The notes below the pieces were generated by a model. That model did not search any database. It saw nothing but the letters and a program-made list of their open reading frames with translations, and was not told the DNA's origin. From Salinivibrio kushneri (lineage in GTDB: Bacteria > Pseudomonadota > Gammaproteobacteria > Enterobacterales > Vibrionaceae), in assembly GCF_027286325.1 (NCBI RefSeq), contig NZ_CP114588.1, positions 1,823,317 to 1,887,316 of the forward strand: a stretch of 64,000 bases of DNA. The letters run 5' to 3'. How positions within the stretch are numbered: the first letter of the stretch is position 1; each line of letters opens with the position of its first letter. Position numbers and translations under genes: made by a program. Below are positions 1 through 64,000 of the stretch, piece by piece.

Positions 1-76
1 TGAGGTTACGCGAGATCGATGGTTGCGTTGTATGGTGTCAAGAGGATTTTGCGAGGGAGAAGACGAAAAGCGAGAA

Positions 77-110
77 AGTTCTTAGGACCCAGGTTCCTAG
101 GCCCTAACTT
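77..110 (-). terminator. CCTAGG-type hairpin downstream of ugd
   Basis: An imperfect inverted repeat lies just past the ugd stop codon: AAGTT and AGGACC on one side pair with GGCCCT and AACTT on the other, around TTCCTAGG. On the minus strand it is followed by a pyrimidine-rich run rather than a clean U-tract. It shares the CCTAGG/TAGGACC core with the hairpins at 2346-2381 and 3514-3540, so it probably marks the ugd 3' end, but termination is inferred. Confidence 0.45.
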
Positions 111-115
111 TTCTC

Positions 116-1282
116 TCAATCCGCGCCGAACAAGTCGCGGGTGTAGACTTTGCTTTCTACATCACGGATCTCGTCCACCATACGGTTGGCGACAATCACA
201 TCGGCGCGTTGTTTGAAGGTATCCAAGTCTTTGATCACGTCTGAGTTAAAGAAGGTGTCTTCGTCAAGCACGGGCTCGTACACCACCACTTCAATGCCTT
301 TGGCTTTAATTCGCTTCATAATCCCTTGGATGGCTGAGGCGCGGAAGTTATCGGAGCCGGCTTTCATCACCAAGCGGTAGATGCCCACCACTTTGGGATC
401 GCGCTTGATGATTGCATTAGCGATAAAGTCTTTGCGGGTGGTGTTGGCATCAACAATGGCTTGAATAATGTTGTTAGGCACGTCTTGGTAGTTGGCCAAC
501 AATTGACGGGTGTCTTTCGGTAAGCAATAGCCGCCGTAGCCAAACGAGGGATTATTGTAGTGGTCGCCAATCCGTGGATCTAACCCTACCCCCTCAATAA
601 TCTGGCGCGAATCCAAGCCGTGGGATTCGGCGTAGCTATCCAGCTCGTTAAAATAAGCAACGCGCATCGCCAAGTAGGTGTTGGAGAAGAGCTTCACCGC
701 TTCCGCTTCGGTGGAATGGGTAAACAAGACCGAGATGCCCGATTTCACTGCGCCTTGTTGCAACAACGTCGCAAATTGGCGCGCGCGCTCGGATTGTTCA
801 CCAACAATGATTCGTGACGGATACAAGTTATCGTAAAGCGCTTTGCCTTCACGCAAAAATTCAGGGGAGAAGAGGATATTCTCACAACCCATTTGCTGCT
901 TGATTTTTTCCGTGTAACCCACTGGTACAGTCGATTTGATCACCATCACCGCCGCTGGGTTAATCGCCATCACATCTTTAATTACCGCCTCGACTGAACT
1001 GGTATTAAAGTAGTTAGTTTCGGGATCATAATCGGTGGGGGTAGCAATCACCACAAAGTCCGCGCCTTGGTAGGCCTGCTCTTTATCTAAAGTGGCAGTA
1101 AAGTTCAGTGGCTTTTCTGCTAAAAACTGTTTTATTTCGGCATCGACAATCGGTGATTGCTGGTTGTTAAGCAAGTTGACTTTTTCTTCCACAATGTCGA
1201 GTGCAACCACTTCGTTATGTTGCGCCAGTAGCATGGCGTTCGACAGGCCGACGTAACCTGTTCCAGCAACGGCAATTTTCAT
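116..1282 (-). CDS. ugd: UDP-glucose 6-dehydrogenase
   Basis: This enzyme oxidises UDP-glucose to UDP-glucuronate with two NAD+ in the cytosol and supplies precursors for capsule, exopolysaccharide or modified lipid A. The 388-residue protein matches the length of the short enterobacterial Ugd. The dinucleotide-binding motif GTGYVG sits at residues 7-12 and the catalytic cysteine is in GGYCLPKD near residue 252. The ATG giving MKIAVAG is chosen because the only longer start is a TTG seven codons upstream and family members begin at MKI. It stands alone on the minus strand, leftmost in the window, so its wider polysaccharide context to the left cannot be seen. Confidence 0.95.
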
Positions 1283-1356
1283 CGTTTTATTCTCTTGGCT
1301 CAAACCTAAGAAAGGGTATCACGGGGATTGGAGAACGACTAGCGGCTGCACATAGC

Positions 1357-1383
1357 AAAAAACCGCCACGAGGGCGGTTTTTT
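1357..1383 (-). terminator. Rho-independent terminator of tRNA-Ser
   Basis: AACCGCC and GGCGGTT form a stem around a short loop, followed on the minus strand by six T. It starts seven bases past the tRNA 3' end, and the flanking A run would let it act weakly on the other strand as well. Confidence 0.85.
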
Positions 1384-1389
1384 AAATGA

Positions 1390-1477
1390 TGGCGGTGAGA
1401 GAGGGATTCGAACCCTCGATACGTTGCCGTATACACGCTTTCCAGGCGTGCTCCTTCAGCCACTCGGACACCTCACC
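1390..1477 (-). tRNA. serW/serX-like: tRNA-Ser (anticodon GGA)
   Basis: Read on the minus strand the 88 bases fold as a class II tRNA. The acceptor stem is GGTGAGG paired with TCTCACC, then discriminator G and an encoded CCA. The anticodon loop contains CTGGAAA, giving anticodon GGA. There is a long variable arm as expected for serine tRNA, and a T-loop GGTTCGAATCC. It would read UCC and UCU codons. It has its own promoter and terminator, so it is a single-gene unit. Confidence 0.95.
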
Positions 1478-1545
1478 ATATTGTCTGCTACGCAAGCTAT
1501 TTATTAGGTGGACTTGACCTACCCGCTGTCGCGTTAACGGGGCGT

Positions 1546-1574
1546 ACTATAGAGAGTTGCTGCTTTGCGGTCAA
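1546..1574 (-). promoter_or_regulatory. Promoter of tRNA-Ser
   Basis: On the minus strand TTGACC (1574-1569) and TATAGT (1551-1546) are separated by exactly 17 bases, followed by a G+C-rich discriminator typical of stable-RNA promoters. The predicted start near 1539 leaves a leader of about 60 bases before the tRNA. Confidence 0.8.
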
Positions 1575-1761
1575 GCTGTTGGTGATGGCTTTAGGTTTAA
1601 ATGGCTATTCCATCACCAAAAGCATCATTATGTCTGGAAAAACTGAGTTACCCCCCGATTCAGTCGCCAACGTGTTGAGCAACAGTGTACGAGCGATGGA
1701 AGCACGCGAGTGCGAAAGCTGTTAAACTCATGGCATTGTTCAAAATACAAATAAGAGTGTT

Positions 1762-2340
1762 ATGACGTTATCAGACTTTCTCACCCAGCATGCCGATAGC
1801 GAGCAGCTACTTAACGAAATGCAAACTCGTGGTGTGGTCACCGCGATGGCGGCCGCGCCTCATGTTATTAGCCCTAGCGAGTGGCTTCCTGTGATGTGGG
1901 GGGGTGAAGAACAAGCGCCATTTGAGAACCATGAGCAGTTTGAGCAGTACGCCAATTTGATTGTGGATATTTGGAATGAACAGCGTCAGCAGTTGTTGGA
2001 GAAAACCTGGCAATGGCCAGAAGGCTGTTTGCTGGATGACGCTGAAATTGTCAACCAAGCGACCCGCGATTTCGCCGAAGGATTGTTGCAAGGCTGGAGC
2101 CTGACCCGTGATGACTGGGAAACGCTGATGCCGGAAAACACTGATGGTAATGCCCTACTCGGTGGCGTAGTGCTGTCTATTAGCTTGCTTTACGACCCAG
2201 AAACCGCGCTTTCCACCATGGAAGCACAAGGCGCGGAAGAGCTGGCACAGTTTGAGGAAATCTTTAACGCCATGCCCACAATGTTGTGTGGTTTAACCCT
2301 CCACGGCGCGGCGTTGGCGGAAGATGCGGAAGGAGCATAA
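1762..2340 (+). CDS. YecA/YgfB-like (UPF0149) family protein
   Basis: A 192-residue acidic, mostly helical soluble protein with no signal peptide or membrane segment. Its pattern of an N-terminal helix pair (SDFLTQHADSEQLLNEMQTRG), then ISPSEWLPVMWGGEE and a Trp-rich middle (DDWETL), is what I associate with the YecA/YgfB (UPF0149) family, whose function is poorly defined. It lacks the C-terminal SEC-C zinc motif that some YecA members carry. It faces nadA convergently, and the two share the CCTAGG hairpin between them. The family call is by overall pattern only. Confidence 0.6.
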   Translation: MTLSDFLTQHADSEQLLNEMQTRGVVTAMAAAPHVISPSEWLPVMWGGEEQAPFENHEQFEQYANLIVDIWNEQRQQLLEKTWQWPEGCLLDDAEIVNQATRDFAEGLLQGWSLTRDDWETLMPENTDGNALLGGVVLSISLLYDPETALSTMEAQGAEELAQFEEIFNAMPTMLCGLTLHGAALAEDAEGA

Positions 2341-2345
2341 AAACG

Positions 2346-2381
2346 GGTTCCTAGGACCTAGAAGCCTAGGCCCTAGGAACC
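2346..2381 (-). terminator. CCTAGG hairpin terminator of nadA
   Basis: A near-perfect 16-base inverted repeat, GGTTCCTAGGACCTAG against CTAGGCCCTAGGAACC, with loop AAGC. On the minus strand it is followed by CGTTTTTATG, giving a U-tract for the nadA transcript. On the plus strand there is no U-tract. It contains three AvrII-type CCTAGG sites and is the best-formed member of the family of three such hairpins. Confidence 0.75.
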
Positions 2382-2384
2382 GCT

Positions 2385-3440
2385 TTACCCCTTCATTTCA
2401 GCGGCAAAGTTGAGCATGCGGTTGAGCGGGATTAACGCTTTTTCGCGCACCTTGTCGTCAACGTGGATTTCATGCTCTTCACCGCCGTTTTCAAGCGCGT
2501 TTTCAATCGCTTTAAGGCCATTCATCGCCATCCATGGGCAGTGGGCGCAGCTGCGACAGGTCGCACCCGCGCCGGCGGTTGGGGCTTCGACAAGTTCTTT
2601 TTCCGGCACCATTTGCTGCATCTTATAAAAAATGCCTTTATCGGTGGCGACAATCAGCTTTTCGTTCGGCAGCGTTTGTGCCGCTTTAATCAGCTGGCTG
2701 GTTGAGCCGACGGCATCGGCCATTTTTACCACACTGGCTGGCGATTCTGGGTGAACGAGAATCGCGGCATCAGGATACAGATGCTTCATTTTTTCCAGCG
2801 CTTGAGCTGAAAACTCATCATGCACCACGCACTCACCTTGCCATAGCAGCATGTCAGCGCCTGTTTCTTTCTCGATATAAGCACCAAGGTGGCGGTCGGG
2901 TCCCCAGATAATCGGCTTATCTTGGCTATCAAGGTGTTCAACAATCTCCAACGCAATGCTTGAGGTGACCACCCAATCGGCACGCGCTTTAACGGCGGCG
3001 GAGGTGTTGGCATACACCACCACGGTGTGATCAGGGTTAGCATCACAAAAAGCGGTAAATTCGTCCGCTGGGCAGCCTAAATCTAGCGAGCACTCCGCAT
3101 TAAGTGTCGGCATTAGCACGATTTTTTCTGGGGTGAGAATTTTGGCGGTTTCCCCCATAAAGCGCACGCCAGCCACAATCAAGGTGCTTGCTGAGTGTTG
3201 GTTACCAAAGCGAGCCATTTCTAACGAGTCGGCGACACATCCGCCGGTTTCTTCCGCGAGGGCTTGGATCTCTGGATCCGTGTAATAGTGAGCAACAAGC
3301 ACCGCGTCCTTTTCTTCTAACAATTGTTTGATGCGTGCAACGTGTTGTTTTTTCTCTTCGTCACTCAATGCCACAGGTTTCGGCGGAAAGGGGTAGACCC
3401 TTTGCGACGTTTCAATCACTTGGCTCATGGGATTACTCAT
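2385..3440 (-). CDS. nadA: Quinolinate synthase A
   Basis: NadA condenses iminoaspartate (made by NadB) with dihydroxyacetone phosphate to give quinolinate in de novo NAD synthesis. The 351 residues align along their length with the E. coli protein (347). The three cysteines that ligate the 4Fe-4S cluster lie in the expected blocks AECSLDLGC and [17 protein letters not shown], and the substrate region [11 protein letters not shown] is intact. The ATG at 3440 is preceded by GGAAG at a good distance; a second ATG four codons in is possible. It is a single gene ended by the CCTAGG hairpin. Confidence 0.97.
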
Positions 3441-3513
3441 GCTTACTTCCAGTCCGGAACTTCCATTCCGAGTAGTATAACGTGAGTGGGGGGAGAAACA
3501 ATATGAAGAGAGA

Positions 3514-3540
3514 AGCTAGGTCCTAGGAGCCTAGGACCTT
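3514..3540 (-). terminator. CCTAGG hairpin downstream of cpoB
   Basis: AGGTCCTAGG (3518-3527) and CCTAGGACCT (3530-3539) form a perfect 10-base inverted repeat immediately past the cpoB stop. On the minus strand it runs into a pyrimidine-rich stretch without a clear U-tract. It is the third member of the hairpin family also found past ugd and nadA, and probably ends the tol-pal operon. Confidence 0.6.
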
Positions 3541-3545
3541 ATTGC

Positions 3546-4283
3546 CTACATCGCGTTTTTGGCTTGTTTGGCGCTGGTTGAGTCTGGGTAGGTATCAATC
3601 ACTTGTTGGAAGTATTGATTGGCTTGGTCGCCATTACCTTGTTTTTGTGCAATCAGGCCCAGCTTCAGCAACGCATCGGGGCGTTTGTTAGAGTCTTTAA
3701 ACTCACTGACTGCCGTGAATTCTTGGCTGGCTTGTTCAAACTTACGTTTGGAGAAATAAAGCTGACCGAGCCAATAGTGGGCATTGGCGGTGTATACCGA
3801 CTCTGGGTATGTTGAAAGAAACGCTTTAAATGCTTTGGTTGCGCCTTGGTAATCTTTCTCTTTTAAGATTAGATTAACGGCAGCTTCATAGGCTGCATTC
3901 TCAGTTTGATCAGCGGTGAAGTTAACCGCTGGCTTGTCTTCTGGCGCTTTCTCTGGCTCTGCAGGTGCTGATTGCTTCGCCGTTCTCAGGGTATCGATTT
4001 CTCGATAGAGGTCGCGTTGACGCTCAACCATTTGTTGAATGTCATAGCTGTTGCGCTCAACGTTGCCGCGTAAATTGCTCAGCTCTTGCGCCATTTGGTC
4101 AAGCTGGCGCTGCATATCGAGCTGCATTTGGTTACGTGCTTGGAGCATCCGCTCCAAACGATCGACGGCGGTGCCGCCCGCCCCTACTTCTGTCACCGGA
4201 GCAGGTGTGGCAGCCACGGGGGCTGCCACACTCACCAGTAACGCCAGCGCGAGGGTTCGCACAGAGTTACTGTTCATTGTCAT
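3546..4283 (-). CDS. cpoB: Cell division coordinator CpoB (YbgF)
   Basis: Periplasmic protein that in E. coli couples Tol-Pal driven outer membrane constriction to PBP1B peptidoglycan synthesis. The 245 residues show a Sec signal peptide ending near AATPAPV, a trimerising coiled coil at about residues 38-95 (repeated leucine and glutamine with LERML and QLDQMAQEL), then TPR repeats from about residue 125 to the end, including AHYWLGQLYFSKRKFEQAS. It is the last gene of the tol-pal operon, 28 bases past pal. The start could instead be the second ATG two codons later. Confidence 0.93.
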   Translation of the reverse strand: MTMNSNSVRTLALALLVSVAAPVAATPAPVTEVGAGGTAVDRLERMLQARNQMQLDMQRQLDQMAQELSNLRGNVERNSYDIQQMVERQRDLYREIDTLRTAKQSAPAEPEKAPEDKPAVNFTADQTENAAYEAAVNLILKEKDYQGATKAFKAFLSTYPESVYTANAHYWLGQLYFSKRKFEQASQEFTAVSEFKDSNKRPDALLKLGLIAQKQGNGDQANQYFQQVIDTYPDSTSAKQAKNAM

Positions 4284-4311
4284 ATCCTTTATCCATTACC
4301 AAAAGGCTGGA

Positions 4312-4830
4312 TTAGTATACCAATACCGCACGACGGTTTTTGGCGTAAGCTTCTTCGCTTTGGCCAAGTACCAACGGTTTTTCTTCGCCGTAGCTCACGA
4401 TAGAGATCTGGCTCGCCGGTACGCCCAGCGCTTGTAGATATTTAGAAACCGCTTCGGCACGACGCTCGCCCAGGGCAATGTTGTACTCAGGCGTACCGCG
4501 CTCGTCAGCGTGACCTTCTACGACCACTTCCATCGCTGGGTTCGCACGCAGGTAAGTGGCGTGGGCATCCAACATGTCTTCGTATTGTGGCAGTACTGAT
4601 GAGTCGTCAAAGTTGAAGTAAACGGTTTGCGACTGACGCAGTTCTTGGTTACGAATTTGTTGCTCTGTCATTGAGCCTTGGCCGTCAACAGGAGAAACAA
4701 CGGTGGTGCCGTTTTGGTTGGTTGATTGGCCAGAACCACTGCCTGTTGAGCTATCGTGTGAGCTACACGCAGCCAGAGTAAACATCGGCAGTGCCACCGC
4801 CAGACCTTTCAGTACTTTATTGATTTGCAT
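4312..4830 (-). CDS. pal: Peptidoglycan-associated lipoprotein Pal
   Basis: Outer membrane lipoprotein that binds meso-diaminopimelate in peptidoglycan and TolB. The 172 residues begin with a lipoprotein signal peptide with lipobox LAAC, giving a mature N-terminal Cys at about residue 22. A Ser/Gly/Thr-rich linker follows, then a C-terminal OmpA-like domain with the peptidoglycan-binding signature [21 protein letters not shown]. It lies 49 bases past tolB in the same operon. Confidence 0.97.
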
Positions 4831-4879
4831 TCTATTTTCCTTTTCTAGAAAGTTAGCGCACGTTGTTTAAAATTAAAAA

Positions 4880-6301
4880 CTACAGGTAAGGTGACCAGGC
4901 TGGTGCACGCACGCGCCCGTTGGTTGCCGGTAACCGCGCTTTAAAGCGGCCGTCTACGGAGACGAGTGACAACACATTCTTACGTCCATATACCGAGCTG
5001 TAAATCACCATGCTGCCATTTGGCGCAATGCTTGGCGACTCATCCAACAAGGTTTTGGTTAGGATTTGCACCGCCCCGCTGTTTAAGTCTTGCTTTGCAA
5101 TGTTATAGCCAGACGATGATTGATTTACCATAATCAAATGACGGCCATCGGGTGTCAGTTGCCCACCCATGTTCTGATTGCCTTGCCACGTGATCCGTCG
5201 GCTAGTTCCGTCGTCTAAATTTACGCGATAAATCTGTGGTTTGCCACCCCGGTCAGAGGTATAGATCAGCGAGTTACCATCAGGATCCCAAAATGGCTCG
5301 GTGCTATTGGCACGGCCGTGGGTAATTTGCGTCAATTTTTTGCTGTTCAAATCGAAGGTGTACACCTGCAAGCTGCCCGTTTTGGAGAGCACCAAGGCTA
5401 ACTTATTGCCATCAGGCGAAAACTGTGGCGACCCATTGTGACGAGGGTATGACGCAATTTTCTCACGTTGGCCGGTGTAGATGTTCATGATAAAGATCTC
5501 TGCCTGACCATTTTCAAAGCTGACGTAGGCAAGTTTACGACCATCCGGTGACCAAGACGGTGACATCAAAGGCTGTTTGGAACGCAAGATCAAACGCTCG
5601 TTATAGCCGTCGTAATCCGACAATCGCAGTTGATAGGGGTAGTCGTTTTCTTTATCAATCACCACATAAGCGATACGGGTTAAGAACGCGCCCTTTTCGC
5701 CGGTGAGCTGCTCATAAACAATATTGGAAATCCGGTGCGCATAGCGGCGCAAGTCGCTCTCTTTGACCGTAGCGCGGTTGTTGACCAGCAAGTGATCATC
5801 GGTTTGCACCAACTCGCCATCGGCGCCTAGGCCTTTGCTGTCCCCACCGGTGAGCTGGCCCCGAACGATATCAATCAGCTGATAATCAATTTGATAGCGA
5901 CCGTCCGAGGTCGGGGTAATCGTACCTGTGACCACCGCATCCACTCCCAGCGAGGTCCAAGCGTTGTAATCTACGTCAGTATCGCTATACGGAGTTTGTG
6001 GCATCTCGCTGACCGCCAGCGGGTTAAACTTACCGCTGCGACGTAAATCAGAACCGACCACCCCAGAAATATCCTCGGGTAGTTCGCCTTGCCCTTTCCA
6101 TTGAAACGGGATCACACCAATTGGGCGCGCGGTATTCACCCCTTCGGTGATCACCAATTTAAGCGCGGCATGTGCCGGTTGAGTCAGTATCGATAGACAG
6201 GCAAAAAGCATCACCATCGCGGCGATACGCCATGTTCGCAAACGATCCTGACTTTTGCTTGTCACACTGCTTGTGCCACCGCAGGGGCTCACTTCCATCA
6301 T
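4880..6301 (-). CDS. tolB: Tol-Pal system protein TolB
   Basis: Periplasmic beta-propeller that shuttles between Pal and TolA. The C-terminal half has repeated WD40-like PD40 blocks ([42 protein letters not shown]) and the N-terminal half is the TolB alpha/beta domain. As drawn the protein is 473 residues, about 40 longer than E. coli TolB, because some 25 residues precede the hydrophobic signal core and its AHA cleavage site. The ATG is preceded by AGGA at seven bases, but a GTG at 6265 would give a more conventional signal peptide. The start is therefore uncertain. Confidence 0.95.
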
Positions 6302-6318
6302 GTTTGGTATCCTGTCGT

Positions 6319-7356
6319 TTAGTTAGGTCTAACGGTCAACTCGATATCACGTAGTTTGGCAATAATATCGCCATCTTCCGGCATTGGAAACTGAGACACA
6401 GACGCCACCGCGGTCTTGGTCGCGCGACACAGCCGCGTGTTGCCCGCCTTTTCTTCCACATTAAGCAACAGGCCGGTCGGTGACAAGCGCATATTCACCA
6501 CGCACTCTTGGCCACTTAGGCCATCGTCTACGATCAGCCGTTGCTGGATCATCTGTGTAAAAATGGCGCCGTACCGCGCCACTTCATCTTGAATAAATTG
6601 CCCGCGCGCGGTTTGCCGTTGGCTGGCTTCCGACTCAAGGCCCGAGAACAAATCGTTCAGTGCCGCCTCTTGCGCTTTGCGCTCCGCTTCTTGGCGAGCT
6701 TGTTCGGCTTTACGCGCCTCTTCTTCCGCTTTTTTACGCTCGGCAAGCTTACGCTGTCGCTCGGCTTCGGCTTTTTTCGCTTCTTCCTCAGCTTTACGTT
6801 GCGCAGCGAGCTTTTCTTGCCGTGCTTTTTCCGCTTTCTCCGCCGCTAATTCGGCTTTGCGCTTCTCTTCTAACTTGCGCTGCCGTTCGCGCTCGGCCTG
6901 CTCGGCTTTTTGCTTGGCAATACGCGCTTGCTCTTCTGCTTTGGCCTTTTGCTCGGCAATTCGCTTTTGCTCTTCCCGTGCCTGGCGCTCAGCTTCCAGC
7001 TTTTGTCGTTTTACTTCGCGAAGGCGCTGCTCTTCTTGTTCGCGCTGCTGCTCAAGGCGTTTCGCTTGCTGCTCTAACCGTTTAAGTCGCTCCGCTTCTT
7101 CGCGTTTGGCCTGATCGCGCTGCTCGCGAATTTTCTTCGCTTGTGCATTGACGACCGCCGGATCAATCACAGTGGCATCAATCGCGCGACCCGCTTTAGG
7201 GGTTGGTGTTGAGTCAGAGCTAAAGTCTGCGCCCCACAACAGCACAATGACTAATACCACATGCAACACGGCAGATATCGCCAGTGCGGGCATCAGCGAA
7301 TCTTTGCCTGATTTTTTATGGGTTGGTTTATCGCTTGGCTCGTTCATCATCCTCAC
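6319..7356 (-). CDS. tolA: Tol-Pal system protein TolA
   Basis: Inner membrane protein that spans the periplasm and transmits proton motive force from TolQR to TolB/Pal. The 345 residues contain one N-terminal membrane segment (about 22-43), a long Ala/Lys/Glu/Arg-rich helical domain (about 75-235) and a globular domain III with two cysteines (GQECVVNM and NTRLCRAT). The charged repeat creates long open frames on the opposite strand that are shadows. It directly abuts tolR. Confidence 0.96.
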
Positions 7357-7803
7357 CTACGACTCGTACGGCTCTGTCATTAAGCCCACCGACGACACGC
7401 CGGCTTGGTTTAATGCATCAAGCGTCAGGATGATTTCTGAATAAGGCACTCGGCCATCACCGCCCACTAACACGGGTGATTTGGGATTTAGCTGCAGCTC
7501 AGCTTTAACGCGTACTAGGATTTCTTCCAAGCTCAAACCGCGCGTCATATCACCATTATTGACACTGAGCCCGAGCTGACCGTCTTTATCTACTTCTACA
7601 ATAATAAAGGCGCCGCTATCTTCCTCTTCAGCCAGCTCTGCCGCTGTTTTCGCTTGTGCCGTTTGTGGCAGATCGACATCCACCCCCTGAGTCACGAAGG
7701 GGGCGGTCACCATAAAGATAATCAGCAGTACCAGCATCACATCAATGTAGGGGACGACATTGATTTCCGCCGTCATCTTGCGCCGCTTAGGTTGATACGC
7801 CAT
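7357..7803 (-). CDS. tolR: Tol-Pal system protein TolR
   Basis: ExbD/TolR-family inner membrane protein. The 148 residues have a short cytoplasmic N-terminus, a single membrane helix (about 16-36, [20 protein letters not shown]) carrying the Asp that takes part in proton flow with TolQ, and a periplasmic domain with the [12 protein letters not shown] motif. It starts three bases past tolQ and abuts tolA. Confidence 0.97.
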
Positions 7804-7806
7804 GGA

Positions 7807-8493
7807 TCACTCCTGGGTTGCCGCAAACGCTTGACGATGAAGAATGCTCGAGAACTCTTCCATAAAGTTCATGTAGTTGTGCTCAAGTTTACCCACTTTA
7901 GATGTCAGGCGGTTGTACGCCATCACCGCTGGGATCGCCGCGAACAGACCCATCGCGGTTGCCACCAAGGCTTCAGCAATCCCGGGGGCCACCATCGCCA
8001 GCGTGGCCTGTTTTACCGCGCCTAGAGCGATAAAGGCATGCATGATCCCCCACACAGTACCAAACAAGCCAATATACGGGCTGATCGACCCGACGGTAGC
8101 CAAGAATGGCAGGTGGGTTTCCAGCTCTTCCACCTGTTTTGATAGCGACACACGCATCGCCCGCGACGTGCCTTCCATTACCGCTTCAGGCACTTTGTCG
8201 TTGCTACGGTGCAATCGCGCGAATTCTTTAAAGCCGGCGTAAAAAATCTTCTCGCTGCCGGTCAAATTGTCTTTGCGCGCTTGCACTTCTTGGAATAGTT
8301 GAGAGAGATCGATCCCAGACCAAAATCTGTCTTCAAACCGTTCCGCTTTGTTAAAGGCTTGCTTCATCACCTTGGAGCGCTTGATGATCATTGCCCATGA
8401 CACCACTGACATACCCAGTAATATCAGCATCACTACCTTGACAAGCAAGCTTGCTTGCAAAAACAGGTCGAGAATGGAAAGTTCAGCGGTCAC
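7807..8493 (-). CDS. tolQ: Tol-Pal system protein TolQ
   Basis: MotA/TolQ/ExbB-family proton channel subunit. The 228 residues have an N-terminal membrane helix (about 12-36), a large cytoplasmic loop, and two further helices that contain [24 protein letters not shown] and [13 protein letters not shown], the hallmark of the family. The gene overlaps ybgC by four bases (ATGA), so translation is probably coupled. Confidence 0.97.
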
Positions 8494-8897
8494 GTCATCA
8501 TCTCCGATTTAATCTGTGTTGGAATCGATTTGGGTTTCATGGTTGTTGGGTCGACACAGGCTATCTTAACCGTCGCCGCACACAATGCTTTTTGGTCAGA
8601 ATTCACCAAGCTTTGACAAAAGGTCATGCTGGCGCGCCCCATGGCTGACACTGTGGTGACAACCTCTAGCGCGTCATCAAGCCGCGCGCCACGATGAAAA
8701 TCAATGTCCATGTGACGCACCACAAAGGCCGTGTGATCGGCAAAGAGCGCTTGTTGATTGACACCGATCTCACGCAACAGTTCAGTGCGAGCACGCTCAA
8801 AGTAGTTGAGATAGTTAGCGTGATAAACCACCCCACCAGCGTCCGTGTCTTCATAATACACACGAATGGGCCAGCGAAACGGCGTTGATTCTGTCAT
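8490..8897 (-). CDS. ybgC: Acyl-CoA thioesterase YbgC
   Basis: Hot-dog fold thioesterase, first gene of the tol-pal operon as in E. coli. The protein is 135 residues when started at the ATG of [10 protein letters not shown], matching the usual length of about 134. The frame is open upstream for another 46 codons, but that extension has no family counterpart. The catalytic signature [15 protein letters not shown] is near the N-terminus. GTAGAGAC before the ATG is a modest ribosome site. Confidence 0.93.
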
Positions 8898-8931
8898 GTC
8901 TCTACCCATGATCGGTTTACTATAGGCAATT

Positions 8932-8959
8932 ACTATACCTAAGTTGTGGATGTATAGAA
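8932..8959 (-). promoter_or_regulatory. Possible promoter of the ybgC-tol-pal operon
   Basis: On the minus strand TATAGT lies about 35 bases upstream of the ybgC start, with a weak upstream hexamer TTTCTA at about 17 bases. A second TATAGT-like box overlaps closer to the gene. The -35 match is poor, so this is tentative. Confidence 0.35.
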
Positions 8960-9054
8960 ATGCCGAGACCGCGCGGCTGGCGCATTGGTCGCCCATCAAG
9001 CGGTCGAGAAGTGATGTGCAGCAAAAAACACGCAATTACTGACACGCGAGTGAT

Positions 9055-9082
9055 GAAAAAAGCACCACTCGGGTGCCTTTGT
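9055..9082 (-). terminator. Terminator of the cyd operon
   Basis: On the minus strand GCACC CGAGT GGTGC forms a stem-loop followed by TTTTTTC, just past ybgE. It separates the cyd operon from the tol-pal operon that follows on the same strand. Confidence 0.75.
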
Positions 9083-9126
9083 CATTCGTTTGTCACTTTG
9101 CGCTTTTTAGCGGGCGCCTCACTCAA

Positions 9127-9423
9127 CTAGCGCAGCCACATCAAGGCGAGCAAAAGAAGGGAAACGCCCCACCCGAATGGCGGCCAGGTGAGCCATCGAC
9201 TCCATTTACCTTGCGCGGTAAAACCGACGGCATGAATCACCCCCACACAGGTGGCGTACAGCAGCCCCACCCCCATCGGAAACGTGACACCGCCCATGCG
9301 CTGGGCAAAGGCGTCTGGCGCCCACATCACTTGGCCACCCCAGCACAGGGCACTGGCCAGTGAGAGCAGACGCCAAAGGCCAGAAAAATGCTGGCCTAAG
9401 GGAGCAGGTTGGCGCTCACTCAT
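9127..9423 (-). CDS. ybgE: Cyd operon protein YbgE
   Basis: Small inner membrane protein of unknown role found with cytochrome bd genes. The 98 residues carry three hydrophobic helices (about 15-38, 45-65 and 78-97), fitting the YbgE family of about 97 residues. Its ATG overlaps the 3' end of cydX by eight bases, as expected for the last cistron of cydABX-ybgE. Confidence 0.9.
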   Translation of the reverse strand: MSERQPAPLGQHFSGLWRLLSLASALCWGGQVMWAPDAFAQRMGGVTFPMGVGLLYATCVGVIHAVGFTAQGKWSRWLTWPPFGWGVSLLLLALMWLR

Positions 9424-9523
9424 TATCGTGATCCATCGCTTCGGTGTGCTCTAACCATAAGGCGTTGATAATGCCAAAGGCGCATGCCAGTAGCACACCA
9501 AGAATCCACGTGAAATACCACAT
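9416..9523 (-). CDS. cydX: Cytochrome bd-I subunit X (CydX)
   Basis: A 35-codon gene encoding MWYFTWILGVLLACAFG then IINALWLEHTEAMDHDNE. One membrane helix with the conserved N-terminal WYF-W start and the AxxNAxWLE motif identify it as CydX, the small subunit that stabilises the haems of cytochrome bd oxidase. GAGGAG stands eight bases before the ATG. It lies 15 bases past cydB and overlaps ybgE. Confidence 0.95.
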   Translation of the reverse strand: MWYFTWILGVLLACAFGIINALWLEHTEAMDHDNE

Positions 9524-9538
9524 ATGCAAGCTCCTCAA

Positions 9539-10675
9539 TCAGTACAGTGAGTGTGTGTTGTCTTCAATATATTGCGCGTCTAAGCGGCCAAACATCTTAA
9601 TGTAACACCACAGGGTGTAAGCCAAGATAATCGGCACAAACACCGCAGCCACGATAGTCATAATCGACAAGGTCAGCTCGCTGGAAGTGGCATCCCACAT
9701 GGTCAAACTGTGGCCTGGGAAGGTGCTTGATGGCATCACAAACGGGAACATCGCGATACCTGCGGTCAAAATCACCCCCGCCACGGCTAAACTCGAGAAC
9801 AAGAAAGCCCAGCCGCCACGCTCAAGGCGCGATGCCAGCAGTGCCAGCAGTGGCATCACCGCACCGACCAGCGGTGCTAACCAGAGGATTGGCATCGCTT
9901 GATAGTTACGCATCCAAGCGCCACTTTGCACTGCGACCTCTTTCGCCAGTGGGTTAGAAGCGGCTTGGTTCGCTGCCTCACTGACCACCACGAAGCCATC
10001 CATATTTTGTACCCAGAAGCCTGCCGCCACGAATAGCACTGTGGTCAATAGCGCGCACAGTTGCGCGACATTACGGGCGCGTACATGCAGCGCATCGGTG
10101 GTTTTCAGTTGCAGCCAGGTTGCGCCTTGCAATACCACCATAAATAGACTCACCAGCCCACACACCAAGGCGAAAGGATTAAGCAGCGCAAAAAAGCCAC
10201 CGGTGTAGGTTGGGATCAAAAGATCACTAAGCTGGAACGGCACCCCTTGCAAGAGGTTACCAAAGGCAACCCCGAAAATGACCGGTGGCACAAAGCCCCC
10301 CAGCACCAAACCCCAATCCCACGCAGTGCGCCAGCGTGGGTCATCGATTTTTGAGCGATAGTCAAAGCCCATGGGACGGAAAAATAGCGCCGCGAGCGTG
10401 ATCACCATCGCGATATAAAACCCAGAAAAGGAGACCGCATACACCAATGGCCAAGCGGCAAATAGCGCCCCGCCTGCGGTCACTAACCAAACCTGATTAC
10501 CTTCCCAGTGAGGGGCAACAGCATTAATCATCACCCGACGTTCACTGTCAGTTTTACCGATAAGGGTAAGCAAAGCACCCACCCCCATGTCAAAGCCATC
10601 GGTGACGGTAAAGCCAATCAGTAACACACCGATCAGCACCCACCAGATCAGGCGTAACATTTCATAATCAAACAT
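9539..10675 (-). CDS. cydB: Cytochrome bd ubiquinol oxidase subunit II
   Basis: Integral membrane partner of CydA in the high-affinity terminal oxidase. The 378 residues match E. coli CydB (379) and begin MFDYEMLRLIWWVLIGVLL. Family blocks GFTVTDGFDMGVGALL and PHWEGNQVWLVTAGGALFAAWP are present, with about nine membrane helices. It sits 11 bases past cydA. Confidence 0.97.
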   Translation of the reverse strand: MFDYEMLRLIWWVLIGVLLIGFTVTDGFDMGVGALLTLIGKTDSERRVMINAVAPHWEGNQVWLVTAGGALFAAWPLVYAVSFSGFYIAMVITLAALFFRPMGFDYRSKIDDPRWRTAWDWGLVLGGFVPPVIFGVAFGNLLQGVPFQLSDLLIPTYTGGFFALLNPFALVCGLVSLFMVVLQGATWLQLKTTDALHVRARNVAQLCALLTTVLFVAAGFWVQNMDGFVVVSEAANQAASNPLAKEVAVQSGAWMRNYQAMPILWLAPLVGAVMPLLALLASRLERGGWAFLFSSLAVAGVILTAGIAMFPFVMPSSTFPGHSLTMWDATSSELTLSIMTIVAAVFVPIILAYTLWCYIKMFGRLDAQYIEDNTHSLY

Positions 10676-10686
10676 GCTCTCTCTCC

Positions 10687-12273
10687 TTATGCTTCAATCT
10701 GGCGGCTGAAATCCGCTTCTGGATTGCCTTTTTGTTCAAAGTGGTAGCGGCCGGTTTTAAGGCTGCTAGGCCCAAGGCGGGCAAACTTGAACATCAGATA
10801 AAGCTCAGCGACGAGGAAAACGGTGTAGAGCGAGCAAATCGCCACCATCGAGAAAATAATATCGCCAGCGGCCAGGTTCGACGCGGCCACGTGTACAGGA
10901 AGGATTTCCCCCACCGCCCAAGGCTGACGGCCATACTCGGCAACAAACCAACCGGCTTCGCACGCGATCCATGGCAGCGGGATACCGATCAGCGCAAGCT
11001 TCAGTAGCCAGGGCTTTTCATCGATACGCTGACGGCAGGTTTGCCAGAACGCCATGCCAAAAATGAACAGCATCGCAAAGCCGCACGCTACCATGATCCT
11101 AAAGCTCCAGAACAAAGGCGCTACTTGTGGAATAGAGTCTTTCGCCGCTTGCTGAATTTGCCCTTCGGTCGCATCCACCACCTTATCGGTGTACGGCTTA
11201 AGAAGCAGGCCGTAACCAAGATCGTTTTTCACTTCATTGAACGCAGCTTTGGTTTCCGGTGATTTCTCGCCGGCACGCAGTTTTTCCAATAATGCGTATG
11301 CCTGCATACCATTGCGGATGCGGGTTTCGTGCTCAGCAATCAAATCGGTTAAGCCGGTTACTTCTTTATCCAGTGAGCGCGTGGCAATGATCCCCATCGC
11401 ATAAGGGATTTTGATCGCATAATCGGTCTGCATGGTCTCTTGATTCGGCAAGCCCACCACGGTAAACGCCGCTGGCGCTTCTTCGGTGTGCCACTCGGCC
11501 TCAATCGCTGCCAGTTTGACCTTTTGTACATCACCCAGCTCGTAACCGGACTCATCACCCAGCACAATCACGGATAAAATGGCCGCCATACCAAACGAGG
11601 CCGCGATCGCAAACGAACGGCGGGCAAAGGCGATATCACGGCCTTTGAGCAGGTAGTAAGCACTGATACCAAGGATGAACATCGCCCCTGTGGTATAGCC
11701 AGCGGCAACGGTGTGAACAAACTTCACCTGCGCCACGGGGTTGAAGACCACATCGGCAAAGCTCACCATCTCCATGCGCATGGTTTCAAAGTTAAACTCT
11801 GAGCCCACAGGGTTTTGCATCCAGCCGTTGGCGACCAAAATCCATAGCGCAGAAAAATTAGAGCCTAACGCCACCAGCCAAGTGGTGACCAAGTGTTGAC
11901 GCTTACTAAGACGATCCCAACCAAAGAAGAACAGGCCCACAAAAGTGGATTCAAGGAAGAAGGCCATCAGCCCTTCAATGGCAAGCGGGGCGCCAAAAAT
12001 GTCCCCTACATAGTGGGAATAGTAGGCCCAGTTGGTTCCGAATTGGAACTCCATGGTGAGGCCAGTGGCCACCCCAAGCGCAAAGTTAATCCCAAACAGT
12101 TTGCCCCAAAATTTGGTCATGTCTTTGTAGATTTGCTTGTCGGTCATCACGTATAACGATTCCATGATGGCCAGCAAAAATGCCATGCCTAACGTTAAGG
12201 GAACAAACAGGAAGTGATACATCGCGGTCAGCGCAAACTGCAGCCGCGATAAATCGACGATATCGGTAATCAT
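10687..12273 (-). CDS. cydA: Cytochrome bd ubiquinol oxidase subunit I
   Basis: The haem-bearing subunit that oxidises ubiquinol and reduces oxygen to water under low oxygen. Starting at the ATG of [12 protein letters not shown] gives 528 residues, close to E. coli (522), with AAGGAG seven bases upstream. The frame is open 26 codons further up but that part has no counterpart. The haem ligand His is in [15 protein letters not shown], the Q-loop contains [15 protein letters not shown], and the C-terminus GRYHFEQ is conserved. First gene of cydABX-ybgE. Confidence 0.97.
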
Positions 12274-12462
12274 GGTCACTCCTTTACACCGCTTTCGGTG
12301 CCGATACTGGCGTATCGCTCGTTTTACTTTCTCACCCTGCACGGCAGTCAAAACAGCTGGCTGGCGCGGGGAAAGCTACACACTTCTTAATTGACTGCTT
12401 GCATGTTACACAGTTGAAACGCCAAGGTTATTCTATAGTTAAATTTTATCTAATTAAGGTAT

Positions 12463-12480
12463 AACTAATATTATAGACGC
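12463..12480 (-). promoter_or_regulatory. Candidate cydA promoter
   Basis: The 520 bases between cydA and ruvB are AT-rich near 12430-12490. On the minus strand a perfect TATAAT (12475-12470) would start a transcript near 12463, giving a leader of about 190 bases. The -35 match is poor, fitting an activator-dependent promoter. Several GTTAA-like words nearby resemble ArcA half-sites. No ORF of substance is seen in this intergenic stretch. Confidence 0.4.
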
Positions 12481-12685
12481 AACAATTGGGTGTTAATCGT
12501 GTTTTGCTCGGTTTGTTGAACGTGCTGCAAAAACAGCAAAGCGAACCAACCAGAATGCAAAATTGTGATTAACCACAAAGAATATGAGTGAAATATAGCC
12601 ATGAACGGAAGCCACATCTCACCGCTTGGTTGTCAGCAACAGCCAGAAGAAGGGGTTACGATACGGGCTCACGTGCTACATAACC

Positions 12686-12699
12686 TTAATCTAGATCAA
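12686..12699. promoter_or_regulatory. FNR-like palindrome upstream of cydA
   Basis: TTAATCTAGATCAA differs at one position from the FNR consensus TTGATNNNNATCAA. It lies about 413 bases upstream of the cydA start codon and partly overlaps the ruvB terminator tract. Control of cyd by FNR/ArcA is known in E. coli; use of this site here is inference. Confidence 0.3.
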
Positions 12700-12732
12700 A
12701 AAACCCCATTGGTTGGCGGCCAATGGGGCTGT
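12696..12732 (-). terminator. Terminator of ruvB
   Basis: On the minus strand CCCCATTGG and CCAATGGGG form a nine-base stem around GCCGCCAA-type loop sequence, followed by TTTTTTG. It ends the yebC-ruvCAB transcript. Confidence 0.85.
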
Positions 12733-12794
12733 TTTGACAAAAAACGTCTTGATCTTGATTAAGGTTTGCTACGGTTTTCCGCTACGACTCGCAG

Positions 12795-13808
12795 TCACAC
12801 TTTGGGGAAATCAAAGCCAAAGTGCAGATAGGCACGCTGGCTGGCAATCCGGCCACGTGGTGTGCGTTGTAGGTAGCCTTGTTGGATCAAATAGGGCTCA
12901 ATCACATCTTCAATGGTGTCTTTTTCTTCGCCAATCGCCGCCGCCAAATTATCGAGCCCCACAGGTCCGCCATCAAACTTCTCAATAATGGCATTGAGTA
13001 ACTTGCGATCCATGTAGTCAAACCCTTGGCTGTCGACATCGAGCATATCGAGCGCACGTTGGGCTATGTCAGCACTGATATCCCCCGTGCCTTTTACCTC
13101 GGCATAATCACGCACACGACGGAGTAAGCGGTTGGCAATACGTGGCGTACCGCGAGAGCGACGCGCCACTTCCATCGCCCCTTCATCGTCGGTTGATAAC
13201 GCCAAGCAATGCGCGCTGCGTTTCACGATACCGGTTAAATCGCCCACGCTGTAATACTCTAAACGCTGAGTAATACCAAAGCGGTCACGCAAGGGTGATG
13301 TCAGCGAGCCAGCTCGCGTGGTCGCCCCCACGAGGGTAAACGGCGGTAAATCGATTTTGATTGATCGCGCGGCAGGTCCTTCACCAATCATGATATCCAG
13401 TTGATAATCTTCCATCGCAGGGTATAAGACTTCTTCTACCACTGGGCTCAAGCGATGGATTTCATCTATAAACAGCACATCGTGAGGCTCTAGGTTGGTG
13501 AGCAAGGCGGCCAGATCGCCGGCTTTTTCTAATACGGGGCCCGACGTAGTGCGAATATTGACGTCCATTTCATTGGCAACAATATTGGCCAAGGTGGTTT
13601 TACCCAAACCCGGTGGGCCAAAAATCAACAAGTGATCGAGCGCTTCTTGGCGTTTGCGCGCGGCATGGATAAAGATTTCCATTTGATCACGGACGTGATT
13701 TTGCCCCTGGTAATCTTCCAATAACTTGGGACGAATCGCGCGGTCAATCACCTCTTCTTCTCGATCAGGGGTGGTTTGCGCCGAGATTAAACGATCAGCT
13801 TCTATCAT
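12795..13808 (-). CDS. ruvB: Holliday junction helicase RuvB
   Basis: Hexameric AAA+ motor that drives branch migration with RuvA. The 337 residues match the family length. Walker A is GPPGLGKTT, Walker B is LFIDEIHRL, sensor I lies in [11 protein letters not shown], and the arginine finger region is PLRDRFGI. The C-terminal winged helix ends with TPRGR. It follows ruvA by three bases. Confidence 0.98.
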
Positions 13809-13811
13809 GGG

Positions 13812-14441
13812 TTACACCATTGAGCGCAGCGCGTGACGAATGACGTCTTCGCTGCTCATGTCATCAGTTGCAATTTGTTTAACCACTTTCTCCGCCTGCG
13901 CCGCTTTATAACCCAGTGCGACTAAGGCGCTCACCGCCTCATCAGCAGCAGACGAAACAGTGGTTGGCGCTGCGCGTAGGGCTGCGCCTTCAGCCGTCGC
14001 GGCATCCGTGTGCGGGGTAAAGAGATCAAACGCTTCCCAGTTTTTAAGCCGGTCACGCATTTCAATCACCAAACGTTCCGCGGTCTTCTTGCCCACGCCG
14101 GGGATTTTCACCAGGGTCGAGACATCATTGTGCTCGACACTGTCGACAAAGTGGTTAGCCGTCATCCCCGATAAAATCGCTAACCCCAGTTTAGGCCCCA
14201 CACCATTGGCCTTGATCACTTCCCGAAACAGCGCCCGCTCACGTTTACCGCTAAAACCATAGAGAAGCTGCGCATCTTCACGCACCACAAAATGGGTATA
14301 CACGGTGGCGGTTTCGCCCACTTCCGGTAATTGATACAAGCAGTTCATCGGCATACTGACCTCGTAACCGACGCCGTTGACATCAATGAGAATCTCAGGA
14401 GGTTGCTTTTCTATCAGGGTTCCCTGTAATCGGCCTATCAC
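13812..14441 (-). CDS. ruvA: Holliday junction binding protein RuvA
   Basis: Tetrameric junction-binding subunit of RuvAB. The 209 residues (E. coli 203) begin [15 protein letters not shown], contain the two helix-hairpin-helix motifs ([15 protein letters not shown] and [16 protein letters not shown]) and a C-terminal domain that contacts RuvB ([17 protein letters not shown]). It lies about 70 bases past ruvC and three bases before ruvB. Confidence 0.98.
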
Positions 14442-14511
14442 AATCGCATCTCTGTTTGTTACTTTGCCTTCAAGGATAAAGAATAACTGGATCTATATCC
14501 AGTCAATTTAC

Positions 14512-15033
14512 CTACCGATATCGGCCGCGGCGGGCGGCGTTGGCTTTGCCGGCCATGGCGATGAGGGTGCGGTTGGTGTGGGCATGGCAAATGGCAACCG
14601 CGAGGGCGTCGGCGGCATCAGCTTGCGGGGTGGAGCTAAGTTTCAACATATGGGTGACCATATGCTGGACTTGCTTTTTATCCGCACTGCCTTTTCCCAC
14701 TACGGCTTGCTTGATAAGCCTGGCGGCATATTCAGACACCGGTAAATCGGCGTTTACCGCCGCTACAATAGCACTGCCGCGTGCTTGACCCAGTTTCAGT
14801 GCTGAATCCGCGTTGCGGGCCATAAACACTTGCTCGATAGCAAAGTTATCTGGCTGAAATTGCGTGATGACCTCGCTCACGCCTGCGTAGATATGCTTCA
14901 GTCGACCGGGTAAGTCGTCTGTCTCGGTACGAATACAGCCACTACCGAGATATTCAAGATGCCGACCATGTTGGCGGATCACCCCATAACCGGTGATCCG
15001 CGAACCTGGGTCAATTCCCAGTATCACTGACAT
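14512..15033 (-). CDS. ruvC: Holliday junction endonuclease RuvC
   Basis: RNase H-fold resolvase. The 173 residues carry the four acidic catalytic positions: Asp7 in [14 protein letters not shown], Glu in [11 protein letters not shown], and two Asp residues in [14 protein letters not shown]. The start codon abuts the yebC stop, so the two are probably co-transcribed. Confidence 0.98.
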
Positions 15034-15780
15034 TTAGCTTAAACTCGCTGCCACTTCGTCCGAGATATCACCGTTATGGTAGACTTCTTGCACATCGTCA
15101 AGGTCTTCTAGCATATCGATCAAACGCAACAGCTTGGGTGCAGTGTCTGCATCTAACTCCGCTTTGGTGGATGGCACCTGCGTCACTTCGGCACGTTCAG
15201 CCTCAAACCCAGCTTTATCCAGTGCATCTTTCACATAGCCAAAGTCATTAGGCGTGGTGTACACATCCATTGAACCGTCGTCATAGGTAACCACATCGTC
15301 CGCGCCGCCTTCGAGCGCCGCTTCCATCACCGCATCTTCTTCAAGGCCAGAGGCGTAGGTGATCACCCCTTTTTTATCGAATAAGAAGCTGACTGAGCCA
15401 TCGGTACCCAGATTACCTCCGGATTTGGAAAACGCATGGCGCACACCTGACACCGTGCGGTTGCGGTTATCGGTCATGCACTCCACCATCACCGCCGTGC
15501 CCGCAGGGCCATAACCTTCATAGATGACGGTTTCCATGTTCTCGTCACCTTCGCCGCCCGCACCGCGTGAAATCGCACGGTTGATGGTGTCGCGTGTCAT
15601 GTTATTTGACAGTGCTTTATCCACCGCGGCACGCAGGCGTGGATTGGTTTCCGCCTCGGGGCCACCCTCTTTGGTTGACACCACAATTTCTCGGATAAGC
15701 TTGGTGAAAATCTTACCGCGCTTCGCGTCTTGAGCGGCTTTACGGTGTTTAATGTTCGACCACTTACTGTGACCTGCCAT
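15034..15780 (-). CDS. yebC: YebC/PmpR-family transcriptional regulator
   Basis: Cytosolic DNA-binding or translation-associated protein of the TACO1/YebC family. The 248 residues (E. coli 246) start [22 protein letters not shown] and carry the block [22 protein letters not shown]. It is first in yebC-ruvC-ruvA-ruvB. GGAGAGTCG precedes the ATG. Confidence 0.96.
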
Positions 15781-15828
15781 ATCGACTCTCCGTTTTTTGC
15801 GCTCCCCTCACGTGAAAGGAGTAATAAG

Positions 15829-15866
15829 AAAAAACGCGCCTTGGCTTTTCAGTCTGAGGCGCGTTG
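15829..15866 (-). terminator. Second terminator downstream of aspS
   Basis: On the minus strand AACGCGCCT and AGGCGCGTT form a nine-base stem around a 15-base loop, followed by TTTTTTC. It lies between aspS and yebC, about 100 bases past the aspS stop. Confidence 0.85.
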
Positions 15867-15929
15867 AGACATTGACCTTGCGCCTTGATACGACCGCCTG
15901 GTGACGGCAGCTATCGGTCGCAAGGATAA

Positions 15930-15952
15930 GACGGGCAAGGCTGCTTGCCCGT
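15930..15952 (-). terminator. First hairpin downstream of aspS
   Basis: GACGGGCAAG and CTTGCCCGTC form a perfect ten-base stem with a short loop, 12 bases past the aspS stop, followed on the minus strand by TTATCCTTG. With only a weak U-tract it may protect the 3' end or terminate partially ahead of the stronger terminator at 15829-15866. Confidence 0.6.
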
Positions 15953-15964
15953 CATCAGGCGAAT

Positions 15965-17749
15965 TTATTCGCTGTGTTCGTTTTGCTCTGCCGCCGCGGT
16001 AATGCTCAGCGCCAGCTCTTCAAGCGCCGCGTCATTGGCAAGGCTTGGCGCGTCAGTCATCAAGCAGGCCGCAGCGGTGGTTTTCGGGAAGGCAATTACG
16101 TCGCGAATGTTTTCGGTGCCGGATAGCAACATCACCAAGCGATCCATACCAAACGCCAAACCTGCGTGTGGTGGAGTACCGTATTTCAATGCATCCAACA
16201 AGAAGCCAAATTTCTTACGCTGCTCTTGCTCATCGATGCCCAGCGTCTCAAACACCGCCGCTTGCATTTCTGGGTTATGGATACGCACCGAGCCACCGCC
16301 CACTTCGTAACCATTAATCACCATATCATACGCGTTAGAGTTCGCCGCCGCAGGATTTGCCACCAGCTCTTCAGGTGTCACGTCTGTCGGCGCAGTGAAC
16401 GGGTGGTGCATCGCATGCAAGTTACCTTCGTCGTCTTCCTCAAACATTGGGAAATCAACCACCCACAATGGTGCCCACGCTTGGGTGTCGGTCAGCTCAA
16501 GATCCAGACCTAATTTCACACGCAGTGCGCCAAGCGCTTCGGTGACCACTGATTTCTTGTCTGCACCGAATAGGATAATGTCACCGGTTTGCGCCTCGGT
16601 GCGTGACAAGATGCTTTCTACCACTTCGGCATTAAGGAACTTGGCCACCGGCGATTGAATACCATCAAAACCGGCGTCACGGTCGTTGACTTTCATCCAC
16701 GCCAAGCCTTTGGCACCGTAGATGCCAACAAAGTGGGTGTATTCATCAATCTGCTTACGCGACAAGCTGGCACCGCCTGGTACACGAATCACAGCCACGC
16801 GGCCTTTCTCATCGTTTGCCGGGCCAGAGAATACTTTAAACTCTACATCTTTGACGATATCAGCCACATCGACGATTTCGAGCGGGTTACGCAAATCTGG
16901 CTTGTCGGAGCCAAAACGGCGCATCGCTTCTTCATACTTCATGGTGGGGAACGCGCCCAAGTCCACATTGAGCAGAGATTGCCACATTTCACGGATCAGT
17001 TGCTCGGTTACCTCGCGCACTTGGTCGGCGCTCATGAATGAGGTTTCGATATCAATCTGGGTAAATTCTGGCTGACGGTCAGCACGCAAGTCTTCATCAC
17101 GGAAGCACTTCACGATTTGGTAATAGCGATCAAACCCAGACATCATCAACAACTGTTTAAACAGCTGTGGTGATTGCGGCAGCGCATAAAAGTTGCCTTT
17201 GTGCACACGGCTTGGCACCAAGTAGTCACGTGCGCCTTCTGGAGTCGCCTTGGTGAGTACTGGGGTTTCGATGTCTAAAAAGTCATTGTCATCGAGGAAA
17301 CGACGGACAAAGCTGGTGGCTTTAGCACGCAGTTTAATCCGATCGCTCATTTCAGGGCGGCGCAAATCAAGGTAGCGATACTTCAGGCGCTGCTCTTCGG
17401 AAATAAACTGGTTAAAGTCAATCGGCATCGGTGCACTGCGGTTGATGATCTCCAACCCTTTCGCCACCACTTCGACTTCGCCTGTGGCCATATCACTGTT
17501 GATCTGGCTCTCTGGACGCGCACGAACTTCACCACGGATAGTCAGGCAAAATTCGTTACGCAATTTGTTTGCTTGCTCGTAAACATCACCCATATCAGGG
17601 TCAATCACAACTTGCACCAGACCCTCACGGTCGCGCATGTCGATAAAAATCAAGCCGCCCAAATCACGGCGGCGGTTAACCCAACCACAAAGACTAACTT
17701 CTTGCCCGACGTGGGCTTTATTCAGGTGACCACAATACTGGGTGCGCAT
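15965..17749 (-). CDS. aspS: Aspartyl-tRNA synthetase
   Basis: Class II synthetase that charges tRNA-Asp. The 594 residues (E. coli 590) begin with the OB-fold anticodon-binding domain ([25 protein letters not shown]), then class II motif 2 in [20 protein letters not shown], the bacterial GAD insertion domain, and motif 3 with [11 protein letters not shown]. It is a single gene with two hairpins downstream. Confidence 0.98.
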
Positions 17750-18003
17750 AGATTATTCCTGATCTGTTCTGATGATTCCGCTTGCCCCTGGGGCACAAGC
17801 CTGCCAAATACTGAGGGGAATTCGGGTAACAGCGTCTGTCGTACCTGACGGTACGCCCCCATGAGTGCCGTTACTGTCAAAGCCTGCCATTATAAAGGAA
17901 AAGCCCCGCTCTTGGTAAAGCGATCGCGCTTAAAACCGATAGTTTTTTTGTTCAATTCCTTTTAGGCTAGTGACCTATTGGTTGGCAAGGCATCATTACG
18001 GGC

Positions 18004-18882
18004 ATGGTATCCCTATTACACCAAGACCTGAATCCGCCCTTACGATTGGGGCTGACACAATGGTCTCATCCTAGTTGGCAGCATCATTTTTACCCGCCAG
18101 GCACAAAGTCGGGTGAGCGTTTAGCCCGCTATGCCGAGGTGTTTAACACGGTTGAAGGAAATACGACCTTTTACGCCTCCCCGTCGCCGCAAACAGTGAG
18201 TAATTGGGCGGCCGCCATTCCAGACAGTTTTCAATTTACCTTTAAGCTGCCTAAAACCATTACTCATCAATGCCAGCTGCGTCATGCACAGGACTTAACC
18301 GCTGACTTTATCAAGCTGATGGCTCCGCTCCATAACCATATTGGTCAGTGGACGATTCAGCTACCGGCGCGTTTTGGCCCTGAGGGGTTAGCAAGCTTAG
18401 CGGCATTTCTTGAATCACTACCCCGCGCGTTTTCCCTTGGGGTAGAGGTGCGCCACCCCGCCTTTTTTGCCAAAGGCGAGGCAGAGAAAGCGCTCAACCG
18501 CCTGTTGATCGATCATCACGCCAACCGCGTGATCATGGACAGCCGCCCAGTATTTGCGGCTAAACCCGATACCCCTGCTATTATTGATGCGCAAAAGAAA
18601 AAGCCTCGTGTGCCCGTGCACGCCATCGCCACCAGCGATGCCCCCATGATACGTTTTATCGGCCATCCAGACTTGCCCGAGAACACCGCATTTTTTGACC
18701 CGTGGATCCCACGCTTATCCAAATGGATAGCCGCGGGCAAAACGCCCTATTTAATGATTCATACCTCAGATAACGATCAGGCCCCTGCACTGGCCGCACA
18801 GTTATACCAACGTCTTGATTTATCAACGCCACTGGCTTCCGTCACGCGCGCCGCGCAAAGCCAACAAGGGGCATTGTTTTAA
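18004..18882 (+). CDS. yecE: DUF72 family protein (YecE-like)
   Basis: TIM-barrel protein of unknown function. The 292 residues contain the DUF72 signatures LGLTQWSHPSWQHHFYP near the N-terminus, YAEVFNTVEGNTTFYA, and the central FSLGVEVRHPAFF. It lies between aspS and cmoAB, the neighbourhood of yecE in E. coli. The start could shift a few codons, since a second methionine is not close. No activity can be assigned. Confidence 0.88.
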   Translation: MVSLLHQDLNPPLRLGLTQWSHPSWQHHFYPPGTKSGERLARYAEVFNTVEGNTTFYASPSPQTVSNWAAAIPDSFQFTFKLPKTITHQCQLRHAQDLTADFIKLMAPLHNHIGQWTIQLPARFGPEGLASLAAFLESLPRAFSLGVEVRHPAFFAKGEAEKALNRLLIDHHANRVIMDSRPVFAAKPDTPAIIDAQKKKPRVPVHAIATSDAPMIRFIGHPDLPENTAFFDPWIPRLSKWIAAGKTPYLMIHTSDNDQAPALAAQLYQRLDLSTPLASVTRAAQSQQGALF

Positions 18883-19000
18883 TATCCGCCCCACGCGGCA
18901 CAGTCACCGTGCAGACAGGGGCAAAAAAATTCACTACAATACGCCGCTTTTGTGGCTGGGTTTACGCGCGTCACGCGCGAAAGCCTACCAGCTTGGCTGA

Positions 19001-19744
<744 letters not shown>

Positions 19745-19771
19745 GACCAACCTGACAGTACGAGTAATCTG

Positions 19772-20743
19772 ATGTTTGATTTTTCCGATTTTTATCAGCT
19801 GATTGCTAAAAACCGCCTGAGTCATTGGCTCGAGGTGTTGCCAGCGCAATTAGCTGACTGGCAAAACCAGCCCCATGGCGATATGCCTAAGTGGATAAAA
19901 GTGCTGCACAAGATCCCAACCACCGCGCCCGAGACGGTTGAACTGAAAGACGCGGTGCGTATTGGTGATGACGGTAGCTTGCCTGATGGCGAGCGCAAAA
20001 AATTAGAAAACTTATTGCGCACCTTGCACCCTTGGCGTAAAGGCCCGTACCAGGTACACGGCATTGATATTGATACCGAATGGCGCTCAGATTGGAAGTG
20101 GGATCGCGTACTCCCGCATATCTCGCCGCTAAAAGGGCGGTATGTGCTTGATGTCGGTTGCGGCAATGGCTACCACATGTGGCGCATGTTGGGCGAAGAA
20201 GCCGCACTGACAGTGGGCATTGACCCGTCCGAGCTCTTTTTGATGCAATTCGATGCCATTCGTCGCTTGATGGGCAACGATCAGCGTGCGCACCTGTTAC
20301 CTTTAGGGATTGAAAAACTGCCAGCGCTGCGCGCATTCGACACCGTGTTCAGCATGGGTGTGTTGTATCACCGCCGCTCTCCTCTCGATCATCTGATGCA
20401 ACTCAAAGATCAGTTGCGTAAAGATGGCGAGCTGGTGCTGGAAACCTTGGTAATCGATGGTGATGAAAACGCGGTGTTGGTGCCAACCAGTCGCTATGCA
20501 CAAATGCGCAACGTCTACTTTTTCCCGTCCGCGCGTGCGTTAAAAGTTTGGCTAGAAAAAGTAGGATTTGTCGATGTGCATATTGTCGACGAGTGCGTCA
20601 CCACCACGGATGAGCAGCGCAGTACCGAATGGATGACCCATAACTCGCTGCCTGAGTACCTCAACCCAGATGACCCCGCGCAAACCATCGAAGGGTATCC
20701 GGCCCCTAAACGCGCTATCTTAGTGGCTCGTAACCCAGACTAA
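19772..20743 (+). CDS. cmoB: tRNA U34 carboxymethyltransferase
   Basis: CmoB transfers the carboxymethyl group of carboxy-SAM to 5-hydroxyuridine at tRNA position 34. The 323 residues match E. coli CmoB (323). SAM-binding motif I is [15 protein letters not shown] and the family block [13 protein letters not shown] is present. It is the second gene of the cmoAB operon. Confidence 0.97.
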
Positions 20744-21085
20744 CTTGCTGGGTCTGAAAACAACACCACCGCCAGTCATCCTCCGATTGGCGGCGGGGTT
20801 GAAGTATCTTTACCTGGCACCCACCCCGCCCTGACGTTACGCTCGCAATCGCGATGCTTGTATTGAGCGCTGCGTTTTATTTCACCGCTTGAGTGCTTGT
20901 TTGCTAACGGCTTTGCTTTATTACCGTCGATTAAATCAGCATTTAGTCAATTCTGACTAACATTTGACAGAGTCCCCCTACCCATCTTTGTCGCATCCTT
21001 TAGAATTTGCTCTCGCCGTCGCCATCAGGGCGCTACTGCCTGTGACATGGCTAGCCGCAATCCTTCTTATGCTGTGGAGATTTAG
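20744..21085. other. Intergenic region between cmoB and the lipoprotein gene
   Basis: About 340 bases without a gene. A nine-base stem (CCGCCAGTC, 20769-20777, with GATTGGCGG, 20785-20793) lies past cmoB and may mark its 3' end, although there is no U-tract on the plus strand. A TTGACA at about 20965 could be part of the promoter of the next gene, but no convincing -10 box sits at the right spacing. Confidence 0.4.
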
Positions 21086-21874
21086 ATGCTATTTCGTTGC
21101 TCACTGATCAGTGCGCTTTTACTTACGGTGTCCGGCTGCACATTGACCTCGCAGCACCAACATCAAGAAACGCTCAACAAATTTGATAACCTGGCAGCCC
21201 AAAGCCAGCAACAACAGCAAGCGCTCACCGAGACCTTCACTCAGCATGGCACAGCACTCAACCAGTTGTCTGATAAAGTCACGGCACTTGAGAGCCAGCT
21301 GTCGGTCATCCAACGCACGCAGGCCAAACTGTACGCTAACGTGGCAACCGACACCGCTGATGTAAAGGTGAAAGAAAAAGTGGTGAGAGTCCCGGTTAAC
21401 GACGGCAAGGTTATTCTCGGTGGACGCGAGTTTGTCTGGTTTGATGCGGTCGAAAACACCTTTCAATCCCGTGTTGACACCGGTGCCGAAACCTCTTCAC
21501 TCAATGCGGTTGATATCCAAGAGTTTGAGCGTGATGGCGACACCTGGGTCAAATTCAACGTCAACCATAGCGAAAACAATGATCAGCCAGTGATCATGGA
21601 AATGCCGGTGAAACGCTGGGTGCGCATCCGTCAGTCATCGAGCGATAGCACCGAGCGTCGCCCGGTGGTAGAAGCCTGGATCCGCGTCGGTAACATCCAT
21701 GAAAAAACCGAATTCACCCTAGCCGATCGCACCAACATGGAATACCCAGTGCTGCTCGGCCGCGAATTTTTTAAAGACTTGGCGGTGGTTGATGTCAGCC
21801 AAGTGCACATTCACCCGCAATATCAGCCGGACACGCCAACGGAACCAGGCGATGACGACGCCCCCAACAAATAG
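21086..21874 (+). CDS. Lipoprotein with RimB-like (PF05618) protease domain
   Basis: A 262-residue exported lipoprotein. Residues 1-18 form a lipoprotein signal with VSGC, Cys18 being the lipid site. Residues 24-82 are a Gln-rich coiled coil. The C-terminal domain (about 108-242) is the family annotated as 'ATP-dependent zinc protease' or RimB-like. It shows DTGAETS (131-137), the active-site pattern of retropepsin-type aspartic proteases, and the closing block LLGREF (223-228). I see no zinc or ATP motif. Ten bases separate it from the 7TM gene, and a ligase follows. The context suggests the protease acts on a peptide or modified product handled by those two. Confidence 0.82.
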   Translation: MLFRCSLISALLLTVSGCTLTSQHQHQETLNKFDNLAAQSQQQQQALTETFTQHGTALNQLSDKVTALESQLSVIQRTQAKLYANVATDTADVKVKEKVVRVPVNDGKVILGGREFVWFDAVENTFQSRVDTGAETSSLNAVDIQEFERDGDTWVKFNVNHSENNDQPVIMEMPVKRWVRIRQSSSDSTERRPVVEAWIRVGNIHEKTEFTLADRTNMEYPVLLGREFFKDLAVVDVSQVHIHPQYQPDTPTEPGDDDAPNK

Positions 21875-21883
21875 GTAATCGAT

Positions 21884-23452
21884 ATGGTTTCACGGGTTCC
21901 TTTTTATTTTTTGATTGGCTTTTTGGTCGTGGCTGGCATCGCACTCAGTGCCTACCGTCATTTTGTCTATGGCGTGCCATGGCTGGCGGATGAAACGCGC
22001 CAAGTGTGGCAAATCGAGGCAAGAATCAATTTTGATGCCACCAACGGGCCGGTCAAAGTCAGTTTGGCTGCACCAGATAGCCAACCCGGTCTGACACTGA
22101 TTGATGAAAGCACCTCATCAGCAGGCTACGGGTTTTCTTTACTCGATACAGAGCATGGCCGCCAAGGACAGTGGTCGGCACGCCATGCCAGTGGTGAACA
22201 AACCCTTTATTTTAAAAACCAGATGCTGGTCGATGACAGCGCGCGCTACACCATGACCCCTCCAGAGGATCAGGTGGTGGCGACCCCTGTCATGGATAAT
22301 GCGGCTAAAAATGCCGCACTCGCGCTGCTTGACCGTGCTCGTGCTCGCTCTGCCGATAACATTACCCTGACCCGCGAGTTGATCAAGCAGCTTAATAGCC
22401 CTGATAGTCAAAACGCGGCCCTGCTGCTCAATACGCTGGATAAACCCGACGCCTTGCGCAAAACCCTGGCCCTTGAAGATATTCACGCGCGCGTGGTAGG
22501 CGGTTTAGAGCTTGAGGATGGCCGGCGCCGGCAAAGCATTTCTCCCATGCTGCAAGTATGGCAAGACAGCCGCTGGCACTTGTTTGACTTGGTGAGCGGC
22601 CAAAATGGCCATCACGATAACATCTTGCTTTGGAACCAACATGGTGGGCCCCTGTTAGAAGTGATCGGTGGCGAGCATAGTCAGGTGCACTTTTCTATTA
22701 TCTCGCAAGATATCAGTCCGCAACAGGCAACGTCCGCCAAAGTCTCCGCTGACGATTTGCTCAACTTCTCGATTCATAGCTTACCCATCGAAGAGCAGGC
22801 GATGTTCAAAACCATCATGCTGATCCCGATTGGTGCGCTCATCGTGGTGTTCTTGCGAGTGATTGTGGGGCTCAAAACCTCTGGCACCTTTATGCCAGTG
22901 CTCATTGCGGTTGCCTTTGTCCAGACCCAGCTCATTACCGGTATTGTTGGTTTTGTGCTGATTGTTGGCACGGGGCTGGTGATCAGAAGCTACTTATCCC
23001 GACTCAATTTACTCTTGGTAGCACGAATATCGGCAGTGATTATCACCGTTATTCTGATTATTTCCGTCTTTAGCGTGATTGCCTTCCATATTGGTTTAAT
23101 GGAAGGACTCACCATTACCTTCTTCCCGATGATCATTTTGTCGTGGACCATCGAGCGAATGTCGATTTTGTGGGAAGAAGAAGGGGCAAAGGAAGTGGTC
23201 ATTCAAGGCGGTGGCTCACTGCTGACTGCGGTGTTGGTGTATTTAGCGATGACCAATGATCTGATTCGCCATCTCACCTTTAATTTTATTGGCCTGCAGT
23301 TGGTGATCCTCGCCCTAATCTTGCTTCTGGGTAATTACACGGGCTATCGCTTGTCGGAGCTCAAGCGCTTTCGTCCCTTAGCAGAGCCAAGTGACAAACC
23401 GCTCGGGTTGGCACCAACGTCGGGAGGGGATGATGCGCGCACTTCTCGATAA
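21884..23452 (+). CDS. Inactive transglutaminase fused to 7TM domain
   Basis: A 522-residue membrane protein. One N-terminal membrane helix (about 6-24) is followed by a periplasmic region of some 270 residues corresponding to the inactive transglutaminase-like domain. A C-terminal domain of about seven helices (from about 305 to 500) contains GLKTSGTFMPVLIAVAFVQ and SRLNLLLVARISAVIITV. The architecture is what is called 'inactive transglutaminase fused to 7 transmembrane domains'. It overlaps the ligase gene by about 20 bases and follows the lipoprotein protease by ten, so the three form one translationally tight unit. Its biochemical role is unknown. Confidence 0.82.
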   Translation: MVSRVPFYFLIGFLVVAGIALSAYRHFVYGVPWLADETRQVWQIEARINFDATNGPVKVSLAAPDSQPGLTLIDESTSSAGYGFSLLDTEHGRQGQWSARHASGEQTLYFKNQMLVDDSARYTMTPPEDQVVATPVMDNAAKNAALALLDRARARSADNITLTRELIKQLNSPDSQNAALLLNTLDKPDALRKTLALEDIHARVVGGLELEDGRRRQSISPMLQVWQDSRWHLFDLVSGQNGHHDNILLWNQHGGPLLEVIGGEHSQVHFSIISQDISPQQATSAKVSADDLLNFSIHSLPIEEQAMFKTIMLIPIGALIVVFLRVIVGLKTSGTFMPVLIAVAFVQTQLITGIVGFVLIVGTGLVIRSYLSRLNLLLVARISAVIITVILIISVFSVIAFHIGLMEGLTITFFPMIILSWTIERMSILWEEEGAKEVVIQGGGSLLTAVLVYLAMTNDLIRHLTFNFIGLQLVILALILLLGNYTGYRLSELKRFRPLAEPSDKPLGLAPTSGGDDARTSR

Positions 23453-24440
23453 ATTAGCCTCCCCGTTTCGGCTCAACCAAGCGGGGATCATGGGCATGAA
23501 CCAACGCAACATACGCTATATCGGTCGTTACAATGACCGGCGTTTGTACCCGCTGGTTGATGACAAACTACAAACCAAACTCATCGCCCAACAAGCCGGT
23601 GCCACGGTGCCTGAGCTGATTGGCGTGATTGACAGCCAAGCAGATGTCAAACGCATCCACGCTATGGTCGCCAACTGGCCTGGTTTTGTGATTAAGCCTG
23701 CACAGGGCTCTGGCGGAAAAGGCATCTTAGTCGTGACAAAAAACCACCAAGGTGTCTATACCAAAGCTTCGGGGAAAGCGGTCAGCCATAATGATGTGGA
23801 GCGCCATATCACCAATACCTTGGCAGGCCTGTTTTCGCTCGGAGGTAAAGCCGATGTGGCGGTGGTCGAAAACTTGATTGCGTTTGATGATAGTTTTCAA
23901 GGCTTCAGTTACGAGGGCGTGCCCGACATTCGGGTGATTGTCTTTCAAGGTTATCCCGTGATGGCGATGATGCGCTTATCGACATCGGCGTCTGATGGCA
24001 AAGCTAACTTACACCAAGGTGCCGTCGGTGTTGGCTTAGACATTGCTACAGGTAAAGCATTGAAAGCGGTGCAGTTTAATCGCCCTATTACCCACCACCC
24101 CGATACTCACCAAGATCTCTATACCCTGAAAGTGCCTCACTGGCAGCAGCTGCTTACCCTCGCCGCCAGCGCGTGGGAGATGACAGACTTGGGTTATATG
24201 GGTACCGATATGGTTTTGGATAAAGAAAAAGGTCCGATGGTGTTGGAGCTCAATGCCCGCCCAGGCCTCGCCATTCAAATCGCTAACGGCTGTGGCCTAT
24301 TGCCTCGCCTTGATCTGATTGAATCACTGCCGCCTTGTCGCTACCCACCTCTACCGGAAGACCGGGTGGCGTTTTCAATGCAACATTTTGCTGGCCAAAG
24401 CACGCGCTCCTTGCAGCCTCGGCTCGCCCAAGCAGGCTAA
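23433..24440 (+). CDS. ATP-grasp ligase (alpha-L-glutamate ligase-like)
   Basis: A 335-residue ATP-grasp enzyme that would form amide or peptide bonds with ATP. ATP-binding strand and loop are seen in GFVIKPAQGSGGKGILVV, and the metal-binding strand is MVLELNARPGLAIQIANGCG. It is related to RimK-type glutamate ligases but belongs to the sub-family that travels with the 7TM protein. Two ATGs are adjacent; the second (23433) is preferred because GGAGG stands five bases away, against two for the first. A longer frame exists upstream inside the 7TM gene. The substrate is unknown. Confidence 0.82.
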   Translation: MRALLDKLASPFRLNQAGIMGMNQRNIRYIGRYNDRRLYPLVDDKLQTKLIAQQAGATVPELIGVIDSQADVKRIHAMVANWPGFVIKPAQGSGGKGILVVTKNHQGVYTKASGKAVSHNDVERHITNTLAGLFSLGGKADVAVVENLIAFDDSFQGFSYEGVPDIRVIVFQGYPVMAMMRLSTSASDGKANLHQGAVGVGLDIATGKALKAVQFNRPITHHPDTHQDLYTLKVPHWQQLLTLAASAWEMTDLGYMGTDMVLDKEKGPMVLELNARPGLAIQIANGCGLLPRLDLIESLPPCRYPPLPEDRVAFSMQHFAGQSTRSLQPRLAQAG

Positions 24441-24517
24441 TGTGCCGTAGAGCACAAGGCCGCATAGGTACGCGTAGGATAAAATAAAAAACGTTAAAGT
24501 TTTACCCTCGCTGCCGA

Positions 24518-24560
24518 TACCCTAGTTATCACTATTATCGACCACGTCATAACTAGGGTA
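24518..24560. repeat. Perfect 12-base inverted repeat at a gene start
   Basis: TACCCTAGTTAT (24518-24529) and ATAACTAGGGTA (24549-24560) are exact inverted copies separated by 19 bases. The right arm contains AGGG, the only ribosome-site-like sequence before the GTG start at 24567. It could be a two-site operator or, as RNA, a stem that hides the ribosome site. Confidence 0.85.
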
Positions 24561-24566
24561 ACCACA

Positions 24567-25079
24567 GTGACAGTTCATACCATCGACAAAGCGCAGCTAA
24601 TTAGCGACGTTCAGTTTGGGGACAACCTAAACCATGCGGTGGTACAAGGCCGTCGTTCCGACTTTGCCCTGATGGTGGCCTTACTGTCGGGTGATGCCAA
24701 CGAGTCAACCCCGCTGACTCCCGTCGATAAGCCAGTCAGCAATGACCAGGTGCTCCGCCAGCAGTTCCAGCTGGCTGAGCCGCAACCTTTGGCCGCGAGC
24801 AATGAGCAAGACTATTTGCGTGCCGGCGCACAAGCCGATGCCTTTCACCGCGGCGGACTGGCAAGTGCTAACCTCCGCTTCCAGCTCGCCCCCGCGGCAA
24901 TGCACTACCCTCCTCAAGGCACACATGGGTTTGATGAGGCGGTCTATCATAATTTATCAGGCCACGAGCGCCGTCATTTAGCGGATACAGAGCCCAAGCG
25001 CCCTGCTTACAACCCGGCCACTTTGTACGAAAAGCTCACCACCTCGCATTGCTTCGATAAAATGCGTGTGAGCGCATAA
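24567..25079 (+). CDS. Hypothetical protein (Vibrionaceae-type, unknown)
   Basis: A 170-residue soluble protein with no signal peptide, membrane helix or recognised domain. It is rich in Gln, Ala and His, with blocks such as LRQQFQLAEPQPL, YLRAGAQADAFH and FDEAVYHNLSGHERRHL. It would start at a GTG seven bases past a perfect inverted repeat, with AGGG of the repeat as ribosome site. It follows the ligase gene by 126 bases in the same direction, but a functional link is not shown. Base composition is like its neighbours. Confidence 0.6.
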   Translation: MTVHTIDKAQLISDVQFGDNLNHAVVQGRRSDFALMVALLSGDANESTPLTPVDKPVSNDQVLRQQFQLAEPQPLAASNEQDYLRAGAQADAFHRGGLASANLRFQLAPAAMHYPPQGTHGFDEAVYHNLSGHERRHLADTEPKRPAYNPATLYEKLTTSHCFDKMRVSA

Positions 25080-25337
25080 TGCGTCAGATCGCAAGTCGAT
25101 CTTGATGACATTTATTGATCCTTTATCAAACTGTGATCCTCTATAGATTCCCGATAATCTTTTTGCCATTCCACCGGACGTTTTGAGTCTTTTTTTCGCA
25201 GTCCTCGTATTTATGGTCCAGTATTACACTCCCATGCTTGGATAAGGTGTGAGTAAGCTGTCACTTTCACGTGGTTTGCTTGGGTAAATAAACGCATCAG
25301 GCTGATTTAATAGGCTGATAAGGTTGAGGAAAGTCTC

Positions 25338-25985
25338 ATGAAGATCGATAGCGCAGTGGTCGTCATTACCGCAGGGGGCTCACCGTCTGGACGAGCCATG
25401 GCTGAACACTTTTGCTCACTGGGCGCAAACGTGGTTTTACTCGATACCGAGTGGCCAGCACTGCGTTTAAGTGCCGATCAATGTCGCGCCTACTCAGGTA
25501 GTGTCCAACCGATTTGCTTGGCCAACAATGAGCCTGATTCAATTCGCGATGCGTTCACGCAAGTTACTCAGCTTTTTGGTGGGATTGATGTACTGATCAA
25601 TCACTGGCAAGGCGATATTCTGCCTAAGCTTTTTGACAGCAATAATCAATGGGACACCCCAAAAACACTCAGCGATACCACCTCAAAATATTTTCTGGTG
25701 GTTCAGCGTGCGGCTGAATGCATGCAGCAACGCGGCACACCTGGAGTAATCATCAATGTCGCTGGAACCCACCTCACGCCTGACACCGTTGCCAATGCCA
25801 TGATTGGTGGCTTAACTCAACGATGGGCCAAAGAGCTATCAGCGCTTAAGATCCGCGTGGGCGGTATCGTTCCACGCCATCGCCACCAGGCGAGTAGCGG
25901 TATGGATGATGAATTTATTCGCAATGCCGAATACATCGTGTCCAACGATTCTTTCAACGGCCGGTTACTAGAGGCGAGTGGGTAG
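25338..25985 (+). CDS. Degenerate short-chain dehydrogenase/reductase
   Basis: A 215-residue Rossmann-fold protein of the SDR superfamily. The N-terminal nucleotide loop reads VVVITAGGSPSGRAMAEHF and the second-strand acid is LLDTEW. The catalytic Tyr-x-x-x-Lys is missing: by alignment on the following GGLTQRWAKEL, the Tyr and Lys positions hold Asp149 and Asn153. The active-site Ser strand reads VIINVAGTH. It is therefore probably not a classical oxidoreductase and may bind a nucleotide only. AGGAAAGTCTC precedes the ATG. It converges on adhE across a shared terminator. Confidence 0.75.
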   Translation: MKIDSAVVVITAGGSPSGRAMAEHFCSLGANVVLLDTEWPALRLSADQCRAYSGSVQPICLANNEPDSIRDAFTQVTQLFGGIDVLINHWQGDILPKLFDSNNQWDTPKTLSDTTSKYFLVVQRAAECMQQRGTPGVIINVAGTHLTPDTVANAMIGGLTQRWAKELSALKIRVGGIVPRHRHQASSGMDDEFIRNAEYIVSNDSFNGRLLEASG

Positions 25986-26005
25986 CGGGTCAGATCTCTC
26001 AAATA

Positions 26006-26034
26006 CAAAAAGACCCGCCGGAGCGGGTCTTTAT
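26006..26034. terminator. Bidirectional terminator between SDR and adhE
   Basis: AAAGACCCGC CGGA GCGGGTCTTT is a ten-base stem with a tetraloop. On the minus strand it is followed by TTTTTG and serves adhE; on the plus strand by TTTATC for the SDR gene. Confidence 0.88.
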
Positions 26035-26058
26035 CGTTAAGCAGTTACCTAGGTTAAA

Positions 26059-28770
26059 TTAGGCGTCTGCTTTTTCGTCTTTCTTCTCAGCTTTCGCCGC
26101 TTTAGTTGGCGCCGCTGCAGGTTGGTCGGCTTTCTTTTTGATTACCGTAGTGCCTTCGAAGGTTTCACCCTCTACGTAAGGCTTACCGTAGTAAGACGCG
26201 ACCAGCACTTCTTTCAGCTCTTTAATCAGTGGGTAGCGTGGGTTCGCGCCAGTACATTGGTCGTCAAACGCTTCTTCCGCAAGCTCATCCAGTTTCGCCA
26301 TGAAGTCCGCTTCTGGTACACCGGCTGCCTGAATAGAGACAGGGATATCCAATTTCAGCTTCATTTCTTCAAGCCATGCTAGCAAACGCTCAATCTTCTG
26401 CGCCGTACGGTCGCCATCTTGCGCCAGACCAAGATGGTCAGCAATTTCTGCATAGCGACGACGTGCTTGTGGGCGGTCGTACTGCGAGAAAGCGGTTTGC
26501 TTAGTCGGGTTATCGTTAGCGTTGAAACGTACCACGTTGGAAATCAGCAATGCGTTCGCCAAGCCGTGTGGCAAGTGGAACTCAGCACCGATTTTGTGCG
26601 CCATTGAGTGACACACACCCAAGAAGGCGTTAGCAAACGCGACACCGGCAATGGTGGCACCATTGTGCACTTTCTCACGTGCAATTGGGTCGTTCGCACC
26701 GTGTGCATAGCTCGCTGGCAGATAGTCTTTCAGCAGTTTCAGCGCTTGCAGTGCTTGTCCTTCTGAATACTCGTTAGAAAGAATAGACACATAAGCTTCC
26801 AATGCGTGGGTAATCGCATCGTAACCACCAAAGGCTGTCAGAGACTTCGGCATGTTCATCACCAAGTTGGCATCAACAATCGCCATCTGTGGTGTCAGCT
26901 CGTAGTCGGCCAGTGGGTATTTCGCCCCAGTTTCGTCGTCGGTGACAACCGCAAATGGCGTTACTTCTGAACCGGTACCTGATGTGGTTGTCACACAAAC
27001 CAATTCGGCCTTTTTACCCATTTTCGGGAACTTGTAGATACGTTTACGGATGTCCATAAAGCGCATTGCAAGCTCTTCAAAGGCGGTTTGCGGATGCTCA
27101 TACATCACCCACATGATTTTCGCTGCGTCCATTGGTGAACCACCACCAAGGGCAATAATCACGTCTGGCTGGAAGCTCTTCATCGCTTCCGCGCCTTTGC
27201 GCACGACGCTTAACGTTGGATCCGCTTCTACTTCGAAGAAGGTGTTCACATCCATACCTTGCGCTTTAAGCATTGACTCAATTTGCTCTGAGTAACCGTT
27301 GTTAAACAGGAAGCGGTCAGTCACGATCATTGCGCGTTTCTTGTCTTCCAAGTCACTCAGTGCGATTGGCAAGCTGCCGCGACGGAAGTAGATAGATTTT
27401 GGTAGTTTGTGCCACAGCATATTCTCAGCTCGCTTCGCAACAGTTTTCTTGTTCATCAGGTGTTTAGGCCCAACGTTCTCAGAAATTGAGTTACCACCCC
27501 ATGAGCCACAGCCCAATGTCAGTGACGGTGCAACGTTGAAGTTATACAAGTCACCGATACCGCCGTGCGTGGTTGGAATATTGACTAGGATACGAGCCGT
27601 TTTCAGGCGGTCACCGAAGTACTTGATACGGTCTTGGTTAACGTCTTGGTTGGTGTATAAACCAGACGTGTGGCCGATACCGCCCATTTCCACCATTTTG
27701 CATGCCATATCGACAGCGTGCTCGAAGCTCTTGGCACGGAACATACCCAAGGTTGGAGACAGTTTTTCGTGCGCAAACTCTTCTTCAATGCTGATTTCTA
27801 GGCCTTCACCAATCAAGATTTTAGTGTCTGATGGCACGCTTACACCGGCCATGTCGGCAATCTTAGTGGCAGGTTGACCCACGATATCCGCGTTTAGGTT
27901 ACCGTTAATCAAGATAACTTTACGGACTTTGTCCGCTTCAGCTTTACTCAGAACGTAAGCCTTGTGAGAAGCAAAACGCTCTTTGACTTCGTCGTAGACT
28001 TCGTCCATCACGATAACCGCTTGCTCTGACGCACACACGACACCGTTATCGAAGGTTTTGGACATCAGCACAGACGCAACAGCACGTTTAATGTCAGCGG
28101 TTTCGTCGATAACCACAGGGACGTTACCTGCACCAACACCAATGGCTGGTTTACCTGATGAATAAGCGGCTTTCACCATGCCGGGGCCACCAGTTGCGAG
28201 AATCAGGTTAATGTCGTCGTGCTTCATCAGTGCGTTAGAAAGCTCAACCGAGGGTTGGTCAATCCAGCCGATAATGTCTTTTGGTGCGCCCGCAGCCACG
28301 GCGGCATCAAGAACCAGTTTCGCCGCATCATTGGTAGAGTTTTTCGCACGTGGGTGTGGCGAGAAGATAATACCGTTACGCGTTTTCAGTGAGATCAGTG
28401 ATTTGAAAATCGCAGTAGACGTTGGGTTAGTGGTTGGCACGATACCGCAGATAAGGCCAACAGGTTCGGCGATAGTCATGGTGCCGAATTCGTCATTCTC
28501 TTCCAGAATGCCGCAGGTTTTGTCGTCTTTGTATTTGTTGTAGATGAACTCAGAGGCGAAGTGGTTTTTGATAACCTTGTCTTCGAGGATACCCATGCCC
28601 GACTCTTCAACCGCTTGTTTCGCCAGTGGGATACGCGCGTTGTTTGCAGCCAGTGATGCGGCACGGAAGATCTTATCTACTTGCTCCTGTGAATAGGTCG
28701 CAAATTCTTTTTGTGCCTTTTTGACACGCTCAACCATCGCGTTGAGTTCAGCAATATTAGTGACAGGCAT
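26059..28770 (-). CDS. adhE: Bifunctional aldehyde/alcohol dehydrogenase AdhE
   Basis: AdhE reduces acetyl-CoA to acetaldehyde and then to ethanol during anaerobic growth, and assembles into spirosomes. The protein is 903 residues. The N-terminal half is an acetylating aldehyde dehydrogenase with the catalytic Cys in DNGVVCASEQ. The C-terminal half is an iron-dependent alcohol dehydrogenase with ALGGGSPMDAAK and the metal-binding histidine block FLGVCHSMAHKIG. The ATG at 28770 is chosen over one six codons upstream because CAGGAG lies five bases before it and E. coli AdhE begins at the same point. The C-terminal tail is Lys/Ala-rich. A good FNR-type promoter lies upstream. Confidence 0.97.
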   Translation of the reverse strand: MPVTNIAELNAMVERVKKAQKEFATYSQEQVDKIFRAASLAANNARIPLAKQAVEESGMGILEDKVIKNHFASEFIYNKYKDDKTCGILEENDEFGTMTIAEPVGLICGIVPTTNPTSTAIFKSLISLKTRNGIIFSPHPRAKNSTNDAAKLVLDAAVAAGAPKDIIGWIDQPSVELSNALMKHDDINLILATGGPGMVKAAYSSGKPAIGVGAGNVPVVIDETADIKRAVASVLMSKTFDNGVVCASEQAVIVMDEVYDEVKERFASHKAYVLSKAEADKVRKVILINGNLNADIVGQPATKIADMAGVSVPSDTKILIGEGLEISIEEEFAHEKLSPTLGMFRAKSFEHAVDMACKMVEMGGIGHTSGLYTNQDVNQDRIKYFGDRLKTARILVNIPTTHGGIGDLYNFNVAPSLTLGCGSWGGNSISENVGPKHLMNKKTVAKRAENMLWHKLPKSIYFRRGSLPIALSDLEDKKRAMIVTDRFLFNNGYSEQIESMLKAQGMDVNTFFEVEADPTLSVVRKGAEAMKSFQPDVIIALGGGSPMDAAKIMWVMYEHPQTAFEELAMRFMDIRKRIYKFPKMGKKAELVCVTTTSGTGSEVTPFAVVTDDETGAKYPLADYELTPQMAIVDANLVMNMPKSLTAFGGYDAITHALEAYVSILSNEYSEGQALQALKLLKDYLPASYAHGANDPIAREKVHNGATIAGVAFANAFLGVCHSMAHKIGAEFHLPHGLANALLISNVVRFNANDNPTKQTAFSQYDRPQARRRYAEIADHLGLAQDGDRTAQKIERLLAWLEEMKLKLDIPVSIQAAGVPEADFMAKLDELAEEAFDDQCTGANPRYPLIKELKEVLVASYYGKPYVEGETFEGTTVIKKKADQPAAAPTKAAKAEKKDEKADA

Positions 28771-28904
28771 AGTCGTCTCCTGGTTCATATTTGAAAATCA
28801 TTTAGTAATTGCTTGCCGCAGCGTCTTTGCTTACTAAGCCATGTTTATCTTTGGTTAGTGTCGCTATTCGGTGCGTGACATTTAGTAAATAACTTTCAAA
28901 ACTG

Positions 28905-28945
28905 AGTATAAGTTTTCACAGCGTGAGTAACTTGATCTCGATCAG
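28905..28945 (-). promoter_or_regulatory. FNR-dependent-type promoter of adhE
   Basis: On the minus strand TATACT (28910-28905) predicts a start near 28898. The palindrome TTGATCTCGATCAG (28932-28945), one base off the FNR consensus TTGATNNNNATCAA, is centred about 40.5 bases upstream of that start. This is the class II activator position. Anaerobic induction of adhE fits; binding is inferred. Confidence 0.65.
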
Positions 28946-29350
28946 TTGTTATCAAATCAACCGCAATAAACTTTACGCTTAACCCCCACAGTTACTGGGT
29001 TTAATATTTTTGTAGCACAGAATATATGTGTCTAAAATTTTCATCATAGTAACATATGGTTTACACAATAAGACACGTCTACACGTCGATACTGTATGTA
29101 AATTTCAACAAAACGCCCGAAGACGGTTGTTTATGTCCACGACACCGACCCTCAGTATAGTTTGCCGTGCGAAACTTGCATGGCGACAACTTGTTTGCAT
29201 TGGCCATCTTCAGTTGGTTCAAAACGTGCAACCATTGCATGCAGAAAATACATGGCTGAGTGGTTGGTTTTTAAACTGATATCGCTATACTGGCGCCATT
29301 GATTAAACCCGAGAGAAACTGGACTTCCTCACAGCATTACGAGAGTCAAC
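28946..29350. other. Intergenic region between adhE and the MarC-family gene
   Basis: About 400 AT-rich bases. It must hold the promoter of the MarC gene; TATACT at about 29286-29291 on the plus strand is a possible -10 box. A short open frame at 29028-29279 has no ribosome site and no recognisable product. No RNA gene or repeat is evident. Confidence 0.4.
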
Positions 29351-29989
29351 ATGGCCGCTTTTGACACCATGATTTTTGTGCAGTTTTTTGTCGGGCTTTT
29401 TGCCGCTGTTAACCCTATCGGTATCATGCCCGTTTTTGTCACCCTCACCGTACATCTTGATAAGCAAGAACGAAACCGTACGGCATATACCGCCGCCATC
29501 GCGGTGGCGGTGATCTTGATTGTTTCCCTGCTTGCCGGTCAGATGTTGCTGGATTTATTCAGTATCTCACTCGACTCTTTTAGGGTGGCCGGTGGCATGT
29601 TGCTGCTCAGTATCGCTTTTACCATGATGAACGGTAAGTTGGGGGAAGGTAAGCAAAACAAACAGGAACAATCCGAGACCATTAGCCGCGAACAAGTGGG
29701 CGTGGTACCGCTGGCGATGCCGCTGCTCGCGGGGCCAGGTGCGATCAGCTCAACCATTGTGTATGGCTCTCAATATCCCGCTACATGGAGTACGATTACA
29801 CTCATCACCACCCTAGTGCTGTTCTCCGCGGGGATTTGGGGATTATTTAAAGTCGGCCCTGCAGTGGTGAAATTTTTAGGCCAAACGGGTATCAACGTTA
29901 TTACGCGGATAATGGGCCTGATCCTTGGTTCCCTCGGGATTGAGTTTATCGCCTCTGGCATGCGCGCTTTATTCCCTGGCCTTAACTGA
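29351..29989 (+). CDS. ychE: MarC family membrane protein (YchE-like)
   Basis: A 212-residue inner membrane protein with six predicted helices. The N-terminal block FFVGLFAAVNPIGIMPVF and the repeat PLAMPLLAGPGAISSTIVYG are MarC-family signatures. In E. coli ychE is next to adhE, and here the two are divergent neighbours, supporting the YchE assignment. The molecular function is unknown. Confidence 0.85.
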   Translation: MAAFDTMIFVQFFVGLFAAVNPIGIMPVFVTLTVHLDKQERNRTAYTAAIAVAVILIVSLLAGQMLLDLFSISLDSFRVAGGMLLLSIAFTMMNGKLGEGKQNKQEQSETISREQVGVVPLAMPLLAGPGAISSTIVYGSQYPATWSTITLITTLVLFSAGIWGLFKVGPAVVKFLGQTGINVITRIMGLILGSLGIEFIASGMRALFPGLN

Positions 29990-30024
29990 ACGCGCAGTAA
30001 GATCCCTCAGCGCGTAGAGATTAC

Positions 30025-30061
30025 AAACCGGCACGCAGGCAGTTGCAGTGCCGGTTTTTTT
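30025..30061 (+). terminator. Terminator of the MarC-family gene
   Basis: AAACCGGCAC and GTGCCGGTTT pair around a 13-base loop and are followed by a run of T. It starts 36 bases past the stop codon. Confidence 0.88.
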
Positions 30062-30098
30062 CGGCTCAACAACGGAAAGTATTTAGCAAGGTAAGCGA

Positions 30099-30947
30099 AT
30101 GAATAAGTCACAAAGCCGTCTTCAACATTACCTATACACCACCATCTTTGGCACCGAGACGAAGCACGGGAAAGCGTTTGATTTGGTGCTGATTGTGATG
30201 ATCTTGGCCTCGATGGTGGTGTTGATGCTGGAATCCATCGCTAGCTTTCACGCTAAATGGTCGCAATGGCTCTATTGGATTGAATGGGGCTTTACCGGCA
30301 TCTTTACCATCGAGTATGTACTGCGCCTTTACTGCTCTCCGCGCCCCTCTGCTTACGCGCGTAGCTTTTATGGTGTGGTAGATTTGCTGGCTATCCTACC
30401 GACCTATATCGCGATTTTTGTCCCAGGCACCACTTACCTGATGGTGGTGCGCCTGTTGCGAGTTTTACGCATCTTTCGTGTCCTGAGGTTAATGCGTTTT
30501 TTGGAAGACTCCAACATCTTGTTACGCTCGATGATGCTATCGTCGCGAAAGGTGATGATTTTCTTTTTCTCTGTGGCAATCCTGGTCACCGTGTTCGGCG
30601 CACTTATGTACGTGATTGAAGGGCCTGAGAATGGTTTTACCAGTATTCCCTATGCAATCTATTGGGCGATCGTCACCCTCACTACGGTCGGCTATGGTGA
30701 TATTGTGCCGCAAACCGATATTGGCAAGGCGCTCGCGTCTTTCACCATGTTGATGGGCTATTCGATTATTGCCGTACCTACTGGGATCATCACTGCTGAA
30801 ATCGGTCAGCAGATGTCGCTGCATCGCAACTTAGTAAAATGCCCTAACTGCTCAAAAAGCGGCCATGAGTCCGACGCCTCATTTTGTAAGCATTGCGGCA
30901 GTGAGCTGCCGGAAGCCGATAAACGCGTGGTCACACCTGGGCTGTAA
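30099..30947 (+). CDS. Voltage-gated-type potassium channel with zinc ribbon
   Basis: A 282-residue six-helix ion transporter. S4 carries regularly spaced arginines (118-133, RLLRVLRIFRVLRLMR). The selectivity filter is TVGYGD (196-201), typical of potassium channels. After S6 a short cytoplasmic tail ends in a zinc-ribbon pattern with Cys248, Cys251, Cys263 and Cys266 (CPNC and CKHC). AAGGTAAGCG precedes the ATG. It is a single gene with its own terminator. Ion selectivity is inferred from the filter; the zinc-ribbon role is unknown. Confidence 0.9.
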   Translation: MNKSQSRLQHYLYTTIFGTETKHGKAFDLVLIVMILASMVVLMLESIASFHAKWSQWLYWIEWGFTGIFTIEYVLRLYCSPRPSAYARSFYGVVDLLAILPTYIAIFVPGTTYLMVVRLLRVLRIFRVLRLMRFLEDSNILLRSMMLSSRKVMIFFFSVAILVTVFGALMYVIEGPENGFTSIPYAIYWAIVTLTTVGYGDIVPQTDIGKALASFTMLMGYSIIAVPTGIITAEIGQQMSLHRNLVKCPNCSKSGHESDASFCKHCGSELPEADKRVVTPGL

Positions 30948-31008
30948 CACCGGCTTCACGCTGAGTGGCTTGGCAGTCGCTTTGCGTGAAAGCACGAGAT
31001 ACCGATAA

Positions 31009-31038
31009 CAAAAAACGGAGCTAGTCGGCTCCGTTTTT
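31009..31038. terminator. Bidirectional terminator between the channel gene and cysS
   Basis: ACGGAGC and GCTCCGT pair around a short loop, flanked by six A on one side and six T on the other, so it can serve both converging genes. Confidence 0.9.
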
Positions 31039-31066
31039 TGTGGCTTATTGATAAATAAACAGTCGC

Positions 31067-32467
31067 TTATTTACGGCGCCAAGTGGTGCCTTGCGGGCCG
31101 TCTTCCAGCACAATGCCCATCGCGGTAAGCGCATCACGCGCGGCATCAGCGGTGGCAAAGTCTTTGGCTTTGCGGGCATCGTTCCGTTTTTGAATGAGCG
31201 CCTCGATTTCAGCCACTTCATTATCAGCCCCTACATCGCCTTGCAAGAAGCTATCGGCATCTTGCTCGAGCAAACCAAGAATCGAGGCTAACTTGCGCAT
31301 TTGCGCACCCAGTGCGGATGCCGCTGCCAAATCATCGCCACGTAAACGGTTAATCTCGCGGGCCATATCGAATAGCACCGAATAGGCTTCTGGGGTGTTG
31401 AAGTCATCGTTCATCACCGCTTCAAAGCGTGCCACGTATTCATCGCCACCAGCAGGTACGGCCTGAGTATCTAAACCGCGAAGCGAGGTGTACAGACGCT
31501 CAAGTGCTGAACGGGCTTGATTGAGGTTCTCATCGCTGTAGTTCAACTGGCTGCGATAATGACCTGAAAGCAGGAAGTAACGCACAGTTTCTGCGTCATA
31601 GTGTGCTAACACGTCACGGATGGTGAAAAAGTTCCCTAAGGATTTGGACATCTTTTCACGATCAACCATCACCATGCCGCTATGCATCCAGGTGTTAACA
31701 TATGGGGTGTCATGGGCGCAGCAAGATTGGGCAATTTCGTTCTCGTGGTGCGGGAACTGCAAATCAGAGCCACCACCATGAATATCAAAATGTTCGCCCA
31801 AGATCGCAGAGTTCATTGCCGAGCACTCAATGTGCCAGCCAGGGCGGCCTGGCCCCCAAGGCGACTCCCAGGTCGGCTCGCCAGGTTTGGACATTTTCCA
31901 CACCACAAAGTCGAGGGGGCTGCGCTTAGCTGTCTCAACGTCAACGCGGGCGCCTGCTTGCAGCTGGTCGAGATCTTGCTTTGACAGCTTGCCGTAATCG
32001 TCAAATTTGGCCACTTCAAACATCACATCGCCATTATCCGCGACATACGCGAAGCCACGCTCAATCAACTTTTCTACCAGAGCGATGATTTCGTCGATGT
32101 AGTCGGTCGCGCGTGGCTCGATGTCCGGACGCGCCATGTTTAAGGCGTCAAAATCTTGATACATTTCACCGATCAAACGCTCGGTCAATGCATCACAGCT
32201 CTCGCCATTTTCCGCTGCACGCTTGATGATCTTGTCATCGATATCCGTGATGTTGCGAACAAAGGTTAAATCAAAGCCCAAGTAGCGCAAGTAGCGCGCA
32301 ATCATGTCAAACGAAACAAAGGTACGCCCGTGACCAATATGACAGAGATCGTAAATTGTCACCCCACACACATACATGCCAATTTTTCCCGGCGTGATGG
32401 GTTGAAAGACAGCTTTATCTCGCGTCAGTGAGTTGTAGATCTTTAACGGGGGGATTTGCGTCGACAT
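31067..32467 (-). CDS. cysS: Cysteinyl-tRNA synthetase
   Basis: Class I synthetase that charges tRNA-Cys. The 466 residues contain the HIGH motif as CHIGHGRTF, the KMSKS loop as [12 protein letters not shown], and zinc ligands in [18 protein letters not shown] and HHENE. The C-terminal DALR-type anticodon domain ends in [11 protein letters not shown]. Single gene on the minus strand, divergent from the MarR-type gene and ppiB. Confidence 0.98.
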
Positions 32468-32753
32468 AATTATTTGATGACTCGTTACAATAGTGACAAT
32501 GAGTAAGGTGAAGCGGCTATTACACCTTTTCTACTGGCTTGACGCAAGCCTCTCACGCCCGCGATGCCCAGCAACACATCCAGACTGGGTTCACAACTTA
32601 TTATTGAAACCACCCTTATTGCTTGAGCTTGTCGACAAACTTGATTTATTTTCCTGTAAAGAATCTTTATCGATAAGTATTTATTGGGCAAACTGGCCCT
32701 CAGACTGATTGGCACTGACCGATCTTATTGAGACTAACCGATGTGGCAGAATC

Positions 32754-33278
32754 ATGACTGATAACGCAACCCCTTCCGCTCCTCAAGAAGACAAAGTTGA
32801 CCTCATTTTGCGTCAATGGCACGACGAGCGCCCGGATATCGATCCCAGCCCGATGGCAATCACTGGCCGTCTCGCGCGGGTTTTGGGCAATATCAATCCC
32901 AAACTGCAGCAGGTATTTGGCCAATATAACCTTAATCCTGGCGAGTTCGATGTGCTGGCCTCACTGCGTCGTGCAGGCACACCTTACACATTAACCCCCA
33001 ACCAGCTGCTCGATGCCCTGATGCTCACCTCAGGCGCGATGACCAACCGAATTGATCGCCTCGAACAGAAAGGCTTGGTGTCTCGGAGCCCGGATCCCAA
33101 CGACCGCCGTGGCGTTTATGTGTCACTGACAGCGGCGGGCATGGATTTAATTGATGATGCAGTGACCGATCATACCAACAACTTACACCAGCTCTTGGCT
33201 GGCCTCACCGCCGACGAGCAAGCCGAGCTCGCGGTGTTGCTTAAAAAGTTGCTCGCGCATGTAGAGCCTGCGTCGTAA
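32754..33278 (+). CDS. MarR family transcriptional regulator
   Basis: A 174-residue winged-helix regulator. The DNA-binding core is visible as NPGEFDVLASLRRAG, LTSGAMTNRIDRLEQKGLV and the wing SRSPDPNDRRGVYVSLTAAG. The ATG at 32754 is preferred over an upstream TTG. No strong ribosome site precedes it, which may mean a short leader. Ligand and targets are unknown; ppiB follows 142 bases downstream with its own upstream region. The 286 bases between cysS and this gene show no other gene. Confidence 0.9.
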   Translation: MTDNATPSAPQEDKVDLILRQWHDERPDIDPSPMAITGRLARVLGNINPKLQQVFGQYNLNPGEFDVLASLRRAGTPYTLTPNQLLDALMLTSGAMTNRIDRLEQKGLVSRSPDPNDRRGVYVSLTAAGMDLIDDAVTDHTNNLHQLLAGLTADEQAELAVLLKKLLAHVEPAS

Positions 33279-33420
33279 TCACTTCGGCGTCGCTTAGAGG
33301 TCAGTGAAGGGGACAGGAATGATGATTAATTCCACATCCAGGGGATCTTTGCTTGATCAGCGAATACTTTCGGCTAAAATCTGTGATCCTTTTTAGCCAA
33401 GCCAATGACAGGATTACATC

Positions 33421-33918
33421 ATGGTGACTCTTCATACCACGTTCGGTGACATCAAACTTCGCATGTTTGCAGACGAAGCACCGGCCACGGTCGAGAACTT
33501 TTTACAATACTGCCGTGACGGCTTTTACGACGGAACCCTGTTCCACCGCGTGATTGACGGCTTTATGGTCCAAGGCGGTGGCATGGCCTCTGGCATGGAA
33601 GAAAAAGCAACCCGTGCGCCGATTAAAAACGAAGCGGACAACGGTTTAAGCAACCTGACAGGCCGCTTGTCGATGGCTCGCACCATGGAACCCCATTCAG
33701 CGAGTTCACAGTTTTTTATCAATGTGAACGATAACCTGTTTCTGGATCACAAAGCTAAGACACCAGATGGCTGGGGCTACTGTGTGTTTGCCGAAGTGGT
33801 TGAGGGCATGGATGTGGTCAACAAGATCAAAGGCGTTGCCACCGGTAACTGGGGTTATGTTCACCAAGACGTGCCGGTCGAAGAAGTGTTGATCAATAGC
33901 GTGACTATTGAAGACTAA
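33421..33918 (+). CDS. ppiB: Peptidyl-prolyl cis-trans isomerase B
   Basis: Cytosolic cyclophilin that catalyses proline isomerisation. The 165 residues (E. coli 164) carry the active-site blocks [14 protein letters not shown] and [17 protein letters not shown] precedes the ATG. A terminator follows. Confidence 0.97.
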
Positions 33919-33934
33919 GATGACACTATCGAGC

Positions 33935-33966
33935 AAGGGTAGCCAAGGCTACCCTTTCTTTTTAAT
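33935..33966 (+). terminator. Terminator of ppiB
   Basis: AAGGGTAGCC and GGCTACCCTT form a ten-base stem with a two-base loop, followed by TCTTTTT, 16 bases past the stop codon. Confidence 0.85.
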
Positions 33967-34000
33967 AGCGGCCCGTTTGTATTACTGATAAAGCCAACGC

Positions 34001-34732
34001 ATGTCTCATACCCTCTTTATAGCCGATCTCCATTTAAGCCCAACACGGCAAGATATTACCGACTGCTTTGAGCGTTTTATGCAGGAAGAGGCGATAAACG
34101 CCGACGCCCTTTATGTGTTGGGAGATTTATTTGAGGTGTGGATTGGCGATGACGACAAAAGCCCATTCCACCAACAAATCAAAGCCGCCTTTTCTGCGGT
34201 GACGGAGCGCGGCGTGCCGGTGTATTTTATTCATGGCAATCGCGATTTTTTAATTGGTCAACGCTTTGCCAAAGAAACCGGCGTAACCCTGTTAAACGAG
34301 CTTGAGTGCATTGATTTATATGGCACCCCTACCCTTATCTTGCACGGGGATACCTTGTGCCTAGAGGATGTTGACTACCAGGCGTTTCGCCGCAAAGTCC
34401 ACCAGCGCTGGTTACAGCGACTCTTTTTGTGCTTGCCGCTAACATGGCGCCGTAAGATTGCGGCCAAAATGCGCGCAGGCAGTGCCAATGCCAACCAGCA
34501 AAAGTCATCCACCATCATGGATGTGACGCCACAAGAAGTGCAGCGCCAGTTGGATAACGCGGGGGTGGTTAACATGATTCACGGCCATACTCACCGCCCT
34601 CATATTCATCAGTGGCACCAACACGGCACCGCGTACCAACGGATTGTGTTAGGCGACTGGTATGATCACGGCTCTGTCTTGATGTGTAGTGCCCAAGGGT
34701 GTGACTTACAAAGCCGCGATTTCATCAACTAA
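34001..34732 (+). CDS. lpxH: UDP-2,3-diacylglucosamine hydrolase
   Basis: Manganese-dependent enzyme of lipid A synthesis that converts UDP-2,3-diacylglucosamine to lipid X at the inner membrane. The 243 residues show the metallophosphoesterase motifs in order: ADLHL, LGDLFEVW, HGNRDF, LHGDTLC and HGHTHRPH. It lies downstream of ppiB, as in E. coli. Confidence 0.97.
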   Translation: MSHTLFIADLHLSPTRQDITDCFERFMQEEAINADALYVLGDLFEVWIGDDDKSPFHQQIKAAFSAVTERGVPVYFIHGNRDFLIGQRFAKETGVTLLNELECIDLYGTPTLILHGDTLCLEDVDYQAFRRKVHQRWLQRLFLCLPLTWRRKIAAKMRAGSANANQQKSSTIMDVTPQEVQRQLDNAGVVNMIHGHTHRPHIHQWHQHGTAYQRIVLGDWYDHGSVLMCSAQGCDLQSRDFIN

Positions 34733-34764
34733 TAAGCTGTTCAGCTCATCGTTAAGAGATCTTT

Positions 34765-35241
34765 ATGCAGACTGATTTATGCCCTTGTTGCAGCAATAAA
34801 GCCTATCAAGACTGCTGCGCACCCATTCATCAAAACCCCGCCAATGCGTCTCATCCAGAGCAATTGATGCGCGCTCGTTTTAGTGCACACCCCAAAGGCT
34901 TGGTGGATTTTATTGTTGCGACCTATCACAGTGAATGTAGCGCCAGCTCGTTTCGTGAAGACATTGCCACCATGACCGAACATCAGTGGCAGTCACTCGA
35001 GGTGCTCGATCGCGAGGTGTTGCAGCAAGGTGAACTTGGCTTTGTCACCTTCAAAGCTCACTTTATTGCCGACGGTGAGCCTCAGTGCCTGTACGAGCGC
35101 TCTCGTTTTGTCAAAGAAACAATCGATGGACAGCGTCAGTGGCGATATATCGATGGTGTCTTCCCCGGTCATGTCAAAGCAGGGCGCAATGACCCCTGCC
35201 CGTGTGGCAGCGGGCGTAAATTTAAAAAGTGTTGCGGCTAG
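34765..35241 (+). CDS. ychJ: YchJ family protein (UPF0225, SEC-C)
   Basis: A 158-residue protein with metal-binding cysteine motifs at both ends: [13 protein letters not shown] at the N-terminus and the SEC-C motif [17 protein letters not shown] at the C-terminus. The middle is a cystatin-like domain with MRARFSAH. Function unknown. It follows lpxH by 32 bases in the same direction. Confidence 0.92.
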
Positions 35242-35335
35242 TTTCTTTCACTTTCTGATCAAGGGCTGGTTAAAAAACAATCAAGAATTATTTTCCTTGG
35301 TCGATACTGATAGTAAGACCAGAGGAGGATGAATC

Positions 35336-35539
35336 ATGAATTGGCTCGGCAATCTCAGTCCCGTTTATCGCACACCGCATGCGCCACCCACCAAAGTATG
35401 GGCGATTCGAAAACAAGCTCATATTGAGGAGCGCAAGCAGCGCCGCTTAGATGACCCTAATGATCCTCAACATCACGCTCAGAAAGAGCATGAGGAAAAC
35501 AAAAGAAAACAAGACGGTGAGCTAGATATTTACGTATAA
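35336..35539 (+). CDS. Small highly charged hypothetical protein
   Basis: A 67-residue protein with a short hydrophobic start (MNWLGNLSPVY) and a very hydrophilic second half rich in Lys, Arg, Glu, Gln and His. No family is recognised. It is supported by a strong ribosome site, AGAGGAGG, seven bases before the ATG. It sits between ychJ and the his leader without an obvious terminator. Confidence 0.6.
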   Translation: MNWLGNLSPVYRTPHAPPTKVWAIRKQAHIEERKQRRLDDPNDPQHHAQKEHEENKRKQDGELDIYV

Positions 35540-35628
35540 GTTCATCGCCCAGCCGCTAGGCTATCGCCACCACAGATAAAAACGTGTGGAAAAAAATAGC
35601 GGATCATTGGTTGCAATCTAAGCTGATT

Positions 35629-35658
35629 TTGATAATGTCAAAAGCAGTTAAATAAAGT
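35629..35658 (+). promoter_or_regulatory. Candidate his operon promoter
   Basis: TTGATA (35629-35634) and TAAAGT (35653-35658) are 18 bases apart, predicting a start near 35665, about 18 bases before the leader peptide ATG. Another choice is TTGCAA with TAATGT slightly upstream. Confidence 0.4.
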
Positions 35659-35682
35659 TCAACGTAACGACGGACGACACAA

Positions 35683-35730
35683 ATGATTTCAGCGCTAATG
35701 ACAATGCATCACCACCATCATCCTGACTAG
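35683..35730 (+). CDS. hisL: his operon leader peptide
   Basis: A 15-residue peptide MISALMTMHHHHHPD ending in TAG, located 150 bases before hisG. The five consecutive His codons are the sensor: when charged tRNA-His is scarce the ribosome stalls there and an antiterminator forms. E. coli HisL has seven consecutive His. Confidence 0.95.
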   Translation: MISALMTMHHHHHPD

Positions 35731-35847
35731 TCTTTCGGGAGGAATGGTTTCGACTGGAAGACGAGTAAAAAGCGCTTCCGTCGGTCATTAGCCAGCTAAC
35801 AGATTCAGACCCTCGGGAGCACCGTCTTCCGAGGGTTTTTTCTTTTT
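35730..35847 (+). promoter_or_regulatory. his operon attenuator
   Basis: After the leader peptide, GTCTT and AAGAC (35730-35762) can pair as an early pause stem. At the end ACCCTCGG and CCGAGGGT (35809-35836) form the terminator stem, followed by TTTTTCTTTTTT. This is the standard layout of a histidine transcription attenuator controlling the eight genes downstream. Confidence 0.9.
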
Positions 35848-35878
35848 TAGCTTTTCATTTTTAGACAAGGAAGCACAC

Positions 35879-36775
35879 ATGCAAACACAACGCTTACGTA
35901 TCGCCATCCAAAAAAAGGGCCGCCTGGCGAAAGAATGCCAAGAGCTGCTTAAACGCTGCGGGGTAAAAATCAATTACACCGGCGAACGTTTAGTGGTTCA
36001 CGCCGAAAACATGCCCATCGATCTACTGCTGGTCCGTGACGATGATATCCCTGGCCTTATCATGGACGGCGTGGTTGATTTAGGGGTAATTGGCGAAAAC
36101 GAACTAGAAGAAGTACGCCTTGAGCGCATCAAGCTGGGCGAGCCGAGCCAATATCAACTACTGCGCCGCCTCGACTTCGGCGGCTGTCGTCTCTCCATCG
36201 CCCTCGATAAAGACCAAAGCTATAACGGCCCACAAGATCTGGCTAACCAGCGCATTGCCACCACCTACCCCAACATCCTTAAAGCCTACATGGATAAACA
36301 AGGTGTGAGCTTTAGCACCTGTATGCTCAATGGCTCAGTCGAAGTCGCGCCTCGTGCAGGCCTCGCTGATGCGATTTGTGACCTCGTTTCAACCGGTGCC
36401 ACCTTAGAAGCCAATGGCTTGAAAGAAGCCGAAGTGATTTTTCGCTCCAAAGCGGTATTGATCCAGCGTGAAGGCAGCTTCAGTGAAGAGAAAACCGCAT
36501 TGATTGAGCGCCTGCTCACCCGCATGCAAGGGGTCATCCAAGCCAAAGAATCCAAATACATCATGCTCCACGCGCCCAGCGAAACCTTAGAGCAAGTGGT
36601 CGAGCTACTTCCTGGCGCGGAAGATCCCACCATTTTACCCTTGGCACATGAGAAGAGCCGTGTCGCTGTGCACCTTGTGAGCACCGAGAATCTGTTCTGG
36701 GAAACCATGGAAAAATTGAAGCAGTTGGGTGCGAGCTCAATTTTGGTCCTGCCGATTGAAAAGATGATGGAGTAA
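35879..36775 (+). CDS. hisG: ATP phosphoribosyltransferase
   Basis: First enzyme of histidine synthesis, joining ATP and PRPP and inhibited by histidine. The 298 residues (E. coli 299) are the long form with a C-terminal regulatory ACT-like domain. Conserved blocks are [25 protein letters not shown] and the PRPP loop [22 protein letters not shown] precedes the ATG. First structural gene after the attenuator. Confidence 0.98.
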
Positions 36776-36781
36776 ATCACG

Positions 36782-38098
36782 ATGCGTACTGTGGTCTGGA
36801 AATCACTCGGAGAGTCACAAAAAGAAGGCTTAATGCGCCGCCCTGCAATCACAACCGGCGCCCAAACCCAAGCAAGCGTCGCGGAGATTATCGCCGATGT
36901 CCGTGAGCGGGGAGATGACAGCTTAAAAACATTGACCCAAAAGTTTGATGGTGTCGAACTGGATAGCGTCAAACTCGACAAAGCGACCTTGGCCGATGCT
37001 GAAACGCGCTTGGGAGAAGATATCAAGCTATCCCTACGCCAAGCCTACGATAACATCAGCACCTTTCACCGTGCGCAAAAAGCGCAGCCGTTGAAAGTCG
37101 AAACCATGCCAGGGGTGGTGTGTGAATCCATTACCCGCCCGATTAACCGCGTGGGGCTGTATATTCCCGGCGGCAGCGCGCCCTTGCCCTCTACCGTATT
37201 GATGCTGGGCGTGCCCGCACAAATTGCTGGCTGCCGAAAAGTGGTGCTGTGTACCCCACCACCGGTGGCTGATGAGATTTTATACTGTGCCAAACTGTGC
37301 GAGATTGATGAAATTTATACCCTTGGCGGCGCACAAGCAGTGGCGGCGATGGCCTTTGGCACCCAAAGCGTGACCAAGGTGGATAAAATTTTTGGCCCGG
37401 GTAATGCCTATGTCACCGAAGCCAAACGGCAAGTGAGCCTCGCCGCTAATGGTGCGGCCATGGATATGCCTGCTGGCCCCTCGGAAGTGTTAGTGATTGC
37501 TGATGCTGGCGCAGATCCAGACTTTGTTGCCGCTGATTTACTCAGCCAAGCGGAGCACGGCCCCGACTCGCAAGTGGTGCTGGTGACCCCCGCCCCAGAA
37601 ATGGCAGAGAAAGTGGCGGATGCGGTGCAGCAGCAATTGACCACGCTCAGTCGTGCGGATATTGCCAAGCAAGCGCTGGGCAGCAGTGTGATCATTATTG
37701 CCGACACCCTCACTCAGTGCGTGTCGATTTCTAACCGTTATGGGCCAGAGCACTTGATTGTGCAAACTCAACAGCCAAGGGATTTATTGCCCCTGTTGGA
37801 TAACGCTGGCTCGATTTTCTTGGGCGCATACTCGCCCGAGTCCGTGGGTGATTACGCCTCTGGCACCAATCACGTGCTCCCCACTTATGGTTATACGCGC
37901 ACCTACAGCAGCCTTGGGCTGGCCGACTTTACCAAGCGCATGACAGTGCAAGAGCTTAGCGACACGGGTCTGCAAACACTGGGCCCGACAGTGATGCGCA
38001 TTGCCGAAGCAGAAGGCTTGGATGCACACCGCCAAGCGGTCGAAATTCGTCTGACTAAACTACAACAAACTCAAGCCTCAGAGGACTCGTTAGCATGA
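36782..38098 (+). CDS. hisD: Histidinol dehydrogenase
   Basis: Zinc enzyme that performs the last two oxidations from histidinol to histidine. The 438 residues contain [18 protein letters not shown], the signature [16 protein letters not shown] with [14 protein letters not shown], and the catalytic Glu-His in GPEHLIVQT. It begins six bases past hisG and overlaps hisC by four. Confidence 0.98.
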
Positions 38099-39153
38099 GC
38101 ATAGAAAAACTCGCTCGTGAGCAAGTACAAGCGCTCACCCCCTATCAGTCAGCCCGCCGCATCGGCGGTAGCGGGGATGTCTGGCTCAATGCTAACGAGT
38201 CACCCTTTGACAATGCTTACACCGTAAGCGGCCAAGGGCTCAATCGCTACTCCAGCTGCCAGCCGGCATCATTGATTAGTGCCTATGCAGACTATGCTGG
38301 CGTGGCAACGAACCAAGTCATCACCACTCGTGGCGCCGATGAAGGGATTGATTTGTTGCTGCGTGCCTTTTGCGAGCCAAACCAAGATAGCGTGCTGATT
38401 TGCCCGCCTACCTATGGCATGTATGCGGTCAGTGCAGAAAACCAAGGGATCGCCACCACCCAAGTGCCTCTCACCGCGGACTGGCAGCTAGACATGGCAG
38501 GAATTGATACCGCCTTGGAGACAGATGCCAACATCAAGCTTATCTTCGTGTGTAGTCCCAATAATCCGACCGGCAATCTCATTAACCGCGACGGCATAGA
38601 AGCGCTACTTACCCGCACTCAAGATCGCGCGATTGTGGTGCTGGATGAAGCCTATATCGAATTTAGTCCAGAAGCGACCTGCACCGACTTGCTCGCACGC
38701 TTTGATAATCTGGCCATTTTGCGCACCCTATCAAAAGCATTCGCTCTGGCGGGACTGCGTTGCGGCTTTACCCTCGCCAGTCCCGCGATTATTAGCTTGA
38801 TGCTCAAGGTGATCCCGCCATATCCGGTGCCGGTCCCCGTGGCAGACATTGCCGAACAAGCGCTCTCCGAGGCCGGTTTAGCGCGGATGAAATATCAAGT
38901 TTTAGACTTAACCGCCAACCGTGCCTACCTGCAAGCCGGTCTCAGTATGCTACCCGGCGTCGAGGTGCATCCGGGCTTTGGTAATTATCTGCTCATCACG
39001 CTAGATGACGCCGGCGCAGTGTTCGCACGTTTAGGGCGTGCCGGCATGATTGTGCGTCAGACCGCCGTTGCCAACAGCTTGCGCATCAGCATTGGTAACC
39101 GTGACGAATGTGAAAAAGTGCTGGCCTTTATCCGCCAGCAACTCAGTGAATAA
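38095..39153 (+). CDS. hisC: Histidinol-phosphate aminotransferase
   Basis: PLP-dependent class II aminotransferase. The 352 residues show [12 protein letters not shown], the cofactor Asp in [11 protein letters not shown], and the Schiff-base lysine in [16 protein letters not shown]. It overlaps hisD by four bases (ATGA) and precedes hisB by 11. Confidence 0.98.
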
Positions 39154-39164
39154 GGACAACCACT

Positions 39165-40232
39165 GTGAAAGACAAGATTTTATTTATTGACCGTGATGGC
39201 ACCTTAATTGTGGAGCCGCCTGAAGACTATCAAGTGGATCGTCTGGATAAATTGGCCTTTGAGCCGGACGTGATCCCTGCACTACTCAGCCTGCAAGCGG
39301 CGGGTTACACCTTGGTGATGGTGAGCAATCAAGATGGTCTGGGAACCGAGAGCTTCCCGCAAGCGGACTTTGATGCGCCACACAACATGATGATGGCCCT
39401 GTTTCGCTCACAAGGGATCGATTTTGAAGACGTCCTGATTTGCCCGCACTTTGATAGCGATGACTGTAGCTGTCGCAAACCCAAACTAGGCTTGGTGAAA
39501 GACTATCTACAGCAAGGCCGAATTGATTTCGCCCAATCGGCGGTGATTGGCGATCGCGACACCGATATCACCTTAGCGAACAATATGGCGCTACAAGGCA
39601 TCAAATATCAACGTGACGTGATGGGCTGGCCACAGATTGTCGAGCGTCTCACCCAGCAGCCGCGACTGGCCAGTGTCACTCGCACCACCAAAGAAACCGA
39701 TATTCAGGTGGATGTTAACCTGGATAAGAGTGGCGGTAGTCGCATTGAAACCGGACTGGGCTTTTTTGACCACATGTTGGATCAAATCGCCACCCACGGC
39801 GGCTTTCAGCTCAACGTTCGCGTTAAAGGCGATTTGCACATCGACGACCACCACACCATTGAAGATACCGCCCTCGCGTTGGGCGACGCACTCAAACGGG
39901 CGCTGGGAGATAAACGCGGTATTGGCCGCTTTGGGTTTAGCCTGCCGATGGATGAATGCTTGGCGCAATGTGCATTGGATTTGTCCGGACGTCCCTATTT
40001 GAAATTTGAGGCCAGCTTCCCACAGCCACAAGTGGGCGATATGTCGACCGAAATGGTGGGACACTTCTTCCGCTCATTGACCGACACCTTGGCCTGTACT
40101 CTGCACCTGACGGTGTCGGGCGAAAACACCCACCACTTGGTGGAAAGCTTATTTAAAGCCTTTGGCCGCACCTTGCGTCAAGCCATCAAGGTCGAAGGCG
40201 ACGCCCTGCCAAGCAGTAAAGGAGTGCTGTAA
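39165..40232 (+). CDS. hisB: Bifunctional HisB (phosphatase/dehydratase)
   Basis: A fusion of histidinol-phosphatase (N-terminal HAD domain with FIDRDGTLI and a zinc loop [15 protein letters not shown]) and imidazoleglycerol-phosphate dehydratase (from about residue 165, with metal sites [15 protein letters not shown] and [14 protein letters not shown]). The 355 residues match E. coli. It starts at a GTG with AAGGACAACC upstream, and its stop overlaps hisH by one base. Confidence 0.98.
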
Positions 40233-40831
40233 TGCGCAAACAGACTGTCATTATCGATACCGGCTGCGCCAATGTGGCCTCAGTGCGCTTTGCTGTCGAG
40301 CGTCTCGGCTATCAAGCGACACTAAGCCGCGATCCGGACGTGGTGCTAGGGGCAGATAAACTCTTTTTGCCCGGCGTCGGCACGGCCAGCGAGGCGATGA
40401 AAAACCTCACCGAGCGCGGCTTGGTAGATTTGGTTAAGCAAGTCGAGCAACCGCTGCTGGGAATATGTCTTGGTATGCAAATGTTGGGGACGCACTCCGA
40501 TGAAGGCGATAGCCCCGTTGAGTGCCTCGGCCACATCCCCGCGCCCACCAAACTGATGGATACCGCAGGGCAGCCTCTGCCTCACATGGGTTGGAACCGA
40601 GTCGCCACCGCCAATGACCATCCCTTATTCGATGGCATTCCCGCAGGCAGCCACTTTTACTTTGTCCACAGTTACGCGATGCCGGTCGGTGATTACACCT
40701 TGGCACAATGTCATTATGGCCATGCGTTCAGTGCGGCCATTAATCAAGGCAACTACTTCGGGGTTCAGTTTCACCCCGAGCGTTCGGGCAAAGTAGGCGC
40801 GCGTTTGATTCAGAATTTTTTGGAGATGTAA
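40232..40831 (+). CDS. hisH: Imidazole glycerol phosphate synthase, glutaminase subunit
   Basis: Class I glutamine amidotransferase that feeds ammonia to HisF. The 199 residues carry the nucleophile Cys in [12 protein letters not shown] and the His-Glu pair in [10 protein letters not shown]. The frame begins one base before the hisB stop ends, consistent with translational coupling. Confidence 0.97.
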
Positions 40832-42326
<1,495 letters not shown>

Positions 42327-42330
<4 letters not shown>

Positions 42331-42950
42331 CGGCAGCATGGGAAGAACGTATCGATTGGGAGAAAAACGCCGGCTTGGTGCCTGCGATTATCCAACACAG
42401 CGATAGCGGCCAAGTGTTGATGCTGGGCTACATGAATGCCGATGCACTGAACGCGACGCTCGAAACCGGTCGCGTCACCTTTTGGTCGCGCAGCAAGTCG
42501 CGTCTTTGGGTAAAAGGCGAAAGCTCCGGCCATGTGTTGAGCCTTGAGCACATTGCACTCGATTGCGATCAAGACACCTTATTGGTCACGGCGACGCCTC
42601 ACGGGCCCACCTGTCACCTCGGCACGACCACCTGCTTTGACAGTGACAATAAACCACCACACACCGGCCCCGGCTTTTTATCGAGCCTAGAGCAAGTACT
42701 TGCCAGCCGCAAAGACGCCGCGCCTGATGACTCTTACACCGCAAGCTTATTTGCCAAAGGCACCAAGCGTATCGCGCAAAAAGTGGGGGAAGAAGGCGTC
42801 GAAGTCGCCCTCGCTGCCACGGCAGGCGATAAGGCCGAGCTATTAAACGAAAGCGCCGACTTGCTTTATCACCTGTTGGTATTACTGCAAGACCAAGAGC
42901 TTAGCCTCCATCAAGTGACCGAAGTCCTCGCCTCTCGCCATCAAGGCTAA
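42327..42950 (+). CDS. hisI: Bifunctional HisIE
   Basis: Fusion of phosphoribosyl-AMP cyclohydrolase (N-terminal, [18 protein letters not shown] and the zinc region CHLGTTTCF) and phosphoribosyl-ATP pyrophosphohydrolase (C-terminal, [18 protein letters not shown] with [11 protein letters not shown]). The 207 residues match E. coli HisI. Last gene of the operon. Confidence 0.98.
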
Positions 42951-42989
42951 CGGCCACGCCACGCACGTTAGCGTAAACAAGGCCCCTTC

Positions 42990-43019
42990 AAAGCGCCGTC
43001 CACATGCGGCGCTTTTTAA
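42990..43019 (+). terminator. Terminator of the his operon
   Basis: AAAGCGCCG and CGGCGCTTT pair around a seven-to-eight-base loop and run into TTTTTAAG, 40 bases past hisIE. Confidence 0.9.
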
Positions 43020-43084
43020 GTTGTACTCGGTCGCTTAAAACGGCGCTGTTTCCTAAATGATTAAACTTGTCACTCCCGCAGTGA

Positions 43085-43417
43085 TCAGACCATCAGAGCG
43101 TCAAGGTAGATCATAGAAGAAAAGGCATTAAACCGACCATTCCACCGCGCAGCAATGCGGGCTACTGGGAGGACGGCCGGCCTCGCAATGCAGCTGTCAA
43201 ATCCTTGAAACCCGGTGACTGGGAAGACGGGAAACAAGAAGCGGGTTATCACCAACGCTCTCTGTCGGAAACAGGGATAACTCGATACGAAAAGTTACTC
43301 ATCCCTCAGCTGACACTACGTAATTACGATGCACAAGTTGGCGAAGCATTGGCCAACATGAAAGTGATGAACAAAGTCAATCAACTCGATATGCCTGTTA
43401 GTTGCCAAGTTGACTGA
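43085..43417 (+). pseudogene. IS5/IS903-type transposase, 3' remnant
   Basis: The frame reads about 110 residues of the C-terminal end of an IS903-like transposase without a start codon. KGIKPTIPPRSNAGYWED and YHQRSLSETGITRYEKL correspond to the region around the catalytic Glu of the DDE triad. TLRNYDAQVGEALANMKVMN followed by KVNQLDMP matches the conserved C-terminus. The two catalytic Asp regions and the N-terminus are gone, and an in-frame stop lies just upstream (43082). It marks a past insertion between hisIE and icd. Confidence 0.85.
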
Positions 43418-43455
43418 TGGGAATAACCTTATTTTTATCAGCGCTTTAGGTGACT

Positions 43456-43474
43456 AATTTGAACAACAACGCCT
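43456..43474 (+). mobile_element. Candidate right inverted repeat of the IS remnant
   Basis: The sequence ending TTTGAACAACAACGCCTC lies about 40 bases past the transposase stop. In reverse it reads GAGGCGTTGTTGTTCAAA, resembling IS903-type ends (GGC.TTGTTGAATAAA). No left partner is seen, in keeping with a truncated element. Confidence 0.45.
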
Positions 43475-43527
43475 CGTCAAACCGATCTTTTGGGTCAAAA
43501 AACGCTCGCGATCTAGCCCAGTCATGG

Positions 43528-43568
43528 CTTAAATGCTGACATTTAAGGAAAATGTTATATAACATTTT
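43528..43568. repeat. Two adjacent 20-base palindromes
   Basis: CTTAAATG CTGA CATTTAAG (43528-43547) and the perfect palindrome AAAATGTTATATAACATTTT (43549-43568) lie one base apart and share the half-site AAATG/CATTT. They stand about 200 bases upstream of the broken exported-protein gene. A tandem operator is the simplest reading. The rest of 43418-43764 is AT-rich with nothing else recognised. Confidence 0.7.
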
Positions 43569-43764
43569 TAGCTCGCAGCATTATGTAAATCACATGTCTA
43601 TTTATTCAATATTCAGGTGTTCTTAGTCGAAAAATTTTGGTTTGTCAATGTTCGAGATTGTTGATTAATGTAATGTACTAAACATAGAGAAATATAAATT
43701 TATACAAAACAATCAACTTGTTACCAGGAGCTATAGAAATAAAACTATAAAGGAAGGCTATTCT

Positions 43765-44031
43765 ACGAGGAAAAGGAAAACCCTCTTACTATTATTAGCT
43801 TTTGTAACATCTTATTCTGCTAACGCTGAAAATGATGATTTACTTTGGCCTGCCACTAACTTTAGTAGTTATGTTTTTAGTGACTTCAACTCCAGCTCCG
43901 GCAACAGTCAGCGCGGACTGGCAGTTGGGGGAAGTCTCGGAATAGGTGGATATTCTATTGGTACTGGCTTGCCCCCAGACTATGGGCTTTGTTCTCTCAG
44001 TGTCTATTTCTGGATTGATAGAAGCAGTTAA
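43765..44031 (+). pseudogene. Truncated choice-of-anchor-A type exported protein
   Basis: An 88-codon frame that begins at ACG, not ATG, eight bases after a good ribosome site AAGGAAGG. It reads (M)RKRKTLLLLLAFVTSYSANA, a clear signal peptide. Then come NFSSYVFSDFNSSS and GLAVGGSLGIGGYSIGTGLP, the opening of the choice-of-anchor A (collagen-binding-like) domain. The reading then diverges and stops after IDRSS, where the family would continue for 100 or more residues. The ATG-to-ACG change and the short length suggest a decayed gene. Its A+T content is above that of the core genes. Confidence 0.55.
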
Positions 44032-44095
44032 CCAGTTATTCAACTTAATCTTTAAGGCGAATTTTTATTTATCTTCTTATAAACCAAGGTGAATA

Positions 44096-44296
44096 ATGGA
44101 AATATTATTTTTTATTGCTTTTGCGTTGTCGCTGCTAAATGTAATATATGCTTTTGTAACAAAAGAAATATTTTTTGCTGGTGGCTGGATTAGTTATCAT
44201 GAAAATAAATCGCATTTTTTTGCTGGATTGGTGGCATTTATCATGTTTATCTTCTTCTATGGTGGTTTTTATTTTTTTATTTTCCCATCCGTGTAA
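44096..44296 (+). CDS. Small AT-rich membrane protein, unknown
   Basis: A 66-residue protein with two hydrophobic helices (about 2-22 and 43-64) joined by a short loop with GGWISYHENKSH. AAGGTGAATA precedes the ATG. The composition is unusually rich in Phe and Ile and the DNA is strongly AT-rich, pointing to transfer. No family recognised. Confidence 0.55.
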   Translation: MEILFFIAFALSLLNVIYAFVTKEIFFAGGWISYHENKSHFFAGLVAFIMFIFFYGGFYFFIFPSV

Positions 44297-44485
44297 TCGA
44301 TAGAAGTTTGGGTTTGTAAATAATTCTAGATTATTTATTTTTTTAATTCGATTAAACTAAATTAATAAACTAGCATCTGATCGGATACACTCATCAATCG
44401 TCGTAGACTTAAGTCTAAACTAGGGCGAGAACGTTTTTTAACCAAAAAGATCAGTTTGACATCTCCTCTGGCTGTGATCATATAG

Positions 44486-44572
44486 GGCGATTCTAAAATA
44501 GTTCGGGGTAGATACCGTGGATATCGCTATATTTAGATAGACGAACGTAGGCACGATTGCGACGACCACTAA
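44486..44572 (+). pseudogene. Possible remnant of a RelE-fold toxin
   Basis: Upstream of the antitoxin a frame reads IVRGRYRGYRYI, a TAG stop, then IDERRHDCDDH and TAA, ending 13 bases before the antitoxin ATG. The Arg/Tyr-rich pattern and spacing are like the C-terminus of a HigB/RelE-type toxin, but the similarity is weak and no N-terminus is visible. Confidence 0.25.
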
Positions 44573-44585
44573 TGAGGTAACAGTG

Positions 44586-44900
44586 ATGACGATTTTCAAC
44601 ACTGCTGGCATGCAACGCCAACCGACGCATCCTGGAGCCATCTTGCGCGAAGACTTTCTGTCCGAATTCGGCTTGAGTGTAGAACAATTGGCTGATGCTT
44701 TGGGCGTCTCTCGTCAATCGATGATTGCCGTATTGGATGAGCGTAAAGCCGTGAGCCCGGAGCTGGCGCTTCGTCTCGCTCGTCTGTTTGGTAACTCGCC
44801 TGAGTTTTGGCTCAATGCGCAAAGGGCCGTTGATCTTTGGGAGGCGTCGCAATCAATTAAACACGAGGTAGAAAAAATAAAACCGCTTGATGTCGCTTAA
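44586..44900 (+). CDS. higA: HigA family addiction-module antitoxin
   Basis: A 104-residue Xre-type helix-turn-helix protein. The pattern RQPTHPGAILREDFL, then LADALGVSRQSMIAVLDERKAVSPELALRLARLFGNS and PEFWLNAQ is the HigA/VapI signature. The ATG at 44586 follows GAGG by nine bases; a GTG one codon earlier is possible. No intact toxin gene lies next to it: upstream is degenerate sequence, downstream is a pse deletion scar. It may be an orphan regulator. Confidence 0.9.
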   Translation: MTIFNTAGMQRQPTHPGAILREDFLSEFGLSVEQLADALGVSRQSMIAVLDERKAVSPELALRLARLFGNSPEFWLNAQRAVDLWEASQSIKHEVEKIKPLDVA

Positions 44901-44988
44901 TCGCGCGTCATGGCCGTAGCAGATCGCCAAATCCTGCTCAGATCAGTTAAACTGCCTGTATTCCCGACAGTTAGTGACAAGGCGTCCT

Positions 44989-45126
44989 ATGTTTAACGGT
45001 AAATCCATTCTGATCACCGGCGGTACTGGTTCTTTCGAAGCTTGTCTGGATTATCCGCTTTCTCGCTTACGCCACCTGCACTCAGTGCGCTTTGTGAGCA
45101 AACCCACGCGGCGTGGCAAGCGTTAG
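44989..45126 (+). pseudogene. pseB: pseB 5' remnant
   Basis: The frame begins MFNGKSILITGGTGSF, the N-terminus of UDP-GlcNAc 4,6-dehydratase PseB including its Rossmann GGTGSF motif. After the Phe codon (45034-45036) it breaks into unrelated sequence and ends at 45126. Only 16 codons of about 330 remain. Confidence 0.75.
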
Positions 45127-45356
45127 GAGAAAGCGCCCTAACTATACGAGAGGCCGAGTCGAGCAACCGTCAATTTAGGCGCTCTTTGTATGTCTGTGAG
45201 GATATTGCGCCCGGTGAGCCACTGACGCCCGATAATGTGCGCAGTATTCGACCTGGCTTTGGGTTGGCACCGAAACACTATGATGCCGTACTCGGAAAGC
45301 GCGCAACACGCGCGTTAACCAAAGGCACCGCGTTGTCGTGGGAAGATATAGACTAA
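45042..45356 (+). pseudogene. pseI: pseI 3' remnant (SAF domain)
   Basis: The frame encodes about 100 residues matching the C-terminal part of pseudaminic acid synthase PseI. AFSLTPPAL is the end of the NeuB barrel. RQFRRSLYVCEDIAPGE, LTPDNVRSIRPGFGLAPKHYD and GTALSW are the SAF (antifreeze-like) domain. It has only a TTG as possible start and no ribosome site, and follows the pseB stub by a few bases in another frame. Confidence 0.8.
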
Positions 45357-45387
45357 TGGTCTGCGTGGATTCCCAGAGACCATGAAC

Positions 45388-45419
45388 AAAAAACCCGGCT
45401 CACTCGCCGGGTTTCGTTT
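45388..45419 (-). terminator. Terminator of icd
   Basis: AACCCGGC and GCCGGGTT form an eight-base stem; on the minus strand it is followed by TTTTTTG, 18 bases past the icd stop. A weaker T run on the plus strand could also end read-through from the left. Confidence 0.88.
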
Positions 45420-45437
45420 CTCACTGAGAGTCAGTGA

Positions 45438-46688
45438 TTACATCTGCTTGACCATCTCGTCAGCAAACTCAGAACACTTACGCAGGCTCGCGCCTTCCAT
45501 CAAACGTTCAAAGTCATAGGTAACTGTCTTGTTAGCGATGGTTTTTTCCATTGACTTGATCACCAAGTCAGCCGCTTCAAACCAGCCCATATGGCGCAGC
45601 ATCATTTCTGCAGACAGAATAAGTGAACCTGGGTTCACCTTGTCTTGACCGGCGTATTTCGGCGCCGTGCCGTGGGTAGCTTCAAACAGCGCCACACCGT
45701 CACCAATGTTGGCACCTGGGGCGATACCAATACCACCAACCTGAGCGGCAAGCGCATCAGAAACATAATCACCGTTCAAGTTCATGGTGGCAATCACATC
45801 ATATTCCGCTGGACGCAGCAAGATTTGCTGCAAGAACGCATCCGCGATGGAGTCTTTGATGGTGATCTGTTTGCCAGTTTTTGGATTCTTCATCGTCATC
45901 CAAGGACCGCCGTCCAACAACTCGGCACCAAATTCTTCTTTGGCTACTTCATACGCCCAGTCTTTAAACGCCCCTTCGGTAAACTTCATGATGTTACCTT
46001 TGTGGACGATAGTCAGTGAGTCGCGATCGTTATCGATGGTGTACTCGATAGCGGCGCGAACCAGGCGCTTGGTGCCTTCTTCTGAGATTGGCTTAATGCC
46101 TACACCACACTGCTCAGGGAAACGGATTTTGTTGGCACCCATTTCTTCACGCAGGAACTTAATCACTTTATCCGCTTCGGCGGTGCCTGCTTTAAACTCA
46201 ACACCCGCGTAGATGTCTTCTGAGTTTTCGCGGAAGATCACCATGTCAGTGTCTTCTGGCTTTTTCAGTGGGCTAGGAACGCCAGTGAAGTAACGTACCG
46301 GACGCGCACAGATATAGAGGTCGAGCTCTTGACGAAGCGCCACGTTCAATGAGCGAATACCACCGCCAACTGGGGTCGTCAATGGGCCTTTGATCGCCAC
46401 TTTATATTCGCGGATAAAGTCGAGGGTTTCAGCTGGCAGCCACTGATCATCACCGTATACCTTGGTAGACTTCTCACCGGTGTAGATTTCCATCCATGAA
46501 ATCTTACGATCACCGTTATAGGCTTTAGCAACAGCTGCATCAACAACTTTGATCATTGCAGGGCTAACATCCATCCCGATGCCATCCCCTTCAATGTAAG
46601 GGATCACAGGGTGGTTAGGGACTACCAGTTTTGTGCCGTCGAGTGTGATCTTCTGACCTTCCGCCGGTACAACTACTTTACTTTCCAT
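45438..46688 (-). CDS. icd: Isocitrate dehydrogenase (NADP+)
   Basis: TCA-cycle enzyme that converts isocitrate to 2-oxoglutarate. The 416 residues equal the E. coli length. The substrate loop with the regulatory serine is [13 protein letters not shown], metal-binding aspartates lie in the block [18 protein letters not shown], and the NADP region is [18 protein letters not shown] stands before the ATG. Divergent from rluE, as in E. coli. Confidence 0.98.
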
Positions 46689-46827
46689 TTTAATCTCCTA
46701 GCGTCCATTTGTTATCTTTGTGTAAGATGCGAGTCGAGGATACTCGAATTCATACAACACGCCAAACAGATTATTACGTGTATAATACGGAAGTCTCATT
46801 TGCCGTTTAATCTATTTGACAGCCCTC

Positions 46828-47577
46828 ATGCCATATAAAGCCCGCCCCCAGCCAGCGTCAAAGGCTGTTTCAAACACCCAAGCTCCATCGGCCAAAGGTG
46901 GGAAGGCCCCCCGAGCGGCCGCCCTCGCCACCAAAGTGATACTTGTTAACAAACCTTATAACATGTTGACCCAGTTTAGTGGCGAACCTGGCGACAGTAC
47001 ATTGGCCGACATTGTATCGGTGAAAGACGTGTACCCAGCCGGTCGACTCGACAAGGACAGCGAGGGGTTACTGGTGCTCACCAATAACGGCGCCTTGCAA
47101 GCGAGACTCACCCAGCCTTCATCCAAGTCGCCCAAAACCTATTGGGTACAAGTCGAAGGCGAGCCTAGCGATGACGCGATTCAAGCGCTCTGTGACGGTG
47201 TCGAACTGAAAGATGGTCTCACGCTGCCCGCCGATGTCACCAGAATGGCTCCGCCCACCGTCTGGGAACGCCATCCTCCGGTGCGCTATCGCGCTAACAT
47301 TCCCACGACCTGGCTAAAGGTAGTGCTACAAGAAGGGCGAAACCGGCAAGTACGCCGCATGACCGCGCATATCGGCCACCCGACGCTCCGCTTGATTCGC
47401 GCTCAGCTGGGCTCGTGGCAACTGGATGATTTGCAACCGGGCCAGTGGCGTGAGGTCGCTCCCCCGAAAGGCTTTGAGCAGTTCACCCCTAAACCCAAAG
47501 GCGCAAAAGGGAAAGCACCGCGTGGGCGCACTCGCTCGTCCAAGCGCGCACCGTCGAAGAAACGCAATGAGTACTAG
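46828..47577 (+). CDS. rluE: 23S rRNA pseudouridine2457 synthase
   Basis: RsuA-family pseudouridine synthase. The 249 residues have a basic unstructured N-terminal tail, then [15 protein letters not shown], the catalytic Asp in [15 protein letters not shown], and [25 protein letters not shown]. The C-terminal tail is very Lys/Arg-rich. The ATG is preferred to an upstream TTG. Divergent from icd, which supports RluE rather than RluB or RluF. Confidence 0.93.
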
Positions 47578-47584
47578 GAATTCC

Positions 47585-47710
47585 TGAACACACCATCGAA
47601 CGATTTGCGCACACAGACCCTCCGCGCCAAGGATGGCGCGGCGGAGCCCCCAGGGATGGGTATACGGCGTGTCTGCGTGCGGGAATCGATCGATAAACCT
47701 AAGGTGTTCA
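47585..47710. repeat. Large imperfect inverted repeat between rluE and mnmA
   Basis: Nested arms pair across 126 bases: TGAACACA with GGTGTTCA, ATCGAACGAT with ATCGATCGAT, TTGCGCACACAGAC with GTCTGCGTGCGGGA (11 of 14), and an inner hairpin CTCCGCGCC with GGCGCGGCGGAG. It starts seven bases past rluE. It lacks a U-tract and looks like a mobile, REP- or MITE-like element. The rest of 47578-47926 holds the mnmA upstream region with nothing else recognised. Confidence 0.65.
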
Positions 47711-47833
47711 CAAGTCTTTGCGCGGTATCCAATCCCAAGTATTAACCCTCATTGCGATTAATAGTATTAACATATGCCGCATCGGTCACAGGCCACGTAT
47801 TCATCTAGCCACCCATCTACTCACTTTGGATAA

Positions 47834-49036
<1,203 letters not shown>

Positions 49037-49049
49037 GGAGCCGTGATCA

Positions 49050-49694
49050 GTGGCAGAGACGATTTATGATCGCACCCTGGCTTTTGCCAGCATTTGTCAG
49101 GCAGCAAAATTGGTGCAAGACGTATCTCGCAACGGGTATTGTGACCAAGACGCATTAAATACGAGCCTGAGCAGCATTATCATCACCAACCCCTCTTCTA
49201 CCCTGGATGTGTTTCGCGGAGAGGTGGGGAATGTCACCGGTGGCGGTGAGTCAGGCCTTCATCTTGGCCTAGAAACCCTCATTAGCCAACTCGATAACAG
49301 CCGCAATGGTAGCGAAACTATGCGCTACCTGATTAATTTGCTGGCGCTGGAGCGCAAACTGTCCAGCCGCCGTGATGCCATGGCACAACTGGGCGATCGC
49401 ATCGAAACGATTGAGCGTCAAGTGAGCCATTTTGATTTGCTTGATGAGCAAATGATCAGCAATCTCGCCAGCATTTATCTCGATGTTATCAGCCCACTCG
49501 GACCGCGCATTCAAGTGTCTGGTGACCCACAACATTTACAGCAAACTGGCGTGCAACATCGCGTGCGTGCCATCTTGCTTTCCGGTATCCGCAGTGCTGT
49601 CCTATGGCGTCAAGTAGGCGGCAAGCGCCGGCACCTTATCTTTGGTCGCAAACAAATGGTTGAGCAGGCCAAACTCATTCTAGCCCGAAGCTAA
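49050..49694 (+). CDS. hflD: Lysogenization regulator HflD
   Basis: Peripheral inner membrane protein that in E. coli counteracts phage lambda CII. The 214 residues begin with GTG, with AAGGAG nine bases upstream. Family blocks are [16 protein letters not shown] and [14 protein letters not shown]-like [16 protein letters not shown]. It lies between mnmA and purB as in E. coli, which supports the call. Confidence 0.95.
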
Positions 49695-49716
49695 TCAGAT
49701 TGAACTCAGGAGATAA

Positions 49717-51087
<1,371 letters not shown>

Positions 51088-51108
51088 GCAAAGCGCTTCC
51101 AATGCTCG

Positions 51109-51137
51109 CGGCCTCCATATTGGGGGCCGTTTTTTAT
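51109..51137 (+). terminator. Terminator of purB
   Basis: CGGCCTCCA and TGGGGGCCG pair (one G-U) around TATT and are followed by TTTTTT, about 20 bases past the stop. Confidence 0.88.
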
Positions 51138-51198
51138 CCCGCTCGCACCGCCCCGCTGGTCACGTTATACTGCCGCAAATTTCGTAAACTAAGTCGTT

Positions 51199-52347
51199 AT
51201 GTATCAATTTCAGTTCTCGCTCGCCGAATTTATGGCCACACATTGGCATCAAAGCCCCACCGTTCTCCGTCAGGGATTAGCCGATTTTGACGATCCAATT
51301 GAGCCTGAAGAGGTCGCAGGACTCGCGATGGAAGAGGATATTGACTCACGCCTGGTGACCCAAGCCAATGGCAAGTGGCAAGTCGCGAACGGTCCTTTCG
51401 AGCACTTCGACGACTTCCCAGAGACACATGCGCAACTGGTGGTACAAGCCGCTAACCATTGGCACCCAGGCGTACGTGAACTGGCTGATGCATTTACCTC
51501 GCTACCGCAGTGGCTATTTGACGATGTCATGGTGTGTTATTCCCAGCCTCAGGGCGGCGTCGGGCCACACATTGACCAGTATGATGTGTTTATCGTGCAA
51601 GGCCAAGGCCGCCGCCGTTGGCGCGTTGGGCCAAAAGGTGATTACCAAGAAGCCAACTTAGAAACCGGGCTCAAGCAGATCACCGGCTTTGATGCCATTA
51701 TCGATGTGGTGCTAGAGCCAGGCGATATTCTTTATATCCCACCAGGCTTTCCACACGAAGGCGATACCCTAGAGCCCTCGCTCAGCTACTCAATTGGCTA
51801 TCGTTCACCTAAAGCCCGCGAGCTACTGAGCAGTTATGCAGACCAAGTGATTGTCGACGAAGCTGGCGATAATCATTTCCATTGGCCTGCCATGTCAGCC
51901 CAACCAGACGCGCCTGCGGCATTGGATCCACAACATCTCGCCCAGATGGACGAAATGATGATGGCATTAATGCACGACGAGACCCGTAAAAAGCGCTGGA
52001 TTGGCGAATTTCTCTCTCAGGCTCGACACGAGCTCGATTTGCTTAGCCCCGATCCTCAGTGGCAACCAGACAGTCTCAAAGCCGCGATGCAGGATGGACT
52101 TTGCTTAGAAAAACTCAGTGGTTTGCGTGCGTTCTATCACGCCGATCAGCCAGACATGATTTTTATGCTGGGTGAGAGCTTTGACTTACCCGCAGGGTGT
52201 GAGTCGCTTACCCCAGCGTTATGTAACCAGCGCTTTATTGATTGGGACATCCTCGGCGATGCCGCTGACAATAGCCTGTTTTGGCCTATGCTGACGCTGT
52301 GGGTAAACCGCGGCTACTGGTACCCCCTAGAGGAAGCGCCAGAATAA
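51199..52347 (+). CDS. roxA: Ribosomal protein uL16 3-hydroxylase (RoxA/YcfD)
   Basis: JmjC-type 2-oxoglutarate/Fe(II) oxygenase that in E. coli hydroxylates an arginine of ribosomal protein L16. The 382 residues contain the iron-binding facial triad: His-x-Asp in GPHIDQYDVF and a distal His in the following cupin strand region PPGFPHEGDT. RRRWRVG is the cofactor strand. A C-terminal winged-helix region follows. It lies downstream of purB. Confidence 0.93.
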   Translation: MYQFQFSLAEFMATHWHQSPTVLRQGLADFDDPIEPEEVAGLAMEEDIDSRLVTQANGKWQVANGPFEHFDDFPETHAQLVVQAANHWHPGVRELADAFTSLPQWLFDDVMVCYSQPQGGVGPHIDQYDVFIVQGQGRRRWRVGPKGDYQEANLETGLKQITGFDAIIDVVLEPGDILYIPPGFPHEGDTLEPSLSYSIGYRSPKARELLSSYADQVIVDEAGDNHFHWPAMSAQPDAPAALDPQHLAQMDEMMMALMHDETRKKRWIGEFLSQARHELDLLSPDPQWQPDSLKAAMQDGLCLEKLSGLRAFYHADQPDMIFMLGESFDLPAGCESLTPALCNQRFIDWDILGDAADNSLFWPMLTLWVNRGYWYPLEEAPE

Positions 52348-52363
52348 CCGCGGATCACCAAAG

Positions 52364-54475
52364 TTAGACTTTAAACTGGGCCGTTAGCGCACGCTGGCGG
52401 CCAGCCAGCGCTTCCAATTGGCTGGCAATACTCGCCGCCGATTCGGCATGCGACAAGAGTTCATCACTGCGCTCACGAATATGGGTCACATTTTGCGTCA
52501 CATCGCCTGATACCGCACTTTGTTGTTCCGCCGCCGCGCTAATTTCGCTGTTAAGCCCCATCATATCGTGCATCGCAGTACGGATTTGGTCCAGGCTAGC
52601 CACCGTCTCTTGTACCTTTTCTGCGGTATCATCCGCTAACTGGTTCCCATCATGAATCGCGGCTACCACTGATTGCGCGCCCGCTTGCAACGAATCAATC
52701 ACGGTACGGATCTGGGTGATTGACTGATTCGTGCGCTGTGACAGTTCACGTACCTCGTCAGCGACCACCGCAAACCCGCGCCCTTGCTCGCCGGCTCGCG
52801 CCGCTTCTATCGCCGCATTTAACGCAAGCAGATTAGTTTGTTCAGACATGGCATCAATCACGGTTAAGATCTCAGTAATGTCCTGACTGCTCTTTTGCAG
52901 AGCTTGTGCATCCTCGGTGGCACCATTAAGCGTCTCGACTAAGCGCGTCATGGCTTGCGATGAACCAGTGACGATTTTTTCACCGTTCTCTGTGGCCGTG
53001 TTGACCGCGGTAGCGGCAGTCAGCGCCGACTCGGTATGACTGGCAACCTGTGAGGCGGTTTGCGTCATCTCTTCTGAGGCTGTCGCCACTGCATCCAAGC
53101 TTGATACTTGCTCACGGCTACCATCTCGGGTTTGCGCGGCCACACGCGCGGCTTCTTTTGCAGTATGCTCTGCTTCTTCAACGCTATTAATCACATTCGC
53201 CATGATAGGCTGCAACTTATCGAGGAAGCGGTTAAAGCGCCCTGCCAGAACCCCGATTTCATCGCGATTTTTAAGCTGGATGCGTTGAGTAAGATCGCCA
53301 TCACCGTCGGCAATCTCTGCCAATCGTTCAGCGAGTAGTTTCAAGGGTTTTACGATTTGACGCGCCGCTAATCCGGCGATCACCAAAGCAAGCAGGGTTG
53401 CCACAACCCCTAAGCTACGCTCTGTCCACGCGGCTTGACTGCGCTGCGCGGTGATTTGTTGGCTTAATTGGTTTGCCTCAGAGAGTAAGACATCTTCCGG
53501 CAAGGTGATCAGGGCTCCCCACGTGGTGCCAGGCAAAGCAATCGGCACATAGGTCATCAATTGACCTTTTTGCCACTCGGTCTGTGGTTGACCTTCGGTT
53601 AGCCATCCAACCATGTTGTCGGGCGCCGACGGTAAATCATTAACCGTCCCTCCCGTTGCTTGCGATTTATCCGACACCACTAAACGGCCACCTTGGCTCA
53701 GTACACTGACATTCCCGGCACCGTCAAATAGGGCTTTATCTGCCTCTGCGATCACTGACTGTAATCCGCCAAGACCAATATCAATGCCCAGTACCCCAAG
53801 CACTTGTCCGTCGCGCATTAGCGGTGAAGAAATGGTGACGCTAAGACTGCTGCCCGCTTGTTTGGGCGCAGACACACATGCCGCACCTTGGCTCAATGGG
53901 CACTGGTACCAATGATTCGCTGCTTGCCCACTGCCATTATTATTGTCGTTGTTAATTTGCTTCTCACTGAGCACACTGCCTTGCAGCTCGCCATCCCGTT
54001 TTTGCCAGCGGCTGGCAAAACGCCCTGTGGCATTGGCACCCCGTTCTGTATCGAGCTGATAAAAATCATCTTCTTGGTCGAGCGCATTGGGCTTAAACAC
54101 CACGAACGCAGCTTGGACCGAATCAAAGTTCTCCACGGAGCGCCGCACTAGCTCATTGATTGAACCGCGAAGTTCACCACTGTCGGTAAAGTTTTGCTCA
54201 GCGTTATACTGTAGGTACACCACACTTTGCGCCAGCATTTGCGCGCGGTACACCGCTTCATCTAAAGAACGCTGAACATGGGTCGCTTGAACGTGGGCTT
54301 GACTGGTCGCAAGACGTTGAGCAGCACTGCGCAGCGTTTGAGTGCTCGCTTGACCGACCGTTTGCTGAAACTGGTTATTTACGTAAGTCGAGAAGGTTAA
54401 TAAGGTTACCGCGGTCACAGCAACGCACAAACTGGCCACGAGGGTGACCTTCCATTGAATTGAGAGGGATCGCAT
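52364..54475 (-). CDS. Methyl-accepting chemotaxis protein
   Basis: A 703-residue transmembrane chemoreceptor. One N-terminal helix (about 9-30), a periplasmic sensor of some 310 residues resembling dCache ([18 protein letters not shown]), a second helix (about 352-372), HAMP, and a cytoplasmic coiled coil with the hairpin tip [21 protein letters not shown] and [13 protein letters not shown]. It lacks a C-terminal pentapeptide tether for CheR. The ligand is unknown; it is next to opp genes on the same strand but behind a terminator. Confidence 0.95.
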
Positions 54476-54551
54476 GACAGCTCCTTTGTCACTCTATCGA
54501 CAGCCACCATTGCTATCGATTCTCATCCTTGAAACACGCATTTAACAGTAA

Positions 54552-54584
54552 CAAAAAAGCGCAGGAAATAAACCTGCGCTTTTC
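54552..54584 (-). terminator. Terminator downstream of oppC
   Basis: AAAAGCGCAGG and CCTGCGCTTTT form an 11-base stem, followed on the minus strand by TTTTTTG. It closes the opp operon directly after oppC. Confidence 0.9.
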
Positions 54585-54621
54585 ATATTATTGCGTTTTT
54601 TACGATGGCAAAAAACGTCGC

Positions 54622-55536
54622 TTATCTGTCTTTTGGATCCAAGGCATCACGAAGCCCATCGCCGACATAGTTAAAACAGAACAATGTCATCACCATAAAG
54701 GCGGCAGGGAACAGCAGCTGCCAAATCGCAATTTCCATCGTTTGCGAGCCTTCTTGTAGTAAGGCACCCCAACTGGTCATTGGCTCTTGCACACCTAACC
54801 CCAAGAAACTCAAGAAAGATTCAAACAAGATCATGTTCGGCACCAATAAAGTCGAGTAAACCGCAACAATCCCGAGTACGTTTGGCACGATATGGCGAGT
54901 AATGATATGGCGCGTGCTCACCCCTGAAACGTGCGCCGCTTCGACAAACTCTTTACTCCGTAAGCTCAGTGTTTGACCGCGCACAATACGTGCCATATCT
55001 AGCCACGCAATACAGCCAATGGCCACGAAGATCAGCACGATATTACGGCCAAAGAAGGTGACCAGTACAATCACAAAGAACATGAACGGAATCGATTGGA
55101 GGATTTCCACCAAGCGCATCATCACCGCATCGGTGCGGCCGCCAATAAAGCCTGATGTGGCACCATATAAGGTACCAATCAAGACGGCGACAAAGGCACC
55201 CATGACGCCTACCATGATCGATATACGCCCGCCCATCATGGTGCGAGTAAAGAGATCTCGGCCTAACGCATCGGTACCAAACCAATGTCCGTCTACGCCC
55301 AATGAAGGCGCCGCATGAATGGCATACCAATCGGTCGCGTCATACGCGTAGGCACTGATATACGGCCCAAGGATCACGCTCAAACCAATCAATACCAGAA
55401 TCACCAAGCTCGCCATTGCAGCACGGTTACGTTTAAAACGAATCGCCGCATCCTGCCAAAGGCTACGCCCCTTGACATCGACTTCTTCAGCAAAGTTTTC
55501 GAGGGCGTCAATGTTTTCTTTTTTCGTCAGCATCAT
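54622..55536 (-). CDS. oppC: Oligopeptide ABC transporter permease OppC
   Basis: Inner membrane permease of peptide uptake. The 304 residues have the OppC N-terminal domain (LWQDAAIRFKRNRAAMASL), six helices and the coupling EAA loop EAAHVSGVSTRHIITRHIVPN. It lies seven bases past oppB. In other Vibrionaceae and enterics oppD and oppF follow; here a terminator does. Confidence 0.95.
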   Translation of the reverse strand: MMLTKKENIDALENFAEEVDVKGRSLWQDAAIRFKRNRAAMASLVILVLIGLSVILGPYISAYAYDATDWYAIHAAPSLGVDGHWFGTDALGRDLFTRTMMGGRISIMVGVMGAFVAVLIGTLYGATSGFIGGRTDAVMMRLVEILQSIPFMFFVIVLVTFFGRNIVLIFVAIGCIAWLDMARIVRGQTLSLRSKEFVEAAHVSGVSTRHIITRHIVPNVLGIVAVYSTLLVPNMILFESFLSFLGLGVQEPMTSWGALLQEGSQTMEIAIWQLLFPAAFMVMTLFCFNYVGDGLRDALDPKDR

Positions 55537-55543
55537 GTCACCC

Positions 55544-56464
55544 CTAGTAACGAATCTTAGGATCGATATACGCCAGCAGGATATCGACGATCGCGTTGAA
55601 AAGAATGGTCAGCGTACCGATCAAAATGGTACAGCCAAGCACTAATGAATAATCACGGTTAAACGCGGCGTTCACAAACAGCTTCCCGATACCCGGCAAA
55701 CCGAAAATGGTTTCGATCACCACCGACCCCGTAATAATGCCCACAAACGCGGGTCCCATGTAGGACACAACCGGTAGCATCGCAGGCTTGAGCGCATGTT
55801 TAACAATAATTTTAGGGTAACTGAGCCCTTTGGCACGCGCGGTGCGAATAAAGTTACTGTTTAGGGTTTCGATCATGCTGCCGCGGGTCACACGCGCAAA
55901 TGTGGCCACATACAGTAAGGACATACCGATCATTGGCAATACCATGAATTGCCAACCACCGCCTTGCCAGCCACCGGCGGGGAACCAACCAAGGTTAATG
56001 GCGAAGATATAAATCAGCACGGGGGCTAATACAAAGGATGGCATCACCACCCCTAACATCGCCGTAGACATGATGGTGTAGTCAATCCAGGTGTTTTGTT
56101 TGAGCGCAGCAATGGTGCCAATCGTGACCCCAAAAATCAGCGTGAAGATAAACGCCAACGCACCGATTTGTGCCGATACAGGAAATGCGTCAGCAATCAG
56201 CTCATTCACCGTAAAATCAATGTATTTAAACGATGGACCAAAATCCCCTTGTAGGATATTGCCCAAGTAGGTGGTGTATTGCTCAAATACAGGCTTATCC
56301 AGACCGTATTTGGCATTGATGTTTTCCATTACGGCAGGGGGCAATGGACGTTCGCTTGAAAAGGGGTTGCCTGGCGCAAACCGCATCAAGAAAAAAGAGA
56401 TAGTAATTAAGACCAACAACGTTGGAATAGCTTCCAAAAGGCGCTTGGCGATAAATTTCAACAT
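55544..56464 (-). CDS. oppB: Oligopeptide ABC transporter permease OppB
   Basis: Second permease subunit. The 306 residues (E. coli OppB 306) begin MLKFIAKRLLEAIPTLLVLI with RFAPGNPF, six helices, and the EAA-type loop RTARAKGLSYPKIIVKHALKPA. Between oppA and oppB lies a stable hairpin. Confidence 0.96.
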   Translation of the reverse strand: MLKFIAKRLLEAIPTLLVLITISFFLMRFAPGNPFSSERPLPPAVMENINAKYGLDKPVFEQYTTYLGNILQGDFGPSFKYIDFTVNELIADAFPVSAQIGALAFIFTLIFGVTIGTIAALKQNTWIDYTIMSTAMLGVVMPSFVLAPVLIYIFAINLGWFPAGGWQGGGWQFMVLPMIGMSLLYVATFARVTRGSMIETLNSNFIRTARAKGLSYPKIIVKHALKPAMLPVVSYMGPAFVGIITGSVVIETIFGLPGIGKLFVNAAFNRDYSLVLGCTILIGTLTILFNAIVDILLAYIDPKIRY

Positions 56465-56537
56465 AACTGTACCGTTTCGTTTTGAGCCTCACAGCGTCCG
56501 CTACCTAGGCGATACCTACATAGCGACAACCAGCCAA

Positions 56538-56560
56538 GGGAGCCGCATGGAGCGGCTCCC
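56538..56560 (-). promoter_or_regulatory. Intercistronic hairpin between oppA and oppB
   Basis: GGGAGCCGC and GCGGCTCCC form a perfect nine-base stem with a five-base loop, without a U-tract on the minus strand. Such hairpins commonly stabilise the abundant binding-protein mRNA and reduce read-through into permease genes. Confidence 0.65.
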
Positions 56561-56581
56561 TTATCAGCTGTGAATCAGGCG

Positions 56582-58258
56582 TTACTCGGCCTTGATATAA
56601 AGATCTTTTGAGTAGATCTTCTCTTCGGCGTTATTGGCAGGGAAGCCACCGACTTGTGGACTAAGCAGACGCGCTTTTACATACTGGTAAATCGGCGCGA
56701 TCGGCATGTCTTTTGCCATCTGGGCTTCCGCATCCAAGTACAGTTGTGTGCGCTTGTCATCGTCTGTGGTGGTCATGGCGTTTTCCATGATCGCATCATA
56801 AGCTTGGCTATCATAATGCACACCACCTGATGAGTTAGAGCTGCGCATCAAGCTGAGGAAGGTAGACGCTTCATTGTAGTCACCACACCAACCGGCGCGC
56901 GCGACATCAAAATTACCTTCATCTTTGGTGCTCAGGTAGGTTTTCCACTCTTGGTTATTAAGTGCAACATCAACACCCAGCTTGTCTTTCCACATTTGAC
57001 CGATTGCGACGGCCAGCTTTTTGTGGTTTTCGCTGGTGTTATAAAGCAGTGAGAAGTCGAGCGGATTGTCTTCACCGAACCCAGCTTCTTTGAGCAGACG
57101 CTTGGCCTCTGCATCACGCTCTTCTTGTGTCATCTTGGCGTACGCTGGCAGCTCAGGATCAAACCCAGCGGTAATTTCAGGCGTCAAGAAGTACGCGGGC
57201 TTTTGCCCTTGGCCCAGTAGCGCATCGGTAATCACGTTACGGTCAATCGCGTAAGACAAGGCTTTACGCACACGGACATCATCAAAAGGTTCACGCTTGG
57301 TATTAAAGATGTAGTAGTAGCTACACAGGTTACCCACGATAGATAAATCTTCTGGATGCTCGTTTTTCAAGCGACGGAAATGCTCGTTCGGGATCTCATA
57401 CGTCATGTCAATTTCGCCGGCCAAGTAGCGATTCATTTCCGCCACTTGGTTTTCAATCGGCAAATAGGTCACTTTATCGAGTGTGGTGTTTTCATTATCC
57501 CAATACTGGTCGTTACGGGTTAACTCAATGCGCTCATTAATCACCCAGTTATCCACGACATACGCACCATTACCCACGAAGTTCTCAGGTTTAGTCCATT
57601 GGTCACCATGTTTTTCCACCGTTTCTTTATGTACCGGCTTCATGGTGGTGTGGCCCATCATCTTCACGAGGTAAGGTACCGCGGTATCTAACGTCACCTG
57701 AAGGGTGTGATCGTCTAGCGCTTCAACGCCCAATGTGTCTTTATCTTTGTCACCCTTAATAATGGCTTTGGCATTCTCCATGTGGGTGTAGCCAAGGTAC
57801 CAAGAGTAAGGTGAAGCCGTCATTGGATCAGCCACGCGCTTGAAGCTGTACTCAAAATCTTGCGCGGTAACAGGATCACCGTTCGACCATTTGGCGTCTT
57901 CTCGAAGGTAAAACGTAAACACCTTGTTGTCTTCGTTTTCCCAGCGTAAAGCGACGCCTGGAATGACATTACCGTCTGCATCCTGGTTGACCAAGCCTTC
58001 TAGTAGGTCACGAATAACATGCGACTCAGGCACGCCTTGAGTTTTATGCGGATCCAACGACGCCACTTCGGCACCGTTACCACGCACGAGCTCTTGCTCT
58101 GCCGCCAGTTGCGGCTCGCCTGTCGCGGACTCGGCTTGTTGTTTGGTTTCAGGGTTAGATTGAGAGGTCTGTTTTTGCTCTGGTTCGCTGCATCCTGCTA
58201 GAGCCAGAGAAAGGCCAGCGCCCATAAAGAGGGTTCGGGTGATCGTGTTTAGCTTCAT
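56582..58258 (-). CDS. oppA: Oligopeptide-binding protein OppA
   Basis: Periplasmic or lipid-anchored peptide receptor, SBP family 5. The 558 residues begin with a lipoprotein signal LSLALAGCSEPEQK (Cys near residue 23), then a Gln/Ser-rich linker, and the family signatures EVASLDPHKTQGVPESHVIRD and FYLREDAKWSNGDPVTAQDFEYSF. The ATG at 58258 is chosen over one six codons upstream because GGAG stands eight bases before it. E. coli OppA is soluble, whereas this one appears lipid-anchored. Confidence 0.95.
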   Translation of the reverse strand: MKLNTITRTLFMGAGLSLALAGCSEPEQKQTSQSNPETKQQAESATGEPQLAAEQELVRGNGAEVASLDPHKTQGVPESHVIRDLLEGLVNQDADGNVIPGVALRWENEDNKVFTFYLREDAKWSNGDPVTAQDFEYSFKRVADPMTASPYSWYLGYTHMENAKAIIKGDKDKDTLGVEALDDHTLQVTLDTAVPYLVKMMGHTTMKPVHKETVEKHGDQWTKPENFVGNGAYVVDNWVINERIELTRNDQYWDNENTTLDKVTYLPIENQVAEMNRYLAGEIDMTYEIPNEHFRRLKNEHPEDLSIVGNLCSYYYIFNTKREPFDDVRVRKALSYAIDRNVITDALLGQGQKPAYFLTPEITAGFDPELPAYAKMTQEERDAEAKRLLKEAGFGEDNPLDFSLLYNTSENHKKLAVAIGQMWKDKLGVDVALNNQEWKTYLSTKDEGNFDVARAGWCGDYNEASTFLSLMRSSNSSGGVHYDSQAYDAIMENAMTTTDDDKRTQLYLDAEAQMAKDMPIAPIYQYVKARLLSPQVGGFPANNAEEKIYSKDLYIKAE

Positions 58259-58910
58259 CGTGTAACTCCATAACAATCGCTATTGCATCCATGACAATCG
58301 ACGCTACGTGACGGGATAATCCGTTTTGCACAATCTAAAAAGCTGTGCTACGCCTCGCTGCGCGACTAGAGGCAAAACATTATCAAGCAACGCTGTGTTT
58401 TGCCATAAATCTGAAGTATTTTGCCACAGAATGAGATTAAAAACTCATCTTTCACTACCTGAGAACCCAAGAATGGAATTTCAAGCTGGTAAGATGAGGT
58501 CACATTAGCGCTTTATTCACCACTAGAAACAAAAAACGGAACAAATTGCTATTTATACTGAATCTGGGGACATCGGCACTAATGCTTAACTAGCTTGTCG
58601 TCTAAAAAAAACACAAGCCTCTTTGTACCTTTGCAATCTCAGTGACTTTGACTGCTAATATGCGCCAAATGTTACTTAATTGTAAAGCCGATACTAAACG
58701 TTATTTGTCGAAAAAACTCAACAGAAACACATGCACGTGATGTCAGACAGCTATCACGGTCACAAAATCTGACTTGAATAAGCGGTAATGATGCCTGCCA
58801 GAGGCAGCGCTCATCCCGAATAGGAGCGAGGGTCAAGCGCGGATAATGTAGAACGGAGGGAGAAGGCAGAAATGGCGGCTTCAGTAGGCTTGAGCGGTGA
58901 TAATGTCGCA
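58259..58910. other. Long non-coding upstream region of oppA
   Basis: About 650 bases without a convincing gene. It holds a perfect nine-base inverted repeat GGCAAAACA (58371-58379) / TGTTTTGCC (58396-58404) about 115 bases upstream of oppA, and a wider pair CTCATCTT / AAGATGAG around 58450-58500. These may be operators or leader structures of oppA. Short open frames here lack ribosome sites. Confidence 0.45.
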
Positions 58911-58940
58911 ACAAAGCCAGCTTCGCGAGCTGGCTTTGTC
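58911..58940 (-). terminator. Terminator of the small ORF at 58941
   Basis: ACAAAGCCAGC and GCTGGCTTTGT are exact inverted copies of 11 bases with loop TTCGCGA; the minus strand runs into TTTGTTG. It abuts the stop codon of the small ORF. Confidence 0.75.
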
Positions 58941-59114
58941 CTATAAACCACTATTTTTTAGCATCGTCGGGACTAAAAACGGGGCCACTATCAGGTGAGC
59001 GATCATTCGCCTGATCGTGCAGGGCACGGTTGTCCTCGCGTGCTTTTCCATCTCTGGCATGACCTCATTGAGCATTTCTTTGATTTTCTTGTTGCTATAG
59101 CGCTTGTGTTTCAT
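58941..59114 (-). CDS. Small hypothetical protein, possibly frameshifted
   Basis: A 57-codon frame beginning MKHKRYSNKKIKEMLNEVMPEMEKH after an excellent ribosome site, AGGAGG with five bases to the ATG. It is followed at once by a strong hairpin, so it looks like a real transcription unit. After about residue 20-25 the current frame turns into an atypical stretch (ARTTVPCTIRRMIAH). The next frame reads GKAREDNRALHDQANDR and ends in SPDDAKK before a stop at 58951, which is a more natural continuation. A one-base shift near 59045 is therefore suspected. No family recognised. Confidence 0.45.
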   Translation of the reverse strand: MKHKRYSNKKIKEMLNEVMPEMEKHARTTVPCTIRRMIAHLIVAPFLVPTMLKNSGL

Positions 59115-59499
59115 TGTGTCCTCCTGAATCCTTCAGTCATTGGCACAGTCTCTCACACAACGATCGCCTAAGGTGGGTGGCTGTTGCGTCAGTACAAACC
59201 GCTTGTGCAATTTTCAACCTACACCCTCAGCACCAATAAAGCAAAAAATTGCCGACAAGGCTCGCCGGACATCTTCGCCCCCACTACATCTCGGCTTCTC
59301 AACCCAGAGCCATAGCGGATATCGGCCCGATCTTGCCTTAGTTTAATAACATTTGCTGATAATAAGCGGCTGTTTAGACGAAATACCAATATTGACGCTT
59401 TTTTAAGCAAACGATGTTGTTATTCGACGCTATATCCCCCATCATTATGTTGTTGATGAGATGTTCCCGATCATTAACATGATTTTTCTTCCGACAAGA

Positions 59500-59671
59500 G
59501 AGTAAAAAGCAAGACTATGAGACCACAAAGCTCAACCTCGCGCCCTTTATGCGCACGCGTTCGCCATGGTTACAACCCAAATAAAGGAAAAAAACCACAG
59601 GTTAACCGCTAACGCGGTGTTGATGTTAAAAACACCTCTTTAATAGCCTCCAAATGGAGGCTATTTTTTTT
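59500..59671 (+). ncRNA. Candidate small RNA with orphan terminator
   Basis: ATAGCCTCCA AAT (T)GGAGGCTAT followed by eight T (59643-59671) is a textbook Rho-independent terminator on the plus strand with no coding gene upstream of it: the nearest upstream gene is on the other strand. The 140 bases before it are A-rich with further small stems. The 5' boundary is a guess and no strong promoter was found. The remainder of 59115-59500 and 59672-59930 holds nothing recognised. Confidence 0.4.
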
Positions 59672-59672
59672 G
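59643..59672 (+). terminator. Orphan Rho-independent terminator
   Basis: Ten-base stem ATAGCCTCCA / TGGAGGCTAT with a short loop and a tract of eight T on the plus strand; on the minus strand the following sequence has no T run. It does not follow any recognised gene. Confidence 0.88.
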
Positions 59673-59931
59673 TCTTTATACCGCGACGCTGACGACGAGT
59701 CAGGGCGTAATCCTACTCACGGGCGACCGCAAAGCGAGTGAGTGAGCGTTTGCACAATGCGTTATCGCGAGCGGATTTGCGTTGCAAATTGCGAGTTCTC
59801 GCTCTCAAGCGCTACGCAATCGCGACATCACGATGCCGAACCGCTGGTATACTGGCGTTTCAAAAAGTAGGCACCCCTTTTGCAATATCTAGATTACTAG
59901 ACCAACGTCATTGCTTGTCAGGGGGTGTCAC

Positions 59932-60504
59932 ATGGGACAATCCACACCAATTTTGTTTAATGATCGCCACATCTTGCCTGGCGGCCGGATGCCTCTTCGC
60001 ATCCCAGCGGGCGACTCGTTAGACACACTGGTATTCGCGTTAAAGCATGGACTCCCTATCGGAGTGTGTATGGCGGAAACACAAGCCCAGCGCTCTCACG
60101 TGGATATTGGCACCTTTATTGAGATTGAGGACTATACCCGAAGTCAAGAAGATGGCTGCTTGGTGATAACGGCACGGGGAACAGCACGCTTTGCTATCCA
60201 AGCATTTAACCAGCAGCACAACCACATCTTGTTTGCCACGGTAAACGCATTACCCCGCTGGCCTGATTGTCACGTCGACAAACAAAGTGAGCCTCTGGTC
60301 GAACGCTTACAGTCAATGTTTGAGCGCTACCCTGAATTACAACAAATGCACAGAGAAACCGAATTCTCTAACTTGACGTGGTTATGCCAGCGCTGGTTAG
60401 AACTGTTGCCACTCCCCACTGGGGAAAAGCAACAGTTAATGGCAAACAGCTCCTGTGTCGCCACACGGGATTACCTGTTGAGTATGATGCAAGATCCACA
60501 CTAA
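59932..60504 (+). CDS. LON substrate-binding domain protein
   Basis: A 190-residue protein made only of the Lon N-terminal (LON, PF02190) domain. It begins MGQSTPILFNDRHILPGGRM with the LON start pattern, then IGVCMAETQ, and GTFIEIEDYTRSQEDGCLVITARGTARF. No ATPase or protease part is present. AGGGGGTG precedes the ATG. Such stand-alone LON proteins are common in Vibrionaceae and have no defined role. Confidence 0.85.
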   Translation: MGQSTPILFNDRHILPGGRMPLRIPAGDSLDTLVFALKHGLPIGVCMAETQAQRSHVDIGTFIEIEDYTRSQEDGCLVITARGTARFAIQAFNQQHNHILFATVNALPRWPDCHVDKQSEPLVERLQSMFERYPELQQMHRETEFSNLTWLCQRWLELLPLPTGEKQQLMANSSCVATRDYLLSMMQDPH

Positions 60505-60560
60505 ACCGTTTTTATTGCTGCCTTGCTATTTGCCCTGTTTATTCATCTGCTTGATTGGGC

Positions 60561-60591
60561 GAGGTAACGCGACGCGTTACCTCTTTTTTTC
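60561..60591 (+). terminator. Terminator of the LON-domain gene
   Basis: GAGGTAACG and CGTTACCTC flank CGACG and are followed by seven T, about 55 bases past the stop. Confidence 0.9.
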
Positions 60592-60708
60592 TTCACCTTT
60601 TTATCCCACTTCCCTGATTTGCTCACACTTTACGGCTCCAACAAATACCTTGTCGCTCACGCATCAGGTAAACTAGGCGGCATTGATTTTTTCTCAGGAA
60701 ACTAAGCG

Positions 60709-61641
60709 ATGACCCAAAACGTTTCAGATCAGCATTCACAACGTATCGTAGCGATTGGTGGCGGACATGGTCTGGGGCGCGTCTTATCGGCATTGGGAGC
60801 CTATGGCGAGCAGGTAACAGGCATTGTCACCACAACCGACAACGGTGGGTCAACTGGCCGTATCCGTGCCTGCCAAGGTGGAATAGCTTGGGGCGACATT
60901 CGTAACTGCCTCAACCAATTAATCACCGAGCCCTCGGTCGGCTCCATGCTGTTTGAATATCGCTTTAAAGGGAAAGGTGAGTTGAACGGGCATAATTTGG
61001 GCAACCTGATCCTTACCGCACTGGATAACCTCTCAGTCCGTCCGCTTGAAGCTATCCAACTTATTCGCGATCTGTTAGATATCCGTCCCAATTTGCTACC
61101 GATGTCTGAGCATCCTGCTGAGCTTGCCGCGTTAACGCCAGAGGGTGAGACAGTGTCGGGAGAAACACATATTGATGAGCTAAGCGCTCCCCCGACACGT
61201 CTCTTTTTGTCCCCAACCGTCCCCGCGACCCGCGAGGCCATTGAGGCTATCGAGCAGGCTGACTTGATTTTGCTCGGCCCTGGCAGTTTTTTAACCAGCG
61301 TGATGCCGCCACTACTGGTTCCCGAACTCGGCCGTGCGTTAAAACATACGCAGGCCAAACTGGCGTTTATTAGAAACCTTGGCAAGGAAATCGGGCCGGC
61401 GGGTGACATGTCATTAGCCACTATGCTTGCTTGGTGTGAGCGCGCGATGGGTGGCCAAACCATCGATATGGTCATTGGTGAGCAACATGCATCGCAGCTC
61501 GCTACACGTTACCAACAAAAAGAGGCCAGTTTGGCCTCCTCAAATCATCATTGGCGTCATGACAGGGATAAACTACGTCAAGCTGTTGATGAAATTTTGC
61601 TCGACGGCCATTTCTCGGTAGGTAGAAGCCGTCCCTCGTAA
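60709..61641 (+). CDS. yvcK: YvcK/CofD-like protein
   Basis: A 310-residue protein of the YvcK / 2-phospho-L-lactate transferase (CofD-like) family. The N-terminus has the nucleotide loop IVAIGGGHGLGRVLSAL and the block TTTDNGGSTGRIR; AWGDIRNCLNQL and LLGPGSFLTSVMP follow. In Bacillus YvcK binds UDP-sugars and affects carbon metabolism and cell shape; the role here is unknown. Its 3' end overlaps the convergent luxU by 69 bases. The same neighbour lies beside luxU in Vibrio cholerae. Confidence 0.9.
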   Translation: MTQNVSDQHSQRIVAIGGGHGLGRVLSALGAYGEQVTGIVTTTDNGGSTGRIRACQGGIAWGDIRNCLNQLITEPSVGSMLFEYRFKGKGELNGHNLGNLILTALDNLSVRPLEAIQLIRDLLDIRPNLLPMSEHPAELAALTPEGETVSGETHIDELSAPPTRLFLSPTVPATREAIEAIEQADLILLGPGSFLTSVMPPLLVPELGRALKHTQAKLAFIRNLGKEIGPAGDMSLATMLAWCERAMGGQTIDMVIGEQHASQLATRYQQKEASLASSNHHWRHDRDKLRQAVDEILLDGHFSVGRSRPS

Positions 61642-61932
61642 CATCTCGGTCAGCTCATCAAGGTGATGTGTCATCCAATCTTGTTGGCCTTGTTTCACCC
61701 GTGATTCACACTCACGCGCCATCTCGGCCAGATCATCCGCACCAAAACTGGCTGCACTGCTTTTTATCGCATGGCTGATCTCACGAACTTGCTCTATCGA
61801 CGGAGAACCAGACAATTGAGAATGGTATTGGGATAGCTCGTCGCTAAATACAGTGAGCAAAACCGTCACCGTATCCTCGCCTACTTCTGATTTCAGTCGA
61901 CGTAATGTTTCAGTATTTACTGTGGTGGCCAT
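61573..61932 (-). CDS. luxU: Phosphorelay protein LuxU
   Basis: Histidine phosphotransfer protein that carries phosphate from quorum-sensing hybrid kinases to LuxO. The 119 residues form an HPt domain with the phospho-His at about residue 54 in EISHAIKSSAASFGADDLAE. The ATG of MATTVNTETL follows AGGAATGG at a good distance; a start seven codons earlier overlapping luxO is possible. It lies directly after luxO and runs into the end of yvcK. Confidence 0.95.
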   Translation of the reverse strand: MATTVNTETLRRLKSEVGEDTVTVLLTVFSDELSQYHSQLSGSPSIEQVREISHAIKSSAASFGADDLAEMARECESRVKQGQQDWMTHHLDELTEMLRGTASTYREMAVEQNFINSLT

Positions 61933-61945
61933 ACATCCATTCCTA

Positions 61946-63394
61946 TCATTCATGCGCCGCAGATTTTTGCCAAGCTTGTAGTTTTCGATACAAGGTTGAA
62001 GGGCTAACTTCAAGCAACCCCGCTGCTTGCGGGATATTGCCATTACACACGTCGATCGCGACTTCAATAGCACGTTTTTCCGTTTTCCATAATGGTTCTA
62101 TATCGGCTTTCATCACCACTGGTGATGATGGCTTGACCGGCTCGAGAGTGGCTGACCCGCTGTTCACCGCTTCCGATCGCGTGTTATCTCCTGTAGATGC
62201 AATTTCAGCACCAGAACCGCGAGCGACTGGCGATGGTAGCATCTCTTTGCTGACTTCTTCACCGTTATGCAACACCACAATGTTACGGATCACATTTTGC
62301 AGCTGCCGAACATTACCGGGCCAGTCGTAGCGAAGTAGCTGAGTAGTCACTTCATCACTAAAACGACAAAAATCTTTGCCTTCTTCCGCGGAAAATAGCG
62401 CGAGCAAGGCATTGGCAATGGCGATCACATCGTCTCCACGCTCTCTTAAAGGGGGCAACTCGAGTGGTATGACATGCAATCGGTAGTAGAGATCTTCCCG
62501 AAATTTCCCTTGTTGTACTTGGAGCCAAGGGTCGCGATTGGTAGCACAGACAAATCGGACATCCACCGACTTAACTTGCGAGGAGCCGACCTTTTGAAAA
62601 CTCCCCGTTTGAATGAAACGTAGCAGTTTGGATTGCAAATCCATATCCATTTCGCAAATTTCATCCAAAAACAGGGTGCCGCCATTGGCCATCTCAGCTG
62701 CACCTTCACGCTCAGACGCAGCGCCAGTAAAGGCCCCTTTCACATGGCCAAATAACTCGCTTTCAATCAGGTCTTTAGGAATCGCTGCGCAATTAAGTGC
62801 AATAATCGGCTTGTTACTTCGTGTACTAGCAGCATGAATAGCTTCTGCGCACACCTCTTTACCGGTTCCGCTTTCACCTGTAATAAATACCGTGGCTTTA
62901 CTGGGCGCAGCCGATTCGATCACACGGTATACCGCCTGCATCGGCAGACTACGACCAATAAACCCGTGATATTCACTTTCCTGTTTGGTCGCCTTCCCCG
63001 GATGACTCGGTTTGGGCTTGAGCGACTTATTGACCGTGACACGTAACTGGTCAGCTTCACAAGGCTTGATTAAAAAGTCATTAGCACCATGGCGCATGGC
63101 ATCAACAGCGGCATCAATGGAGCCATGAGCAGTCATGATAATCACAGGTAAGTTGGGCGCGACCGCTCGCACTTTGGCAAGCACATCGATGCCCGACATA
63201 TCCGGCAGGCGTAAATCTAAGATCATCAGTGCTAACTGATCGCCTTCTTGCTCGAAAAAAGCCATCGCATCCTGCCCTGTCCCTACAATGGTGACATCCA
63301 CATCTAAGGGGTTAAGGTAGGATTTATATAACGCCGCAACCGACGCAGTGTCTTCCACCATCAATATTCGTTTACTGGGTGATAGAGCTGGCAT
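61946..63394 (-). CDS. luxO: Quorum-sensing response regulator LuxO
   Basis: Sigma-54-dependent activator of the Qrr small RNAs at low cell density. The 482 residues comprise a receiver domain (phospho-Asp60 in [13 protein letters not shown]), an AAA+ domain with Walker A GESGTGKE, the sigma-54 contact loop KGAFTGA and FLDEICEMD, and a C-terminal Fis-type helix-turn-helix ([21 protein letters not shown]). The N-terminus is slightly longer than I recall for V. harveyi LuxO. It is transcribed away from the Qrr RNA. Confidence 0.97.
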
Positions 63395-63465
63395 GTATCC
63401 TCCAAGAATCGCATCGCGGCGTGTAGCGTTAACTCACTCAGTTGCACGAGCGTATGCGAAATGCG

Positions 63466-63478
63466 TTGCATTATGCAA
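63466..63478. promoter_or_regulatory. LuxO-type binding site upstream of qrr
   Basis: TTGCATTATGCAA is a perfect TTGCA-N3-TGCAA palindrome, the reported LuxO site pattern. It lies about 110 bases upstream of the predicted Qrr start, where a sigma-54 enhancer site is expected. A further TTGCAA follows seven bases later. Confidence 0.8.
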
Positions 63479-63552
63479 TTTTGCAACCATTGTAGCTGGG
63501 CTGGTCCGTTAAAACCACACGTTTTGTCGATGTAATCACTATCTTTTATTTT

Positions 63553-63569
63553 TGGCACGCCAAATGCAT
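63553..63569 (+). promoter_or_regulatory. Sigma-54 promoter of qrr
   Basis: TTGGCACGCCAAATGCAT contains GG (63554-63555) and GC (63566-63567) separated by exactly ten bases, matching the -24/-12 consensus TGGCAC-N5-TTGCA. It would start transcription near 63579. Confidence 0.9.
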
Positions 63570-63578
63570 CTATTCCAG

Positions 63579-63675
63579 TGACCCTCAGGGGTCACCTAGC
63601 CAACTGACGTTGTTTGTGAGTTTTCACTCACTGAAACACTGTAGCCAACCTGTCATTTAGGTTGGCTTTTTTTTT
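63579..63675 (+). ncRNA. qrr1: Quorum regulatory small RNA Qrr (Qrr1-like)
   Basis: About 97 bases. It begins with the stem-loop GTGACCC/GGGTCAC. Next is the conserved core CTAGCCAACTGACGTTGTTT that base-pairs with luxR/hapR-type mRNAs with Hfq. A variable middle (TTTTCACTCACTGAAACACTG) follows. It ends in a nine-base terminator AGCCAACCT/AGGTTGGCT with nine T. Location divergent from luxO and next to uvrB is that of qrr1 in Vibrio cholerae. LuxO-phosphate and sigma-54 would activate it at low cell density, repressing the master regulator elsewhere in the genome. Confidence 0.95.
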
Positions 63676-63702
63676 ACCTTAAAGCGGTGATTTTTCACCC
63701 CA

Positions 63703-64000
63703 TTAACTGTTAACAATAAATTGCTCACGCAGTGCTTGTAACTGATCGCGCAATTGTGCCGCGGTTTCAAACTCAAGGTTCTGGGCCGCCTCAAACATCT
63801 GACTTTCTAGTTTTTTGATTTCAGCATCAATTTGTTGTGGTGACTTCAACGCATAGTCCGCATCAGGCTCAGCAACGGCACGCAACGACTTGGCTGCTGG
63901 TTTTGCGGTTTTACCCCGTTTACCCGTGCCTATCTCCATCACGTCCATCACTTTCTTGTTCAATTTCTGTGGCGTGATGCCATGCGCCTCATTATGTGCA
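63703..64000 (-). CDS. uvrB: UvrABC system protein B, C-terminal part
   Basis: The last 98 or so codons of uvrB; the gene continues past the window edge. HGITPQKLNKKVMDVMEIG is near the end of the helicase portion. The C-terminal UVR domain that binds UvrC is seen as SPQQIDAEIKKLESQMFEAA and AAQLRDQLQALREQF. Its stop lies 28 bases from the Qrr terminator, which faces it and could serve the plus strand only. Confidence 0.95.
   Translation of the reverse strand, partial: AHNEAHGITPQKLNKKVMDVMEIGTGKRGKTAKPAAKSLRAVAEPDADYALKSPQQIDAEIKKLESQMFEAAQNLEFETAAQLRDQLQALREQFIVNS

Follow-up and report, generated by a model that had tools for sequence, protein, structure and literature searches.

The three genes at 21086-24440 of the window (the whole stretch of Salinivibrio kushneri DNA that was analysed, 64,000 nucleotides long) form an rloABC operon, the orthologue of the Pseudomonas aeruginosa rlo operon (PA14_41690, PA14_41710, and PA14_41730; mBio 2025, PMC12239564). 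The system, which protects the cell envelope, was given its name recently, and the window operon is a further example of it. Both operons encode the same three families, namely an exported DTG retropepsin, an inactive transglutaminase-7TM protein, and an ATP-grasp ligase, and key poly-Glu contact residues of the protease are conserved in window RloA. However, window RloA is a lipoprotein, carries a long spacer, and lacks the disulfide cysteines; the genome encodes one secreted RloA where P. aeruginosa has three paralogues; and the window proteins score below the strict NCBI cut-offs for the Pseudomonas proteins. We infer a joint explanation for the operon, towards which we lean slightly, in which RloC would carry out synthesis, RloB passage or presentation, and RloA cutting.

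Table 1 Features of the rlo locus, in window coordinates
Feature	Position	Strand	Description
Methyltransferase gene, upstream of the operon	19016-19744
Second upstream methyltransferase gene	19772-20743		PF08003
Candidate VxrB box CTGACTAACATTTGAC	20953..20968	+	Weak; 11/14 positions of TTGACAAAANNTTGAC (motif from PMC7695739)
rloA	21086..21874	+	262 aa lipoprotein, retropepsin-like aspartic protease, catalytic Asp131; PF05618, DTGAETS, conserved poly-Glu contact residues
rloB	21884..23452	+	522 aa, inactive transglutaminase domain fused to 7TM; PF14400, PF14402, triad lost, model matches 3isr
rloC	23433..24440	+	335 aa from ATG 23433, predicted cytosolic RimK-related ATP-grasp ligase; TIGR02291, PF14397, catalytic motifs intact
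VC2046-family gene, downstream of the operon	starts at 24567

The genes are packed as the sequence-only reading had described, with three open reading frames (21086-21874, 21884-23452, and 23391-24440) in the order and on the strand that it gave. A gap of 9 bases separates rloA from rloB, and the overlap of about 20 bases claimed for the ATP-grasp gene holds for a start at ATG 23433, which gives exactly 20 bases and is preceded by GGGAGG at 23422-23427; the alternative GTG start at 23391 would lengthen the overlap to 62 bases. With this spacing and a shared strand, rloC is predicted to belong to the same operon as rloA and rloB. Scans for sigma-70 promoters and intrinsic terminators returned nothing beyond the level of shuffled sequence. 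For V. cholerae, the authors of the P. aeruginosa study report that rloABC is one of the loci whose upregulation through VxrB is strongest (PMC12239564). The candidate VxrB box of the window reaches p ~0.04 against shuffles, and relatives of the same family outscore other families in a comparison that ignores base composition and relatedness. Just 5' of the VC2046-family gene, 24518-24560 holds an inverted repeat with perfect 12-base arms (TACCCTAGTTAT / ATAACTAGGGTA) around a 19-base loop; since no T-run follows the repeat, it is perhaps an operator or a 5' hairpin.

The co-occurrence of the genes strongly supports one functional unit. RloB was found in 129 of 248 genomes of the order, and RloC accompanied it in every one of them, scoring over its cut-off in 122 and fused to RloB in a single protein in the remaining 7, all from Kangiella. 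It is this co-occurrence, together with fusion in one clade, that argues for a unit. In the first comparison set, rloA, rloB, and rloC were all present and in the same order in 53/53 unfused loci, so the arrangement is not due to chance. That the three genes are mere neighbours without a shared function is extremely improbable: all that speaks for it is that PF05618 and ATP-grasp families also occur apart from each other elsewhere, whereas the kept order, the complete co-occurrence, and the published epistasis all oppose it, and in Pseudomonas it is refuted by suppression genetics.

RloA matches PF05618 (E 1.8e-42, Pfam profile search) and consists of a lipobox (LLTVSGC, Cys18), some 88 residues of Gln-rich spacer, and the protease domain, where DTGAETS begins at Asp131. 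This bears out the earlier description of a lipoprotein with a retropepsin-like site, and also the remark that the family is often labelled a zinc protease despite having no zinc motif; Pfam does give PF05618 that name. We rejected the label, since HExxH is absent from the 262 residues of RloA and the solved relatives (9g58 and 9g59) are aspartic proteases (PMC12239564). In P. aeruginosa, secreted RloA cleaves stretches of at least eight consecutive Glu in vitro, D48, R114, and R137 are needed, and the poly-Glu-binding residues are required in vivo (PMC12239564). Alignment with 9g58 places the poly-Glu contacts K46, R92, R114, and R137 at Arg129, Arg177, Arg192, and Arg215 of window RloA, the K46 column thus being occupied by Arg, and D48, R114, and R137 are invariant in 35/35 aligned rows and present in the window protein. 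Window RloA has cysteines only at positions 5 and 18, carries Arg200 in the C122 column, and contains no disulfide-forming pair; as the disulfide-column Cys occurs in 13 of the 35 rows, the pair is not general in the wider family. The best NCBIfam RloA score, for RloA3, is 100.9 against a cut-off of 210, which marks the protein as a relative lying below the curated cut-offs of RloA1, RloA2, and RloA3. The genome (two contigs, 3.46 Mb) holds only two PF05618 genes, rloA and, next to RimK on the second contig, a gene for a 149-aa RimB, which leaves one secreted RloA paralogue.

RloB matches PF14400 (4.8e-54) and PF14402 (1e-109) in the Pfam profile search, and Cys and His are absent at the catalytic columns of its transglutaminase region. 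Its AlphaFold model, built with 70 sequences and homologues of 20-27% identity, has a pLDDT of 80, with residues 120-250 modelled weakly. An N-terminal helix (4-29) is followed by a periplasmic part with a beta/transglutaminase fold, and residues from about 302 to 500 form a helical membrane domain. These features agree with the predicted inactive transglutaminase-like periplasmic domain followed by about seven helices. In a PDB fold search the model matches 3isr, a putative cysteine protease (E 2.6e-7). The 7TM part of the model found no PDB fold in the structure search, so transport by RloB is a guess; searched by sequence against the PDB, RloB gave chance capsid matches only. With an NCBIfam RloB score of 336.6 against a cut-off of 900, it is a relative of the named protein rather than that protein itself.

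The third gene was correctly recognised as an ATP-grasp ligase. RloC matches PF14397 (1e-100, Pfam profile search), a family named 'sugar-transfer associated' ATP-grasp, and TIGR02291, an alpha-L-glutamate ligase-like family (504.5 bits, cut-off 314). Lys88, Arg167, Asp259, Glu272, and Asn274 are in place at the motif positions, with the roles usual for these residues in the ATP-grasp fold. Among solved folds, the ligase comes closest to the poly-alpha-glutamate synthetase RimK and to ArgX/LysX. Judged by alignment, RloC keeps the predicted catalytic core of RimK, with 24% identity over the core to the RimK of the same genome, and aligns only from residue 99 onward, so that the RimK N-terminal domain is missing. 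In RimK, the poly-Glu chain is held mostly by S7, R8, S14, R64, and S68 of that domain, together with R189 and N262 (PMC10092738). Equivalents of the last two are kept in RloC as Arg167 and Asn274. Since RloC lacks the domain that makes most of these contacts, its substrate may differ from that of RimK; RloB may also supply the missing part of the poly-Glu site. No RloC product is reported in the rlo literature that we found. The RimABK ribosome-modification system likewise pairs a ligase with a counteracting protease, and RimB is a cytosolic relative of RloA (33% identity within the window's genome). However, RimB has no signal peptide where RloA has a lipobox, RimABK includes no counterpart of RloB, and rimB-rimK forms a separate locus on the second contig.

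The importance of rlo lies in what it controls in P. aeruginosa: survival at low osmolarity, biofilm formation, and tolerance of beta-lactams. A mutant without all three RloA paralogues dies at low osmolarity and is also defective in biofilm, cell shape, and beta-lactam tolerance, and deletion of rloB or rloC in this triple mutant rescues growth fully and the other defects partly (PMC12239564). PA1766-PA1768 were among the suppressor insertions in another P. aeruginosa study (PMC7314104), and the inactive transglutaminase-7TM gene of Shewanella vesiculosa affects vesicle production (PMC12096838). The sequence-only reading knew of no settled function for the unit, which remains true of the substrate, the RloC product, and the role of RloB, but no longer of the phenotype, given the published hypo-osmotic tolerance, biofilm, beta-lactam tolerance, and shape defects. 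With a single secreted RloA in the window's genome, one deletion should suffice there.

Four kinds of 7TM locus were distinguished: (A) retropepsin, dead transglutaminase-7TM, and RloC, the type of the window; (B) transglutaminase-7TM with intact Cys-His-Asp and an adjacent or fused ligase, without retropepsin and often followed by TPR and outer-membrane-barrel-like proteins; (C) dead transglutaminase-7TM, usually with retropepsin, and without RloC; and (D) 7TM without transglutaminase, with an RloC-like ligase. In four loci, gene neighbourhood links the 7TM family with enzymes of poly-glutamate: rimK or rimK-rimB adjoins the dead-transglutaminase 7TM gene (type C; L146, L157, and L158) or rimB-rimK adjoins 7TM-RloC (type D; L167). 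Among 121 loci, in all 19 aligned ones with an intact triad, the ligase was present and the retropepsin absent, whereas 89 of the 92 loci with a dead transglutaminase and a ligase had a retropepsin in the examined stretch. One exception (L179, genome G357) has a dead-transglutaminase RloB and RloC with no retropepsin nearby, and its sole genomic retropepsin is RimB-like and lies beside rimK. Window RloB, which lacks the triad and has the retropepsin beside it, falls on the tree outside the active-transglutaminase clade, which holds the Kangiella fusions.

A scan of GTDB species genomes returned 231 type-B loci, and the best 80 of these include records from Kangiella, Aliikangiella, Henriciella, Hyphomonas, Aquimarina, Ghiorsea, and Nitrospirota. 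No retropepsin lay within flanks of up to 6 kb in any of the best 80, and the 7TM protein and ligase were fused in 47 of them. Because the catalytic Cys is part of one of the two search patterns, intactness was partly selected, while retropepsin absence was not; for His and Asp, the 80 loci were screened with loose text patterns only. Among 12 type-B genomes outside Kangiella, PF05618 is absent altogether from 7 and lies beside RimK only in two (G417 and G693); two others (G527 and G278) carry a dead-transglutaminase locus too, and in G338 the type is unclear. The model of the fused Kangiella spongicola protein (pLDDT 86.5) matches 3isr (E 2e-14, TM-score 0.73 by target), and RimK is the first match of its ligase part.

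Since the retropepsin is missing where the triad is intact (0/19 and 0/80) and present where the transglutaminase is dead (89/92), it may have replaced a lost transglutaminase-type peptidase, a pattern that is suggestive only. The phylogenetic test finds one change on the tree and one independent pair, and we therefore claim no significance for it; with a single triad change and an arbitrary midpoint root, the replacement can also be read in the other direction. The comparative pattern predicts that RloB and RloC act as one enzyme and that an intact transglutaminase domain cuts the substrates of RloA, and it points to organisms with the fused protein as a place to seek the product.

In the joint explanation that we slightly favour, RloC, bound to RloB on the cytosolic side, would spend ATP on making or lengthening a glutamate-rich peptide or adduct, which the 7TM domain would pass or present to the periplasm and the dead transglutaminase domain would bind without cutting. 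RloA, as a lipoprotein dimer on a long spacer, would cut the product and limit its amount or length. Uncut product would damage the envelope, which would explain why Pseudomonas lacking RloA is rescued when RloB or RloC is removed as well. Where relatives have an intact transglutaminase, the membrane protein itself would also cut, and no retropepsin would be kept beside it. The layout proposed from sequence, with synthesis inside, a membrane step, and cleavage outside, agrees with the Pseudomonas genetics and biochemistry and with the solved folds (RimK and the putative cysteine protease), its substrate and transport step being putative.

The missing chain-binding domain of RloC also fits a reading in which RloC and RloB do not make poly-glutamate but modify an envelope precursor (peptidoglycan, lipid, or another polymer) by attaching amino acids, and RloA removes these, poly-Glu being a mimic of the substrate in vitro. 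The published beta-lactam sensitivity and shape phenotypes, which point to the cell wall, the 'sugar-transfer' name of the RloC family, and the TPR and outer-membrane-barrel genes of related loci fit such a role; the in vivo need for the poly-Glu-binding residues of RloA, which the window protein conserves, and RimK as the nearest solved fold argue against it, and we regard it as unlikely. The epistasis of rloB and rloC deletions to rloA loss would be expected of a signalling chain as well, in which RloB acts as a sensor rather than a conduit and controls the modification of a cytosolic target by RloC, with RloA processing either RloB or a different envelope protein. The periplasmic part of RloB does resemble a ligand domain. 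Yet sensing does not need the direct 7TM-ligase fusion that so many of the best type-B loci display, and it leaves the loss of retropepsin alongside an intact transglutaminase unexplained, which makes a sensor role distinctly improbable.

Beyond the joint explanation, it is possible, if doubtful, that rlo is a derived, periplasm-only form of a wider system. An amide-linked, probably glutamyl, product made in the cytosol would go through the RloB 7TM domain and be cut or transferred by a transglutaminase-type cysteine enzyme, and in the full form of the system, TPR and outer-membrane-barrel partners would receive the product at the surface. In rlo, the cysteine enzyme would have lost its activity, and a secreted RimB-related retropepsin would act instead. 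The active-transglutaminase loci of Kangiella, Henriciella, Aquimarina, Ghiorsea, and others (L205-L284) resemble rlo in their homologous 7TM and ATP-grasp parts, adjacent or fused, but differ in their intact catalytic residues, the lack of a retropepsin within 6 kb, and the TPR and barrel-like genes often found downstream. Clusters of circularly permuted ATP-grasp, alpha-E, and transglutaminase-like proteins (PMC3597751) also combine an ATP-grasp ligase with a transglutaminase-type enzyme and are predicted to synthesise or modify peptides; unlike rlo, they use another ATP-grasp family and have no 7TM protein.

The active-transglutaminase locus is widespread (L205-L284, L053-L059, L145, L147-L152, and L162-L166), its transglutaminase, 7TM, and ATP-grasp parts often forming one protein of about 810 aa, and it looks like a synthesis and export system. 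The barrel family had no match in the PDB, and its Pfam matches are weak and scattered. Downstream of the locus there are often a TPR protein that has a single membrane anchor and the barrel-like outer-membrane protein. Two further loci (L070 and L071) carry a tandem pair of retropepsin genes upstream of rloB.
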